A stretch of DNA of 64,000 nucleotides from Effrenium voratum. Its lineage: Eukaryota > Sar > Dinophyceae > Suessiales > Symbiodiniaceae. Of the stretch, positions 1 through 64,000 are shown in pieces. The notes beneath the pieces are model-generated. The model was given only the letters and a program-made list of their open reading frames with translations, was not told where the DNA came from and did not search any database. The stretch spans positions 1,440,065 through 1,504,064 of the forward strand of contig CAUJNA010001446.1 of assembly GCA_963377175.1 (NCBI GenBank), written 5' to 3'. Each line of letters opens with the position of its first letter. The first letter of the stretch is position 1. The position numbers and the translations under genes were made by a program.

Positions 1-2362
1 AGGGCCAGTTGACCCGATAGAACTACCAACTCAAGCTTCCATTTCCGTTTTCGCCCTGGCAAAAATGGGAAAATATGTCCAGTGGTGATCGATTCCCTTT
101 AAAACCAGCAAGGCAGAATGAAACATATTCTTAAGCCAATATGGATGTAAGGGAATGCACCATCGCCAAAAAAAAAAAAAAACATATCTGCCAGATCCCA
201 TGGCGTGAAAACACAAATTTCAAAAGAGGGCTTAACCAGAATCCAAGGGCAAAATCTTACTTGTTCAGTGTTTTACGGGTCCAGGCAGGTTTTTAGAGGT
301 GATGTCCTAAGAACAGTTTCAGGAAGAGATCAAACGTCTCGTCCCTTCGTCGCCACTCGCCCCTATGCAATCTATCGGGCTTGCCGGATGCAGACTCCGG
401 CGGCAGGAATCATGGCAGCTCGGCGGCTCAGGGGAAAAAACCCGTTGGATGGCTTTTGGGTACTCCCAGAAGCTTCAGATACCTGGCTACATGTCAATCT
501 GTTTTCTTTAGCAAAGGGTTGGCATAACCTGTAAATAAGGGTGGGGTACTGTGTGTAGGGGTCAGGCTGTATGCCACTTGTAAAGTGCTTTTCCCCTGGG
601 TCCTCAATATTGAGACGACTGGACCCGTGTGGTACAGTCTGTCAAAGCCTGAAATCAGAATTGGAGCACCAAATAAATGACCTACATTGAGCTCTGGTTC
701 CTTGCTTGTGAGCACATCCTGCAAAAGGCACTAGTTTGAGCAGTGGCGAAACAAGATGGGTATAAGCTGTGATTGCTCAGCTGGATTTGGAGGAGACACT
801 CATACTTTTTTCAGGGTACAACCCTGTACCAACTTGTGATGGGTAATTATTTTGCTGGCAAACCCGTGGGCTGTCCAACTACCTAAAAAAACCAGAGGGT
901 ATTTGGAAACCACCTGCCTTTAGTAGGCTTCCCCAGTCTAGGCTGGAATTAGGACGCCAGCAAAAAAATACATTTTTTTGCCAGGTGAGTGGAAAACAAA
1001 GGGACCCCAGAAAAAGCAAAAAAGCAAAAAGGGGAGCTAATTCTGGGGAAGCAGTGTTGACCCGGATTGCTTCGGAACGGGTTACTGGATCCGGGTTGCG
1101 CGCCAGCCCAAACCACGAAGCTGGGGCACAGTTCGAGTGATCCAGACCAATTCGATACACGAGGTGAACCTGGCCATGGGTCAAAAGCCAAATCGGTTAG
1201 CCGCCAGTGAACATCCCAACCATGCACTAGTAGGTTCTAAAATGGGTGGTGAATTCACCTACCCCAACATGGGATCCCATAGGTTTTGACCCACAGCCAC
1301 CTGTGTGACTTTTGTTCACCTACATGGATGCAAAACCACAGCCCGATGCATGACTAGCCCTACCAAGCCTTTTAGTAAAAGTTGATGTTTTCACCATGGC
1401 CCATGGCACTTATATTTATTTTTCCCTAAGGAGAGCCTCTGAGATGCACGAATCATAACATGTTCTGACTCAGTTTCGCATTTAGAAGGCCGCACAACAC
1501 AACATTTGTTGGAGACCCAAAGTACCCAACGCCATATGGTGTGTCTGCTTTTGAGGGTGATTTTATGGTTTTTAAGGGAACCCACAAGGACAAGGACAAC
1601 CACCATTTTGGTGCTTCCCTCAACAACACACCCATATACTTAGTCCGCCCACAAAATATAACAGTTATAACATGTGTTGGGGGGATGCCACAATTATTCC
1701 ACGCTCAGCTTTTTGTTGGAGCATACCACAGATCCCATCCGCTTGTCGTCCGGACAGAGATGGACGGATCAGATTCCATCCGCTTTCTCGTTTTCGGACT
1801 TTTTGGCGGATTACAGGTGAACGATCACAGGCTTGCACTTCCCGATTTTGGGGGGTGCGTGCGCCCCGAGCATTGGCATGCTCCTGGCGATTCGACGCTG
1901 GCCTCTGCAAGCTGTTTGCTGTTTGCAGGAAAATTTGTGGGTTGACAACACCACCAACCCCAAATCGCAATGTGCTCCTCCACCCCCACACAAAAAAACC
2001 TGGACCAGTTGCTGTTTTTTTTCTCCATGCCCTTTACCCCAAAAACCTGCCACAGTGCCTGAAAACAGCAGCAATTTGGCTATGTAGGAAGGCGAAAGAG
2101 TGAAACAAAAAAAGGCTACTTCCCGGAAGGTGCCCGTGACTCATGCACTTTAAACAATTATTTGAAGCTCCCCTTAGGCGGCCAGAGTGAATCAGAGTAT
2201 GGTTGCACCAAAGATACCTAAAGGAACCCCCCTGTAAAAGCCAAATGGAAAGCTGTTGGTTGCCTACTACTCACTTCCTGAGTGGATTGGCGACAAAGGG
2301 CCAAAACTGTGGGTCCCCCAACAAACCGACGCATGCCCGTATGCGTGTTTTTAGGGTAGACA

Positions 2363-2499
2363 TACTGTGGACGGACGAACTCCATTTTGCACCACCCAAC
2401 AAAGCTTGGGATGATGATTCCCCCTGTAAATACCAACAAATATACATTTGTTTCCCGTTGTTTCAAAGTGGTGCACCGGATTCCGTCCATCCACAGTAC
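2363..2499. repeat. F10 full copy
   Basis: 137 bp; ends TACTGTGGATGGACGAAATC and GATTTCGTCCATCCACAGTA, core ATGATTCCCCCTGTAAATAC, CAACA and TTTCAAAGTGGTGC. Confidence 0.85.
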
Positions 2500-2917
2500 T
2501 TGCAGCACATCGTTTCTTATTTCTAGAGTGGATCGGCCCAAGTCCCAACTGTTCCTGCACCTAAAGCTTAAAATGGTCGAGACCGTTTTTTGCCGCAAGT
2601 CCGAAACGGAACTCAGGAAGTGAGTTTCGGGTGTTAAACAAAATCTGGGCGGTTCCTGAATTTCCCTTGCGAAACGCCTAACTTTTACTGGAAACGACCA
2701 CTCAACCCTAAGCCAAAACCCTAAAACAACTGGCCTAAGAATGAACAGATTACCAAGCGACCTACCCAAACGCTCCCAACTACTCGGGCCTTCGCAAAGA
2801 GTTGATATTTGAAGGTCCTGGTTGGTGTCCCATTCAGAGGGGTCGATTTACCCTCTCTAGAGGGGTCCGGCTGAGAGTCTGGGTAAAACGTGTCTGCAAA
2901 AACAAGAAAAGACCATG

Positions 2918-3220
2918 CCTGGAGTCTCCTTCTGACCCTTAAAACAAATTGGTGGTCACTACCCAAAATTAAGATTCGGGTCATGACCCCTTTTTCTAGG
3001 GGGCAGAAGGAGACTCTAGGTACTGATAATTCATTTTGGGTTGCAATACCGGCTTTACTTGTTGGACGTTTGGCTCAAGGCGTTTAGCCGGCGCGAGCGC
3101 TCAAAGAAGACTACCTGGAGTCTCCTTCTGACCCTTTAAAAATGGTTGGTCACTATATACCCAAAATTAAGATTCGGGTCATGACCCCTTTTTCTAGGGG
3201 TCAGAACAAGACTCCAGGTG
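2918..3220. repeat. F1: two full copies in tandem
   Basis: Two F1 inverted-repeat elements at 2918-3022 and 3112-3220, same orientation, 90 bases apart. Ends: TACCTGGAGTCTCCTTCTGA and its reverse complement; core with TTGGTCA, CCCAAAATTAAGATTCGGGT and CATGACCCC. About 105 bp each. Confidence 0.9.
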
Positions 3221-3653
3221 CAAACCAACAGTTCAGGCTGTTTGGTTCCCCGCTTCAAGCCCTGAAATTCCCAAGCTGCCGCCCATTTGAAGCACTGGCA
3301 ATTCGACCAATTCCATTTGGAGGACCACGATTGAACGGGTACATGGTGAGTGAGTGACATATGAACCTCTTAAAAAATCGGTGACCCAAAGTCATGTGGT
3401 TGTTTTGTTTTCTCCCAACATTAGTTGAGTTATATGAACCCAACCTTTGTTGAATGGTGGATTGAACATGGCTGCAACGCTGGTACCAATCGGACCCAGC
3501 ATCAGTCCCCATAAAGATAATTTTCACCAACCCATGTTTGAGTTGGAGTTTTGAGGGTCCAGGCAAGTTGGTGAAATATAAACCCAACGTGGCCAGCAAC
3601 TGAACCACAGGGTCAAGTTTCATCCATCCATAGGCCTTAGGAAAAATAGGGTT

Positions 3654-4320
3654 CCCTTGGCAGATGGCTCAAAACCCCATCTAAGTGGAACCCACCCAGT
3701 TGCTGCAACAGTGACTGAAAAAGCGATCGCAACTTGGCTATCTAGGCATCTACTTCTAGCCAAACTCAGCGATCAAAAGGACAGACCCGCTCTATTTTTA
3801 ACCAAACCGAAGCCGATCAAAAGGACACCTCATCCAGATAGCTCACAAAACCCCATCTAAGTGGAACCCATCGATTTTTAACCAAACCTAAGCCGATCAA
3901 AAGGACCCCATGCATCCTAACCAAAGTTGCGATCCGTTTTTGGGGTAAAGTGCATGGAAAAAGCGATCGCAACTTGGCTATCTAGGCATCTACTTTTCAC
4001 CAAACTCAGCGATCAAAAGGACAGAACCCATCTATTTGTAACCAAACCTAAGCCGATCAAAAGGACACTCATCCAAATAGCTCACACAAACAAAAAGAGA
4101 AAACTAGGTGGAACCCACCTAAAGTCTCCATGACCCTTTAAAAATGGGGTCATTGCCCCAAATAATGGGGTTGTGGACATTTGTTTTAAGGGTCATGGAG
4201 ACTCCAGCATCTATGTTTAACCAAACTCAGCGATCAAAAGGACACCTCATCCAGATAGCTCACAAAACCCCATCTAAGCGGAACCCATCGATTTTTAACC
4301 AAACTCACCGATCAAAACTT
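3654..4320. repeat. Local tandem repeats containing F3 right ends
   Basis: Blocks of about 240 bp recur: GCGATCGCAACTTGGCTATC, then CAAACTCAGCGATCAAAAGG, then AGATAGCTCACAAAACCCCA and GTGGAACCCATCGATTTTTA. Copies begin near 3717, 3957 and (partial) 4205; another F3 right end is at 4470-4530. Looks like a local expansion seeded by an F3 end. Confidence 0.8.
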
Positions 4321-4534
4321 GGTCGCTGTTGACCCCCCTGCAAAATGTTTAACCTCTTGGGGGTTCAGTAGAAAACCAACTTGACTTCAACCAAAAAGTT
4401 AAAGTCTAAAGATCCGTTGCCCAATAGCAGTCAAAAAAACAAAAAAAAAAACATGCATGGGGACAAGAAAAACAATCGCAACTTGGCTATCTAGGCATCT
4501 ACTTTTTACCCAAACTCAGCGATGAAAAGGACCC

Positions 4535-4670
4535 CCACCGCCTCCTCCGGAGCCGGTTTTCCCTCCGTTTCGGATCTCCTCCGCTGCACCTCCGGCGCTC
4601 TCTCCGAGAGCGCGGCGTCGGAGCGGCTGCGCACAGGCCGCTGCTCCTTCCGCCGGGGGGGAAAAACGTC
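4535..4670. CDS. GC-rich exon candidate, strand undecided
   Basis: A sharply GC-rich island between an F3-related repeat and an F8 element. Minus frame: basic and charged (RRKEQRPVRSRSDAALSERA, then PEVQRRRSETEGKPAPEEAV). Plus frame: Ser/Leu-rich (SGAGFPSVSDLLRCTSGALS). Both have similar G/C third-position content. If minus, it could be a kinase C-terminal extension or the next gene. No family recognised. Confidence 0.4.
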
Positions 4671-4688
4671 GGCCCTGCGTCAAACAAA

Positions 4689-4832
4689 CCTCCATGTGCT
4701 GAGAAGTCCCCTGGAAAAACATAGTAAAAAGGAAGAACAAAACGAAGAAAAACAAATCAGTAGTGAAATTGATTCCCTTTAGAACCAACAGGGGATTTTG
4801 TCTTTTAAACATATCCCTTCAGCAAATGGAAG
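4689..4832. repeat. F8 copy
   Basis: F8 has ends (C)TTCCATTTGCTTAAGTCC and AGCAAATGGAAG; the core has AATATGTCCAGTAGTGATTG, ATTCCCTTTAAAACCAACAG and AACAAACATATT. It borders the GC-rich island at 4535-4670. Confidence 0.8.
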
Positions 4833-5269
4833 CAACGCATGGTGAGCTCCAAAGACCCGTTTTGAGGCCCAACAAAATTTCACGAAAAGGAGTGTGACCC
4901 GAGCCGAACTAGCTGTGAAAAAGCGGAACTTACTGAGAGTTCATTTGGCTGTGGTTGCCAAACCACTGGGATCCCATTTTGGGGTAGGTGAATTGTTGAA
5001 AAAAAAAAACGCCAAACAATGGCATTTTGGGTCTTAGCCAATATTCCCTTTCGGCATTGGATCTAAAAACGAGTTGTTTTAAAGAACCGTCGAGGGATTG
5101 CTCGAGTGGAGTCTCCGTAAGGGGGTTGCAAGCCATTTTTAGATGGTATTTCGAGAGGATCCAAGCCATTTCTACCGGAATTTCGAGGGTCCAACTGACA
5201 TGCCTGGGAACCACCAATTCCTTCTGGTGCTTCACCAAACAACCTTTTTCTTGCCGTCAAACACTGTTT

Positions 5270-5350
5270 TTAGATCAGATCGAATCCGGTTTGAGGAAGC
5301 CACCGAGCTACTCGCTCCACTTCGCGCAGCTGTGCCGCGACGGGAACCCG
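5270..5350 (-). CDS. Possible last kinase exon
   Basis: If GAG|CGG is the 3' splice site, this frame reads RVPVAAQLREVERVARWLPQ and ends TGFDLI, stop TAA, in phase with exon 10. It would be a short C-terminal tail. It is uncertain because the plus strand of the same island has a frame with higher G/C third positions (PPSYSLHFAQLCRDGNPLRP), so this may instead be an exon of another gene on plus. Confidence 0.35.
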   Translation of the reverse strand, partial: RVPVAAQLREVERVARWLPQTGFDLI

Positions 5351-8300
5351 CTCCGTCCACCATGACGGTGTCCGAACCCATAGGTCGAGCGGGGTCTCCA
5401 TGTGGGGGTCTCCATGGGAAACCACGAGACACAAAGCTTTTTTTGTTTTTCGGGGGGTTCAGGTCCTTCTGCCCCCTGGACAAAAACTGGCCGATTGCCC
5501 CGAATCTTGACTTTTGGGGACTCTGACCAACCAGTTTCAAAGGGGTCAGAAGGAGACTCCGAGAACGTGAGTCGGGTTGGGCCGGGGCCCCGGTTCCCGG
5601 AAGGATGTCGACCCAATCTCGCCTGGCGCAGCCAGGGCATGGAAAGCACCGTCATGGGCGCCGGCCTTGACTTCTTCCTCGGGACGAGGAACCATTGTGT
5701 ATATATATATATATACAGACGTAAGTAAACACAGGAATAAAGACAACAAATCAAAGACACAACAAAAAGAAAACAACAAACAGGAAGATAAAACTGGCGA
5801 AGAGAAACAAGACGAAAACAACTATAGTTTGTGCATGATTGAAACTCCCGCCTACCGGCTTCGCTGGCTGTACTGGAAGTCCCAACAAATCTGAGTGACG
5901 TCAAACATTTTTTGGTAGTTTGAGGGTGCAGGTATGTCCTTTATGCAAGTGGCTGAATGTAGGCCGTGTGTCCCACTACGCCCCTGCAACATGTAGGGTG
6001 AAACCAGTCTAGGGTCCGTTCGGGGCTTGGACAACGAAGAGGCTGTAAGGGCCCAAAACATATCGGGATCCAGAAATGGCGCAAACACAGAAACGTGTAG
6101 GGCCCAAAAAGCCACAAGGATAAAACATGGGCGAAGGGAAGCCCAAAATGACAAAGGGTTGATTTGTTGTGAGCAAGAGAGTCAAATAAAACACGGTTCT
6201 GGTCGGGGCCTTGTTTTGAGGCGGGGAACATGTCTTGTGGTCCCAAGAAGACAAGGCAAAATTGCCGTTTGATGCCCACATCGTTTGCTCCTCTCATTAG
6301 GATGAAGCTTGGTTTTCAAGTGCCTGGACCCTCAAACTTCGTGGGGTGAGATGCTCCAACATTCTGTGGTGAACTCCCTTTTATAAGTTGGTCTCGTTCT
6401 TTCGGGTCCGATCCGCACCCTTTCCAAAACCCCCCATGAAATACTCAGATGTGGAAATTCCCACGGCCTAAAGGCTCCCAACTACTCCCTGGCGGCTCGA
6501 AAAGAGTTCCTGAAACCCCAAAATGTCAACCTAAAATTGGTTGGTTATAGCCACCTCAACTTCTGGTTGGTGAGTGTCCTTTGTTCTTATTTTCTGGGCA
6601 GTTTGAGGGTCCAGGTTGATATTTGAGTTGGCCTTTCCTGGTTGGTGTCCCAACAAAAGAGGGGTGGATTCGACCCTCCCGTTCGAAGGGTCCGTTTGCT
6701 GAGAATCCGTGTGAGTTGGTTCTCGTGGAAGCTGTGGCCAGCCAGTTGTTTTCCTTTGTTGAATAGCCCTTCAAAACGCCAAACGGATGCACTGCCCTGT
6801 ACGGGTTTTCAAAAGTAAAACAATGTGTGTTGTTGAAAACCGTGTTTTGCTAAGCAACCGGCTCAAAACCCGGCTTCTCGTTTGCACCCTGTATTTTCAA
6901 TCGTTCTTGGAGTAGATCTATTCACCTGGTTGCTTACCAAAAACACGGTTTCCCAAGAAAACCCGTCCAAAAACCAAAAATAACACGTAACAATGGTGGT
7001 TCTGACAAATGCAGGGCTTCTCTCTTCCTTCTCTTCCGAGCAGCTCCAATGCCAGACACTCCGTGATCAGGTCCTTGCACTCCTGGACCAAGCCGACGGG
7101 TCACCGATGTCTGAAATGAGTTGTGGCCGAAAAAAGGAACCAAAACTGGTTCTATACTCATTGCGTCCATACTTACCTGTATAGCAGGTAACCAAGGGAA
7201 CCACCCTTTAAATACCAAGAGGAAGATCGCTGGTGACGAGCGAAAGAGGTAACTTGGATCCACTGAAACAATATCTATACACTATGTATACACATGCATC
7301 TTTGCATATACCACTAAAACGGAGTGAACAAACAACAGGAGTCAGGGAGCAAGGAAACGACCCTCCGTCGGAGAGGTCAGGGCCTCTCTTGGTTCAGGTC
7401 TTTTGACCGGGCCTGTTTGAGGTCTGTGCCTACCTGGCTGAATAGATTGGCCAGAGAAGCTTCTCATTCTACCACTTAAAATGGTCTTCTGATTCTGGAG
7501 TCCTGAAAAAAACGGAGGTGGCCCCCCCCTTGCTAGGGAGCCCTAAAGGAACCCCAGGAAATGCTACAAAACCCGGCTCTCAGGTAAACCCCTGTGTATT
7601 AATATGGGGTGTCCAACTGGAATCAAACCACTTTTGGAGGGGGTTTCGGTTTTCCCCCCCCCCTTTTTAATGAACTGGCGGTGATTAAAATGTGGTCATG
7701 GAGACTCCAGGCCCCTTCTGGCTCAAAATTAAGAGCTAGGGTTACGCAGGTTTTGGTCCATGATTCCACTTGCCAGGGTTCCATTTTGGTACCGGTTTTT
7801 TGAGCCACAGCCAAATGGGTTGCCCAGAAAAAAAAGGAAAAAAACGAAGGTTAAAGGCTGAGAACTCGGCTTGGACTCAACCACCCTTAAATCAACCAAA
7901 ACTCTGCTCAGTGGATTTCCATGGGGAAAAAACAAGGTTCGGCATCCAGTTTCTTTTTGGGCTGGTTGAGTTTGAAAGGAAATAGTTGAACCCTCCCGAA
8001 AAAAAGAAAAAAAAAGAAAAAAAAACAAAACAAAAAAAAAACAAAAAAAGAGGAGGAGCAAGGGCGCCATTGGGCAACCAAAGTTGAACCGGATGGCTCC
8101 CGGAGCCAAGCCGCGTCCCGACGTCCCGACGTCCCGCGCCCCGACGTCCCCCGACTCGTCCTCTGGGACGCTCTGCCACTGCCGCCGCTTCCAATCCACC
8201 GGCGAGGCCCGGACCGCGGAGAGAAAGCCCTCCACCGTGGGGTAGCTCCATAACCTCCTCGAGATGAGAGGTATGTGGACCATTTCTTTCAAGGGGCGGA

Positions 8301-11300
8301 TTCGCAAATGGATGCCTTTTTTTGTTTTTTTTTGTTATTTATAACGGGGAAACGAGGAAGCTGCACTAGTTTGCAGGGGGTTCCCTGTGTTTATATTGAC
8401 TCTCCGTACCCTTTTCGTGTTGGTTTTTGACGACTCAGGAAACAAAACTTCCTAAAGTGGGTTGAACATCCAAGTAAACAGCAGTTCATAATTTTGATGG
8501 TAGGTATGTTGACCCTGGGCTTCAGTTGCAAGTTGCCGGGCAAGCCACCAAAAAATAATAATATGCTTGGTCCATATTTCAATGCCATTGTTTACCTGCT
8601 AGCTTCCATTTCCTGAACATTGCCCCCCCGGAAAAAGCAAAATATTATATATATATATATGTATGTATATATATATATATATGTATATACATATTATGAT
8701 AAACAAATATGTCCAGTGATGGATTCCAACTTGACAGCCAACAGGGGAAAATAACAAACATCTAGCGAATGGACGGTAAGTACCTAGATTTTGGGGTTCA
8801 GGCAGGCCATCATTGAAACAATGGTTGGATTCATGCTTCACAACCATTGAGGGTCAACCTTTATTTTTCATGGTGGCTGAGCGGCTTTCTTTCCTAGGGT
8901 AGACCCTCAAACGACAAAGCAAAAAAAAACACATGCAGGAAGAACAACCACCCCATGTTTTTGTGTTGCAATAACCCATGCTATGCTTTTCTAATTTGAG
9001 GGTCCAGGTACCTGAACCCTCAAACTTCTGACAATGGGGTATTGCAACCCAAACATATGGCTGGTGAAATCCCGGTGTTTGATGGGTGACATCCGCTTTT
9101 GTTTTTAATGGTTGTTTTTGAGTGTCCAGGTACTCGTTCCGCACCTTGTTTTGGGTGATGAAATATGAACCCAGCGTGGCCGGCCTGCAACTGAAGCCCA
9201 GGGGTCCAGTAGTGATAGATTCCCTTAAAAAAAAGAATCAGCAAATGGGAAAACGGCTATCTTTTGGCCCAACAAACAAACGCGCCCAGGGGTGTTTTTA
9301 GGGACTCTGGTGGACATTCATATGCCCAATTCAATTAAATTCATAGACACAAACGAAAGCCGTGGGGTTCTTAAACCCCAACCGTTTCAGCTTTTCAGCT
9401 TGGCTTCCCTTTAAGCCAACCCCAAAAAGGTACCCTTCGCCTCAAAACCACCCAAGGGGTTTTGCCATGTTCGTCGACATGTCCCTCCCAAATGGATCAT
9501 AGACAAATCAGAAAATCTTGACACACCTACTGTAGGGCTTTGCCACAGGGTTTAATAAACATAACCGACCATGTCCTCTCGGTTTCCCAGTAAAACCAAC
9601 CCCTGAATCCCCAAAAAGTCTTGGCCAAACAAACAAAACACACTTTTTCAGGTTTTCCCCAAAAGCATCCAAACAATGCTTCACTCGTCCGAGTGAAGAA
9701 CTCACCCTCAGCGAGTTCCCCAATCCCATGCCCAACAAGCCTTGGTTGCTGTTGACCCGTCGGCAACACCCTGACAACTCTTGCGGGTTCAGTGGCAAAA
9801 CCAACTTGATGTCCGAAACAGCTGAAGTCCAAAGATCCAACCAACAGCAATCATGCAGCTGCCGTCCACCTCAACCAAAAATGCATCTCCCAGGCCCCCC
9901 TGCCATATTTGTCCTGCTATAGTTTTATTAGGAACTATAATCATTACTGGTCTAGAAGTCTTATAAATAACATGTGCAACACATTGTTTTTCCAGAACCA
10001 CTGATACCCAAAAGCACTTGATCAGGTTTGACGACCAAAGCGAGAGAACCATCCGTCCTCGGCAGTCGACCTGTGATCATGATGTGAAGGCACAAGCCGC
10101 AGCTCCAGACGTCTTGCTTCTCCGAGGGGCTCTCACCGTCCAACACCTGGCGCCCGAAAACGCGAGGAGGAGACCCTCCTTGCAGGGTTCCACTTTTGAC
10201 TAGGGCACCTGGAGCCTCAAACTACCCATTAAAAAGGGAGTTCACCCCATAAATTTGAGCGATACTCCATTTTTTATTGGGAATTGGAGGGTCCAGGTAG
10301 ACTTAAACCCAGGCTTGGTTCATTTACAGGGGTGGTCAACAAAGTGGAACCCTGCCCCCTGTTCAAGTTGGGCAGAAAACTGCAACCCCAATTAGACCAG
10401 TCTATAGCTAAGAGCAAAGAACACGCCTGCAGGTTGGTGCCATTAGGAGTGTTTTTTTTGGTAGGGGCACCCGGCAGGCTGCCTGACATGTTGCCCTCTT
10501 CTGCATGAACCCTTTGTGAATTAAACAAAGACAACGACGCAAACTGGGTCTGTGTCTGAGTCTGCGTCTGCGCCTGTGTCTGTCTCTATGTGGGCTGGCG
10601 GGCAGGCGAGCGGGCGGGCGGGCGGGCGGGCGGGTGTGTTTGTTTGTTTGTGTGTGTGTGTGTGTCTCTGTGCGTGTTTTTGCTTGTTTGTTGGTTTGCT
10701 TGTCTGCCTGTTTGTGTGCTTGCTTGGTTGGCAGTGAGTGTTGTTGCTGAATTGACTGTTTGCTTGGTTTGCTTGTTTTGCTTGTTTGTTTGTTTGTTTG
10801 TTTGTTTGTTTGTTCGTTCGTTTGTTTGTCTGTTTGTCTGCGCGTCTGTTTGTCTGTCTGTCTTTCTGTCTGCCTGCCTGCCTGTCTGTCTGTTTCTCTG
10901 TCTGTCTCTGTCTGTCTGCTTGCCTTCCTGTCTGTTTGTTGGTTGGTTGGTTTGTTGGTGTGTGTGTGTGTGTGTGGTGTGTGTGTGTGTGGGTGGGTGC
11001 GTGGGTGCGTGGGTGCGTGGGTGCGTGGGTGCGTGGGTGCGTGGGTGCGTGCGTGGGTGCGTGGGTGGGTGGGTGAGTGGGTGCGTGGGTGGGTGGGTGG
11101 GTGGGTGGGTGGGTGGGTGGGTGGGTGTGTGTGTGTGTGTGTGCTTGTTTGTTTGTTTGTTTGATTGTTTGTTTGGTTGTTTGGTTGGTTGGTTGGTTGT
11201 TTGCTTATCTGTTTGCTTGTTTGCTTGTGTTTGTTTGTTGTAGTCGCTGCTTCAGGCCTAGGCTTAGATGTGAGATGCGGATGTCTTCTTTCGTGGAAGG

Positions 11301-14300
11301 TCGCCTTCCAAGAGAAGCCACGTGAGAAGTCAAACTCATTCGAGACAAACCCACACGCTTCCTGCCCTAAGGACCTGGATATAAGAGGACGGTTTGGAAC
11401 CTTCTTGGGAAGACTTGGATCGCCAGTCGTTTTTGTCCATCCACTTTACCCCTAAAACCAGCACTGACCGACCAAAAAACAACTTGGCTATCCAAAGGGT
11501 TATGTTTAAGGGGGCTCTGAGGAAATGGTCGGGGTTCTCCATTGGAGGGCCCCTTATGGGCTGTGCATTGGAGGGTGTTGGTCTCTTGTGAGTCGTAAGT
11601 GCAGACTGGTTGTTTTCTCACTCGACTGGTCCACAAAAGTACACCCTCCCATCCAAATTCTGGAAGACCATTGTCCTGAAAGGACCACTCCTCCGGCGGC
11701 TTCCATCAGGTAGTTGGAGTGTCAAGAGAGGCAACCCCCCCCCAAACAATACGAAAAACATAAAATGGTCTTCCCTTTTAGACCAGGCGAAAATTGGTAC
11801 GTGCCATCTCAGAAAGCACAACCTTCCCGGTTTTCACACTTTTCCCTGCAACCCCAAATCTTGCAACATATACTCAATGCCCAAAGGACTCAGAAATACA
11901 GGTGATCACCCTTTTGGCACCTTTACCCAAAATTGTTGCCAAGAAGGGATCCTGACTCCTGACGGAGCTCTCCTTACGTCTCTTAGGGCGCAACATGGAT
12001 GGGAACGCCAAAAGGCCATCTTCGTCGATTCTCCTGTGCATGGCGGCAAAACTCATTTCGCATCACGAAATGAAACCCTACCTGGAGTCTCCATGACCCC
12101 TTTAAACATGGGGTCATTACCCAAAATTAAGGGGTCATGACCCCTTTTGCTAGGGGGTCATGGAGACTCCAGGACCGTAGTTCCTTGCAATTCACACAAT
12201 TTGGACGATGACACTCCTTCGGTAAAAACTGGTGAATATGAACCCAAGGGTGGCCCCAGGGTAATGTTGACCACATTTCAACCCCCAGTGAATTCAAAAA
12301 GAGGCCTGCGGGAAAACCTCTCTGGTCTGATTCCAAGCACTAAACCCAGTTCAACCCCACCTATTAATACCTGGAGTCTCCATGACCAATAGAAAAAGGG
12401 GTCACGACCCCTTAATTTTGGGGAGACTGACCCCATTTTTAAAGGGTCAGAAGGAGACTCTAAGTATTAATAGGGGTTCATTCATACGTGGTCAAAACCA
12501 CCGCCCTTGGACAAAACCAGGGTCCCGTCCGCGCAGGCGTCCGGCGCCTCGGGCGCGGCGTACTCGGCGGTGCCCGTCATGGTCAAGGCGCCGCCGTCGT
12601 CCAAGGAGAGGGCGGTGTTGAAGTCCATGAGGCACAAGTCGTCTTGACCTCGGGCAAAACTAGTCCGAATTGTCCGATGTTCCCCGATTTTTCGGAGGTA
12701 CTCCAATTTTGCCGAATCATGGGAACCCCACAAAAAAAATGTGACTTTTTTTTCCGCGGGCCATGAATCAAATTTGATGGCCGAAATTGGAAACCAACGG
12801 GTTAAACGGTTGGCATTGGGCAAGTGGGATTGTGTTGTGTTGTAAGGGAAGCCAAAACGGAAAACCACGACCTCGACTTTGACTTTGGAGACATCGAGCG
12901 GATTGGCCAAAAGCAACCGAACTGTGGGTCCAAACCCAAAGAGCCACAAAAGTCCCGAACGGAACTCAGGGAGTGAGGAGTCACTTCGCCTACTTGTTGG
13001 TTTGCAATGGAAAACGCCAGAGAGCTTGTCTTCAAAGGAGTCGACCTTTTTGTCCTTTTGGGTTTCCCATGTTGGTCCATGTTCAGTCAAGCCACAAAAG
13101 GTTCACCTTTGAGTTCTGGCTCCTTTGGGCAACTGAGTGGGACCTCAACCATAAACATTAAACTGCACCCCAATCTTCCTGGAGTCTCCTTCTGACCGTC
13201 TAGAAATGGTTGGTCAGACTCCCCAAAATGCTTCGTCCTCCAGTAGAGAGGTTAGAATAAGGGTACCCTTTGTCTGTAGTCTATTTTTAGTAGGGGAACC
13301 CTCCCCAAAAAAAGAAGCGGTGAGAAAGGGCACTAATTACTGGGGGACCTAGATAAAGAAAGGCACCAGTGTCATCTCGACCAAAACGAAACAGAGCTGA
13401 ACAGCAGCCCAGAACTAGCAAAAAAAATATCTGCCGCGCGAGAAACTGACCCAACCCTCCGCCGGCGATGGGAACATAGAGAGGCACAAGTCATCTTAGC
13501 CTTTAAAGATGCTACAGGGAACTGACCCAACACTCCAGTGGCCATGGCCAAAAAGAGAGGCACAAGTCGTGGTTGCCGTCATCCATTGCTTAAGTCCTCT
13601 GAAACACAAGCAACACATGTCCAGTAGTGATCGATTCACTTTAAAGTCAACAGGGACAAATCAAACAACCTGGATCGCCAGTTGCAGTTTTTTTGTTTTT
13701 CCCATGCACTGTTCCCCAAAAACCAACAACAGTGACTGAAAAAAACAGCAACTGGGATATCTAGGAAAGTCTTCAGCAGATTGACGGAAGTTATCCTGAA
13801 AGATCACAATGAGTGAGTCCCGATTGTTTTCTTTTAAAGCGACATCTCCCGTGTCCCTCCCAAATGCACCATAGTCGGCTGGACATTTGACCCTCAGCCT
13901 ATAATCGATGGCATCATGAACCTCATACCCTTGAGGTAGCAGGAGGGTTACTTCACGCAATACGCAGACCATTGGGCGGTGCTTCGCAGTTTCACCGAAC
14001 TTCCTTTCGACTTCGCGTCTCCACCCTTCATGGCTGTGGTTCCAAAACCGCAATCCATCCAACAAATGGCACCTACCCTTTTCGGGTCATGACCCCTCAA
14101 ATGCACAGAACCCAAAGCCACCAATTCCTCAGGAGCCAAACAAAAACAACCCATTCTTGAGGGCCCAAAATCATCAGGACCCTTAGGGTGGTCAGACTCC
14201 CCAAAAATGGTCATGGACCCATTTTTCTAGCATCAGAGGGAGACTCCAGGAGACCCATTTTCAGGATTTGCCCAAAATCAAAAGAGGGACAGGAAAAAAA

Positions 14301-17300
14301 GACGAAAAACACCTCCCAACACCGTGATCCATCCCAACAAAAATGGCACCTTGGTCAATGTCGAAAAAAAACAGTCGAACGCCGAAAACCCGCCTTTCAA
14401 GACTGCAATCCATACAAACAATGGAAAAGCGAACACCGAAAACCCGCCTGGGGAGATCATGATATTCTCCGCCTTGATATCCCGATGCACCACCCGGCGC
14501 TCATGCAAGTGCGCCACCGCAAGCATCAGCCTCGCGACGCGGACGCTCGACGCAAAAGCTCGACGCGGATCCCCAAGGCCTTGGCGGTGGGGATCCCTAC
14601 CTGGAGTCCCCATGACCCCTAAACAAGGCAGGCTGGTCGTCCAGATCCTTCAAGAGTCAGGGTAGCATGTTGAAGCCCTTCCCTTTGAGGTCAAGACTAG
14701 AGTCTCCTTCTGACCCAGGCGGTGGGGATCCCTACCTGGCTGTGGCTCACAAAACCAAAACGGAATTCCAAAACGGGTTGCCCTGGCGGAAAAATGGGCC
14801 AACACCTGTGGTTTGCCCCTCCTGTTTAATTTTGAGCCACACCCAATTGGAGTCTCCTAGGCAGGGGGCATGACCCCTGGAGTTTTGGGTAATGGCCCCA
14901 TTTGTGAAGGGTCACGGTACTCTAGGTATGTGGAGTCTCTGCTGACCTCAACTCACTTCCGATCGAGATTGACCAAACAAAAAATAACCCACAATGCTAC
15001 CCAAATACTTTTGGAGAATCTTCCTGAGTGCATTGGCCAACAAAAGTCCCCACTTGTTATTTGCCACTAAAACGGCCTAAGCCCATGTTTTTCAAAAAGT
15101 ATCTAAAGTCCAAAATCCCAGGAACTTAGTGGTTGAGGAAACCCGAACATGAAACACACCCAAAACAAAACACACACACACACAACAGAGAGAGAGAGAG
15201 GGACCTTGGCCCCAAAACTCATGGAGGCTGGGGGGGAGGGGAGGGAGGAGCCCAAGAAAACCCTCAGTAAGCCCTTATTAAGGCCTTATTTGGGGCTTGT
15301 TTGGGCTCTCTCCCCCTCCCCTCCCTCCCCCCCAGCCCCCATAAAAAACAGACCTTAGGGAAGGGATACCTGCCATTTGGGTGCCCCACTCGGGTGAACC
15401 TGCCTGCAAGGTATCATTTGGGTCTGTCTTTTTTGCGGATGCCTCATTCTTTTTCTGGCTTTGAAGGGAAACCAAGATGAACACCGAAGCCATTTTGGGG
15501 GGGTCCGATTCTCCTTTTGAGACATACATTTCAAGCGTTCGTGAAATTGCTCAAGTTCTTTCTCGCTGGTTCTCAGCCAAATCCCTGAGAAATGGAATAC
15601 ACCATCCGAGTTGGTTTCAAATCCTTTCGGGAATCCATCCAATACCGGCTCACACTGGCTGAGTGGATGGCCCAAAAAAAGTTCAGACTTTATAATTACC
15701 ACTAAAATGGTCTTCCCAAAAAGTTTAAAGTTCATGAACTCAGGAAGTGAGTCATTCAACCAACGCCCTGACTCGGTCCTCAAAACACCTATCTCACCAC
15801 CTGAAGGGTCATGACCCCTCCAATGCAGACCCCATAAGGGGCCCTCCAATGGAAGACTCATAGCGACCAAATTCCTCAAGGATCCCGAAAGAAAAACAAC
15901 CTATTTGCCCAAAACCAATCGAATCACTTCCAGTTGGTTAAGCCCCCTCTTAAAAAAATAATAATAATAAAATATGTGTCCAGTAGTGATAGATTCCCTT
16001 TAAAACCGAGAAGGGATAATAACACATATTCCCCTAAGGGTCCCGACTGTTATTGGGCAAATCCTCAAAATGGGTTGTTTTTGAGGACCCTTGAAGCCTT
16101 GAGGAACTGGTCGGGGTTCTTCATTGGAGGGCCGGTCCGGGGGTCTGCATTGGAGGGGTCATGACCCGAAAAGGGTCTTCACCAAATGGTAGATCAGACC
16201 CTTGGCAGCAAAAAGCCGCATCCAAGTCGCAGTCGGAAAAGCTTCTGCGCCGTAGCGACGGGGAACCCGGTCTCCTGGCGAAGTCTTGCGTGGCCTGCAG
16301 CCCTCGTATGGACCTGAACCCAGAAACTACCCAAGAAAAACTGGGAGTTCGCCTCATGTGGAGCAACCACCCATGTTTTTGTTTCCCTTTTCCGTGTCCA
16401 GGAAACTGCAATTGTTGCTTGGGCTTGAAAGAGAAGCCAAAAGGAAAGCCAAAGCCACTGTTTCTCTTCTTCTGTTTTGCCCTCTCTTTTTTTGGGGAGG
16501 GCCGGCTGATTCCTAAACAAAGACACACCCACCAGCTTGGCTTGGCTTGTGCTGGATTCACGTGTTGCTACATAGTTTTGCCTTCGTTTGTTTGGAGCCC
16601 GGCTCCAAGTGTGAGGTTCCACAGGCTGGCGGGTCTTCAAAATGTAAGAGGTTCGGGGGAGACTTTTCTTGGTTGACGTTGGAAGGGGAGCCAAAACTAA
16701 AATTTTAGCTGTTAAGTGAGATTTCAACCACTAAACCACAATAAGCAAAAAATGTAAATTGTTTTCCAACAACAACCAAGTTTTCCACAATCTGCAGGGT
16801 ACCTCCTTTCTGGGAAACAACACTTGGCGCATCCGGGCCAGGAAAACATTCGGGGTACCCTCAAACTACCCTTAAAAAAATGGAACTGTGGGTTGCAACT
16901 CACCCCAGTTTTAAGTCGGTAGTTGGAGGGTCCATGATGTGTTCCTTGCTTTTGTTTCATAGACTACCAATACACCGCTTCAGCATCTTAACGGCACTCG
17001 GTCCGAATTCTTCCAACGCTCTCCCATGGAGCGTTCAAGGGTTAGGGAGTATTGGGTGTTTTATGCTGGCCCCCCAAACCAGTTTTCCTTTGGTTTCCCT
17101 TTGCCCTCAAAAGAAACCACACCCATATGGGGTTGTCCTCTTGCATCCAATCCCCTTCCGCCATTCCCGCCTTCAATTGTCTGATGCTTGGTGTCCAACT
17201 CATCGAGTGGTTGGGCCAAACAAGTCCAAACTTGTTATTCACAAGTGACTAAAGTCCGAAACGCAACTCCGGAAGTGAGTCAAGTTTGAATTCAAACCCC

Positions 17301-20300
17301 AAACCCCCACCCCAGGAACACCCGACAGACCTATCCCCAAAAAAGTTGAACTTCACCTTAACCATAATTTTGGGTCTCTGTAACCCATTTTTAAGTTGGA
17401 ATTTTAGACTGTTCGGGAACAATCCTTGTGGTTTCAACGGGCTCAATTTTCGTGGTGCGAACGGATTTCGCCCATCAGTCCCTGGAGTCTCCTTCTGACC
17501 CTAGAAAACGGGGTCATGACCCGAATCTTAATTTTGGGGAGTCTGACCCACATGGCTTTACCCCAAAACCGATCGCAACAGTGACTGGAAAAAGCGATCG
17601 CAACTTGGCTATCCAGCCATGACCCCATGATTTTGGGGAGTCTGACCAACCATTCTTAAAGGGTCATGGAGACTGCAGGTACAACCCCCAAAAAATCAAC
17701 TAAAACAACAACACAGGTTTTATAACAAGCATAAAGAAGGGTCATGACCAACCATCTTTAAACGTTTTAAAGGGGTCAAATGGAGACTCCAGGCAGCCTG
17801 GCATGGCGACCCTTTTTCCCGGAGATCCGTCGGACTCCTTCACGGCGACGTCCAAGGAGCTGCCCGGCTGATGGGCAAGCACTAGCACGGCCTCGAAAGG
17901 TATTGGGCCCAGTCGCCCAATCCGAGATCAACCTACAGTCTAAAAATGGTTGGTCATTGCCCTAAATAATGGGGTCATGGACCTGTTTTTCAATTGTCAT
18001 GGAGACTCCAGGAACTTCCATTTGCTTCTTCGCCCGAAAAAAATCAGAGAATATCTGTCCAGTAGTGAAATTGATTCCAACTTTAAAAACCAACAGTGGA
18101 GAACAAACAAATATTATTAAGCAGATGGAAACCATTTGGGACAATCACTCATGTTTAAGAGTATGGTCAGGGCATGAAACTGATGCGGCACCCAGCAAAA
18201 CATATGCATTTCAGCTTGCTGGAAGTATCGGACCCGCCAACCTGGATCGCCAGTTGCGTGTTCCTTTTTTCTGTTTTTCCTCCATGCGCTCAAAGCCCCG
18301 AAAACATAACCGATCGCGTTACAGTGACTGAAAAAAAAGGATCGCAACTTGGCTATCTAGGAAAGAAGGTGTTCCTGGGTCGCCAGTCGCTGTTTTTGTC
18401 TATCCACTTTACCCCAAAAACCGATCGCACCAGTGACTGAAAAAAAGCGATCGCAACTTGGCTATCCAGGTTGGACCTCGATGTGTCTTTCTCCGGGGCA
18501 AGAGAATGCTCGAGAGTCCAGACGTCACGACGTCCATGACTTCTGGAGTCGCGACTCCACGTGTGTCACGTCGGCCCGAAGCGTCTCTTAAACGGGCTTC
18601 CGATAGGCCCTAGCATTGGAGTGAAAGGGAACTGACAGGACGCCTAGGTCCAGTGGAGAGGTTAGAAGGGTACCAACTTTTCTCTGTCTATTTGAGGGGA
18701 ACCCTTTTCCAAGAAGAGTAAGAGAGGTTTTCAAGGGTACCAACTTTTTTCTGTAGTCTATTTGAGGGGGACCCTCCCAACCAAAAGATGTTGGTAAAAG
18801 GGCACCTAGCTGGAGCTAGGAAACTCATGGAGATCTTTCTTGGGGCCCCGACGGCATTCAGAAGGACGCGTCCGATGCCCCGAAAAATGTTTGGCCAAAT
18901 CTTCAAAGCACAGGTAGCCCTAAGGATAGCCAAGTTGCTGGTTTTTTCAGTCACTGTTGCTGATTTTTGGGGTAAAGTGCATGGATAAAAGCGATCGCAA
19001 CTGGCGATCCAGGTGGAACAAAAAGAGGTGTCATTTTGAGGGCTCTGATGTGAGACACACCCAGGTCTTTTCAAGGCTTATCCATGTCTACCGATCGGAC
19101 CCATAGGGCAGATTTCTAAGTGAGCATTCCTACTTGGGGCGATCGAGTCGCTACCTCATGAAAGTGGGCCAGAGCATGAAACTTCCCGTGAACAAGGGGA
19201 ATTCACCCCAACATGTTGGCTGCAATGACTCGTTTAGGGCAATTCTTATGCGTCTGGGCTTTTGTGCTTTGATTCTTTCCTGACTTGGTTATCCCTGGAA
19301 GCCTCAAAGGATAACCAACAGCCACACAGTCGTAGACACAGAAACACCAACAAGCCAACGCACCAACGCGATCCAATGCGCACACACAATACTGTGGATG
19401 GACGAAATCCACTTCACACCACCCAAGAAACCCTAGAATGATGATCCCCTTGTAAATACCAACAGGCAATGGTTTCCCATGGTCTGACAGTGGTGCAGGA
19501 TTTCGTTCATCCACAGTATCACACAACATCGCACCACTGGAACTTGCCATGGGCGGAACTGCTGGGGGGCCAAGCAAAAGGGCACCGCTTTAAGCCTGAC
19601 GCCTGGATGTTTTTTTTCTGGGCGCATCAGATCGGCCGGGGCTTCGCCACAACTCAACTCAATTTCACCCATCGAGTGGATGGGCCGAAACGAGTAACAA
19701 CCTGGACCCGGCACTGAGTTCAACCCACATGATGATGCGCAACACCTAGATGCACCTAGAGTCTCCTTCTGACCCTTTAAAAACGGTTGGTCAGACTCCC
19801 CAAAATTAAGATTCGGGTCATGACCCTTTTTGCTGGGGGTCAGAAGAAGACTCCAGGTAGTTTGAGGCTCCAGGCAAACTTTTTTCTTGCCACTTTCGGG
19901 CTCAAAGTCAGAAGCTGTTACCAGTTTTTCTTTCTTGTACCTGCAGAAGCAACGACTCCCCGAGGTTCGGTGAGCCATGATTCAGCTTTCCCCGCAACCA
20001 CACCAGAACCTCACCGGTTTTCAGCGGCTATGTCGGCCCGTCTTTCTGAAGAACGGATCGTGGTTGATTTAAACCCTTTGGAACCCATGACAAAAGAAGT
20101 TGGTAATGCTGACCCAGGAATCCTAAACCCGGCCCATTTTTTGGGGGGTGTTCCCATTACGGGCGTTCCCCTACTCCAAATACCCACGAGTTATGAAGCT
20201 AGGATGCCCTAACCATCATTGGGCCCATTGAAGGGCTCGAACCGGGTCTCCATTGGTTTTGGTTTTGGACCTCAAAAAGAAGGCCGTTTTGAGAACCCGT

Positions 20301-23300
20301 TTGATGCTTAGGGTACAATCTTAAAACACGAAAACACAATTCAACATTAACGGGTACTTGGAGAGCGCCTCTCTTCCGGTCGAGTGGAAGGGCCAAACAA
20401 ATTATTCTCAATTGTTTATCTGCCGCTAAAATGGTCTTCCCAAAAAGTTTAACGTCCAGGAATTCAGGAAGTGAGGTGAGGGGGAACAAAGAATCAGCAC
20501 TTTTTGTAGCCCTCAGCTGCCCCGAATGGGACCGAGAAATCAAAGGTGATCACCTTTGGGAGCCGCGAAACATGGGAGCCCAAATGGGACAACCATATTA
20601 TGTCTGGTCAATTCGCTTTGGACAAGTGAGAGTTTCGTTGCCCTTTTCATGGAAGCGGCCCTCACAAAAGCATCCTGGACCCTCAAACTACCCATTAAAA
20701 TCAGGGAACTCACCCAGAGCTGAAACAAGCACCTGCCGGGAGTCTCCTTCTGCCCCCCATGGAAAGGGGTCGTGACCCCAAAAAGGTTGGGGAGGAGCAA
20801 CCATTTTTGTTCGGGTCAGAAGGAGACTCTAGGTGGACACGAAAGAACTACCCCTTGAAAAAGTTGGACACTTCACCAACCACCATTTTGGGGCACCTCA
20901 GCTATTTTGCTGGTACCTGGAGTCTCCATGACCCTTTAAAAATGGTTGGTCAGACTACCCAAAACTAAGGGGGTCATGACCCCTTTTTCCAAGGGTCAGA
21001 AGGAGACCACCGTTTTGGGGCAACTCACCCACCACTTCGCAGGTAGTTGGAATTTTTCAGGCAGCTCCAAAGAGGGCCGGCGCGCCTGGGGGCCGCAAAG
21101 CATGAAGTCAAAGGCCTTGAGGATGTTGGGATGATCCACCTGACGTGTGCTGTTGCTTCCACATCCTCCGTTTGCGATTGTCGCCCCCAGGAAAAAAACA
21201 CATTACAAGTTAACGTTAGTTACTCGGTTGCTTCCTGCTCCCCTGCTAAAAGCTTACTTTTAGTGGTTTCATGGAAAACCCAGTAGTTAGCAACAAGTTA
21301 AAGTCCTACCATCCAAGCAAAATGCACCACAAGTTAATCATGTCAACATATTCAGGGCTTTTCCCAAAGGCCTCAAACCCCGCTCGCTGGCTAAAAAAGC
21401 TTGGCCCTCGTGTCATGAGGTCCAACACTTACCGCAACCACTGCAGGTCAAAAGCTTCTGCCTAGGGAACGAACACCAGCGGCTCGTTGCAGGTTGCCTC
21501 AGGTTGCAACCATGGCAGATCCGCTTCGACATGGCGTTGCAGCCAGAGTTCAAACTACCCGGTCAGAGGGACACCACCAACCAGAACTTGGGGTTGCAAT
21601 AACCAATCCTGAGGGGAACTTCGAGGGTTCCAGGTACTGCTTCTGAGCCAAAAAGACGAGCCAAAAAGAACACCAACAACACCACCTCAAACAAAGACAA
21701 CACACACCAAAGAAGGAGGGGAAAAAAAGGAAAACCAAAAAACAACAACACACCAAACAACCAGCCTTCTTGACCAGCAGAGGAAAACCAAAACCAAAAC
21801 AAAAAAACACCCCATTTTCTTTTCCCCAAGTTGGCGCCCTCCCGCAAAAAAATATCCACCACCCGGCGCCCGCCAAACCGCCAAACCGCGGCGGTTTCCC
21901 TTCCTCGCGCCTGGCGGAGGATGTCGTACTCCCTACGGCGGTCGGAGGCCTGGGCCGCGTCCCTCGCCTGGCGAAGACGGGAATGCCCGAGGACCCGGGC
22001 GTCCATGTCACGGCTTGGTGGACGGAACGGAAGGGGCTTGCAAAAATTATAGAAAAGTTCAGTGGTTGGAGTTCAAGCACTCAGCCACAACAAGCAAAAA
22101 TGTAACATGTTTACCACCAACAACCATGAAGGGGGGGGGGGAGGGGGAGGGGGGGTGGAAACTCTGCTCTCGCAGTTGTACAAGTTTTGGCTCAAGGTCT
22201 CACCCTTGCTCCTACCAGCGTCCATGTTTCCGCCCAAGCCATTGTGGTACCTGGACCCTCAGGATGCCAACTAAAAAACGGTTTTGACTCAAAATCGTGG
22301 TTGGCGATTCCCCTTTTTTTCTGGGTTTGAGGGTCCAGGTACCCCCTACTCCAAATACCCACTTGTTTCAGGGTATTTTTTGAAAAACCTGGGTTTGCAT
22401 GATAAATACCTCTTTTGTTAGTAGAGGGTCGACATCATACCCAAAAAAAAGGCCTTTGTTGGGACTGCTGCAAATGTTGGCCCAAAAAAGGAAACGATCA
22501 TGTCAACGGTCAACAGATCGGTCGGCTTTGGGCTGCCGAAAACCAAAAAAAAAGAAGGACACTCGTTATTTTTTTTTCCCCCGGCACCGCCCACCTTGGA
22601 TGTTCAACCTACTTGGTGGTTATAACCAAGGATAGAACTGGGGGACCCGGGGTTGGTTGGCTTAACTTGTACCGGAGCCTCCAAATTCCCTTAACAATTA
22701 GTTATAGCCCCAAAATATTGGTTGGTGAATTCCAACTTTATTGTAGGTAGTTCTTTCGGGTCCAGGTAGTTGTTCAGAACCCTCAAAAATCCAACTTAAA
22801 AATGGGTTATCGCAACCCATAATTATGGAAGGTTTTCCCCCCCCCCCCTCCAGGCAACTTGTAGTTGTTGCGTGTTTTGGGGAACATTGCTGGTTTCCAG
22901 CAAAAACACGTAAACATGCCCACCTGCACCCTCGCAACTCCCCTCCAAGAGTGGGTTAGTGCCCAAAACAGACTGGGGAGAATTCCCATTTCTGTAGACA
23001 ATTTGAGTGGCCAGACCACTTCAAAAATAATAATAATTAGATGTAAAAAAAGAGTTCATGCCCAAAAAGGACTGGGGTGAATTCCCATTTCTACCTGGAG
23101 TCTCCTTCTGCCCCCTAGAAAAAGGAGTGATGCCCCCTCAATTTTGGGTCATGACCAACCATTTTTAAATTGACACGGAGACTCTAGGTTGTTTCAGTGG
23201 CCCGAACAAAAACAACAACGAAAAACACAAAACAAAAGAACGACCCACCCCTTTGCGGCCAAACTTTTGAAGAAAACCTGGAGTCTCCATGACCCTTAAA

Positions 23301-23503
23301 AAATAGGTCCATGAACCCATTTAGGACACTGACCAACCATTTTTAAAGGGTCAGAAGGAGACTCCAGGAAGCCCCATCCCATTTCAGCCCAACGAAGGAG
23401 CCTCGAGGAACTTCAGCGCCACGTGCTGGCGCGTGGACTTCCGCACAGCGCGCACCACGCGGCCGGAGGTGCCGCGGCCCAAGGTCTCCAGCAAGTCGAA
23501 GTC
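5270..23503 (-). CDS. Protein kinase-like gene, about 11 micro-exons
   Basis: Multi-exon gene assembled by eye; exons are listed separately. In order, minus strand: glycine loop GRGTSG and VALK lysine (exon 1), helix C with RREYDIL (2), DHPNILKAFDF (3), the beta5-hinge segment AVLVLAHQPGSSLD (4), catalytic loop HRDIKAEN (5), DFN and GTAEYAAPE (6), DVWSCG (7), the subdomain X-like segment (8), CKDLITECLALE (9) and RPAPMTVLSMPWLRQ (10). Nearly all splice phases match and the joined domain is about 270 residues, the usual kinase size. Known for the family: transfers phosphate from ATP to protein Ser/Thr; the catalytic Asp and Asn of HRDxxxxN are present. Odd: the metal-binding DFG reads DFN. About 0.85 kb of coding sequence is spread over 18 kb, and the introns are filled with short inverted-repeat elements. 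Most 5' splice sites are GC. The true start codon and C-terminus are not fixed, and the kinase subfamily is not recognised. Confidence 0.88.
5458..5561. repeat. F1 copy, degenerate left end
   Basis: The right end GGGTCAGAAGGAGACTCC is intact and the left end is decayed. It lies beside the kinase exon 10 island. Confidence 0.6.
5623..5665 (-). CDS. Kinase exon 10: end of kinase domain
   Basis: One base plus 14 codons between TCAAG|G and CGCCAG|GC. With the split Arg it reads RPAPMTVLSMPWLRQ, like the RP(S/T)A..VL.HPWL close of kinase domains. The opposite strand of the same island also has a GC-rich open frame, but the kinase match and the order of neighbouring exons favour minus. Confidence 0.72.
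7033..7082 (-). CDS. Kinase exon 9: CKDLITECLALE helix
   Basis: 16 codons plus two bases after GTCCAG|GAG. It reads ECKDLITECLALELLG, matching the A.DLI..LL helix of the kinase C-lobe, and joins VPE-ECKDLI from exon 8 in phase 0. The downstream border is the weakest of the gene: GGAAG|AG was chosen because it puts RP of the next exon at the family's normal distance. Confidence 0.72.
8161..8254 (-). CDS. Kinase exon 8: C-lobe subdomain X
   Basis: One base plus 31 codons, from GAGGAG|G to CCAGAG|GA. It includes LWSYPTVEGFLSAVRASPVD and WKRRQWQSVPE, comparable to F..AV..G...W....W..V in kinases before the DLI helix. Completing the split codon gives RLP-R-LWS. A start three bases earlier (CTCGAG|G) is also in phase. 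Third positions are about 85% G or C. Confidence 0.8.
9905..10022 (-). pseudogene. uvrB-like: UvrB-like fragment, frameshifted, in a kinase intron
   Basis: The minus strand gives DQVLLGISGSGKTM and, after a frameshift, VAHVIYKTSRPVMIIVPNKT followed by IAGQIW. These match, piece by piece, the Walker A loop (LLGVTGSGKT) and the following RP...PNKTLAAQL segment of bacterial UvrB, the helicase-like damage-recognition subunit of UvrABC excision repair. The frame slips once just after the Walker A Thr, and stops follow in the first frame. The stretch is AT-rich, unlike the exons nearby. No UvrB similarity continues on either side. Inferred: a dead piece of bacterial or organelle-targeted UvrB DNA captured in the intron. 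About 40 residues only, compared from memory. Confidence 0.7.
10058..10146 (-). CDS. Kinase exon 7: DVWSCG, subdomain IX
   Basis: 29 codons plus two bases after GCCAG|GTG. It reads VLDGESPSEKQDVWSCGLCL and then HIMITGRLP. The Asp of DVWS stabilises the catalytic loop in kinases. APE-VLDGE joins across the intron as in CAMK-like kinases. The donor is CCGAG|GA. A UvrB-like fragment begins about 35 bases downstream in the intron. Confidence 0.9.
10206..10299. repeat. F2 full copy
   Basis: 94 bp, upstream of kinase exon 7 in minus sense. F2 ends: ACCTGGACCCTCAAACT and AGTTTGAGGGTCCAGGT; the core has TTGCAACCC and GGTTGGTGAATTCCC. Confidence 0.8.
10545..11240. repeat. 700-bp low-complexity tract
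   Basis: Successive blocks of simple repeats on one strand: (GGGC)n near 10600, TG runs, (TTTG)n near 10790, (TGTC)n 10840-10920, TG runs near 10960, (GGTGCGT)n 10990-11060, (GGTG)n 11065-11130, then (TTTG)n. Strand asymmetric: the plus strand is almost free of A. The long Cys/Leu/Val frames in it are a by-product of the repeats. Confidence 0.95.
12079..12173. repeat. F1 full copy
   Basis: Variant with CTCCATGACCCC in place of CTCCTTCTGACCC at both ends, 95 bp. Near-perfect terminal inverted repeats. In the kinase intron between exons 6 and 7. Confidence 0.9.
12368..12468. repeat. F1 full copy
   Basis: Left end of the CATGACC type, right end of the CAGAAGGAGACTC type, so the two end variants are mixed in one element. 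It lies 80 bp downstream of kinase exon 6. Confidence 0.85.
12548..12648 (-). CDS. Kinase exon 6: activation segment, DFN to APE
   Basis: Two bases plus 33 codons between CCCGAG|GT and CCCGAG|GC. It reads QDDLCLMDFNTALSLDDGGA and then LTMTGTAEYAAPE. This is the activation segment from the metal-binding Asp to the APE motif. The usual Gly of DFG is Asn. A Thr sits in the usual activation-loop position before GTAEYAAPE. The splice phase fits exons 5 and 7 exactly. Confidence 0.9.
13233..13351. repeat. F6 copy fused to half an F1
   Basis: F6 ends: TAGGTCCTCCAGTAGAGAGG and AGGGCACCTAGCTGGGGGAC; the core has TTTTCTGTAGTCTATTTTAG and TAGGGGAACCCTCCC. Here an F1 left half (13177-13230) runs straight into it. 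Confidence 0.78.
13669..13765. repeat. F3 full copy
   Basis: 97 bp. F3 ends: CCTGGATCGCCAGTTGC and GCAACTTGGCTATCCAGG; the core has CCATGCACTTTACCCCAAAA and CAGTGACTGAAAAAA. It often carries GCGATCGC near each end. Confidence 0.85.
14448..14579 (-). CDS. Kinase exon 5: catalytic loop HRDIKAEN
   Basis: Two bases plus 43 codons plus one base. It contains VARLMLAVAHLHERRVVHRD followed by IKAENIMISP: helix E, then the catalytic loop with Asp (HRD) and Asn (AEN). The donor is CCCCAG|GC. The 5' end is uncertain: CCAAG|GC was used here, but the equally in-phase CTCCAG|GT 22 bases upstream coincides with the end of an F1 element. Confidence 0.9.
14583..14739. repeat. F1-derived repeat flanked by a 22-bp direct repeat
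   Basis: An identical 22-bp segment (GGCGGTGG...CCTACCTGG) lies at 14583-14604 and 14718-14739. Between them are two F1 left ends in the same orientation. On the minus strand this gives two successive ...CAG and ...TAG 3' splice-like sites just before kinase exon 5. It looks like a target-site or unequal-exchange duplication. Confidence 0.75.
15225..15352. repeat. G/C-rich inverted repeat
   Basis: CATGGAGGCTGGGGGGGAGG opens and CTCCCCCCCAGCCCCCAT closes a 128-bp palindrome-like element; the loop holds AAGCCCTTATTAAGGCCTTA. Half of a related element lies at 53555-53625. Confidence 0.8.
16180..16325. CDS. Weak exon candidate, strand undecided
   Basis: A moderately GC-rich stretch between an F7-like repeat and unique sequence. 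All three minus frames and one plus frame are open; the most protein-like are minus SPSLRRRSFSDCDLDAAF and plus SKSQSEKLLRRSDGEPGLLA. It lies in the kinase intron between exons 4 and 5, and its product is not needed for the kinase fold. It may be an insert or not coding at all. Confidence 0.2.
17480..17681. repeat. F1 interrupted by an F3 fragment
   Basis: F1 begins at 17480 and its right end lies at 17681, but 17551-17617 is the right half of an F3 element (TTTACCCC, GCGATCGC, GGCTATCCAG). This is nesting or template switching between families. Confidence 0.75.
17798..17891 (-). CDS. Kinase exon 4: hinge and helix D
   Basis: 31 codons plus one base between TTTCGAG|GCC and ATGCCAG|GC. It begins AVLVLAHQPGSSLDVAVKES. 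By position this is beta5 (VLVL), the hinge and the start of helix D, comparable to LVLE..PGGSL in other kinases. The VAVK inside it is not the ATP-anchoring lysine, which is in exon 1. The left end of an F1 element begins two bases after the donor. Confidence 0.75.
18015..18130. repeat. F8 full copy
   Basis: 116 bp, starting immediately after an F1 right end. Confidence 0.85.
18241..18470. repeat. F3: two adjacent copies
   Basis: Full copies at 18241-18361 and 18374-18470, same orientation, 12 bp apart. Both keep GATCGC next to the right end. Confidence 0.9.
18470..18600. CDS. Weak exon candidate next to F3 repeats
   Basis: Follows directly on the CCAG|G end of an F3 element. Minus frame: ATPEVMDVVTSGLSSILLPR. 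Plus frame: SPGQENARESRRHDVHDFWS. It lies in the kinase intron between exons 3 and 4. It also contains short inverted copies of GAGTCGCGACTC. Strand and function unknown. Confidence 0.22.
18919..19013. repeat. F3 full copy
   Basis: 95 bp, in inverse orientation to the pair at 18241-18470. Confidence 0.85.
19390..19519. repeat. F10 full copy
   Basis: 130 bp with near-perfect ends. Confidence 0.9.
19753..19859. repeat. F1 full copy
   Basis: 107 bp, close to the family consensus, with the CCCAAAATTAAGATTCGGGT core. Confidence 0.9.
19946..20110 (+). CDS. Weak plus-strand exon candidate
   Basis: A strong 3' splice-like site (pyrimidine tract, then TACCTGCAG) is followed by an open frame with RFSAAMSARLSEERIVVDLN and PLEPMTKEVGNADPG. 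Third-position G/C is low compared with the certain exons, and it lies antisense inside a kinase intron, so it may be chance or part of a repeat. Confidence 0.2.
20733..21008. repeat. F1: two copies
   Basis: Copies at 20733-20834 and 20914-21008, about 80 bp apart. The second lies just beyond kinase exon 3. Confidence 0.8.
21086..21139 (-). CDS. Kinase exon 3: HPNI motif
   Basis: 18 codons between CGTCAG|GTG and CCCCAG|GC. It reads VDHPNILKAFDFMLCGPQ. HPNI is the conserved turn after helix C, followed by beta4. Joined to exon 2 it gives REYDILRQ-VDHPNILK, which fits the family with no gap. The frame remains open a further 10 codons past the chosen donor. Confidence 0.87.
21911..21967 (-). 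CDS. Kinase exon 2: helix C
   Basis: 19 codons between GCCAG|GCG and CGCCAG|GC. It reads ARDAAQASDRRREYDILRQ, the charged helix C whose Glu pairs with the VALK lysine. It is in phase 0 with exons 1 and 3. The frame stays open upstream, so an earlier 3' splice site is possible. GC-rich third positions favour this strand. Confidence 0.82.
22249..22341. repeat. F2 full copy
   Basis: 93 bp with intact TACCTGGACCCTCA and GAGGGTCCAGGTA ends. An F4 element starts immediately after it. Confidence 0.85.
23092..23369. repeat. F1: two copies
   Basis: Copies at 23092-23190 and 23276-23369. The second ends about 33 bp from kinase exon 1, inside its downstream intron. Confidence 0.88.
23402..23503 (-). 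CDS. Kinase exon 1: glycine loop and VALK lysine
   Basis: 34 codons between CCAG|GAC and CTCGAG|GC. The translation starts DFDLLETLGRGTSGRVVRAV and ends QHVALKFLE. GRGTSGRV is the glycine-rich ATP loop; the Lys of VALK anchors ATP. Third positions are almost all G or C. A methionine codon lies six bases upstream of the 3' splice site (MGQDFD), so this could be the first coding exon with an in-frame start, or an internal exon. The intron that follows starts with GC. Confidence 0.88.
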
Positions 23504-23598
23504 CTGGCCCATCCCCGGTCAGGTGGACTCCATACCCATCAGGTCAGGTAGGGGGGGGGGGGTTCCTCGGGGTTCCATCGGCTCAAAAAAAAGAAGCC

Positions 23599-23691
23599 TA
23601 CCTGGAGTCTCCTTCTGACCCTTTAAAAATGGGTGGTCATTGCCCTAAATGGGGTGAACCTATTCTTAGAGGGTCGTGGAGACTCCAGGTA
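23599..23691. repeat. F1 full copy
   Basis: 93 bp with intact ends, about 95 bp upstream of kinase exon 1. Confidence 0.9.
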
Positions 23692-25058
23692 CCCATCCAC
23701 CAAGAAAACAAAAACCAAGAAACACATGAATTCGTTCGTTTCCTGGACTCTCCTTCTGACCCCCCCAAAAATGGGGTCAGTCTCTTCAAAATTAAAGGGT
23801 TCTCCACCTGGAATGTTGACTCCACCTGACCCTAGAAAATGTGGTCATGACCCCATTTTGAGCAACCTGGAGATTCATTCTCCGGCCTTTTCCTGGTAGT
23901 TTTGGGCGTGTTGGGCGTTCTAAATGGTTTCTACTAGTTTTGGGCGACCCCCGAACCCAAAAAACTGTTTTTGTTCCTGATTTGCGGGCGTTTGCAGGGT
24001 TTTGCGGGCGATTGCGGTCTTTTTGCGGGTATTTTGCGGGTAATTCCGGGCGGGGCAAACGTAAAAAGGGACCAATTCTGAAATCTCACGAACATATAGG
24101 AGTTTCCGTATAGTTTTAGGCGACTTCACAAACACAACATCGAGATTTAGGAAAAGCATGTTACAAACGAAGGGGTCATGACCTCTTTTTCTAGGGGGCA
24201 TGGAGACTCCAGGTTGGAATCAGACAACTTGTGGAGGGGCCAAAACCACCCCCTATGAGACTGGACTTGTGGATGAATATGCCAGTCTACTTCTGACCCC
24301 TAGACAAAGGGGTCAATTGCCCCGAATCTTAATTTTGGGGAGTCTGACCAACCATCTTTTTAAAGGGTCCTTAGGGAGACTTCAGGTAGGGCTCTGCCAT
24401 CAAAAACCGAAGAGCCAATACATGGAGCCTTAAACATTGATCATTGCTGAAAATTAAGGGGTCATGACCCCTTTTTCTGAGGGTCATGGAGACTCCAGGT
24501 TCCAGATTTTCGGTAAAACGCATTAAGGGAAGTTTGAGGTCTCAGGCACCCTTCGGGCAGGCAAGCCCCAAAGCAAGCCAATCAAAATTCAAACAAAGTC
24601 TAGGGTGCCTTGGTCAGACTACCCCAAACTAAGGGGTCATGACCCCGCCTTTTTCTAGGGGTCATGCAGACTCCAGGTAGAGAAAGGTTCATACCTAGGC
24701 CCTCAAACTAACCAAAAAATGCCTTTCAAACAGAGGAACATATCACAGACCTAAACCCTCAAACTATAGACATAGAAAAGGGAACTCACCAACCAAGGCT
24801 TTGGGTTGCAATCACCCGTTTCTTGCCCTATGATGTCAACCCCTACAGTACCCAGATTCAGGGCCATATAGTGAGGGTGTGGCTGAAAGAACTATCCCTA
24901 AAAAAGGCCAATATTTATGGGTAGTTTGAGGGTCCCGGCAGGTTTTTCTTATTTGTGCGCGTACCCCTTCGATCGAAGTTCGGTCTTGGCGTCAGGCGAA
25001 AAGAGTTCGCCAGCCATTTTCTGTTTGGCTCTTCAGGGGTCCTTTTGCTTACCAGCGA

Positions 25059-25160
25059 CCTGGATAGCCAAGTGGCGATCGCTTTTTTCAGTCACTGTTG
25101 CTGGTGTTTGGGGTGTAAAGTGCATGGAGAAAAAAAAACGATCGCAACCGGCGATCCAGG
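25059..25160. repeat. F3 full copy
   Basis: 102 bp, followed directly by (TA)n and (TC)n microsatellite sequence up to about 25196. Confidence 0.9.
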
Positions 25161-26345
25161 TATATATATATATACATCTCTCTCTCTCTCTCTTGTTGAG
25201 GCTCGGTGCCCGCTTTTGGGCGTTCTGGAAAAACATGAAAGCCCCGACGTCGGTTTCGGAGGTCTAAACTCGTTGCCAAGCACAGATTTAAGACGGATTC
25301 TGATCGACATGTTGACCCCATATTAATCTGGAGTCTCCTTCTGACCCCTACAAAAAAGGGGGTCAATTGCCCCGAATCCGAATTTGTTGGGGAGTCTGAC
25401 CTAGCTGCAGGATTTTGTCCATCCACAGTCTTAATAGGGTGTGTCCCCCTCAAGAAGTGCTGAACCGCTTAAAGGGGGACACCGGTCAACAGTACTGGGA
25501 ACTCACTTCCGATCGAGTGGATGGGCCCACAAAAGTAAACAACTGGTTGTTTGCCAGTCAAATGGTCCGAACCCCCCACAAAAAGCTCAAAAGTGAGCGT
25601 TTTCTCGGCCAAAAGATGAGCTCAGCACTTCCGCCAAGACCCGAATATTTTTTCATAAAGGGCATGAAGACTCCAGGTGTGCCCAGCTTGCAGGCTCCCT
25701 TCTGAAAGCGACCCGAGTTCCGAGTTCAGAGCCTCGCTACTTGGGTGTTTTTTTCCCACCCTAAGGCTCCAATTCAATGAGTTTTGGGCCCGATGAAGAT
25801 GGGTTGTTTTCAAGGGCCCATGAGGAATTGGTCCGGGTTCTTCATTCGAGGCCCCTTATGGGGCCTGCATAGGGGTGAGCCTTAGGGAAGGGAGTTGCAG
25901 CCCAATGGCTAGGGTGCTCCACCGAACGGGGACTCTCATGGGGTTTCTCCCGGTTGCCAACAGCTTACGAGCTTGGCGAATCGAACACGCAGGTACGTTT
26001 GCCCTCAGCATCTTGGGTCCTCAAAACGGCCTCCTTTTTGAGGTCCAAGACCCAAACCAATGGAGACCCGGTTCGACCCCTTCAATCAAAAATCGGGCGC
26101 CGAAAGTTTTCAGGGTCCCGGGTCTGGAACAACCGGTGCCCTCTCCAGGAACCAGGGCTGGGCTTCAAATCCGAAACTCAACCCAGGGCTGCCATCCAAA
26201 ACCCAGCTACATGGATCCTTACACTTTGGTCATTGCCCCAAACTTATGATTGGTGAATTCCCTTAAGTGCACCTGGAGTCTCCTTCTGCCCCCTAGAAAA
26301 AGGGGTCAATTGCCCCGAATCTTAATTTTGGGGAGTCTGACCAAC

Positions 26346-26446
26346 CACCTGGAGTCTCCTTCTGACCCTTAAAACATGGTTGGTCAGACTCCCCAAAGTC
26401 AAGATTCGGGGCAATGGACCCCTTTTTCTAGGGGGCAGAAGGAGCC
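26346..26446. repeat. F1 copy adjoining an F1 left half
   Basis: A left half at 26273-26346 runs directly into a n almost complete copy. The right end is cut after GGAG. Confidence 0.8.
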
Positions 26447-26796
26447 ATTAGAAGAAGAAGAAGTTGACCCAATCTAGATGAAAATCCTTCATGGGAAACA
26501 GTGGTAAACAGTGAACCCAATCTTCTTGTTGTTTTCTTTCTTTTTGTTTTTTAATGTGTTGTGTCAAAGAAAATAACCCAATCTTTGTTTCACTGGGCGG
26601 TCGGCTCCAACCCCAAAGTTAACCTAAAAGTCAGTCGCTTTTGGGCCTCGCTTCGGGCCCTGTAGGCTGCCTGCAGAACCATCGACCATCGACCTGGAGC
26701 CTTCAGGCAAAGGTCTCGAGCCACCCTTTCGGCCCTTGAGCCATCCAACCCAGCCATCCATCCATCCAGCCAGCCATGATCCATGCATCCAATACA

Positions 26797-26822
26797 ATCC
26801 AAACCCTAAACCCTAAACCCTA
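26797..26822 (-). repeat. Interstitial telomere-type repeat
   Basis: Plus strand CCAAACCCTAAACCCTAAAC and CCTAAG: three units of CCCTAAA, i.e. TTTAGGG on the minus strand. TTTAGGG is the plant-type telomere motif also reported for dinoflagellates. Here it overlaps the stop codon of the terminal exon ending at 26820. Confidence 0.85.
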
Positions 26823-26934
26823 AGATCGGATCGGATCGATTTCCGGATGGATCTCCTCGAGGATATCCATAACCTGCTCATCATCGCAGGCGGTGGAGGT
26901 TGACACACTGAGCTCAGTGCAGTCGCTAATGGAC
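26820..26934 (-). CDS. Terminal exon of an unrecognised gene
   Basis: After GGCAG|G the frame reads SISDCTELSVSTSTACDDEQ, then VMDILEEIHPEIDPIRS and TAG. Acidic, Ser/Thr-rich tail; 37 codons plus stop. Length, phase (one leading base) and G/C third positions support it. The stop lies in a TTTAGGG-type repeat. It joins in phase to the exon at 29523-29653 (AG + G). The same strand as the kinase and ends about 3.3 kb upstream of it, as in unidirectional dinoflagellate gene clusters. No known domain. Confidence 0.68.
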
Positions 26935-26977
26935 CTGCCGCATTCTGATTGACCCAGCGAGCGAGCGGGTGCGAGAC

Positions 26978-27065
26978 CTGGAGTCTCCATGACCCTTTAA
27001 AATGGGTCCATGACCCCTTAATTTTGGGTAATGAACTTATTTTTAAAGCGTCATGGAGACTCCAG
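26978..27065. repeat. F1 full copy
   Basis: 88 bp, CATGACC end type. It lies about 45 bp upstream (minus sense) of the terminal exon at 26820-26934. Confidence 0.9.
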
Positions 27066-28756
27066 GGGTTTTGTTTTTTGAGTTGATGGAATGACCCCGA
27101 GAAAACCCTCCCCCCTTGGCTTGGTTTCGTTTTAAGGGAATATCCCCAAAACCGGCGCATTCCCAACCCGGACTCGGTCATTCCCGACCTATCGCAGCAA
27201 GCAGAAGTCGAGCATAAGGGTGAGAAAAAGCATGTGGAACCTGTACCCGAAAGAACGTCCAGTCACCTATAAATACACATAAATATGCATGTATATATAT
27301 ATATATGTTATATACATATAATACATGTATGACCTGTAACCGGTCTGGTTGCCAGCACTGGGTCCAAGTAAATAGTTGGGTGACCCACATTCCGGGGTTG
27401 AAGCTGGTTGAGTTGTCCACTGGAAACGCCAAACATCTTGGTTGACGCTGGAAGGGGAGCAACAATTCTCATTTGTTGGCCGTTAAGTGGTTGGATTTCA
27501 ACCACTAAACCACAATAAGCAAAAAGGTAAAATGTTTCCCAACAACAACCATGTAGAGAACGAATCCCATAAAAAAGCGAAGGAATTCACCCATTCCGTC
27601 ATTCCCTAGTAACTGGTAGTACCTGGTAGTAGTAGCAGTAGTGGTACTGAAAGTAGTAGTGAAAAAGGTAAAATGTTTCCCAACAACCAAGAAATAGCCC
27701 AGCCCGCTTTCGGATAGATGTTGGACCCTCAAACCGGCGACAACCCCTTGGGCTGTTGGCCTCCTGCGTGTTGTATCGGCCGGAGGCTGCGACATTTGGG
27801 GCCAGACCCTTTCAAAGGCATTACCTGGACCCTCAAACTATAAAAGGGACTTTGCCACATAATGTTGGGACAACAACCATTTTGTTCAGGGTAATTGAGT
27901 ACTTGCAGATTCAAGAGTAGAACTGAGTTTGAACCTCTTGGTGGGACGTTTTTGGCCGTTGCAGGTCGGCACAACATAAAATAATATGGCAAGATTCCCA
28001 TTTTCACAACCAGATTTGAAGAAACAATCACGTGGAACCAAGAACCCGGACAGAACATACTTGGAACCTGCTTGATTGGTCGATTCCAAATCGCAAACAA
28101 AAAGCGATCAAGGGAGGAGGGTGGGATCCACTGAACAAGTGGGTCTCAGTTTCTTGCTCTGAACTGGGCTGTTCTCGGATCCTCTGCTGACAGTGGTTAA
28201 ATGGAAACCCCCACTAAACCCCACTTCTTTCAGGATATGATGTCAACCCTGTGCTAAAAACGGATGCATTTACCCTGGAAAACCGAACGGTTTGCCAATA
28301 AATACCCTAAGCCCCTAAGCCAAGCGGGTATTTGCTTGGTTGCTGCCGACCCCCCTGCAAAAAGTTTAGCTTTGTGGGGGCTTAGTGGAAAACCCCTTGA
28401 TTTCCTCAAAAAGCTCAAGTCGAAAGATCCAACCCAATAGCGTCAACCCCCTCCATGTACCCCTTTTGTTTCAGGGTCTCATGTCTCATGTCAACCCTCG
28501 ACTGAAACAGGATCGAGGTATTTCTTTCTGACAAACCAAAGTAGCAACCCTGAGGGTCATGACACTCCCAATGCGCAACCCCGGGCCCTCCATGAAGAAC
28601 CCCGACCAATTCAGTCAGCCCTAAAGAACTCTTTTGGGAATTCGTCCACCCACAGGCGTTCCAATGCCCACCAGAAAAGGTGGGTACCTGGAGTTCTCCT
28701 TGTGCCCCCTCGAAAAAGGGTCATGACCCCTGAATTTTGGGGAGTATTTTCAAGGG

Positions 28757-28865
28757 TACCTGGAGTCTCCTTCTGACCCTTGAAAAATGGTTGGTCAGAC
28801 TCCCCAAAATTAAGATTCGGAGCAGTTGACTCCTTTTTCTAGGGGGCAGAAGGAGACTCCAGGTA
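28757..28865. repeat. F1 full copy
   Basis: 109 bp, one of the copies closest to consensus. Confidence 0.92.
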
Positions 28866-28911
28866 TTTGGAGGCGGCAACATGGGTCTGCATTTCACCAT
28901 GGAGAGACAGT

Positions 28912-28978
28912 GAAAAAAACATTCCGCGAGAGCTCTGACCCCGACTCCGCGCAGCGGAAGCGCGCTTTGTTGCGCGGG
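28912..28978 (-). CDS. Exon candidate between the two previous ones
   Basis: GC-rich island. The best minus frame by third-position G/C is YPRNKARFRCAESGSELSRN; a second minus frame (TLPAQQSALPLRGVGVRALA) is longer. No clean AG|G borders. It may be an alternative exon of the gene ending at 26820. Confidence 0.3.
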
Positions 28979-29522
28979 TAGGGTTGAGCGTGTGTATTTC
29001 TTGTTCAAAGGATGGGTGCTACCCATGCTCAACCCTACAGGTGCCTAAATTGTGGTCTGCCTTTGGTTTCACGGAGAAAAAAAAACAAAGAAAACACATA
29101 AGACAAAAACAGCAACCCCGAAAAGGAGCAATTCCTTTGAAAGCACAAAAACACAACGTGTCCCACTTGCCGGGGTGTGTTTTTGAAACCACCCCTGAAA
29201 CAGCCCCACTCTTTTTGGGTATCATGTCAACCCCTCACTCAGAAAAAATGATAATCAGTATTTACCATGGCAAACTGCTCAACAACTACCTAACTGAAGA
29301 AGTGGGTATTTGGAGCGGACAGGGGTAGGGATATTGCCCCAAATTGATGGTTGGCGAGTTCCCTCTTATGGCTACCTGGAGTCTCCTTCTGACCGTAAAA
29401 TGGTTGGTCAGACTCCAACCAAAATTAGGGGGTCATGACCCCGAATTGGGTCAGAGGGTCATGACCGGAGACTCCAAGTGGAGAGCTTCACCATCTCCCA
29501 GCGAATCCCAGCGAATCCCCGC

Positions 29523-29653
29523 CTGGAGATTTTCTTGTTCAGTCTGCGTGCCCGCAAGTTAGACATGGCAAGCCGCGACGCGACTTTCGGCTCCGCGAGG
29601 CCCCGCCGTTTCAAACGGCGGAGCTCCGCGGCTCGAGATCGCAAGCTTGAGCC
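29523..29653 (-). CDS. Internal exon, basic helical protein, unknown
   Basis: 43 codons plus two bases between GCCAG|GGC and CTCCAG|GC. It starts GSSLRSRAAELRRLKRRGLA and contains SRLAMSNLRARRLNKKIS. Strongly basic, probably helical. It probably precedes the terminal exon at 26820-26934, with which the phase fits. The plus strand is also open over the same stretch (LRARKLDMASRDATFGSARP), so strand choice rests on context and phase. Confidence 0.5.
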
Positions 29654-29741
29654 CTGGCGAAGCAACATGTGAACGCCCCGTTTTCTTTAGCCAGCATGTT
29701 GCCAGTTAAGAAGGGGGGGGTAAGGGAAACCAGGGAAACCT

Positions 29742-29840
29742 CCTAGAGATCCAAGTTGCGGCCGTTTTTTTCAGTCACTGCTGCGATCGGTTTTCGGGGA
29801 AAAGTGGATGGGAAAAAGCGATCGCAACTGGCGATCCAGG
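29742..29840. repeat. F3 full copy
   Basis: 99 bp, about 90 bp upstream in minus sense of the exon at 29523-29653. Confidence 0.88.
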
Positions 29841-30269
29841 CCGTTCTCTTCAGCATGTTGCCCTAGTCCAATTCGAAAGTGCTTGTCTGGATCCTTGATT
29901 CGCCATAGCAAGTGGCTCGCATGGGATATAACCCGACTGGGTGAACTCATCCCGCAGGCGAAGTGGGCTACCTATGGGTATCCACCTGCAGGTTCGGAAT
30001 CACAAATTCTTGCAAAGCTGTTTCCCAAACCACCACCAATGGTTGGCCATTGCCCAAAATTAAGGGGTCATGACCCCTTTTTCTAGGGGTCAGAAGGAGA
30101 CTCCAGGCAGAACCTAGGATAAAAAATAAGGTTTGACGGGAAACGGATTGATCCACCGGCGGGCCCCTGAAACTTACACCTCAGACAGGAGCTCACTGAA
30201 TCCCCAAGAGTTTGAGGGACCAGGTACTTTTTTGGGGGCTGGTTTGGAGGGAACCAACAGGAAAACCCC

Positions 30270-30460
30270 TTATGTTGGACACATACTTCTTTTGGAGTAC
30301 ACCACTCCAATGGACAGTCCAATACTTTTGCACACGACCTTCGCACGTGCGCAGCAACAGAACGCTTGGACCATTCAACGGCTTTGCTGGTTCTCCAAAT
30401 GAAGAGCCCCAGCTCCTCAAAAGCAACTTGTTTGCGGACCCCAACAGGGACCCTTCGAGT
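30270..30460 (-). CDS. Exon candidate, unknown product
   Basis: The longest minus frame here includes KQVAFEELGLFIWRTSKAVE, then WSKRSVAAHVRRSCAKVLDC and PLEWCTPKE. A plus frame over the same DNA (PNEEPQLLKSNLFADPNRDP) is also protein-like. No known motif. It lies between the RCC1-like gene and the gene ending at 26820. Confidence 0.3.
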
Positions 30461-30798
30461 GATCAAATTGGTGAAACATGCGGGAACTATGCACGCCACA
30501 CCCGGAGGATGCGGGCCATCATACCCCTCTAATGTTGACCCCGGACTAATAAACCCCTGTTTGTTAATATGGGGGTACTTGGGGGGACCTAGATAATAAA
30601 CAGGGGGTTTATTCATCCGGGGTCAAATCACCCAACACCAACTTCCTTCAGGGTATGATGGGGTATGATGTTGATCCTTGACCACAAAAAGGCGAGCATT
30701 TGCCTGGGAAAACCGACCGGCCTTCCAAAAAGGCCCACACACCAAAAGCGGGCCGAGAAAAAACCACTCTTCAAGGCCAGGCTAGAGGCCGCCCGGAC

Positions 30799-32103
30799 TC
30801 AATGCATCACCAGCTTCTCTTGCACCTCACTGCTGTCTCCGCCACATTCCAGATCCCCCCAAGTCACAAGAGCCCCGGATGCCAGAAAGGCCGCAAAAGC
30901 CGCCTTGGTTCCTTGGATTTGCTGCACATTCCGCAGCTTGTCTTGCACCGCGCGGCAGTCTCCCCCGTAAAGTGGATTGCCCCACGTCACTACATCCCCA
31001 GATTCCAAAATGGCTGCAAATGCTCCGCCAGTCGCCTGGAGTTCCTTGACACTTCTCAGCTTCACTTGCACCTGGCTGCAGTCTCCACCGCGATCTGGAT
31101 CACCCCATGTCACAACAGCTCCTGATTCTAGAATGGCGGCAAAAGCCGCCTCAGTTCCTTGGATTTGCTGCACATTCCGCAGCTGGTCTTGCACCTGGCT
31201 GCTGTCTCCGCCCCTGTCTGGATAACCCCAGGTCACAACATCCCCAGATTCCAAAATAGCAGCAAAAGCAAAACAAGTTGCTTGGACTTTCTGGACATTT
31301 CTCAGCTGCTCTTGCACCCGCCTGCTGTCTCCTCCGCATTCTGAATGACCCCATGTCACAACATCCCCAGAATCCAGAATGGCAGCGAACGCACCGTCAG
31401 TCGCCTGGATTTGCCGCGCATTCCTCAGTCCGGCTTCCGCGAACAAATCGCCGCCATAAAATTGATGGCCCCAGGTCACTACATCCCCAGATTGCAAAAT
31501 AGCAGCAACAGCACGATTTGTTGCTTGGATTTGGTGCAAATTCCACAGCTGGCTGAAGTCCCCACCACAACGAGAATCACCCCAGATCCCAACTGCCCCA
31601 GACTCCAGAATGGCAGCAAAAGCCAAGCGAGTTGCTTGTACTTGCTGGACGTTCTTCAGCTGCGCTTGCACCCTGCTGCTGTCGCCGCCGCGGTCTGGGT
31701 AACCCCATGTTACAACAGCCCCTGATTCCAGAATGGCAGCAAACGCACCATCAGTCGCTTGGATTTGCTGCACATTCCGCAGCTGCTCTTGCACTTGGCT
31801 GCTGTCTCCACCGTGCTCTGGATTGCCCCATGTCAACACCAGTCCTTGGACATGCAAAGCAAACGCCTTTGCAGTGGCAGCTAGCGTCACCGGCTGAACC
31901 ACCGCATCCACGGTGTCCCCATCTCGCAAGCCAGCCTGGCTCAAGGTGACCGTTAAATCCAGCGGCCGGCGGTTCACGATGAGCCTCAGGCTGCCGCGCT
32001 GGAAATGCCGCTGAGCTGCAGCCTTCAGCGCGCTGAGACGCGTCTCTGGTGAGAGTGAGGTCGAGAAACCGCTGCCGCTGGGCAAGTGGACGACTAGTCG
32101 CAT
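30799..32103 (-). CDS. RCC1-like repeat protein with ubiquitin-like N-terminus
   Basis: Intronless frame of 434 codons from the chosen start MRLVVHLPSGSGF. Residues 1 to about 70 resemble a ubiquitin-like fold (LTVTLSQAGLRDGDTVDAVV). Then come eight full 37-41-residue repeats of the form VVTWG(x)4GGDSS(x)VQ(x)QLRNVQQIQAT(x)3FAAILESG and one cut-off repeat, ending EKLVMH. Repeat 3 lacks part of the QL helix. Proteins of this plan are abundant in Symbiodiniaceae and are usually labelled RCC1/HERC/UVR8-like; a beta-propeller is expected but no function is proven. The frame stays open 42 codons upstream to 32229, but that part lies in a palindrome, so the Met at 32103 is preferred; GCTCAG|GCTGC 24 bases before it could be a splice or trans-splice site. 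C-terminal truncation is possible. Confidence 0.93.
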   Translation of the reverse strand: MRLVVHLPSGSGFSTSLSPETRLSALKAAAQRHFQRGSLRLIVNRRPLDLTVTLSQAGLRDGDTVDAVVQPVTLAATAKAFALHVQGLVLTWGNPEHGGDSSQVQEQLRNVQQIQATDGAFAAILESGAVVTWGYPDRGGDSSRVQAQLKNVQQVQATRLAFAAILESGAVGIWGDSRCGGDFSQLWNLHQIQATNRAVAAILQSGDVVTWGHQFYGGDLFAEAGLRNARQIQATDGAFAAILDSGDVVTWGHSECGGDSRRVQEQLRNVQKVQATCFAFAAILESGDVVTWGYPDRGGDSSQVQDQLRNVQQIQGTEAAFAAILESGAVVTWGDPDRGGDCSQVQVKLRSVKELQATGGAFAAILESGDVVTWGNPLYGGDCRAVQDKLRNVQQIQGTKAAFAAFLASGALVTWGDLECGGDSSEVQEKLVMH

Positions 32104-32198
32104 GACTAGGAGCCGAGGGAATGCAGCCTGAGCAAAAACTTGAAGCAAACAGTCCAAGAAGGCAATCTGCCACTGGCTTAAAGGGCTCATCAAACGCC

Positions 32199-32313
32199 CG
32201 TTGCCCGGCGGGCAAAAAAAGACAGGCAAACCTTGTATTTGAGTCTTGCCTTTTCAACAGGCAAGACTCAAATAGAAGGTGTGCCTGTTTTGTTTTCTTG
32301 CCCGGGCAACGGG
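32199..32313. repeat. 115-nt palindrome upstream of the RCC1-like gene
   Basis: Left arm: CGTTGCCCGGCGGGCAAAA, ACAGGCA, ATTTGAGTCTTGCC. Right arm: GGCAAGACTCAAAT, TGCCTGTTTTG, TTGCCCGGGCAACG. The loop is about 9 bases (TTTTCAACA). A partial third copy of TTTGAGTCTTGCC follows at 32318-32330. It could be a foldback element or form a hairpin in an upstream transcript. Confidence 0.9.
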
Positions 32314-33084
32314 AGCGTTTGAGTCTTGCCTTTTTAGAAGGAACCATTCTCTGCCCCCCTTCTTTTAAAGGAAGGGCATGGGCCAGGGGAAGTGGACTCT
32401 GGTTACCGCGTGTCGTTTGGGCCATTGCCATCCTTGACTTGGTTTGTCCGCCACCAAGGTCACCCCTGTAGAGTAGCTTGAGGGGCCAGGTAATTAAACG
32501 GATCCCTTCTATACAGGTTTGGATCTGGGAGAAAACCCCTGGTTCGTTGAGAGGAAGCGCCTAACCTCCAAACCACAACTGGGAAGCTGATACGGGTCAT
32601 GACCCCTCCAACGTCCCACAAGGGGCCCAATGGAGCACGGGGGTTTTACGGACGACACTAAACCCTTCAATGCAGGGTATGAGATCTGATGCTCAGGGCG
32701 ACACCAAGGTGAGTAACAGGCTGTGGGATACTGTGGCGCCAAATTACAAAGTAAGTCGTACTGATGAGACATTAGCCGAGACATACAACACACTTGCCCT
32801 AAGGCCGACTTTTCTGTTGCTTCCTCAAAAAAAGATGTTTTTATCCCACGCATCAACCGGGCTCTCCAAAATGCCCTTTGTGAGCTTCAACAGTCCTGCA
32901 TAATTCAAACGGATCTCAAAACCCTCAAGATTCCCTCAAAAATTGTTTTTTTAGCCCCAACATGATGGGGTAAAGTCCTTTGCTTTTCGGGCAGTTGGTA
33001 ACCATGTTTTTTTGGGGGAAACCAGTTGAAGAACCTCCCATTTCGGTGGGTATCGACCTACGTAAAGGTTCCCATCGCCCGGCT

Positions 33085-33185
33085 TTCCCCTTCCAGACCG
33101 CGGCGCTCGCCAGGCTGCGCTCCTGCGCCGTCGGCCCGAAGAAAAATCCGTCCGGCTGGGAGAAACACGTCGTATTCTCCCCAAC
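33085..33185. CDS. GC-rich exon candidate, strand undecided
   Basis: Plus frame RPAFPFQTAALARLRSCAVG then PKKNPSGWEKHVVFSP has about 80% G/C third positions. Minus frame GEYDVFLPAGRIFLRADGAG is also open. If plus, it would be divergent from the RCC1-like gene 1 kb away. No domain recognised. Confidence 0.42.
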
Positions 33186-33201
33186 CCGTCACCAAAAACC
33201 G

Positions 33202-33301
33202 GTACCTGGAGTCTCCTTCTGACCCCTAGAAAAAAGGGTCATGACACCTTCATTTTGGAGAATGACCAACCATTTTTTAGGGCTCATGGAGACTCCAGGT
33301 A
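33202..33301. repeat. F1 full copy
   Basis: 100 bp with intact TACCTGGAGTC and GACTCCAGGTA ends. Confidence 0.9.
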
Positions 33302-33709
33302 CACTTAACTGGTACGGAAATATGGGAACTTCAACCAGTTGAGACCCCCAAGCCGGCATTTGGTGCAACCAGTTTAGAACACAGCTTGAGAAGGAATGAG
33401 AAAAAAAAAGGAGAGTATGATCTATGCATTGCACGGTCCCAAATAGCTTGGGTAAATCCAAAGAAATGGAATTCATTGGACCCTTTGAGTTCCAAGCTGC
33501 ATGGCTTCGTTTCGGATGCTGCACAGATACGCTTGTCCTGAGTGATCGATCCGAATTTTCCCGAACTTAGCACGACAAAGTGGGCGAATGGGTGCTCAAA
33601 ATCAAACGATCGGGGGGGCAAACCGCAGGTTTTGGTCCATGTTTCCACTTACCAGGGTTCGCAAGCCATTTTGGAATTCCGGCTTTTTGAGCAACGGCCA
33701 AATAGGTTG

Positions 33710-33795
33710 TACCTGAACCCAAACTACCCAAAGGAAACTCGAGATATGTTTCGGGCTATAACCCATTTTGTAAGGGATATTTTGAGGGTCCAGGT
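33710..33795. repeat. F2 full copy
   Basis: 86 bp with the TATAACCCATTTTGTAAG core variant. Confidence 0.8.
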
Positions 33796-34044
33796 GGCAA
33801 ATCCTTAGACTTCGCCAAGTTCGTAAGTGGATCGCCAAAGGGCTGAGTTGACCCCACAGGAAGCCCATCAGTGGGTTAAGTCTCCATGACCCCTAGAAAA
33901 GGGGGTCATGACCCCTTAATTTTGGGAAAGGACCAACCATTTTTTAAGGGTCATGGACTCTAGGCACCCAGCTCCCGGCGTCGATTGATTTCGGGCCCGA
34001 TGTCGCCGCCAGGTTTTGAGACCCTCAAACACCGGGGCCTTCGT

Positions 34045-34145
34045 TCGGCCCCGGAGGGGTCGTCCAATTGAAAGCCGAGCGGAGCCTCTGGCTTTACGAA
34101 CTTACCGTCACAGCGAACTTCGCCGAAGATCCAAGTCAAAACCCG
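34045..34145. CDS. Exon candidate, strand undecided
   Basis: Minus frame: WIFGEVRCDGKFVKPEAPLG and FQLDDPSGAERRP. Plus frame: ERSLWLYELTVTANFAEDPS. Part of the flanking sequence (CTCAAAACCTGGCGGC) is repeated at 53140, so the borders may be repeat-derived. Confidence 0.3.
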
Positions 34146-34217
34146 GATTGCTCCCTTAACAGAAACGATTCGGTCGCACCAAAAAACAAAAAGGACCATG
34201 TTCCGCCTTTGGGAGTA

Positions 34218-34311
34218 ACCTGGACCCTCAAAATGCCAAATAAGAAATCGGTTGCCCGAAAACTATGGATGGTGAATTCCCTTTTAGATGGATATTTTGA
34301 GGGTCCAAGTA
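34218..34311. repeat. F2 full copy
   Basis: 94 bp with near-perfect ends. Confidence 0.85.
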
Positions 34312-35102
34312 GAAATAAAGGGTTCGCCTTTTGGGACCTCCAATACAAGTGGTCGCCCAAAAAGGAATTCCAAAAGGTTAAAGGGTGGGTTTGGAACAGC
34401 TGCCCCCCCAAAACAGAATACCGACAAAAACCTGTCTGTCCAGGCTCGGCTTTCTGGGAAAGCTGCTTTTTTACTTTGACAACCCATTCCCCCCTCCAAC
34501 AAAAATCAGAACAAAGCCGAGGAAAGAAACTACCTGGACCAGCTCAACTAATGGTTGATATCGCAACACAAAATAATGGGTGGTGAATCCAAGATGTTTA
34601 TGTTGCTAGTTTAGGGTCTAGGTACCCCGCCGACGACTTGAGGCTCGGCTCCATGTTTTTTTTTTCTTTTTTTTTTCTTTTTTTTTTTCTGGTGTTCCAA
34701 TTTGTTTGAGGCTCGGCACCCCTCTTTTGCTGATAACGAGAAACCCAAAGGACCACCAGAGGGTCTGGCTCAAAGCCAAACCTCCCGTAACCCACCCCAA
34801 GGGGGACCAGCCACCCATTTTTCGGCTCGAAACACCTAGGTAGCCACCCAGTTCAAACAGGTGTCGAACAAAACATACTGGCAACTTCCCGCGAGTGGAA
34901 AGCAAACTAAGAAAAGGCCAAGGTCAAACACTAAAGGCAACAAATGTGATATCCCTGGCGCCAATGTCACATTCTTCGGAGAAAAACACACCTAAACAAC
35001 CGTCGCAGAGATGCGTGTTTCTGGGACACTTGATGGTTTTGGGGTTTGGAACTTTCTGAGCTCGACAGTTCCCACCGCTAGGAACTGTTCGACCAAACAT
35101 CA

Positions 35103-35212
35103 CCTAGATAGCCAAGTTGCGATCGCTGCTTTTGTTTCCGTCACTGTAGCGCGATCGGTTTTTAAGGGGTTTCAGGAGTGCATGGAACAAAACAAAACTG
35201 GATCGATCCAGG
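35103..35212. repeat. F3 full copy
   Basis: 110 bp with GCGATCGC-like arms. Further partial copies at about 2010-2090 and 11418-11500. Confidence 0.85.
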
Positions 35213-36084
35213 TGGATCCTCAAATTGCCCAAACAAATCCAAGGATTTGTTTACCCCATCATGTTGGGGCTATAGCCCGTTTTTCAGGAATTGTTGAGGG
35301 CTCGATAAAGTACTGAGGGACCTGCGGCAAAGTACTGAGACAAAGCCCGGCGCCTTAGGCTCTCTGAGCTGCACTGTCCAGGCCTGCGAGAGCTTGCGAG
35401 CTCTTCCGGTCGAAGCTTTTGGCGCGTGACATCTTGGGTGCCGATGGGACCCTCAAGATGCCAACTGAAAGATGGGTGATTGCAACCCAAAACCAGCGGG
35501 CAAATTCGCGTTTTGAGTGGTAGTTTGAGGGTGCACCTTGAAATTCAAGGGGATTCAACCCATCATTTCTTGGGTGCAATCTCCTGAACCCAAAAAATCA
35601 TATGCAACTTGAAACTGGGGTTTTCAAACACCCAAGCATATGGAATGGCCAGGCGTCCCCTTTTTGGGGTGTTTCATGTGCTCGCCGTGACAGGTCCAGG
35701 TCCCCACATTTGAGTGTGTTTTTTCTCTAGGCATCGACCCACCAAACAAATGTGGTGTCGACTTGTGGTTTCCCTTCAACACCACAAACAAAAAACACCC
35801 TCAAAAAATACACATGTAGTCAAATCCTAAAAACAAATCTGAAAAGGGTAACCCAACAAACATCAAGGCACCTGGATGTTCCCAGGTTCTAAACCTGGAT
35901 AGAAATGCCCGGCCCCCGGCTACCAGTTGTCACCTTGACCCATCATAACCTATTTGGCCCTCAGCCCAATGGATTTCGGGACGGGGCACCCTTGCTTTGG
36001 TTGGTTGAGTCTAAAAGGAATCGGAACTCCCCCCAAAAAAGTTGGAACAACAAGCAACCCACGGCTTAGGCAACTGAGCACCTG

Positions 36085-36215
36085 ACGCATATCCAAGGCT
36101 TTGGCTGCTCCAGAATTTATGTCTGGCGCCACCATGTACTTGGATCTTCGCCGAAAGTTACGTCTCCAACGACGCCTGGAAGCTCTTTTTGTTTTAACAA
36201 ATGGCTGGGACCTAA
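36085..36215 (-). CDS. Exon candidate, unknown product
   Basis: Minus frame RSKYMVAPDINSGAAKALDM ending RQ before CAG|GTGC. A second minus frame after CCAG|GC reads VVGDVTFGEDPSTWWRQ. Which is translated, if either, is unclear. On the same strand as the other exons of 38-42 kb. Confidence 0.28.
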
Positions 36216-36379
36216 TGAGTCGACGTACTAAGTGCGTGGACCCGAAAGAACTACCCAGAAAAATGGGGGGGTGTTCACCAATTCCATAACCTTGGGTCAG
36301 AACATGAAACACCCCAAAAGGGTAGCTGGACCCTCAAAATACCCTAAAGAATCGGATTTCACCCAACCTTTGGGTTGCT

Positions 36380-36519
36380 ATACCCCCGTAAGCTCCAAAT
36401 ACCCGGCCTTTTTTTAGAGTATGTTTTGCAAAACCTGGGTTTTCATGGTAAATACCTCCTTTTTTAGTAGAGGGTCGACATCATACCCTAAAAAAAGAGG
36501 GCATTTGGAGCAGGGGGTA
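36380..36519. repeat. F4 full copy
   Basis: 140 bp. F4 ends: TACCCCCTACTCCAAATACC and GGTATTTGGAGTAGGGGGTA; the core has AAACCTGGGTTTTCATGGTA, AATACC and GTAGAGGGTCGACATCATAC. Confidence 0.88.
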
Positions 36520-36829
36520 ACCCATTTGTAAGTTGGAATTTGTGAGGGTTCAGCTGGATGTTATCCGACCGGTTGCCCCTACAACTTACTCACGCGAATG
36601 GAGGATCCATCCGATCGCCCGGATCCGTCAACCATTCGAGGCCCTAACTGCACTCATCTCATCTCATCCTTCATCTATTCTTCCATTTGCTTGAGGCCCC
36701 TTAAAAAACAAAAAAAAAAACAAAAACACATATGTCCAGTAGTTATCACTTCCAACTTTAAAAAGAACAGGGCAAACAGACATTTCAGCAAAGAGAGGCA
36801 AATCCTAAGCTGAAGATGGGACATTCTTC

Positions 36830-36926
36830 TACCTGCACCCTCAAACTCTCCATGCAAATGGGTTATTGCCCCACAATTCTGGGTTAGACTCCCATAAATT
36901 GTATTGGTAGTGTGAGGGTCCAGGTA
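36830..36926. repeat. F2 full copy
   Basis: 97 bp. More diverged F2 copies: 6320-6360, 8995-9130, 16855-16935, 27822-27910, 34540-34625, 35450-35535, 46905-46998, 50880-50960. Confidence 0.85.
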
Positions 36927-38202
36927 TATCCATGCCTTACACCGCTTCATCTCAGAATTATTGATGGCTTTGTGGACAAGGGATGAAGGGAATGATGGGA
37001 CATGTCTCTCCTCTCCATCCTCTTCTCTAGAGACGGAGGGAACTTCTTGGATAGTGAGTGTCTTTTGTCCATCAAACGATCGAGTTGGGAAAGCCAGGAA
37101 CAGTGACCCATGAAACGGGCGATTGGCCCGGCATTGTGGGCGAGTTCCATTTTTTGGGGGTATAGTTTGAGGTTCCAGCCAACCGTCTTTGACTTTCCCC
37201 GTGATTCTTGCCTGCATAGATAGCCAAAGGAACCCTTTAAGAATCAAAAAGGAAATTGGCTGGACACCTATTGTAGTGCCATCTCAGATGCCCAGCCATG
37301 GGGGGAAAAATATGGCGCCCTTTTCCTGTTGCTTGAGTTTAAAGGAATCGGAACCCTTCCGCCAAAAAAAAGCTTCAAACAAGGAAGCCAATGGGTCGAC
37401 GTCTTTTTCAGGGAACCCCCCCCCAAAAAAAAAGAAGAAGAACAGAGGCAAGGCGTGGCTTTCCTTTTGGTGTTCTCTTCAACCCACCAAAATTGGGGGT
37501 ACCCTCCAAAAGGGACAAGCCCCATATTCCCCTTAGCACCAGAGTGAACTCGCCCTCAGAAACCGAACCGGGGGCCCGATCCCATTCAAAGGCTCCAACC
37601 GGGTCTCCATTCGGTTTTGGGTCCTCCAGATTTGAGAGCTTAGAATCCGTTAGAATCTGTTGGTTCCGTCTTCTTTTCTGTAGTCTGTTTTAGGGGAACA
37701 ATGTCTCCCCCCAAGAAGAAACGGTAAAAGTTGGCACCTAGCTGGGGGATCTAGGGAAGGCAGTAGACCTCAAAAAAAGGCCGCTTTGAGATGGCCCGTG
37801 ACCGATGCTTATCTCGGTTGCTTTCTGCTCCCCTGCTAAAAGTGAACAACTTTTAGTGGTTTAATACGGAAAATCCAAATTCGTTGGCAAAAAGTGATTC
37901 AGTCCTAGCATCCCTTGGCAAAATGCTCCAAAGTTATGGCCAAGCGTAGATTGCCCTGGTAGTTGATTGAACCACCAGGTGAACCAGGAATCGCCCTCTA
38001 TTTTTGTTCAACCAAATCAACCAAAAAGGACACCTTATGATTAGAGTTAGGCCCAGTTATAGAATGTATACTTTATTGTTTGCTTCACTTTGAGTCACTG
38101 GTAAAATGTAAAATGTATCCTAAGTCTACCCCAGACCTATGCCATGGCAGCAAAGCAGAGACTTCGTACGGCCCAAACAACTCCTTCAACTCTGCTCGCC
38201 TC

Positions 38203-38258
38203 CTCACAGGCGCGGGCAAAGCGGGCCGTCTTGTTGGTGATCTTCTTCAGAGCGATTC
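38203..38258 (-). CDS. Micro-exon, unknown gene
   Basis: Two bases plus 18 codons between CTCCAG|GA and TGTGAG|GA. It reads IALKKITNKTARFARACE with almost all third positions G or C. The frame runs on to a stop at 38142 (EASRVEGVVWAVRSLCFAAM), so it could instead be a terminal exon. The VALKKI-like start recalls a kinase beta3 strand, but no other kinase motif is near, so no function is assigned. Confidence 0.55.
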
Positions 38259-38950
38259 CTGGAGCACTAAGGCTCCATGTGACACCCTAGGAGGCCTTTG
38301 GCTTCGAAGAAATCGCCAAAGGCCCAAAGGCGGAAAGGCGGATCCTCGGGCGATGATTTTTTAATGGCAACCAAACCCGGTGTTGTACCCTGGTCCGTTT
38401 CGATTGATTTTGGGCAAATCCTCAAAATGGGTTGGTTTTTGAGGGTCCTTGAGGAATTGGTCGCTTTGGGTTCTGCATTGGAGGGTCCGGGGGTCTGCAT
38501 TGGAGGCCTTGGAGAGGAATAATCACCCCCCCCACCCCGGAGCGGACCCCCAAAGACAAAACACCCTCTAGTGCTATCTTCCATTTCCATTCTTTCCAGG
38601 GATCCGAATGGGAAAACGGCCAGTTTTGGGAAAGGACGATGGTTGAAAAGAATGGGGAATCAACCCCTAGAACCCCCTAAAACACTTACAAACAAATGTT
38701 ACTTTACCGCTAAGATGGTCCGCAAAAAGTGACTCACTTGTCCGAAACGAAACGGAGCTCGAGCTGGAGTGAGTGGGCAAACATCTGACAGGAGTGATTT
38801 GCCCCGGGCTGTTGACACTGGCATGATTGTTTAATTCAAGCTGGATTCCTGAAAACTAATCTAAGGGTGGATGCTTCTCGCAGGACCCCTCGTTCTCTAC
38901 CGATTTCGCAAACCAGTTGCAAGAGAAGGATTCCTGATGAAAGATGAAGG

Positions 38951-39045
38951 TACCTGGAGTCGCCACGCCCCCTAGGAAAAAAAAACATGACCCTTTAACT
39001 TTGGGTAGTGACCCCATTTCTAAAGGGTCATGGAGACTCCAGGTA
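38951..39045. repeat. F1 full copy
   Basis: 95 bp with intact ends. Confidence 0.9.
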
Positions 39046-40145
39046 CGGCTACGACGGCTTGGCCAATCCGTTTCCAGTTGAAGGTGCGGCATCCTATCTG
39101 GGGAAGCTTCACTTTTGCGGATACCCCTCCCCCAGACTAACAAAACTGCCATCCTAAACCCTCAATCTAAGAAACTTTGGTTGTCTTGTGCCAAGATGAA
39201 ATTACCAACCATCACTCGTGTGCCACAAATATGAAACCAGGTTTAAATTGGTATTTGAGGGTCCAAGATGATTCATCCTGGTCGACATTTGCGCCTTTTC
39301 CAAGGGTTGGTAATCAGTGAATGTGGGAATGAACCCAGGAAGACGCACAGGATGGTTTAATACCCAACCATCATTGGGCCCTGCATTGAACAGCTCCAGG
39401 TCTCCATTGGAAGGTTTTGGAGCTCAACCAAGGCCGTTTTGAGGGCCCGTGACCGATGCTTGAGGTAGGGTCAGTCCATTTCTCATTCCCTGCATCTCTC
39501 GCAGCCGCCAGAAAAAGAAAAAACAAACAAAAAAGCATTCCCCGTCCTGAACTCTGTGTCAGGAGGCAGTAGCTGGGCCTCGGCCGCTGGCAACTGGGAC
39601 CTCAAGATGCCAACTTACAAATGGACTGAGGTGCAGCACAGAATTCTGGTTGGTGACTTCCCATTTTTCCTCAACAGCTCAAATCTTTGTGGTCTCAGCC
39701 CAGATAGGCTCCGGGGTGTTTCGGGGCGGCCCTGAGGTAAGGTTCCACGAGGGTTCCACGAGGCTCTGCGAGGGCTGCGGGGTGGTGTGAGCACTAAAAA
39801 GAGCACTGCATGCTTTTGGGGTTCTCACCTGAGCCTATTCAGTTTTGAGAGTCCAGGTCCATTCAAATTGGGAAACGTTAAAAACTCCACACTGGATTGG
39901 CTTGAAAATGTCCGAAGCAAAACAGGAAATGGCATGATCCGTCCTGTCCGACAGGAGCTCAACTTACGAATGGGTGATTGCAACTCGATTTATGGTTGGC
40001 AGTTTGAAAGACTTTACCCACAGGCTGGGGCTTCCAATGAAAGACCCCTCGACCCCTCCATTGGATACCCCGCTAACCGGGGGGCAAAACCTGGTGGTTT
40101 AAGGGCCCAAAATTCCCAATCGAAGCCGGGAGCCTCGTAGAGTCC

Positions 40146-40300
40146 ATCTGGAGTCTCCTTCTGACCCCTAGAAAAAAGGAAAGTCAGACTCCCCCAACAT
40201 TTTTTCATTCGGGTCATTTCTATGGGGTCAGATCACTACCCAAAACTAAGATTCGGGTCATGACCCCTTCTTTTAAAAGTCAGAAGGAGACTCCAGGTAG
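40146..40300. repeat. F1 copy with duplicated core
   Basis: 155 bp. The core motif CATTCGGGTCAT / GATTCGGGTCAT occurs twice, so two F1 units seem to have recombined into one element. It ends about 40 bp from the exon at 40343-40403. Confidence 0.75.
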
Positions 40301-40342
40301 AGTCCAAGGATGGCTTGGGCTTTTCCGAGTTTGCGACAAGTC

Positions 40343-40403
40343 CTCGCGCACGAACTGCTTCAGGTACCGCTCGAAGTTCGTCACTTCCCAGAGCTCCAGG
40401 ACC
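40343..40403 (-). CDS. Micro-exon, unknown gene
   Basis: One base plus 20 codons between GGAAG|G and GCGAG|GA. It reads VLELWEVTNFERYLKQFVRE with very high G/C third positions. The frame is open further on both sides (RQFELLYSPWPLSVRG before it, DLSQTRKSPS after). Probably the same gene as 38203-38258; family not recognised. Confidence 0.65.
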
Positions 40404-40607
40404 CTTCCGCGAACAGAGAGAGGCCATGGCGAGTAAAGCAGCTCAAACTGCCGCGTAAAAAAACAAGAAGAAAAAGCTATTGCAACCAAAACTATTGAGT
40501 GAATTCCCTTCCCAAGGGTAGTTGGAGGGTCCAGCTTTGTAGGGAACTTGAGTTCAAGAGCCTGTCTAAAAGCCCAAGATGCAGGGTGGGCAATTATTGT
40601 TTAAATG

Positions 40608-40703
40608 TACCTGGAGTCTCCTTCTGACCCCTAGAAAAGGGGGTCATGACCCCCGAATTTTTGGAACGGACCCCATTTTTTCAGGGTCATGGAGACTCTA
40701 GGT
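40608..40703. repeat. F1 full copy
   Basis: 96 bp with near-perfect ends. Confidence 0.9.
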
Positions 40704-41469
40704 CGATACAACGATCACATCTATAGTAAAGGGTTTTTTCACGATACCAATCGCGGGCTTTGTGGGGCGTAGTTGGTTTCAAGGGTGTGACGGAATGGGC
40801 CGATGGATCGACTACGGAGGGTCCTTCCGGTTCGATGCTTAGGGCTGGGTTTCAAACTGCCCGGCTTTTCCCAATGAAACCTACAAGCAAACGGGGGGAA
40901 AACAGGGACCTCCCTCGGAGGGTGTTTGGACGAGAAAACAGCACCCCGGAAGCCTCCAGTTGAACTAAAGCCCCCTTGAAAAAAATACCATGTCCAGTAG
41001 TGACACATTACCCTAAAAACCAACAGGGCAACACAAACCATATTCTTAACCAAATAGAAGAAATTTGGGCAAGAAGTTGACCCTCAAAATCACCGTGCCA
41101 AGGGTGGACCCTATTTTCAACTTGGCCCATGGCCAATGTCTACCAAATCAAAGGGGCAAAGTTCATTGTAAGCAATGGAAGGCTGCAGTTCACAAAACCT
41201 CGCACATGAGGAATATTCAAAACCTGCATTGTATCAAATTGATTTACCCTTACTCCCACTAACATGGCACCTGTGGGTAGGCACCTGGAAGATAATTTTC
41301 CTCTTGGAAGAACCCCCTGTGAGGTGCCATGTTAGGAGAGAGGGTACCCAGAACCATGTTATCAGTATTGAAAAGGCGGATATCCGCACCCATTTATGGC
41401 AAGGAACAAAAAGAACAAACAAAAGCATTTAAAAAATGAACTCACCAACCAGAAATGTGCAGCAAGTGA

Positions 41470-41720
41470 CCCTGGGTTTGTTGTACTTTGAGGGTCCATC
41501 TCCCCGAATCGGTGTTGGACACGACCACTGACATGGCGTGGATGGGGCAAGTAAATCCCGCCTCATGACCCGTGGTCTCTTCGACAGCATCGGGATGCTC
41601 ATCTTCCGATCCTGGCAGAATCTGAGGAATCGGTTTGGTTCGGAGTCTCTTGATTCTAGAGAAACCTTTGACGCTGCCGTGGACCCTCCATTCAAGGGGT
41701 CAGCCCAAGATTCTTGGGAG
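41470..41720 (-). CDS. Weak exon candidate
   Basis: A long minus frame with RIKRLRTKPIPQILPGSEDE and HPDAVEETTGHEAGFTCPIH. A second minus frame and a plus frame (DGASKSRLMTRGLFDSIGML) are also open. No motif recognised. Confidence 0.28.
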
Positions 41721-41749
41721 ATTGCTAGCTGCAAGGTAGGTTAGCAAAT

Positions 41750-42170
41750 TAAGTTGACTGGTCAGGTATGCCTCTCAGATACCGGAGCGGTGTGATGCCA
41801 TTGCCAAGCGTCATTGTGATTGACAAGCTCCAACTATCGAGCATAATGCTGTCTGCCCCATACGCACTAATGATTCTTGGCGTGACTGACAGGCTCGTAT
41901 GTCGTGTCCCTTGAATCAAAGTTCAGTTTTTGGATTTCCCAACTGGCTACTTGCATGTCTTTTTCTTCTTCCAACACATTGAACTTAGGGATCCCCAAAT
42001 CAAAAAGGGCAACCACACGGTTTCGCTCGCTCCAGGTCTCCTCATCTACCCATATCCAAATTGGGCATATTGAGCGCCTCCGAAAACTTTCCTGATGGTC
42101 ACTGAAATCTGGCAGTGGTTGATAAACGGCAGTGGAGCCCACTAAAAAAACGGAAGGGGTTGCAGTTGTA
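41750..42170 (-). CDS. Coding-like region with a frame change, unknown
   Basis: After a good 3' splice-like site (CCGTTTTTTTAG at about 42143) a minus frame reads GSTAVYQPLPDFSDHQESFR, CPIWIWVDEETWSERNRVVA and LFDLGIPKFNVLEEEKDMQV and stops at 41867. A second minus frame then reads TSLSVTPRIISAYGADSIML and DSWSLSITMTLGNGITPLRY and stops at about 41751. Both are protein-like with modest G/C third positions. Either a frameshifted relic or two exon ends. No family recognised. Confidence 0.42.
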
Positions 42171-42352
42171 CAGCTCCGATGCTTGCAAAACACTGCAACT
42201 AACATGTTTTGTTCTGCATGTGCTCTCTAAAACAAGGGGATTCGCCTCTTTGGTTTTGGAAGCTCCTTTATATGGCGAGTTTGGGGGTCCGGGAGTGCCT
42301 TTTTAGGCATCTGGGACCACTCTTGTGAATTCTTTGGTTCTGGTTCCACAGG

Positions 42353-42600
42353 TCAGTGGAATGACAAATCGAAGTGAAGCATCATCTTGGGTTGCAACCC
42401 TTGGAATGTCGAGACTCGGTATGCGATTTGTCCTAGCGTAAGAGCCAGCGAAGAGTTGCGGCTTGGCAGCTCAACAGGCCTTTGAAGGCACACGGATCGG
42501 AGACTTGGGACTGAAAAAACAATGAGACCGTGAGATGGCATTGGGTCAGCTTGAAGCAACCCAGGAACAACCCTGAAACGGACAGCTTCAAGAAAAAGCT
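42353..42600 (-). CDS. Exon candidate, unknown
   Basis: Minus frame with LFLEAVRFRVVPGLLQADPM, VPSLRSVCLQRPVELPSRNS and SLALTLGQIAYRVSTFQGLQ, stop at 42353. A strong internal 3' splice-like site (CATTGTTTTTTCAG) supports a start within it. Probably upstream of the region at 41750-42170 in the same transcript. Confidence 0.4.
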
Positions 42601-42658
42601 GGTTGCTGTTAAAAGGGAAACCAAACAAGGACACCAATCATTTTGGGGGGCGCTCCCC

Positions 42659-42751
42659 CACTGACTTCCTGAGTGGATTGCAATAAAGAAGGTCGAAATT
42701 TGTTGTTTACCACTAAAATGGTCCAAACCCAATATCAACTCAAGGAGTGAC
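42659..42751. repeat. F5 copy
   Basis: ACTTCCTGAGTGGATTG ... CACTAAAATGGTCC ... CAACTCAAGGAGTGA. The same pattern, with GGAAGTGAGT at the right end, recurs at 12898-12976, 17189-17282, 20362-20475 and in an expanded form at 2269-2640. Confidence 0.7.
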
Positions 42752-43279
42752 CCATTTGGGTGTGGTTGTCAAAACCAATGGGATCCCATTTTGGGGTAGG
42801 TGAATTCACCACCCATTTTAGTCGGGATTTTAGTGGGGATTGGGATGTTCACTGGGGGTAGGTTTGACCCGTAGCCATTTTAAGACGTAATCAACACCTT
42901 GTACAAAAATGGTGAACCTAGGACCATGTTCTCAGAATAAAGAAGGCGGATATCCGCGTGTCCCTTCACCTTCCCTTACCCGAATCGGTTATCAGGACAT
43001 GGCCCATTTTAAGACAAACCCCAAACCCTCAAACTTTCAACTTAAAAATTGGAGTTCTAGCCTATGGTTGGTGATTTCTCAAACTTTTTGATGGCTAGCT
43101 CGTTCTTTCGGGTCCAACCCCCAACACTGTTCACTTGAGTCACAATCAACTTGGTACAAACATGGTGCACGCAGAACCATGCTTCAAGAACTAAGAAGGC
43201 GGATATCCGCAGCTATTTATGGCAAGGGGATCGTCCCTAACCTTCATCTACCCAGGTTTTGAGCACGTGGCTCAGTTTT

Positions 43280-43500
43280 TGCTTGAAGTTTTCCATGGCG
43301 ACCAGACCGTGACTAAAGTCCAACTCGGTTTTGAGGACGTGGCTCACTTGAATTCCACTCGGTTCGGACTCGCCTTGGTCTGTCGGAGTTCTCGGACCAC
43401 CGCTCGGCCCAGACCGCAGAGGTCGAAGTCCAAGTCTGGGCAACAGACGCCATCGCCTTCTGGTGGGACTCCCCCAGTGAGTCCACCCTTTAAAAACAAG
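43280..43500 (-). CDS. Exon candidate, unknown
   Basis: Best minus frame by third-position G/C: GDGVCCPDLDFDLCGLGRAV then VRELRQTKASPNRVEFK and a stop. Another minus frame carries a doubled motif (VSHVLKTELDFSHGL ... LSHVLKTWVDEG), reflecting a DNA repeat of TTTTGAG(C/G)ACGTGGCTCA. Downstream of the gene that ends at 43731. Confidence 0.35.
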
Positions 43501-43730
43501 GGCCCTACAAAACCAGTGGAATTTACCGAATTCAAACAAAGTTCCACAGTGAAAACAAGAGGACATACATCATTCGATCCTTTAGGTGAATCCTCAAGTT
43601 TCAACTAAAAATTGGGTGATGGCAATCATGGAATTTGCCAACTATTTCCTGTAGTTTATTTTGGTAGGGGAACCCTCCTAACCAAAAAAGAAGTGGGTGA
43701 GAAAGGACACCAATTGCTGGGGGACCTAGT

Positions 43731-43803
43731 TTAGCTGAGCTCCCCGCCATCTTCCTCCTCCTCGATCTCCGCAAAGGGCTCCTCCGCCGACAACTTCTCT
43801 AAC
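43731..43803 (-). CDS. Terminal exon, acidic C-terminus
   Basis: One base plus 23 codons and TAA, after GCGAG|G. LEKLSAEEPFAEIEEEEDGG then ELS. Extremely biased third positions make coding use very likely. Confidence 0.82.
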
Positions 43804-45665
43804 CTCGCAGACTTTGTTCGAGCTTCTGCGTCGGAGACCCAGCCACAGCAGACTTGCCCTGGATGGACCGAGCCTCAAACAAATCCAACTTGAACATGTG
43901 GTGACTTGCAACCCCCAAATTGTGGAATGGGTGAATGAACCAACCTTTTTCAGGGGTTTCAGGGTTCAGGATGTGGCTTTGGATCTTGCGTGATGGTGTT
44001 CCCTGGTTGCCTAGGTCCCTTGTCCCTTGAAACAAGCCTTTGGGGAATTCCAGAGCCAAGGGGGCAAACCATTTGTTCAGGAGCCTGACTTCCTTCATGC
44101 ATGAGTGCCATTCCCAGAGAACCCATAGAACCTTTTGGACCGACAGCCGACAGTGACAAGGGCCGTTTCCATTCCTTCAGAACCAGTGGGCCAATCACCT
44201 TAAGGCACTTCCCTCTGAACCTTCTCCACTTTTAGACACCAAAACAACCCTGAGACGGAAAAACATGAACAACTGAAGGCTGAAAAGTCGGGGTGTCTAT
44301 GGGTTCTCCAGTGGAGAAAGGGTAGAGGTGACCCTTAGGGCAACCAGTCGGTTCCTACCTCCTATAGCTGCCACATACAGACGAGCATCGTGCGCAGACT
44401 CTCATAAAAAGGGCCGCTTTTGGTGGTTTCCAAAGCCACCCTCAAATTGCCCTCAAACGTTGCCTGCAACTTTCTGGGGAATCAGCTCGAATTTTCCGAA
44501 TTGGACCCACAGAAAGTGATTCACTTTTGGCAGAGGGGTCAACGAAATTATGGTTGGTGACATCCCTTTCAAGTGTCGGGTGAGGGCGGAACAGTTCGAC
44601 CCCTTCAATGCCAGACGATCCGACTGCAGTCGTAATATATACCAACAAAAACATTGCCCATGTGGAGGCTAAATGTGAGTACATCTTGCCACAATTACAT
44701 GGATTGGCTGGGAATGGAGGCTAAATTGGTTTAAACACAAGTATTGCCATCATTACATGGATTGTTTTGGGAATGGAGGTCACACTCCTGACCAAAATGT
44801 TCCCTTGCTGATGCTCCACCCTAAGCATCTTGGGCCCTCAAAACGGCCCTTTTTGAGGTCACAATGGAGACCCTGACCCCTTCAATGGAGGGCCCAATGA
44901 TGGTTAGGGCAAGCATTCCCTTGCCGAGGGCTTCCGCGCAGCTCCGCCCAAAAATTCCGCCCCGCGGCCTCCGCTTGAGGCCGCGCTTGGCCGAGGCGTC
45001 CACCACTTGCGCCTGGACGGATCGGATCGGAGCGGTTCGACGAGGTCCTCCAGATTTGAGAGGTTAGGGTTTGGTCTATTCTAGGGATAGGGTTAGGGTT
45101 TAGTTGGCACCCACGTTTTGCTCAGTCTATTTTAGGAAAACCAAAGCCCAACCAAAAAAAGTTGGTGAGAAAGGGCACTACTGGCGACGGCCCCCACATG
45201 TGTCTCACCTGGAACACAAACACGTGCCGTGCAATTGAAGCACACATGTGTGTACACGAGGTGGACGGGGTGGGGTTGACGGGGCTCCCTGCAACATGAC
45301 CTGAAAAACTGCAAGCAGATGTTGGACCTTGGCTCAATGTTTTGAACGGCTTCCACCATGACTGTAACCACATGCCCCCCCCCCCCCCGAGCCCCCCGTG
45401 GACGCACGCGCATGCAAATGATCCCTCAAACTTGGCAAGATATCAGCGTGGCCAAATTCACTGGTATTTACGCGCCCTCACGGGGGCGTACCAACAACAA
45501 CACAATTAGCTACATCTTCTACATACTGGTCTCCCAAACCTCCGCGTGGCAAAAGCTGTTCCATTTCTTTTTCGCTCGCGCCTCATCCTCCTGCAGCCCG
45601 GCGCGAGCTACTCGCAGCACCCCGCACTTCGGGGTGGGCCCGCCCCCGGTGTAGCCCATCTGCAC
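43731..45665 (-). CDS. Unrecognised gene, last three exons
   Basis: Exons 45540-45665, 44969-45012 and 43731-43803 join in frame with AG|G borders on every side. The product includes VQMGYTGGGPTPKCGVLRVA, RAGLQEDEARAKKKWNSFCH, AQVVDASAKRGLKR and ends in an acidic tail (LEKLSAEEPFAEIEEEEDGG then ELS, stop). Basic middle, acidic end; no domain recognised. Introns begin GT and GC; the first spans 527 bp, the second 1165 bp with F9 and other repeats. Two further exons probably belong upstream (46990-47102, 48427-48498). An F6 fragment follows the stop directly. Confidence 0.78.
44665..44785 (+). repeat. Two-copy tandem repeat
   Basis: A segment of about 65 bp with GTATTGCCATCATTACATGG, ATTG and GGGAATGGAGGCTAAAT is repeated twice with substitutions. 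Confidence 0.7.
44819..44909. repeat. F9 full copy
   Basis: 91 bp: CCCTAAGCATCTTGGGCCCT ... CAATGGAGGGCCCAATGATG then GTTAGGG. It lies just downstream of the exon at 44969-45012. Confidence 0.85.
44969..45012 (-). CDS. Exon of the gene ending at 43731
   Basis: 14 codons plus two bases, GTCCAG|GCG to CGGAG|GC: AQVVDASAKRGLKR. All third positions but one are G or C. Completing the split codon gives R before LEKLS. Confidence 0.75.
45540..45665 (-). CDS. Exon of the gene ending at 43731
   Basis: 42 codons, phase 0 at both ends, CGCGAG|GTG to GCGGAG|GT. Third positions nearly all G or C in the first half. Charged stretch EDEARAKKKW. The frame is open on to a TAG if the intron were retained. Confidence 0.78.
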
Positions 45666-46989
45666 CTCGCGACAAGGCCTTTGAAAACCCAGCCCGCCCA
45701 ACACGAGCCCAAGAAGGCCCTTGTCCGGATGAATAAACCCCGGTGAATACCTGGAGTCTCCGGTCATCACCCCTAGAAAGCGAGGTCATGACCCGTTTGG
45801 AGAATGACCAACCATTTTTAAGGGTCATGGAGACTCTAGGTAAACCCTTTGATGAATGTGGGCCATTTCTGGGATTTGGGATTTGTCACTTACTTAAAAG
45901 GGGAACACCCCAGAATAGACTGGGGTTATTAAATTCATCCGGGGTCAGCATTGCACACCCCCAAAAGCCCCTCGGACCCTCATATTTGAAGGGCTTCGCA
46001 AATAATAAGGTCCTGGGACCCTACACCCCAGGTTTTTTCCAACAACTACCAACCAACAAAGGGCAACGGGTGGTTGGAGCTGGGTGACGCCCCCTTACAA
46101 CTTGGGAACTGTGGGGTACACCAATCAGGCGCTCAATAAGACGCGTCCAGGGCCAAAGCGACGAGTCTCTTTGCGGTGTGTCATACTTCATACACCCCCT
46201 CTAAATACAAGATCCATTCTTGCTCGTGTATGATGTGGACCTGTTTCCAAAAAGTGATGTGTTTACCCTAGAAAACAAGGTTTGCCAAACTCTACTCTTA
46301 TGAATTGGGGTATTTGGAATAGGCGGGCACCCTAAACAAATGATGGGCAGGCCCCAATTGAAGCAAGTCATGCGCTAACTGATTGTTACTCGCTATGAGT
46401 AATGAGACTTGCCATGAAAGAACAAGGCTGCCCCACTAGCACGGCTCCCTAAAGATGCATCAAAGATAAGACGTCTCAAAACTAGGCCCCTTGCCCAATC
46501 AAATGGGGGACTTGTTGCTGGCCTCCATTTTAATTCCAGTGGGGTTCCCCAAAACAACAACCCCAAGTGTTGCTATTGGACCACCTTTTCTGGGTCACCC
46601 CAATGCAGAAGTGGAGAACCCACAACGAAGGGACCGAATGGGACTGATCCCATCGATTTTGGGGAAAACGGACCTTAAACGAAACTGGCAGCTGCTACTT
46701 GGGTGCCAAGCTAGTAATAAGTTCTTGGTAACCTATCCCGCTTCTGTGCCGCCGTCCAGTGGACATAACCCTGTCAGTGGATTAACCGAGGTGGCTAACA
46801 ACTTACTCACTTGGCCGAACATCCAAGCAAGCGTGAGAAAATAGTGGATACGCCCCTGGAAGAAATGAAAACATACTTCCACCTGATCGATTCCAACTTG
46901 ACCCGGACCCTCAAGATTCCAACTTAGAAAATCGTCTGCAGCCCAAAAGTGTGGTTGGTGAGTTCCTTCTGACTTTTCAATGGGTAGTT

Positions 46990-47102
46990 CTTCCGTGAGG
47001 AAAGTTTCCGAAAACGCCCGTGGAAGGCCAAGCTGCCAGCATGGAGTAGCCTCTGCCGTAGCTCGCCTGGACCGACATGGGGCTGAAATACCCAGCCGCC
47101 CC
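46990..47102 (-). CDS. Probable upstream exon of the same gene
   Basis: Two bases plus 37 codons after GATTTCAG|GG: GGWVFQPHVGPGELRQRLLH then AGSLAFHGRFRKLSSRK. The downstream border AAG|AAC coincides with the start of an F2 copy (AACTACCCATTG) rather than AG|G, so it is uncertain. Confidence 0.55.
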
Positions 47103-48008
47103 CTGAAATCAACACGTGCCTGTTCGGTTGATTCGCTTTGGGCAAGTGAGTGGTAATTACCCTAAACAGAAAGTCAAACTGGATCTGAAAGCACTACCTG
47201 GAGTCTCCTTCTGACCCTTTCAAAAAGGTTGGTCAGACTCCCCAAAATGAAGAAATGGGTCAGGACTCCTTCTTTCTAGGGGTCATGGAGACTCCAGGTG
47301 AGTCAAAACCGGTGGTGGGTTCTAGCCCCCCGGTACCGACCGCGAATGCACACCCATAGGCCCTCCAATGGAGAACCCCGACCAATTCCTCAAGGCCCTC
47401 AAAAACAACTAGTTTTGAGGGCCCAAAAACAGGCGGGCACCCTTAAGGGACATTTTGTTTGCTAAGTCCTACGGGCCTTCCGCGGTAAGTCGAAAACCTC
47501 ACTCAGGAAGTTTCTCCGGCGAGTCTAGGCCCACCCCTCACCCGTAATCTCCGAATTCCCCACTGGTTTGAATTATGTGTGTTGTCTTTTTCTTCGAGTA
47601 GCCTCCAAATGCGTGTTTCTTGTTTGAGTTAGAGGGGTCATGACCCCTTCATTTTGGGTAATGCCCCCACTTTTGAAGGGTCATGGAGACTCTAGGTAAC
47701 TCCAAAAGCTGAATTAATTAAGAATCGGATCCCCAAGAAAAGCACCTTACCTTGATCATGACTTTCGCTCGATATATCCCGAAGTGAGCTCGGTATATCA
47801 AAATGGTCAGAACCATGGTACTAAGTAGGCTAGCTAGGGTTGCTTCATGTTGCTTCGCTTAAAACATGAGTAAGCTGGAGTCTCCATGACTCCTAGAAAA
47901 AGGGGTCAGGACCCCTTCAGTTTGGGGAGTCTGACCAACCCAATTTTTCAAGGCTCAAAAGGACACTCTAAATACCCAGTGCTCCGAACTATGGCCACCC
48001 CACTCCGG

Positions 48009-48113
48009 CCTCCATTTGCTTAAGTCCCCTGGAAAAATGAGAAAATATGTCCAGTAGTCAACTTTAAAACCAAGCGGGGAACACAAACAAATATTCATTT
48101 CAGCAAATGGAAG
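48009..48113. repeat. F8 full copy
   Basis: 105 bp. Others: 36-145, 8603-8773 (with an internal (AT)n tract at about 8645-8695), 15930-16040, 36685-36800, 40970-41060. Confidence 0.85.
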
Positions 48114-48178
48114 TCATTTACCTGGGTTTGGACTTGGCTCCGAGTACAAGGTCGTTGGACCTTTTGTAGGGTCCAAGC

Positions 48179-48290
48179 TTGGTTGCTGTTGACCCCCCTG
48201 CAAAAAGTTTTCAACTTTTTGGGGGTTTAGTGGAAAACACCTTTATTTCAACCAAAAAGGTTAAATTCTAAAGATCAGTTGCCCAATAGA
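48179..48290. repeat. F12 copy
   Basis: 112 bp: TTGGTTGCTGTTGACCCCCC, TGCAAAAAGTTT, GTTTAGTGGAAAACACC, AAAGATC and GTTGCCCAAT. Others: 4317-4432, 9739-9850, 28336-28440. The ends are less clearly inverted than in F1-F4. Confidence 0.75.
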
Positions 48291-48426
48291 AAACCAGATG
48301 GAACCAGATGGAACCCAAAACTATGGGTTTAGAGAACCTACAGATCCATCTGGTCAAGTAAGGGCAAACCAAATGGAAGCGCCGCCACTCCGCCACTCCC
48401 AGCCCCCGACTCGGCGGCTCGGCGGC

Positions 48427-48498
48427 CTGGAGCTGCCGGGCCTTGAGCGGCGGCAGCTCGTCAAAGCGCGGCTTGGGCCGCAGGAGGCTGGTGAGAGC
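48427..48498 (-). CDS. Probable upstream exon of the same gene
   Basis: 24 codons, phase 0, CTCCAG|GCT to CTCCAG|GC: ALTSLLRPKPRFDELPPLKA then RQLQ. Third positions nearly all G or C. The frame is open on to VAEWRRFHLVCP, so the donor may lie further on. Confidence 0.65.
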
Positions 48499-50046
48499 CT
48501 GGAGGCGAAGGGACCAATGCATGTGGATCCGTTGAGCTAGGAAAAGGGAAACCACGACTAGGTCGATATATATATATATATATGTTTTGTTTAATTGGAT
48601 TTTTTTTTGTACCAAACAAAACATTCAAATATGGACTAATAAGTGGATCCATCGAGCTGGGCAAAGGGAAACCAGGGATGTGTTTCCTCGTCACGAGCCC
48701 TCCAATGCACACCCCATAAGGGGAACTTACTAACTTGGTGAATCGAAAAGCCAGGTGAGGGTCGGATTCGACTGTGTTTGGGTCCTCAAAACGCGCTATT
48801 AGCTTGTCCCACCCTTTTTCCAACGCATTGGGTCCCCTTGTCCATGTACTCAGTGACTCCATTTACCTATAGCCAAGGCAACCACCCTTTCAACACTAAA
48901 TTCAACTTGGATGTTTTTCCCCTACCATGATAGGGGCCCAAGGCGAAATTGAAACCCTGTAAAGGTTGCCGGGTAACTTCCCCATTCTTTCCAGGGAGCC
49001 TTCTTTCTAGAAAGCCACCAAAAACCCTGGGGAAATGGCGATCGGTTTTTGAAAAGAACGACGGCTGCAAAGAATGGACAAGGAATCAACCCCTAGACTG
49101 AAGGCTGCTTCGGCTCTGTTTCGACCTGGTCGTGTCCTTTTCACTTTGCTTGGCCCCTTGAGGGGTCTGTTGTTGGCATCTTTGGACTGCCTATGCCAAA
49201 GGGAGTCTGCGGGTCAAGTTGCTGCAGGTTTCTGCAAGGGGCAATTGATTTGGCGAGCCGTGTATGTGGCTAGAAACCATGGTTTATCACAAAGCCAAGG
49301 TAAGTGTCCAGAATCAATGGGTTGTAGCCAGGGGTTTTAGCTGGGAGCTCCATTGGTTTGGGTCTGGATTTCCAAAGCGCTTGGACCCTCCACAAATTCA
49401 ACTACCCGGAGTCTCCTTCTGACCAGTAGAAAAAGGGCTCCATTGCCCCGAATCTTAATTTTGGGGAGTCTGACCAACCACTTTTAAAGGGTCAGAAGGA
49501 AACTCCGCGTACCCTTGAAAAAGAGGATCTCCCAGATCTTTGGGTTGCAACTCACCACATGTTTAAGTTGGCATTTGGAGGCTCCGTCCAGGGGCCCGAT
49601 TTTTTGAGAGCCCGTCTTAGGGATGCAGGGCTGAACCACTTCCTTACGTGGGGTATGGAGAGCCTTGGGACTTGACCCAAAGGTCAAAAGGGTTGTAGAG
49701 ATCTACACATGTGCACCAGAACTCTCAAAATTATATCTTAAGAATTGGATATCTCCCCAGAATGATGGTTGGTGACATCCAAGTTGTTAAAAAATCACCT
49801 AGACTCTTGAAGAACCCTGGAAAATCATCGTCCCAACATCATGGGGTGGTTGAACAAGGGTGGTTTGAGGGTCCAGGAATATGTAAATTTATTTAAAAAC
49901 AAAGGGGGGGAAAAAAGAAGACAGACATTTAAACATATTACACCAATGTATGCTTACACGCAGGAATGAACATAGAAACCACTGTTAAGAGCTTTGAACC
50001 TCAAACAAAAACGCCCCAGACTCCAAGATGCTTCGGGCACAGGCTT

Positions 50047-50130
50047 TCACAAGCGCTCGGCTGCTTTACGGGCTGCCTGCTCCTTGACGAACTCGATGGG
50101 CGCCTCCGACTCCTCCGACTCCTCCCACTC
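50047..50130 (-). CDS. Terminal exon, acidic then basic tail
   Basis: 27 codons and TGA after AACGAG|GAG: EWEESEESEAPIEFVKEQAA then RKAAERL. Strong third-position G/C until the last codons. A separate gene from the one ending at 43731, same strand. Not recognised. Confidence 0.8.
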   Translation of the reverse strand, partial: EWEESEESEAPIEFVKEQAARKAAERL

Positions 50131-50544
50131 CTCGTTGAAAATGACCAAAACCCATCATTTCCCCTATTTGGTTGTGGGTCAAGACCTAAGGTGCCTTTTT
50201 GTGGATGGTTACCACTCCACTGTCTGTTTAGAAGGCTTTCTGGGTGTTCACCGGAGCACCGGGGTTTAGACCCATGGCCATTTGGGTGTCTTTTTCAAAG
50301 TTTGGACCCCCAAAACCCATCATTTCCCAATTATTTGGGTGGCTCGTCTTTTTCAAGTTTGGACCCCCACCACGGCGCGGTTTTCCTTTTGGTGTCCCTT
50401 TAAATCAAACCGCAAAAGGGTACCTGGAGTCTCCTTCTGACCCCTAGGAAAGGGGGTCATGACCCCTGAATTTTGGGTAATCACCAACCATTTTTTAAAG
50501 CTCTCGTACCCAAGAAGAAACAAAAAGACACGCCCTAGCGAAAA

Positions 50545-50665
50545 GTCCTGAGGAAAACTGACCCTATCTCTCGGAGACACCCCACGCACGGGCCCCGGTG
50601 TTTGGGATTCAAACCTGGGCCGGGTGTCTGTGTCATGAGTCGAGTGAGCCCAATCCGGGAATGTC
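50545..50665 (-). other. tRNA-like stretch, possible SINE head
   Basis: The minus strand contains CACTCGACTCATGACACAG, like an anticodon arm, followed 20 bases on by CCCAGGTTTGAATCCC, a good match to the B box / T arm. The cloverleaf does not close well, and no 3' CCA-side stem was found. More likely a tRNA-derived SINE remnant than a tRNA gene. Confidence 0.25.
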
Positions 50666-51016
50666 AAGGGAACCTTCACCTGGAGTCTCCTTCTGACCCC
50701 TAGAAAAGAGGTCAGTCATGACCCCTTAATTCTGGATAATGACCCCATTTTAAAGGGTCATGGAGACTCTAGACACAGACGAAACTTAACATCATTTCAG
50801 GAGCCAAGAGCTACGTTTAGGGCTAATTTGAGGCCAACATCAAAACCTGCTATTAATGCAAAGAATCAAAAAGGTGGCGAAGGCTCAAACTACCAACTTA
50901 AAGGGGTGAGTTGCAACCCACAATTATGGTTGGCGAGTTCCCTATTTTATGGATCAAACAATCCTGAAACATGGGTTATTGCCCAAAGTTATGGTGTCAC
51001 TTCCCTATTGTATGGG

Positions 51017-51119
51017 TACCTGGAGTCTCCTTCTGACCCCGAATGAAAAAGGGGCCATGACCCCATAATTTTGGGTAACGACCAACCATTTTTCAAGGGT
51101 CAGAAGGAGACTCCAGGTA
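51017..51119. repeat. F1 full copy
   Basis: 103 bp. A further copy lies at about 50677-50772, and a truncated one at 50420-50510. Confidence 0.9.
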
Positions 51120-52449
51120 GTTTGAGGCTCTGTCCAGGTCGTTTGACGCTCCTTCGGAGCACCTCGGGTTGGGACCAAGGGTCTAAAAGTTCGCCCCTTC
51201 GGTTTCCCACTTGGTGGTTTGGTTGCTAGTTCCCAAATCCCCAAGCCAATGCAAACCACCAATTAAAGGTAACTTGATTCTGAAGGGGCGGGAGATGGAG
51301 CCCGGTTCATACACATGTTGGGTCCCACGTCTGACGAGATCAAAGTGAATACGTGCAGTTGTCATGAGCCACATCCTCAAAACACGGGCAGATGAACGTT
51401 AAGGATAATCCCAGCCATGGGGCTGGGTCCGGGCAGCTAAGTCCCAGTGTCTTAACCTGTTGATCCAAAAATGTCAACTTCAGACACAATCATCAAAAGC
51501 GCAAGAAGGCTCATCAAGATCCCGAAGGCTCCATCTAGTTGTATGGACCTGCTTCCATTTGCGAATACGTGCCCTGGGGTAAAAAAACAACAGCAAAGAA
51601 CAAACATACAGTAGAAGGTTGCCTGTAAACCCGACTGGGTAAAATAGAACATTCTCTTTCAGATGGGTTCCCACTATCCCTAACCCACTGGTTTCAAGGG
51701 AAAACGGGGCATGTACCACTTATGTAGTGATGATGTAGTGGCTGTATATCCCGTTCAATCCCTGGGGGGTCGTGGTTTGGGGGTCATCTTACATTCTCTC
51801 AAGCAAATGAAAGTCGATATGCGGGGCTGCCTCTCAGTTTGAGTTTGGATGCAAATCCAGCCACTTACGCATGTTGGCCTGGACTTGGTTTGGCTAGATT
51901 TGTTTTTTGTTTGGGCTGTTGGATTTTGGGTCTTGGGCTTTGCACGCCGGGTGGATGAGGGAATCGCTAAGGGGGGGGGGGTCCGCAAGGCCCCTAAGGA
52001 ACCAGTTTCTGGAACTTTGAGGACTCGATGGTACCTACCCCTTGCTCTGTGTTTGGCCCAGTCAGGTTGTTGGTAACCTAGGCTACTTTACAAGCCTCAA
52101 GTCGAGTTAAACCTGGTCTTGGTGGGTAACCCAGGTGGCTTTGAATCGCCACGTACTAACTTGGCGAATCGAACATCCATGTGGGTCTGTTCTTTCTTGA
52201 GCCCCCTTTTGGGTGGATTGAAAGAGAAGCCAAAAGGAAGACCACGATTTGGGGACTCCAATCTTTAAAAAGACGCGTCACCCAGGTAGGGATTCCATCA
52301 GAGCCATAGGTGTCCTTTGGGGAAAATAGACGGATATCCCTGGAGATGAGAAAAAAACACCAGGTAAACCAGGAATCGCCCTCGATTTTTCTGGCGAAAC
52401 AACCAAAAAGGACACCTATGATCGAAGCTCCCAACTCCTCCTCCATCGC

Positions 52450-52536
52450 TGCCTCTGGGTCCATTGCCCTCGCTCGGCTCACTCGACTCGGCTCACTGGG
52501 CTGAGCCAAAAACGCGCGCGGCCGCGCAACATCCAC
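52450..52536 (-). CDS. Possible first exon
   Basis: Minus frame with two possible start codons: MDVARPRAFLAQPSEPSRVS and, in frame, MDPEAAMEEELGAS. An AG|GA donor is possible after AMEE. A GC-rich upstream flank (GCGCGCGGCCGCGC) and an F14-like repeat downstream (GGTGTCCTTTTTGG). Could belong to the gene that ends at 50047. Confidence 0.4.
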
Positions 52537-53432
52537 CCAGATTCAGGGGCTCGGGGGAGCGGGGGAGCGGGGGAGCGGGGATTTATTCACGTGAGCGGTG
52601 CATGATAAGGGGAGGGGGAGGGAGAGGCAGCCCAAATGGCTGGGGATCAAAACCCCGGTGCCCGCCTACCCTTTTAAAATTGACCAAACAAACAGGGGGG
52701 TGACCCAAAAAAGGCACCTGGGTTTTGACCACACCCAAATAAGTTCTCCAAAAATACCACCAAAAAAGTGGGTATGAGTAGGGAATGCAATGATTCAAAG
52801 CCGACTCACAGGAGCCATGGAAACCTCCAAATATGGTCTTCCCGCAAAGTGACTACAGGAACTCCGGTGAGTCAAGTCCCCCCTTCGTATTTGAGCCAGT
52901 GCTTTCGATTGCACGGCCATTTCAACGGCGTTTGTTCCAAAACGAAACCCCTGGAACCAAAGGGGAAGCACCCCGCGAGTTAGGCTTTGGGTAGAGTCTC
53001 CCTAAGGACCCTTTACAAACGGGGGTCAGACTCCCCAAAATTGAGGCTTCATAACATTTCATAACCCCTTTTTCTGGGGAACTCCAGGTACATTCATCCC
53101 GTCTACCCAAAGCTGGATTGAACACCCCGCTAACCGGTGTTTGGGGGTCTCAAAACCTGGCGGCTAAAGAGGGCCCTAAGGCCCTAAATGCATTGAATTG
53201 GAGCCTCTGGGTAGCAAGTTGGCAATTATGATCATACCGGGGTTTTGAGTTTTTTTCGGGCCAACGTGGAATCACCACATCTCCCAAACCCATACAGGTG
53301 ACAGTCTTTTTCTTAAGTGACCCCCAAAATGGTTGGTGTCCTTTTGGCGTCGTTTTAAATCAATCCAAGTCACAAACTGAAGAACCATCGAATTGAAACC
53401 TAAATCCACCAAAAAGGGGGTACCAACTCAAC

Positions 53433-53549
53433 TAGGTCCTCCAGTAGAGAGCTTAGAATAGGGGTACCAACTTTTTCTGTAGTCTATTTTAGTGGAACCC
53501 TCCCAACTAAAAAAGGGGTGAGAAAGGGCACCTAGCTGGGGGTACCTAG
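53433..53549. repeat. F6 full copy
   Basis: 117 bp. Directly followed by a C-rich inverted-repeat remnant (53555-53625) also seen at 15225-15352. Confidence 0.85.
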
Positions 53550-53639
53550 AAGGCCTTATTGAAGGCTTAATACAGGACTATTTGGCCGTCCCCCTCCCCC
53601 CTCCCTTCCCTCCAGCCCCCATGACAAGCATGTGAAACA

Positions 53640-53760
53640 TGGCAGCCCCCTGGTCAAGAAGGAGCCACTGGCTCTGAACTCGCCTCATCTGCAGCGCAGA
53701 GAGGGAGCTACTCTGAGCGAGTCGAGAACCAAGGCCTGGCTCGAACATGAATCGCACAGG
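53640..53760. CDS. Exon candidate, strand undecided
   Basis: Plus frame: HGSPLVKKEPLALNSPHLQR and REGATLSESRTKAWLEHESH. Minus frame: FEPGLGSRLAQSSSLSALQM and RRVQSQWLLLDQGAAMFHML. Lies in the presumed strand-switch interval. Confidence 0.3.
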
Positions 53761-54216
53761 TCGGTGGATCGAGGGAACCACCATTTTGAAAATACCCACT
53801 TTTTTCAGGGTATTTTTTGGAAAACCTGGGTGTCCATGGTAAATACCTGCTTTTTTAGTAGAGGGTCGACCCTGACAAAAGCGGGTATTTGGAGTGGGGG
53901 GAATACTTGAGTGGTGTCCTTTTTCGTCCGGAAAAGAGAGGACTATATGTCCAGTGATTGATTCAAACTATCGAGTGGATGGGCAAAGAAGATCAAAACT
54001 TGTTAAGTTGCCATTGTTGTCAGAAAGTGACGAAAGTCCCATTACACCGGATGGCCCTTTGCAAAAGGCCTAGCATTTCCCAGTTGAGCGAGGGAAGCAC
54101 GTGTGCACCCAAAAGTTGTCCAGAGTAAAACTTCAACAAACAGCAGCCAAGTGTCATGCCTCTACATCCCTTCAGGCAAAGTACGCCAACCCGAAGACCT
54201 GAAAAGTAGAAGCTGC

Positions 54217-54315
54217 TACCTAGAGTCTCCTTCTGACCCTTTAAAACTTTGGTCATTACCCAAAATAATGGGGTCATTGACCCATGTTTAAAGGGTCAGA
54301 AGGAGACTCCAGGTA
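54217..54315. repeat. F1 full copy
   Basis: 99 bp. Another, more diverged copy lies at about 54427-54520. Confidence 0.9.
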
Positions 54316-54948
54316 GAGTGAGGCCAAAAGGGGGGTGGGAGTTTTGCAGTTAAGGCCCGAGCGAACCCAAAGCACCTGTGCTTTCGGGGTGGAAGGAGGG
54401 GGCCCCTTTTTTGAATTACCTGGAGATACCTGGAGTCTCCGGTCATGACCAGAAAAAGGTGGCTGAATTTTCGGGAGTCTGACCAACCATTTTTGATTCG
54501 GGTCCTTAGGGAGACTCCCACCGAGCCTTGTTTCAGCCGGGATTCTCGGGACCCCTTAGCCTTGGTTGTGTGTTGTCATTGGTCGCGTCACCAATTCCAC
54601 ACATTGGTCTCTTCCTGCGGTCTTCTATCCTCAAACTTGTGGTTTGGCTTCTCGGTTCACTCCCTCAGACTAACATGCAAGCTCCCAGAAGGCCGATCCT
54701 GTAAATGGAACCAAGTCTTCCAAAGGGGTCCGTTCGGGAGCTTCCATGGAATCGTCTGGGGGAGGGTTTCCCTTTGAACCAACCTAAAGGTTGGTTCACC
54801 CTGAAAATTCCCTTAAAAATGGGGGTGATATCCTATTTTCATGGGAAGTTTGAGGGTTCAGGCACCTCTCACGCGCCCTCGCGCCCCTTTCCCCGCTGAG
54901 TGGCGTGGATCCTCTCCCAAAAAGGGGCCACGGCTTTTGCAGGAAAAC

Positions 54949-55090
54949 TAAGCCCCCCACTCCAAATACCCGGCCTTTTTTCAGGGTATGAGGTCGACCC
55001 TCTACTAAAAAAGGAGATATATTTACCATGAAAACCCAGGTTGTCGAAAAAACAAATACCCTGAAAGCAGTGGGTATTTGGAGTAGGGGA
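54949..55090. repeat. F4 full copy, inverted core
   Basis: 142 bp, with the core (GTATGAGGTCGACCCTCTAC) in the opposite orientation to the copy at 36380. Other copies: 22341-22480, 53787-53907, 59188-59287, 62470-62595, 63395-63520. Confidence 0.88.
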
Positions 55091-55469
55091 AGTTTGAGCA
55101 CAGTCTCCTTCACGTGTTCTGTATGAGGTCTCCCAGCGTCCACTGGGGCGAATTCCGCGTGCAGGTGTTTCCCCTAAAGGTCTACCCACAATGAAAGGGA
55201 ATTCACCCACCATTCTAGGGGTTGATTCCCCATTCTGTTCAACCCATCGTTCCTTTCAAAAACCAGCTGTTTCCCTAATTTTTGGGATGGTTTCCTGAAA
55301 AGATCCGGACCCCTGGAAAGAATGGAAATAGAAGGTAGCGATAGAACCATCATAGGGCAACTCACTTCCAATTGTGAAGGGTTATTTGAGGGTTCAAGCA
55401 TAAATGACTCTCCGGGGTGGGGTGTGGTAAAGGAGTACGACACAATTTGCTCGGACGCCTGCTGTTGTG

Positions 55470-55610
55470 TGGTTCAGTCACAAGTTTAGTCCCGGACACA
55501 GTCTCGCGCAGGCCGAATTCGGACTTATATTCCCTGGCGTGTGACATCGAATCTTGCAAATTACAGCTGGTCCGCCGCTCCAAAGGAGTAAGGACTTCCG
55601 TTGGGCCTCC
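55470..55610 (-). CDS. Weak exon candidate
   Basis: Minus frame LERRTSCNLQDSMSHAREYK then SEFGLRETVSGTKLVTEP. Plus frame also open. Not recognised. Confidence 0.25.
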
Positions 55611-56064
55611 AGGCACCCAAATGCAAACATGACGCTCGCATTGGACAGTGAAGCAGTCAGGACCAGTGGAAGGTTCTAGACCTCCATTGTGGGGCAGTCA
55701 AATTGCCAATGGCTCTAATTAGGTTGCGCGTCCGCTCTGTCTAAACTTTTGCAGGTTTTTGGAAAATCCTTTTAGGTATCAATCTAGGTGGAACTCTACA
55801 AATGGCATCAGTTTTGCGTTCCCTTAAATTTAAGCCAACCCCAATTCCGGGCACCTTTCGCCTCAAAGACGAGCCTTGTGAAACCAACAGGTCATCCCCC
55901 CCAGCCGGGGCGATTCAGTCTTCAAGACCTGTGACGTACCACACGCGTGGGTGTGAGAAACTCGCGTTAAGTTCAGGTTACTTGGGTGTCCGGCCAAGCT
56001 ACTAAACTTTCCGGCCTCGGTTGCCACCCGCTTATAAGCGCTATAAGTCTTCTTACGTGGGGTT

Positions 56065-56215
56065 CACCCAGTCGGGTTTTCCCTCCCAGGAATTCCTTGG
56101 CCACAAGGTACTTTCGGCGCCTGCCACGTGGGCGGTGCCCAGGGGCGGGCCTCTGACGGTCCGAGAGGCGTCTCGAGTCACCGCTCCTTCCCTTCAAAGT
56201 CCGGAGCTCGAATCT
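56065..56215 (+). CDS. Weak exon candidate
   Basis: Plus frame QSGFPSQEFLGHKVLSAPAT and WAVPRGGPLTVREASRVTAP, moderately G/C-rich third positions. It would be upstream of the plus-strand gene at 57.0-58.8 kb. A minus frame is open as well. Confidence 0.3.
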
Positions 56216-56218
56216 AAT

Positions 56219-56338
56219 CTAGGTCCTCCAGTAGAGAGGTTAGGGTTTAGGGTGCCCACTTTTTTCTGTAGACTATTTTAGTAGGGGCACCCTCCCCCAA
56301 AAAAAAAGGTGAGAAAGGGCACCTAGCTGGGGGACCTA
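56219..56338. repeat. F6 full copy
   Basis: 120 bp, including GGTTAGGGTTTAGGGT at its left side. Partial copies: 18648-18830 (two), 37670-37765, 43650-43735, 45045-45190, 57250-57315. Confidence 0.88.
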
Positions 56339-57072
56339 AGTTGTTGGCAAAAGGCGATCTTCCCTGGCCCTGAAACCAATTCAGATGTAAAAACCCCTGA
56401 ATTTTAGGCCAGGCCGCCCTCAAACAAATGTTGAAAAGCGACCAGGGTTTAGTGTTCAGGATTGTCATCCACATGTTTCCCCCATTCTTAAAAATGGGGG
56501 GCTTCGGTTGAACCCTAGGATCTTCGTTTGCCCCAAGCCTCAAACGGGCCCTGCTGCAACAGGCATCCGTTTCTTAAGGTCTGGAGGGTTTGTCGCTGGT
56601 TGACCAACTCATTGGCCGAATTTCTCCCTACAAAAGGAAACCACCTTAAGGGTCATGATCCCTCCAATGAACACTCCCGGACCCTCTACTGGAGAACCCC
56701 GACTTCTCAGGGGCCCTGAAAAACACCTCTTTTTAAGAAACCAAAAACAGTCGGGACCCTTAGGGCAGTCACGTTCCAAAAGAAACGTGGAAACTCAACG
56801 AGGGGAAATGATTACATCTGGAACCGTGTGTAGCCATATAGGTGTCCTTTTAAGGGAAATAGATGGCCCTGGTAGATGATTAAACCACCAGGTAAACGAG
56901 GGCCATCTGGTTTTCCAGCAAGAACAACAACAAGGACACGTGACACCAATGTGTGTAGCTGGCCCCTCGTTTTTTTAACCATCAAAGTAACCCCCAATAC
57001 TAATTCCAAAAACAAAACGAACACAGCTTCTGACTTTGATACAGTGGATGAATTCCATGGTTGAATCTCCAG

Positions 57073-57127
57073 CGTCTCCAACTTCTTCCCTTGCAATATG
57101 GCGAACGGGACATCCATACACCCAAAG
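57073..57127 (+). CDS. Exon of the plus-strand gene
   Basis: One base plus 18 codons, TCTCCAG|C to CCAAAG|GC: VSNFFPCNMANGTSIHPK. 75% G/C third positions. An F9 element starts 22 bp after it. Confidence 0.55.
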
Positions 57128-58788
57128 GCCAGTCAAAATTTGGCTCCACCCTAAGCATCTTGGGCCCTGAAAACGGCCCTTTTTGAGGTCCAAAACCTTC
57201 CAATGGAGACCCTGACCCCTTCAAACAAGGGCCCAATGATGGTTAGGGTAGACGATTTTAGTGGGGGAACCCTCCCAAAAAGGGGTGAGAAAGGGCACCA
57301 ATTGCTGGGGGACCAATTGCTTCAACGCTCTCTGAGTCTCAGGCTCTGCACACGGAAAGGTGGTGCTGCCGCCTCGACCCAAGCCACCCACGCAAGCCAC
57401 GCAAGCCAAGCGTGACGGACGCAAGGTGTTTGTGGAGGGCTGCGACTTCGAAATCCCCGCAACGCACGAAATGAAACCATAGGCCAAACCATAACATTTG
57501 CTGGCATTAGCAGGCAAAGAAGGGGAATAACCCCAGGTGTTCGGGGGCAACAACACATGTTTAAGGGGGTAATTCTTTCGGGTCCAGGGACGTACTGTGG
57601 ATGGGACGCCGAAATCCACGCAGGGCCCCACGACACGAGTCGTGGTTGAAACCAATTGGCGGTTGGTATGTACCTGGAGTCTCCATAACCCTTTAAAAAG
57701 TGGGTCCATGACCCCATTATTTTGGGTAATGACCCTATTTTGAAAGGGTCATGGAGACTCCAGGTACCTAGAGTCTCCTTCTGGCCCTTTAAAAAAGGCT
57801 GGTCAGACTCCCCAAAATTAAGAAATGGGTCTTTTGACCCCTTTTTCTCGGGAGACTCCAGGTACGTCGGGGAATCGAATCATTCCGTTGGGTCCTCGCC
57901 CAAGAAGGGGAACCTCGCCCCCTTTGGCATCGAGAATCCAGACCACGAAAAAACGGGAAGCAAATCCTATCTGTTTGCGGGCAGTAACACACATGTGTGT
58001 GTGTGTAGTTTGAGGGTCCAGGAACACAAACAAAAACAAATACAAACAAAAAAAACATTCTGCCGGGAGAACCCATACATCTTGGACCCGCATTTCCAGG
58101 CCCGTCCAGTAGAAGAAAGCCATGTTTCAGTGTGAAGGTCCAACCTCAAATAGAACCAAAAATGCATGACACCTCGAACTTGTGAGTAACCATCACGTGA
58201 CTTGCCTCAAGGAGTGGGCCTTGCCATGTGGTTTAGATCTCCAGCTAACGGCCTGCACGGTCAAAGGGGACTCGTTCGCGGGCTCAGGTCTGTACCTATT
58301 GGCGACTAATTCTTACTCCCGACTGGAGGTGAAAAGACTGGGGGTGCAGCTCGAAATCTCTCATTTTCAAGCTCTCACCCGAGATTCATCACCCCCGGTG
58401 TATTTATATTGGGGGGGTGGTTGGGTTTAGTGGATGGTGACCCCAGATGAGCCACAATCAAAACCCGGTATTAAAATGATGAACCCAGAACCATGCTTCA
58501 AGAATTAAGCAGCCGGATATCTGCAGCTATTTAAGGCTGGGATTGATTACCCCTTACTAACCTCCATCAATTCCTGGGTTTTGAGCAAGCTCATGTTGCA
58601 AGTTCCCCCCCAGTTAACAAAATTTGATTGTGTTTTGGAGAAGGGTTTCACATCTTCCCACAAGAAGGGGTCAATCCAAATCCCAGTTCCAACTGGCGGC
58701 CCGCCTCCACCCGCGCATCTGCGCCGGTGAGCTCACGGAGCTCCTAGGGCAATCCAAGCTTGACCCAATAGACACCCCCTGGCTCTGA
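57073..58788 (+). CDS. Unrecognised plus-strand gene, six exons
   Basis: Compact gene on plus: exons at about 57073-57127, 57360-57475, 57862-57984, 58059-58099, 58212-58287 and 58687-58788 (stop TGA). Peptide pieces: VSNFFPCNMANGTSIHPK, KRDGRKVFVEGCDFEIPA, SPKKGNLAPFGIENPDHEKT, CRENPYILDPHFQ, EWALPCGLDLQLTACTVKGD and ELTELLGQSKLDPIDTPWL. Introns are 75 to about 400 bp and largely made of F9, F6, two F1 and F2 pieces. Not all phases join, so some borders are wrong or an exon is missing. No family recognised. Opposite in strand to the genes at 5-52 kb. Confidence 0.6.
57149..57248. repeat. F9 full copy
   Basis: 100 bp, starting 22 bp after the exon at 57073-57127. Others: 20210-20310, 26000-26090, 39370-39470. 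Confidence 0.85.
57360..57475 (+). CDS. Exon of the plus-strand gene
   Basis: After GGAAAG|GTG, phase 0: VVLPPRPKPPTQATQAKRDG, RKVFVEGCDFEIPATHEMK, then TAG at about 57480 if the intron is retained. Possible donors: CGCAAG|GT at 57425 or further on. Pro/Thr/Gln-rich first half. Confidence 0.62.
57670..57863. repeat. F1: two copies sharing one end
   Basis: Two complete F1 elements abut head to tail at about 57766, sharing CCAGGTACCTAGAG. The right end of the second (GGAGACTCCAG|GTA) is exactly where the coding-like frame of the plus-strand exon at 57862 begins. Confidence 0.88.
57862..57984 (+). CDS. Exon starting at the end of an F1 element
   Basis: The frame begins directly at the CTCCAG|G end of F1: YVGESNHSVGSSPKKGNLAP then FGIENPDHEKTGSKSYLFAG. 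The element thus supplies the 3' splice site. The end is uncertain (GGGCAG|TAAC). Confidence 0.55.
58059..58099 (+). CDS. Micro-exon of the plus-strand gene
   Basis: FCRENPYILDPHFQ up to TTCCAG|GC. Third positions mostly G or C. The upstream border is not clear. Confidence 0.5.
58212..58287 (+). CDS. Exon of the plus-strand gene
   Basis: 25 codons plus one base, CTCAAG|GAG to GCTCAG|GT: EWALPCGLDLQLTACTVKGD then SFAGS. The frame stays open downstream (LYLLATNSYSRLEVKRLGVQ), so the donor may be later. Confidence 0.5.
58687..58788 (+). CDS. Terminal exon of the plus-strand gene
   Basis: 33 codons and TGA after TCCCAG: FQLAARLHPRICAGELTELL then GQSKLDPIDTPWL. Very strong G/C third positions until the end. 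TTTAGGGTTTAGAGAGGTTA, resembling an F6 left side, follows within 25 bp. Confidence 0.78.
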   Translation, partial: FQLAARLHPRICAGELTELLGQSKLDPIDTPWL

Positions 58789-59445
58789 GAACCCGAGCCA
58801 AGCTTTAGGGTTTAGAGAGGTTAGGGGAGTTAGGGTTCAGTTTTCTCGTCTTTTTTTTCTCGGAAAAGAAAACAAAAAAAAACGAGCCCATGCTTTCCGA
58901 GGATTCTTCGCCCGACATCAATCAGGGCCGGGGAGCGGCTTTTTTCTTCCGGAGGGCTTGGGCACTTTGAAGCCGAACTGAGTCAGGCAAGCCTTCTCAT
59001 AACCCATCGCTTTGAATTGGTGTCGAGTTTTTGGGGGAGTTGAAGCCCTGGTTGAGTAAACAAAATCACCAACACGGGGGGGGGGGGGGGGAAAGAACAG
59101 GTCACAAGATCGATTCGCTTTGGGCAAGTCAGTGTGCGACGAAATAATTGGAATCGGGGCTTGGGCTACTTGAAAACCAAACGTACCCGCTACTCCAAAT
59201 ATATGTTTGTCGGGTATTTGAAAACAAATATGGCTTTCTATACGAAGACATACCCTGAAACAAGTGGGTATTTGGAGTAGGGGGTATTCTTGCTTATGGC
59301 GGAATGAGGTGTGCATTTTTGGCAGCCCTTTGCTTTACCCTCCCATCCGCTAACATTGAAATTGTCCTCTAAAAATAGACTCTCTGATAGGTTCCATGCA
59401 TCGGATGGGAAGGTAATCTTGGCCAAATCTGCAGAACATCATGCA

Positions 59446-59579
59446 TACGGTGGATGGACGGAATCCTGCACCATGTTGAAACAATGGGAAACAATGATTT
59501 GTTGATACTTACGGGGGAATCGAATCATCCCAAGCTTTGTTGGGTGGTGCGAAATGGGTTTCGCAACCATCCACAGTAT
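59446..59579. repeat. F10 full copy
   Basis: 134 bp, about 195 bp before the minisatellite. Confidence 0.88.
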
Positions 59580-59773
59580 GGGTCTCTCTCAAAATTAGAC
59601 GCCCCCAAAATACAACTGAGTTTGGCTTTGAGTCCCTGTAAGCCAACCCATAAGGGTACCCTAATAAAAGAACACACACACCTCCGTAGCCCACCAAAAT
59701 ATTTTGGAAAGCCTGGGTATATTTCTGGGTATATTTTGGAAAGCCTGGTCTTCTTCGGTAACATCCTTTTTTA

Positions 59774-61360
59774 GTAAGGGTTGACATCATACCAAAAATA
59801 AATAAATAAAAGGTTGACATCATACCATTCGAGAAACAAATTAAACGGTTGACATCATACCATCTGAGAAACAAAAAACAAAGGGTTGACATCATACCAA
59901 CTGAAGAAAAAAAGGTTGACATCATACCATCTCAAACAACTAAAGGGTTGCCATCATGCCAACTAAAAAACCCTAAAGGGTTGACGTTATACCAACTGAA
60001 CAAAATATAGAGGATTGACATCACACCAACTGAACAAACAAACTAAAGGCTTGACATCATACCATCCGAGAGCAAAAAAACACTAAAGGGTTGACATCAT
60101 ACCATCTGAAAAAACAAAAACAAACTAAAGGGTTGACATCATACCAACTGAAAAAAACAAAGTTGACATCATACCAACTGAACAAAAATCCTATAAAAGG
60201 TTGACATCATACCATCCGAGAAAACAACAATAAATTAAACGCTTGACATCGTGCTATCCAAACAAAAAAACCAAAGGGTTGACATCATGCCAAATGAAAA
60301 GACACTAAAGGGTTGACATATGTTGACATCATACCAACTGAAACAACCTGAAGGGTTGACATCATACCAACTGAAGAAAACCAACAAAGAAAGGGTTGTC
60401 ATCATGCCAACTAAAAACAAACAAAAGGGTTGACGTCATACCAACTGAAACAAAATATAGAGGGTTGACATCAGACCATCTGACAAAAAAAAAAACTAAA
60501 GGGTTGACATCATGGCAACTGAAACAAGAACAACTAAAGGGTTGGCATCGTACCCATTGTTTAAAGAACTTCAGCGTTGACATCATACCAACTGGAGAAA
60601 AAAAAAAAAAACACCTAACATGTTGACATAATTCCATCCAAGAAAAAAACTAAACGGTTAACATCATTCCAGCCGGGCAAAAAACAACTAAGGGTTGACA
60701 GCATATTCACAGAAACAAATCCAAAGGGTTGACATCATACCAACTGAAAAAAGGGTTGACATCACACCAACAAAAAAACATCTAAAGGGTTGACATCATA
60801 CCATCTGACAAAAGCAAAAATAGTTGACATCATACCAACTGGAAGAAAATCATAAAGGGTTGACATCATACCAACTGAAAAAAACACATAAAAGGTTGAC
60901 ATCATACCATTCGAGAACAAAACACACGACAAACTACAGGGTTAACATTATGCCGTCCGGAAAAAAAAAAGGCAAACACAAATTAGGGTTGACATAATAC
61001 CAACTGAAACAATTCTAAAGGGTTGACATCACACCAACTGAACAAAAACAAACTAAAGGGTTGACATCGTACCCTCTGAAATAATAATAATAATAAAACT
61101 CAAGGGTTGACATCATACCAACAAAAACAACTTCAACAAAACAAACATAACAATAAAGGCTTGACATCATACCATCCGATAATCAAAAACAACTAATGGG
61201 TTGACATCATACCAACTGAACAACAAAACAAAGCGTTGAAATCATACTTAAACAAAAAAAACAACTATGGGTTAACATCACACAGAACCAAGTGAACAAA
61301 GCTAAAGGATTGACATCATACCAACTGCAAAACAACCTGAAGGGTTGACATCAAAACCCA
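59774..61360. repeat. Minisatellite of about 43 units
   Basis: Roughly 1.6 kb of imperfect tandem units of about 30-45 bp. The conserved part is GGGTTGACATCATACCAACT (also ...CCATCTGA or ...CCATCCGA), the spacer A-rich and variable in length (CAAAAAAACTAAA types). Units drift (GACGTT, GCCATC, ATACC to ACACC) throughout. No coding potential is convincing. The left edge sits in an F4-like segment at 59700-59790, and F4 carries GTCGACATCATACC in its core, so the array probably arose by expansion of that core. Confidence 0.95.
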
Positions 61361-61478
61361 ACTGCGCCTCGCCAGGACACATGGCGTGAAATCTCGCGGG
61401 TACCAACTGTGCATTTTGCGACCCGAAGCCTTGGACCGGACCCGAGCCTCACGCAACTTTGGTCGGTAAAGATCGCCC

Positions 61479-61622
61479 TAGCTGTGGATGGTGACGCGAA
61501 ATCCATGCAACGCACCACCCTTCAGAAACCCTATGATTTGATTCCCCAACGTAAATACCAACAAGCAATGGCTTCAACCATGGTCTCAAAGTGGTGCGAA
61601 ATGGATTTCGTCCATCCACAGT
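61479..61622. repeat. F10 full copy
   Basis: 144 bp, about 120 bp after the minisatellite, so the array is bracketed by two F10 copies. Confidence 0.88.
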
Positions 61623-61959
61623 AGCTGGAGTGTTCTTGGTAGGGTCGTGGAGATTTCAGGTACCCTTTAAAAATTGGCGGATCGGTATTTGGAGCTTATG
61701 AGGGCGGATCACGCCCAAGCCTTGGTTTGCTGGTAGGATGTCTACCCTTGAAGTTTGGATGATACCCGCTAAGTTCTTCAAACTCCGAGCAAAAAAATGT
61801 AATTTGCCGTGTCCTTTCGGGTTTTGAGGCTGGTTCTTTTGGCCTGCTATGCATCCTTGCAGCTCTGAGACAACCGCAACGTGGCAAAGGCTCCAAGGTT
61901 CTAACATGGGTCTAATGCCCCCTGCCAAGAATCTAACTTCTAGCGGTTGAGTGGAAACT

Positions 61960-62057
61960 AGTCTCCTTCTGACCCCTAGAAAAAGGCGTCATGACCCGAA
62001 TCTTAATTTGGGGTTTGTGACCAACCATGTTTAAAGGGTCGGAAGGAGACTCCAGGT
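61960..62057. repeat. F1 full copy
   Basis: About 98 bp; first bases of the left end lost. Other partial or diverged F1 copies: 17750-17795, 17940-18012, 24280-24390, 24610-24680, 25326-25400, 29374-29478, 33880-33965, 45749-45842, 47196-47299, 47630-47698, 47875-47975, 49402-49510, 52990-53090. Confidence 0.8.
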
Positions 62058-64000
62058 ACTGTGCATGGTTGCGAATACACAAATTGAAACGCTGGGAAAC
62101 CCGCCCAGCAAAAAAAACAAAAACTGCGCAGGGGCCACTTTTGAGGATCAATTTTGAAGCAAACCCCACCCCACAAACAAGATTGACTAGGCCCCAGCAA
62201 AGTATCAACGGGCTCAAGGGGCAGCGGCTCTGTTCGGCTCGAAACATGATTCCCTTGGCCCAGGTGTGGGGTTTGCCAAGTTTAAGAGACATGTGGTCAA
62301 CCCCTTACCAAAAAAATGGTGGTATTTTTTTTTATGGAAAACCTGGTGGTGAAAAACATATATACCCGAAACCGAGTTTTTGTATTTGGAGGGGGTTTTG
62401 GTTGCGCGAGGGTCCCATGGAGAACTTCCGCTTTGGGCGAAGCCTTGGGAAGTGGAAGGCAGCAATTATCAACCATCGATTTCTAGGTCCAGGGTATGAG
62501 GTCGACCCTCTACTAAAACAGGAGGTACTTACCATGGAAACCCAGGTTTTTCAAAAAATACCCTGAGAAAAGTGGGTATTTGGAGTAGGGGGTAGAATAA
62601 GTTGGTACCAGTTTTTTTCAGCTTTGTTTAGTTTAGTAGAGGAACCCTCACCCAAAAAAAGAAACGGTCCAAGGGGACCTGGGAATTCTATCCAAACCAA
62701 CCTAAAACGGACACCTGCGATCCCTGGTCGCAATTTCCCTTGTCTCATGGATTTTTTCCTCATTTGCAGCTGGATTCCCGAGGGGCCAAAGAATTACCTA
62801 GACGTCCAGGGGTTGATTCCCCATGCTTTTCAACCATCGTGCTATTGGAACCAACAGCTGTTTCCCCCGGGTCATTGATGGTTTCCTGAAAAGCAGGATC
62901 CCTGGAAAGAATGGGGAGGCTTCCCCTAGAAGACCCACAACATATGGTGCGAGTTGCGTCCCACAACATGGTTGTTGGTCCAATTTCTCTTTTCACTCAA
63001 TCGGCCCCAGACTCATTCGGGGGGCAGTCCTGAAAGCGACTCTCCCAGAAGGTCGCATCCCGCAAAGACCTCACCGGCGCGCAAAGCAGATCTGTTCGGC
63101 TGAGTTAGAAAGCGGCCAACGCCACCTGGGTCATAATCCACTAACAACAGGGGCTAGCTCCACGTACTTACTTACAGACCTGCTTGCTTCTTCTTGTTGG
63201 GGGGGGGGGAGGGGGGTTAGTTACTTACTTACTTACGGACCTGGGTTCCTGATGGTTATAACTTAGGTTTCCAACAACTTACGAGCCTCGCCGAACACCC
63301 AAAAATGGCAAACCCTGAGGTCGCTATCTTCACTGACCAACCAATAGGCATGAACTCAGTTTTCGCGCATGCATTCTGATCTGATTGAATATACCCCCGT
63401 AATCTCCACATACCCGCTTTTGTCGCGGGTATAGTTGAAAGAACCAGTTTTTCCATGGTAGATACAGATCTTTTATAGTCAGTGTTGAAGTCCAATTGAA
63501 GTCATATCCTAAAATAAGTGCCTGAACCCTCAAAAATTCCCTTGAACAAATTGTAGGGCTCGAGGTCTCTTTTTTTTTCCGCGGTTGGCAACTGGGGTGA
63601 GTTGGCTTCCCACGGAAACCACTTACCTGACGGTGACTGACTGACTTCACCCCATGAGTCACAATCAAACCCCTATGGCCGACCCAAACCAAGGAAAACA
63701 ACTACAAAGCCGGGGCCCGGCACCGAATTCTGGTTGGGATTTGTCCCTTACTATTTCATGACTCAAACTGCCGCAACGGTTTTGTCCCTTTGGCTTCAAG
63801 TCGATCCAGTCTCCGGGCACATGCTGTAAACGCAGGCTCCAGGGTCACACTTCCTTTGGGCATCTTTTGGCGTCGAATGAGCCTTTCGGCCAAAATTGAG
63901 GCCAAGCAAATGGCCGGGGTTTCAAAACCGTTTTGGGATCCCATTTTGGGGTAGGTGAATTCACCACCCAAAGTTTAGGCTTTATTCTAGTGGTTGGATT

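What the first reader, a model, noticed from the sequence alone, without database searches (positions are those of the whole stretch)
9905..10022. Bacterial UvrB-like fragment inside a dinoflagellate kinase intron
The minus strand gives LLGISGSGKTM and, after one frame change, RPVMIIVPNKTIAGQ with the spacing of the UvrB Walker A region. Nothing like it is expected in a kinase intron. The AT-rich composition and lost frame fit a decayed insertion of bacterial, endosymbiont or organelle-targeted DNA. It starts 35 bp after an exon border, so the insertion was tolerated there.
Basis: partly seen in the sequence, partly recalled or inferred. Interest (0 to 1): 0.75.

Follow-up and report, generated by a model that had tools for sequence, protein, structure and literature searches.

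The report
Bacterial uvrB scrap in dinoflagellate intron
A stretch of about 120 letters inside an intron of a dinoflagellate kinase gene is a broken piece of a bacterial DNA-repair gene (uvrB), most likely a chance insertion of bacterial DNA with no function, although an assembly error cannot be ruled out.

Summary
On the minus strand, 10020-9903 reads QVLLGISGSGKTM, one stray base, then VAHVIYKTSRPVMIIVPNKTIAGQIW. Together these match UvrB profile positions 32-70; one codon has lost two bases. The match scores 76 bits on a UvrB matrix, against at most 10.8 in 200 simulated windows. It lies about 20-40 bp after a kinase exon of a Symbiodiniaceae-like dinoflagellate, inside the intron. It was found once in the 1.16 Gb assembly. 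It is not a copy of the two intact UvrB genes there (52.5% and 55% identity). Composition and residues point to an AT-rich bacterium with an alphaproteobacterial-type UvrB (best listed match 25 of 40 residues). Most of its divergence arose while the gene still worked; later decay is one indel and perhaps up to ten or so substitutions. Best reading: a short functionless piece of bacterial DNA, probably captured during break repair, a new case of a known kind. The main rival is an assembly or library artefact, which only reads can settle. The most interesting open reading is a trace of an undescribed AT-rich bacterial associate.

The parts
9982..10020 (-). UvrB fragment, piece 1: QVLLGISGSGKTM (Walker A region)
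   Evidence: NCBIfam NF003673 positions 30-46, E 0.086 alone. The codon before it (10023-10021) reads Asp, the residue found before this Gln in 116 of 120 UvrB proteins picked for likeness to L157, so the insert may start at about 10023.
9981..9981 (-). single leftover base of a codon that has lost two bases (frame change)
   Evidence: one base between the pieces; one residue lies there in all 181 ungapped UvrB rows compared.
9903..9980 (-). UvrB fragment, piece 2: VAHVIYKTSRPVMIIVPNKTIAGQIW
   Evidence: NF003673 positions 45-71, E 2e-4 alone. Downstream, none of the three frames resembles UvrB by eye.
10048..10155 (-). kinase exon (GRQVLDGESPSEKQDVWSCGLCLHIMITGRLPRTDG); 3' edge uncertain by about 10 bases
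   Evidence: Pfam Pkinase E 0.0018 for a 79-residue read that includes it, under the cut-off; alignment to Symbiodiniaceae kinases.
8155..8247 (-). next kinase exon (SYPTVEGFLSAVRASPVDWKRRQWQSVPEDE); approximate
   Evidence: Alignment to P0001-P0009 continues here; a 69-residue read of it alone has no Pfam hit.
8260..10047 (-). intron that holds the insert (approximate ends)
12545..12649 (-). upstream kinase exon (GQDDLCLMDFNTALSLDDGGALTMTGTAEYAAPEA); approximate
14455..14559 (-). upstream kinase exon (AFASSVRVARLMLAVAHLHERRVVHRDIKAENIMI); approximate
9728..9863 (-). high-copy dispersed host repeat flanking the insert on its downstream side
   Evidence: 39 other copies listed, 75-81% identical; only 40 of 536 candidates were scored. 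No listed copy reaches into the insert.

Best explanation
A piece of about 120 bp of an AT-rich bacterial uvrB gene (codons of the Walker A stretch and the NKT motif after it) was inserted into an intron of a protein-kinase gene in the nucleus of a Symbiodiniaceae-like dinoflagellate. The likely route is capture of stray bacterial DNA from prey or from an intracellular or attached bacterium as filler at a double-strand break joined by end joining. It has no function now: it would be spliced out with the intron, its frame is broken, and it lacks the rest of UvrB. Shown: homology, position in the intron, one copy found, composition, divergence mainly under coding constraint. Inferred: the nuclear insertion itself, end joining, age, absence of function.
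For: UvrB identity; in 13 of 14 mixed bacterial genomes the best match of the 40-residue query lies in a frame of 663-798 residues at E <= 1.6e-7 (the 14th gave only E 1.61). Host sequence on both sides: kinase exon just upstream and the next exon about 1.65 kb downstream, aligned to Effrenium voratum, Durusdinium trenchii and unnamed proteins; host repeat 40 bp downstream. Bacterial coding signature: GC 0.44/0.41/0.18 by codon position. Coding constraint: differences 12/6/24 by codon position, 14 amino-acid changes against 24.4 on average for 42 substitutions placed at random, mean BLOSUM +1.07 against -0.69, reached in 0 of 5000 runs; 13 of 16 panel-invariant residues kept, reached in 1 of 20000 neutral runs. 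One copy found. No target-site duplication or terminal repeat seen: the longest word shared by the two junction flanks is 6 bases.
Against: No reads or second assembly could be examined, so both junctions rest on one assembly that also contains bacterial-type contigs. No close donor was found: the best listed match is 25 of 40 residues. No empty site was available: no relative is held and no paralogous exon was listed. The break-repair route rests only on the lack of other marks. L157 stands in for an unknown donor in the constraint tests, and the invariant positions come from a panel weighted to its relatives.
Confidence: 0.7

Rival explanations
1. Assembly or library artefact: a bacterial read or a short contaminant piece was built into the dinoflagellate contig, for example at a filled gap.
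For: The assembly holds bacterial-type sequence: intact UvrB genes on C3679 (locus GC 0.37) and C2223 (locus GC 0.65). The insert is about as long as a short sequencing read. Its decay is limited.
Against: Neither intact UvrB in the assembly is its source (52.5% and 55% identity). Host sequence continues on both sides with the exon order intact. There is no N in the window. A 2-base loss inside a conserved stretch is not expected in a correct read of a living bacterium, though a read error could cause it.
Confidence: 0.22
2. The donor was a virus, phage or plasmid that carries uvrB, not a bacterial chromosome.
For: Some phage and plasmid records carry uvrB: tblastn finds 39 phage and 203 plasmid records, best listed identity 57.9% and 57.5%.
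Against: None listed is closer than bacterial genomes (63%). A pattern for PNKTIAGQ found 0 viral contigs; one for GISGSGKTM found 8, which match the query no further than residues 3-25 and at E 0.046 or worse. The one relative of 29 pattern matches in another viral scan was 45% identical with a gap.
Confidence: 0.05
3. It is an exon of a nuclear uvrB-like gene of the dinoflagellate.
For: [quoted passage not shown]
Against: A UvrB profile search of the whole assembly lists 29 places, and the only one on this contig is this piece (E 6.75). The frame is broken and the composition is far from the host exon beside it.
Confidence: 0.02
4. Chance resemblance to a P-loop.
For: Piece 1 alone is a common motif; its best NCBIfam hit is a nickel transporter ATPase at E 0.058.
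Against: Piece 2 alone hits UvrB at E 2e-4, and the two are adjacent in the profile; 76.4 bits against a maximum of 10.8 in 200 simulated windows.
Confidence: 0.01

Closest known systems
UvrB, excinuclease ABC subunit B (TIGR00631 / NF003673), alphaproteobacterial type; among the nearest is P0018/L157, a 'Rhodospirillaceae bacterium' metagenome genome
   Same: Match over profile positions 32-70 with one damaged codon; GSGKT, NKT.A.Q, AHVI, PNKT and the Asp before the first Gln.
   Different: Only about 40 of about 660 codons, 2 bases missing, at most 25 of 40 residues shared; Ile6, Ser7, Met13, Tyr20, Ile35, Ile39 and Trp40 are each seen in 0 of 181 UvrB rows compared.
Nuclear insertions of endosymbiont DNA, such as Wolbachia fossils in nematode nuclear genomes (PMC4046930 and PMC2882956; title and start of abstract in the listing only)
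   Same: Bacterial DNA in nuclear genomes of hosts.
   Different: Here one piece of about 120 bp, host a dinoflagellate, donor unknown; there the donor is named, and PMC4046930 reports nearly 1 Mb.
Numts and nupts, nuclear insertions of organelle DNA (PMC6215612; title and start of abstract in the listing only)
   Same: Likely route: stray DNA captured at a break by end joining (named in that title).
   Different: uvrB is not a gene of dinoflagellate organelles (recalled); the source is bacterial.

Membership tests
UvrB (TIGR00631 / NF003673) | Walker A stretch with UvrB context (Q.LLG.TGSGKTFT.A..I) | tested here: met
   with conservative changes Ile6, Ser7, Met13
UvrB (TIGR00631 / NF003673) | following stretch RP...APNKTLAAQLY | tested here: met
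   reads RPVMIIVPNKTIAGQIW
UvrB (TIGR00631 / NF003673) | full-length protein above the curated cut-off (743 or 750 bits) | tested here: not met
   43.3 bits for the joined read; it is a fragment derived from UvrB, not a working UvrB
UvrB (TIGR00631 / NF003673) | one open reading frame | tested here: not met
   Frame change at 9981
Nuclear insertion of bacterial DNA | host sequence on both sides | tested here: met
   Kinase exons on both sides, host repeat at 9728-9863
Nuclear insertion of bacterial DNA | junctions supported by reads | not testable with these tools
   no reads held
Nuclear insertion of bacterial DNA | empty site in a relative or paralogue | tested here: inconclusive
   Exon and insert matched only themselves among the 40 of 536 candidates scored; no relative of this genome is held
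Nuclear insertion of bacterial DNA | identified donor | tested here: not met
   Best listed match 63% over 40 residues; 0 at the strict limit
Transposed element | target-site duplication, terminal repeats, several copies | tested here: not met

The most novel reading that the evidence does not exclude
The fragment is a genomic trace of an undescribed AT-rich, fast-evolving alphaproteobacterial associate of the dinoflagellate, with no close relative in the collections searched, and the nucleus holds more such short pieces that would show past bacterial partners.
Probability: 0.25. Interest if true: 0.55.

Novelty: new member of a known kind. Interest (0 to 1): 0.35.

Why it matters
If real, it shows that dinoflagellate nuclei take up very short bacterial DNA pieces that gene-based screens for horizontal transfer would probably miss, and that such pieces can keep enough signal to point to past bacterial partners. 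On its own it is a functionless scrap.

Tried and rejected
Donor search. A protein search with the 40 residues padded by X to UvrB length found 11 candidates and no match. DNA searches in plasmids and phages gave only short matches at E 0.4 or worse in the rows shown. Genome surveys with the 40 residues: 374 of 398 genomes matched at E <= 1e-3 in the phylum of G009; 264 of 297 at E <= 1e-6 in the order of G193; 10 of 385 at E <= 2e-12 in the class of G193; 0 of 201 in the order of G007 and 0 of 198 in the phylum of G003 at E <= 2e-12. The tool warns that these two empty answers prove nothing; G007 and G003 themselves match at weaker E. The samples overlap and the match lists are capped; no listed match exceeded 63% identity. 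Among 120 UvrB proteins near L157 the best share 25 of 39 residues (8 proteins).

Rejected: chance, organelle source (recalled gene content), host uvrB exon, mobile element. An earlier simulation tested 14 conserved positions that I had picked from those the insert keeps; one search repeats it with all 16 positions invariant, and only one search is used for that claim. One search also bounds later decay: 10 random substitutions lose 3 or fewer of the 16 in 68% of runs, 14 in 39%. One search had an offset error and its tables are wrong; one search replaces it. The 181 rows are 120 proteins picked for likeness to L157 plus 61 loci; repeats were not collapsed (L157 and P0018 are the same gene), and rows with gaps or E above 1e-3 were dropped. 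A look for other AT-rich pieces with low third-position GC in the window gave 38 overlapping 25-codon hits; by eye only this one looked conserved, and the others were not searched. An rRNA search of the own genome did not help to name the bacterial contigs (5 of 15223 candidates scored). A search for rpoC fragments did not complete.

Full report
Observation. The minus strand at 10020-9982 reads QVLLGISGSGKTM and at 9980-9903 VAHVIYKTSRPVMIIVPNKTIAGQIW, with one base between. Against NCBIfam the second piece alone hits the two UvrB models (best E 2e-4) and nothing else. The first alone hits UvrB at E 0.086, behind a nickel transporter ATPase (E 0.058). The two are adjacent in the UvrB profile, and joined with X they give E 1.6e-11 at positions 32-70. 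Pfam, which is more general, gives the joined read only weak ATPase hits under their cut-offs. Of 23 solved-structure sequences listed, the best 15 are all UvrB. In the 181 ungapped UvrB rows compared, one residue lies between the pieces, so the sequence has lost two bases of that codon. Chance is excluded: 76.4 bits on a UvrB matrix against 2.7 for the rest of the window and at most 10.8 in 200 simulated windows.

Setting. The window is part of contig C1446 of a 1.156 Gb assembly with 3699 contigs. The gene on the minus strand is a protein kinase. Its pieced exons match an Effrenium voratum protein (58%, E 1.1e-36) and a Durusdinium trenchii protein (E 4.4e-28) among 17 hits, most without a name; both named species are Symbiodiniaceae (recalled). 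The alignment shows that one exon ends just after GRLPRTDG (about 10048, uncertain by about 10 bases) and that coding resumes at about 8247. About 40 bp beyond the insert a high-copy host repeat begins (9863-9728).

What kind of UvrB. In 14 mixed bacterial genomes the best match was a long frame at E <= 1.6e-7 in 13. In wider samples the best listed match by E is G193, a 0.9 Mb genome with GC 0.32 around the gene, 25 of 40 residues; G532 shares as many. The G193 protein is P0018, 'MAG: excinuclease ABC subunit UvrB [Rhodospirillaceae bacterium]'. AHVI, PNKT and the Asp before the first Gln are common in the alphaproteobacterial-type sequences. This points to an alphaproteobacterial or similar donor but does not prove it on 40 residues. 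The two intact UvrBs in the assembly, on C3679 and C2223, are only 52.5% and 55% identical, so those contigs are not the source.

Decay or not. GC by codon position is 0.44/0.41/0.18, as in coding DNA of an AT-rich bacterium. Against L157, the 42 differences fall 12/6/24 on codon positions (chi-square p 0.0025), with 14 amino-acid changes where random placement gives 24.4, and mean BLOSUM +1.07 against -0.69. The lack of stops alone is weak evidence, since 30% of random runs have none. Of the 16 positions invariant in the 181 rows, the insert keeps 13 and changes three conservatively (Thr to Ser, Leu to Ile twice); random placement of 42 substitutions keeps 6.0 on average and reaches 13 in 1 of 20000 runs. 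L157 stands in for an unknown donor and the rows lean to its relatives, so these figures are rough. They show that most divergence arose while the gene worked. Some later drift is not excluded: three lost invariant residues are what about ten random substitutions would give. With the 2-base loss this is limited decay, so the insertion is not very old, or the piece is an artefact.

Mechanism. No target-site duplication, terminal repeat or second copy was seen, so a mobile element is unlikely. The most likely route is capture of a stray bacterial fragment at a double-strand break (inferred). Sources are available. Alphaproteobacteria were seen by FISH inside Symbiodiniaceae freshly isolated from an anemone (PMC8245515, passages read). 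Alphaproteobacterial genomes of 2.9-3.9 Mb were found in Symbiodiniaceae assemblies, and the authors take them not to be obligate intracellular bacteria (PMC10915500, abstract and outline read).

Artefact. The assembly contains bacterial-type contigs and no reads can be inspected. Against an artefact: host sequence is intact on both sides, the window has no N, no matching uvrB was found elsewhere in the assembly, and there is a 2-base loss. I give it 0.22.

Print. A search for UvrB with dinoflagellate gave 4 papers, none on this subject by title. Searches on transfer, intracellular bacteria, short bacterial insertions and introner elements gave reviews, Wolbachia cases and dinoflagellate genome papers (listings only, lists capped, apart from the three papers opened). 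I saw no report of such a scrap in a dinoflagellate intron there; these searches cover only part of the literature.

Noticed in passing
G000:C3679:28518-30503 (L123) and G000:C2223:792710-794737 (L124): Two intact UvrB genes of bacterial type (1012 and 992 bits; locus GC 0.37 and 0.65), so the assembly probably includes contigs of at least two bacteria.
   Followed up: partly
window 59776-61364: AT-rich tandem array built on GGTTGACATCATACCA with strong A over T skew.
   Followed up: no
window 30799-32253, minus: 484-residue open frame with RCC1-like repeats (Pfam RCC1_2 E 2.7e-25) and a weak ubiquitin-like stretch near its start, under the cut-off; about 123-base DNA period.
   Followed up: partly
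window 12080-12470 and many other places: Dispersed short repeat of about 95 bp (GGAGTCTCCATGACCCC type) present in both orientations dozens of times.
   Followed up: no
window 10521-11251: Long simple-repeat stretch (CAAA/CACC type) in the intron before the kinase exon at 10155-10048.
   Followed up: no
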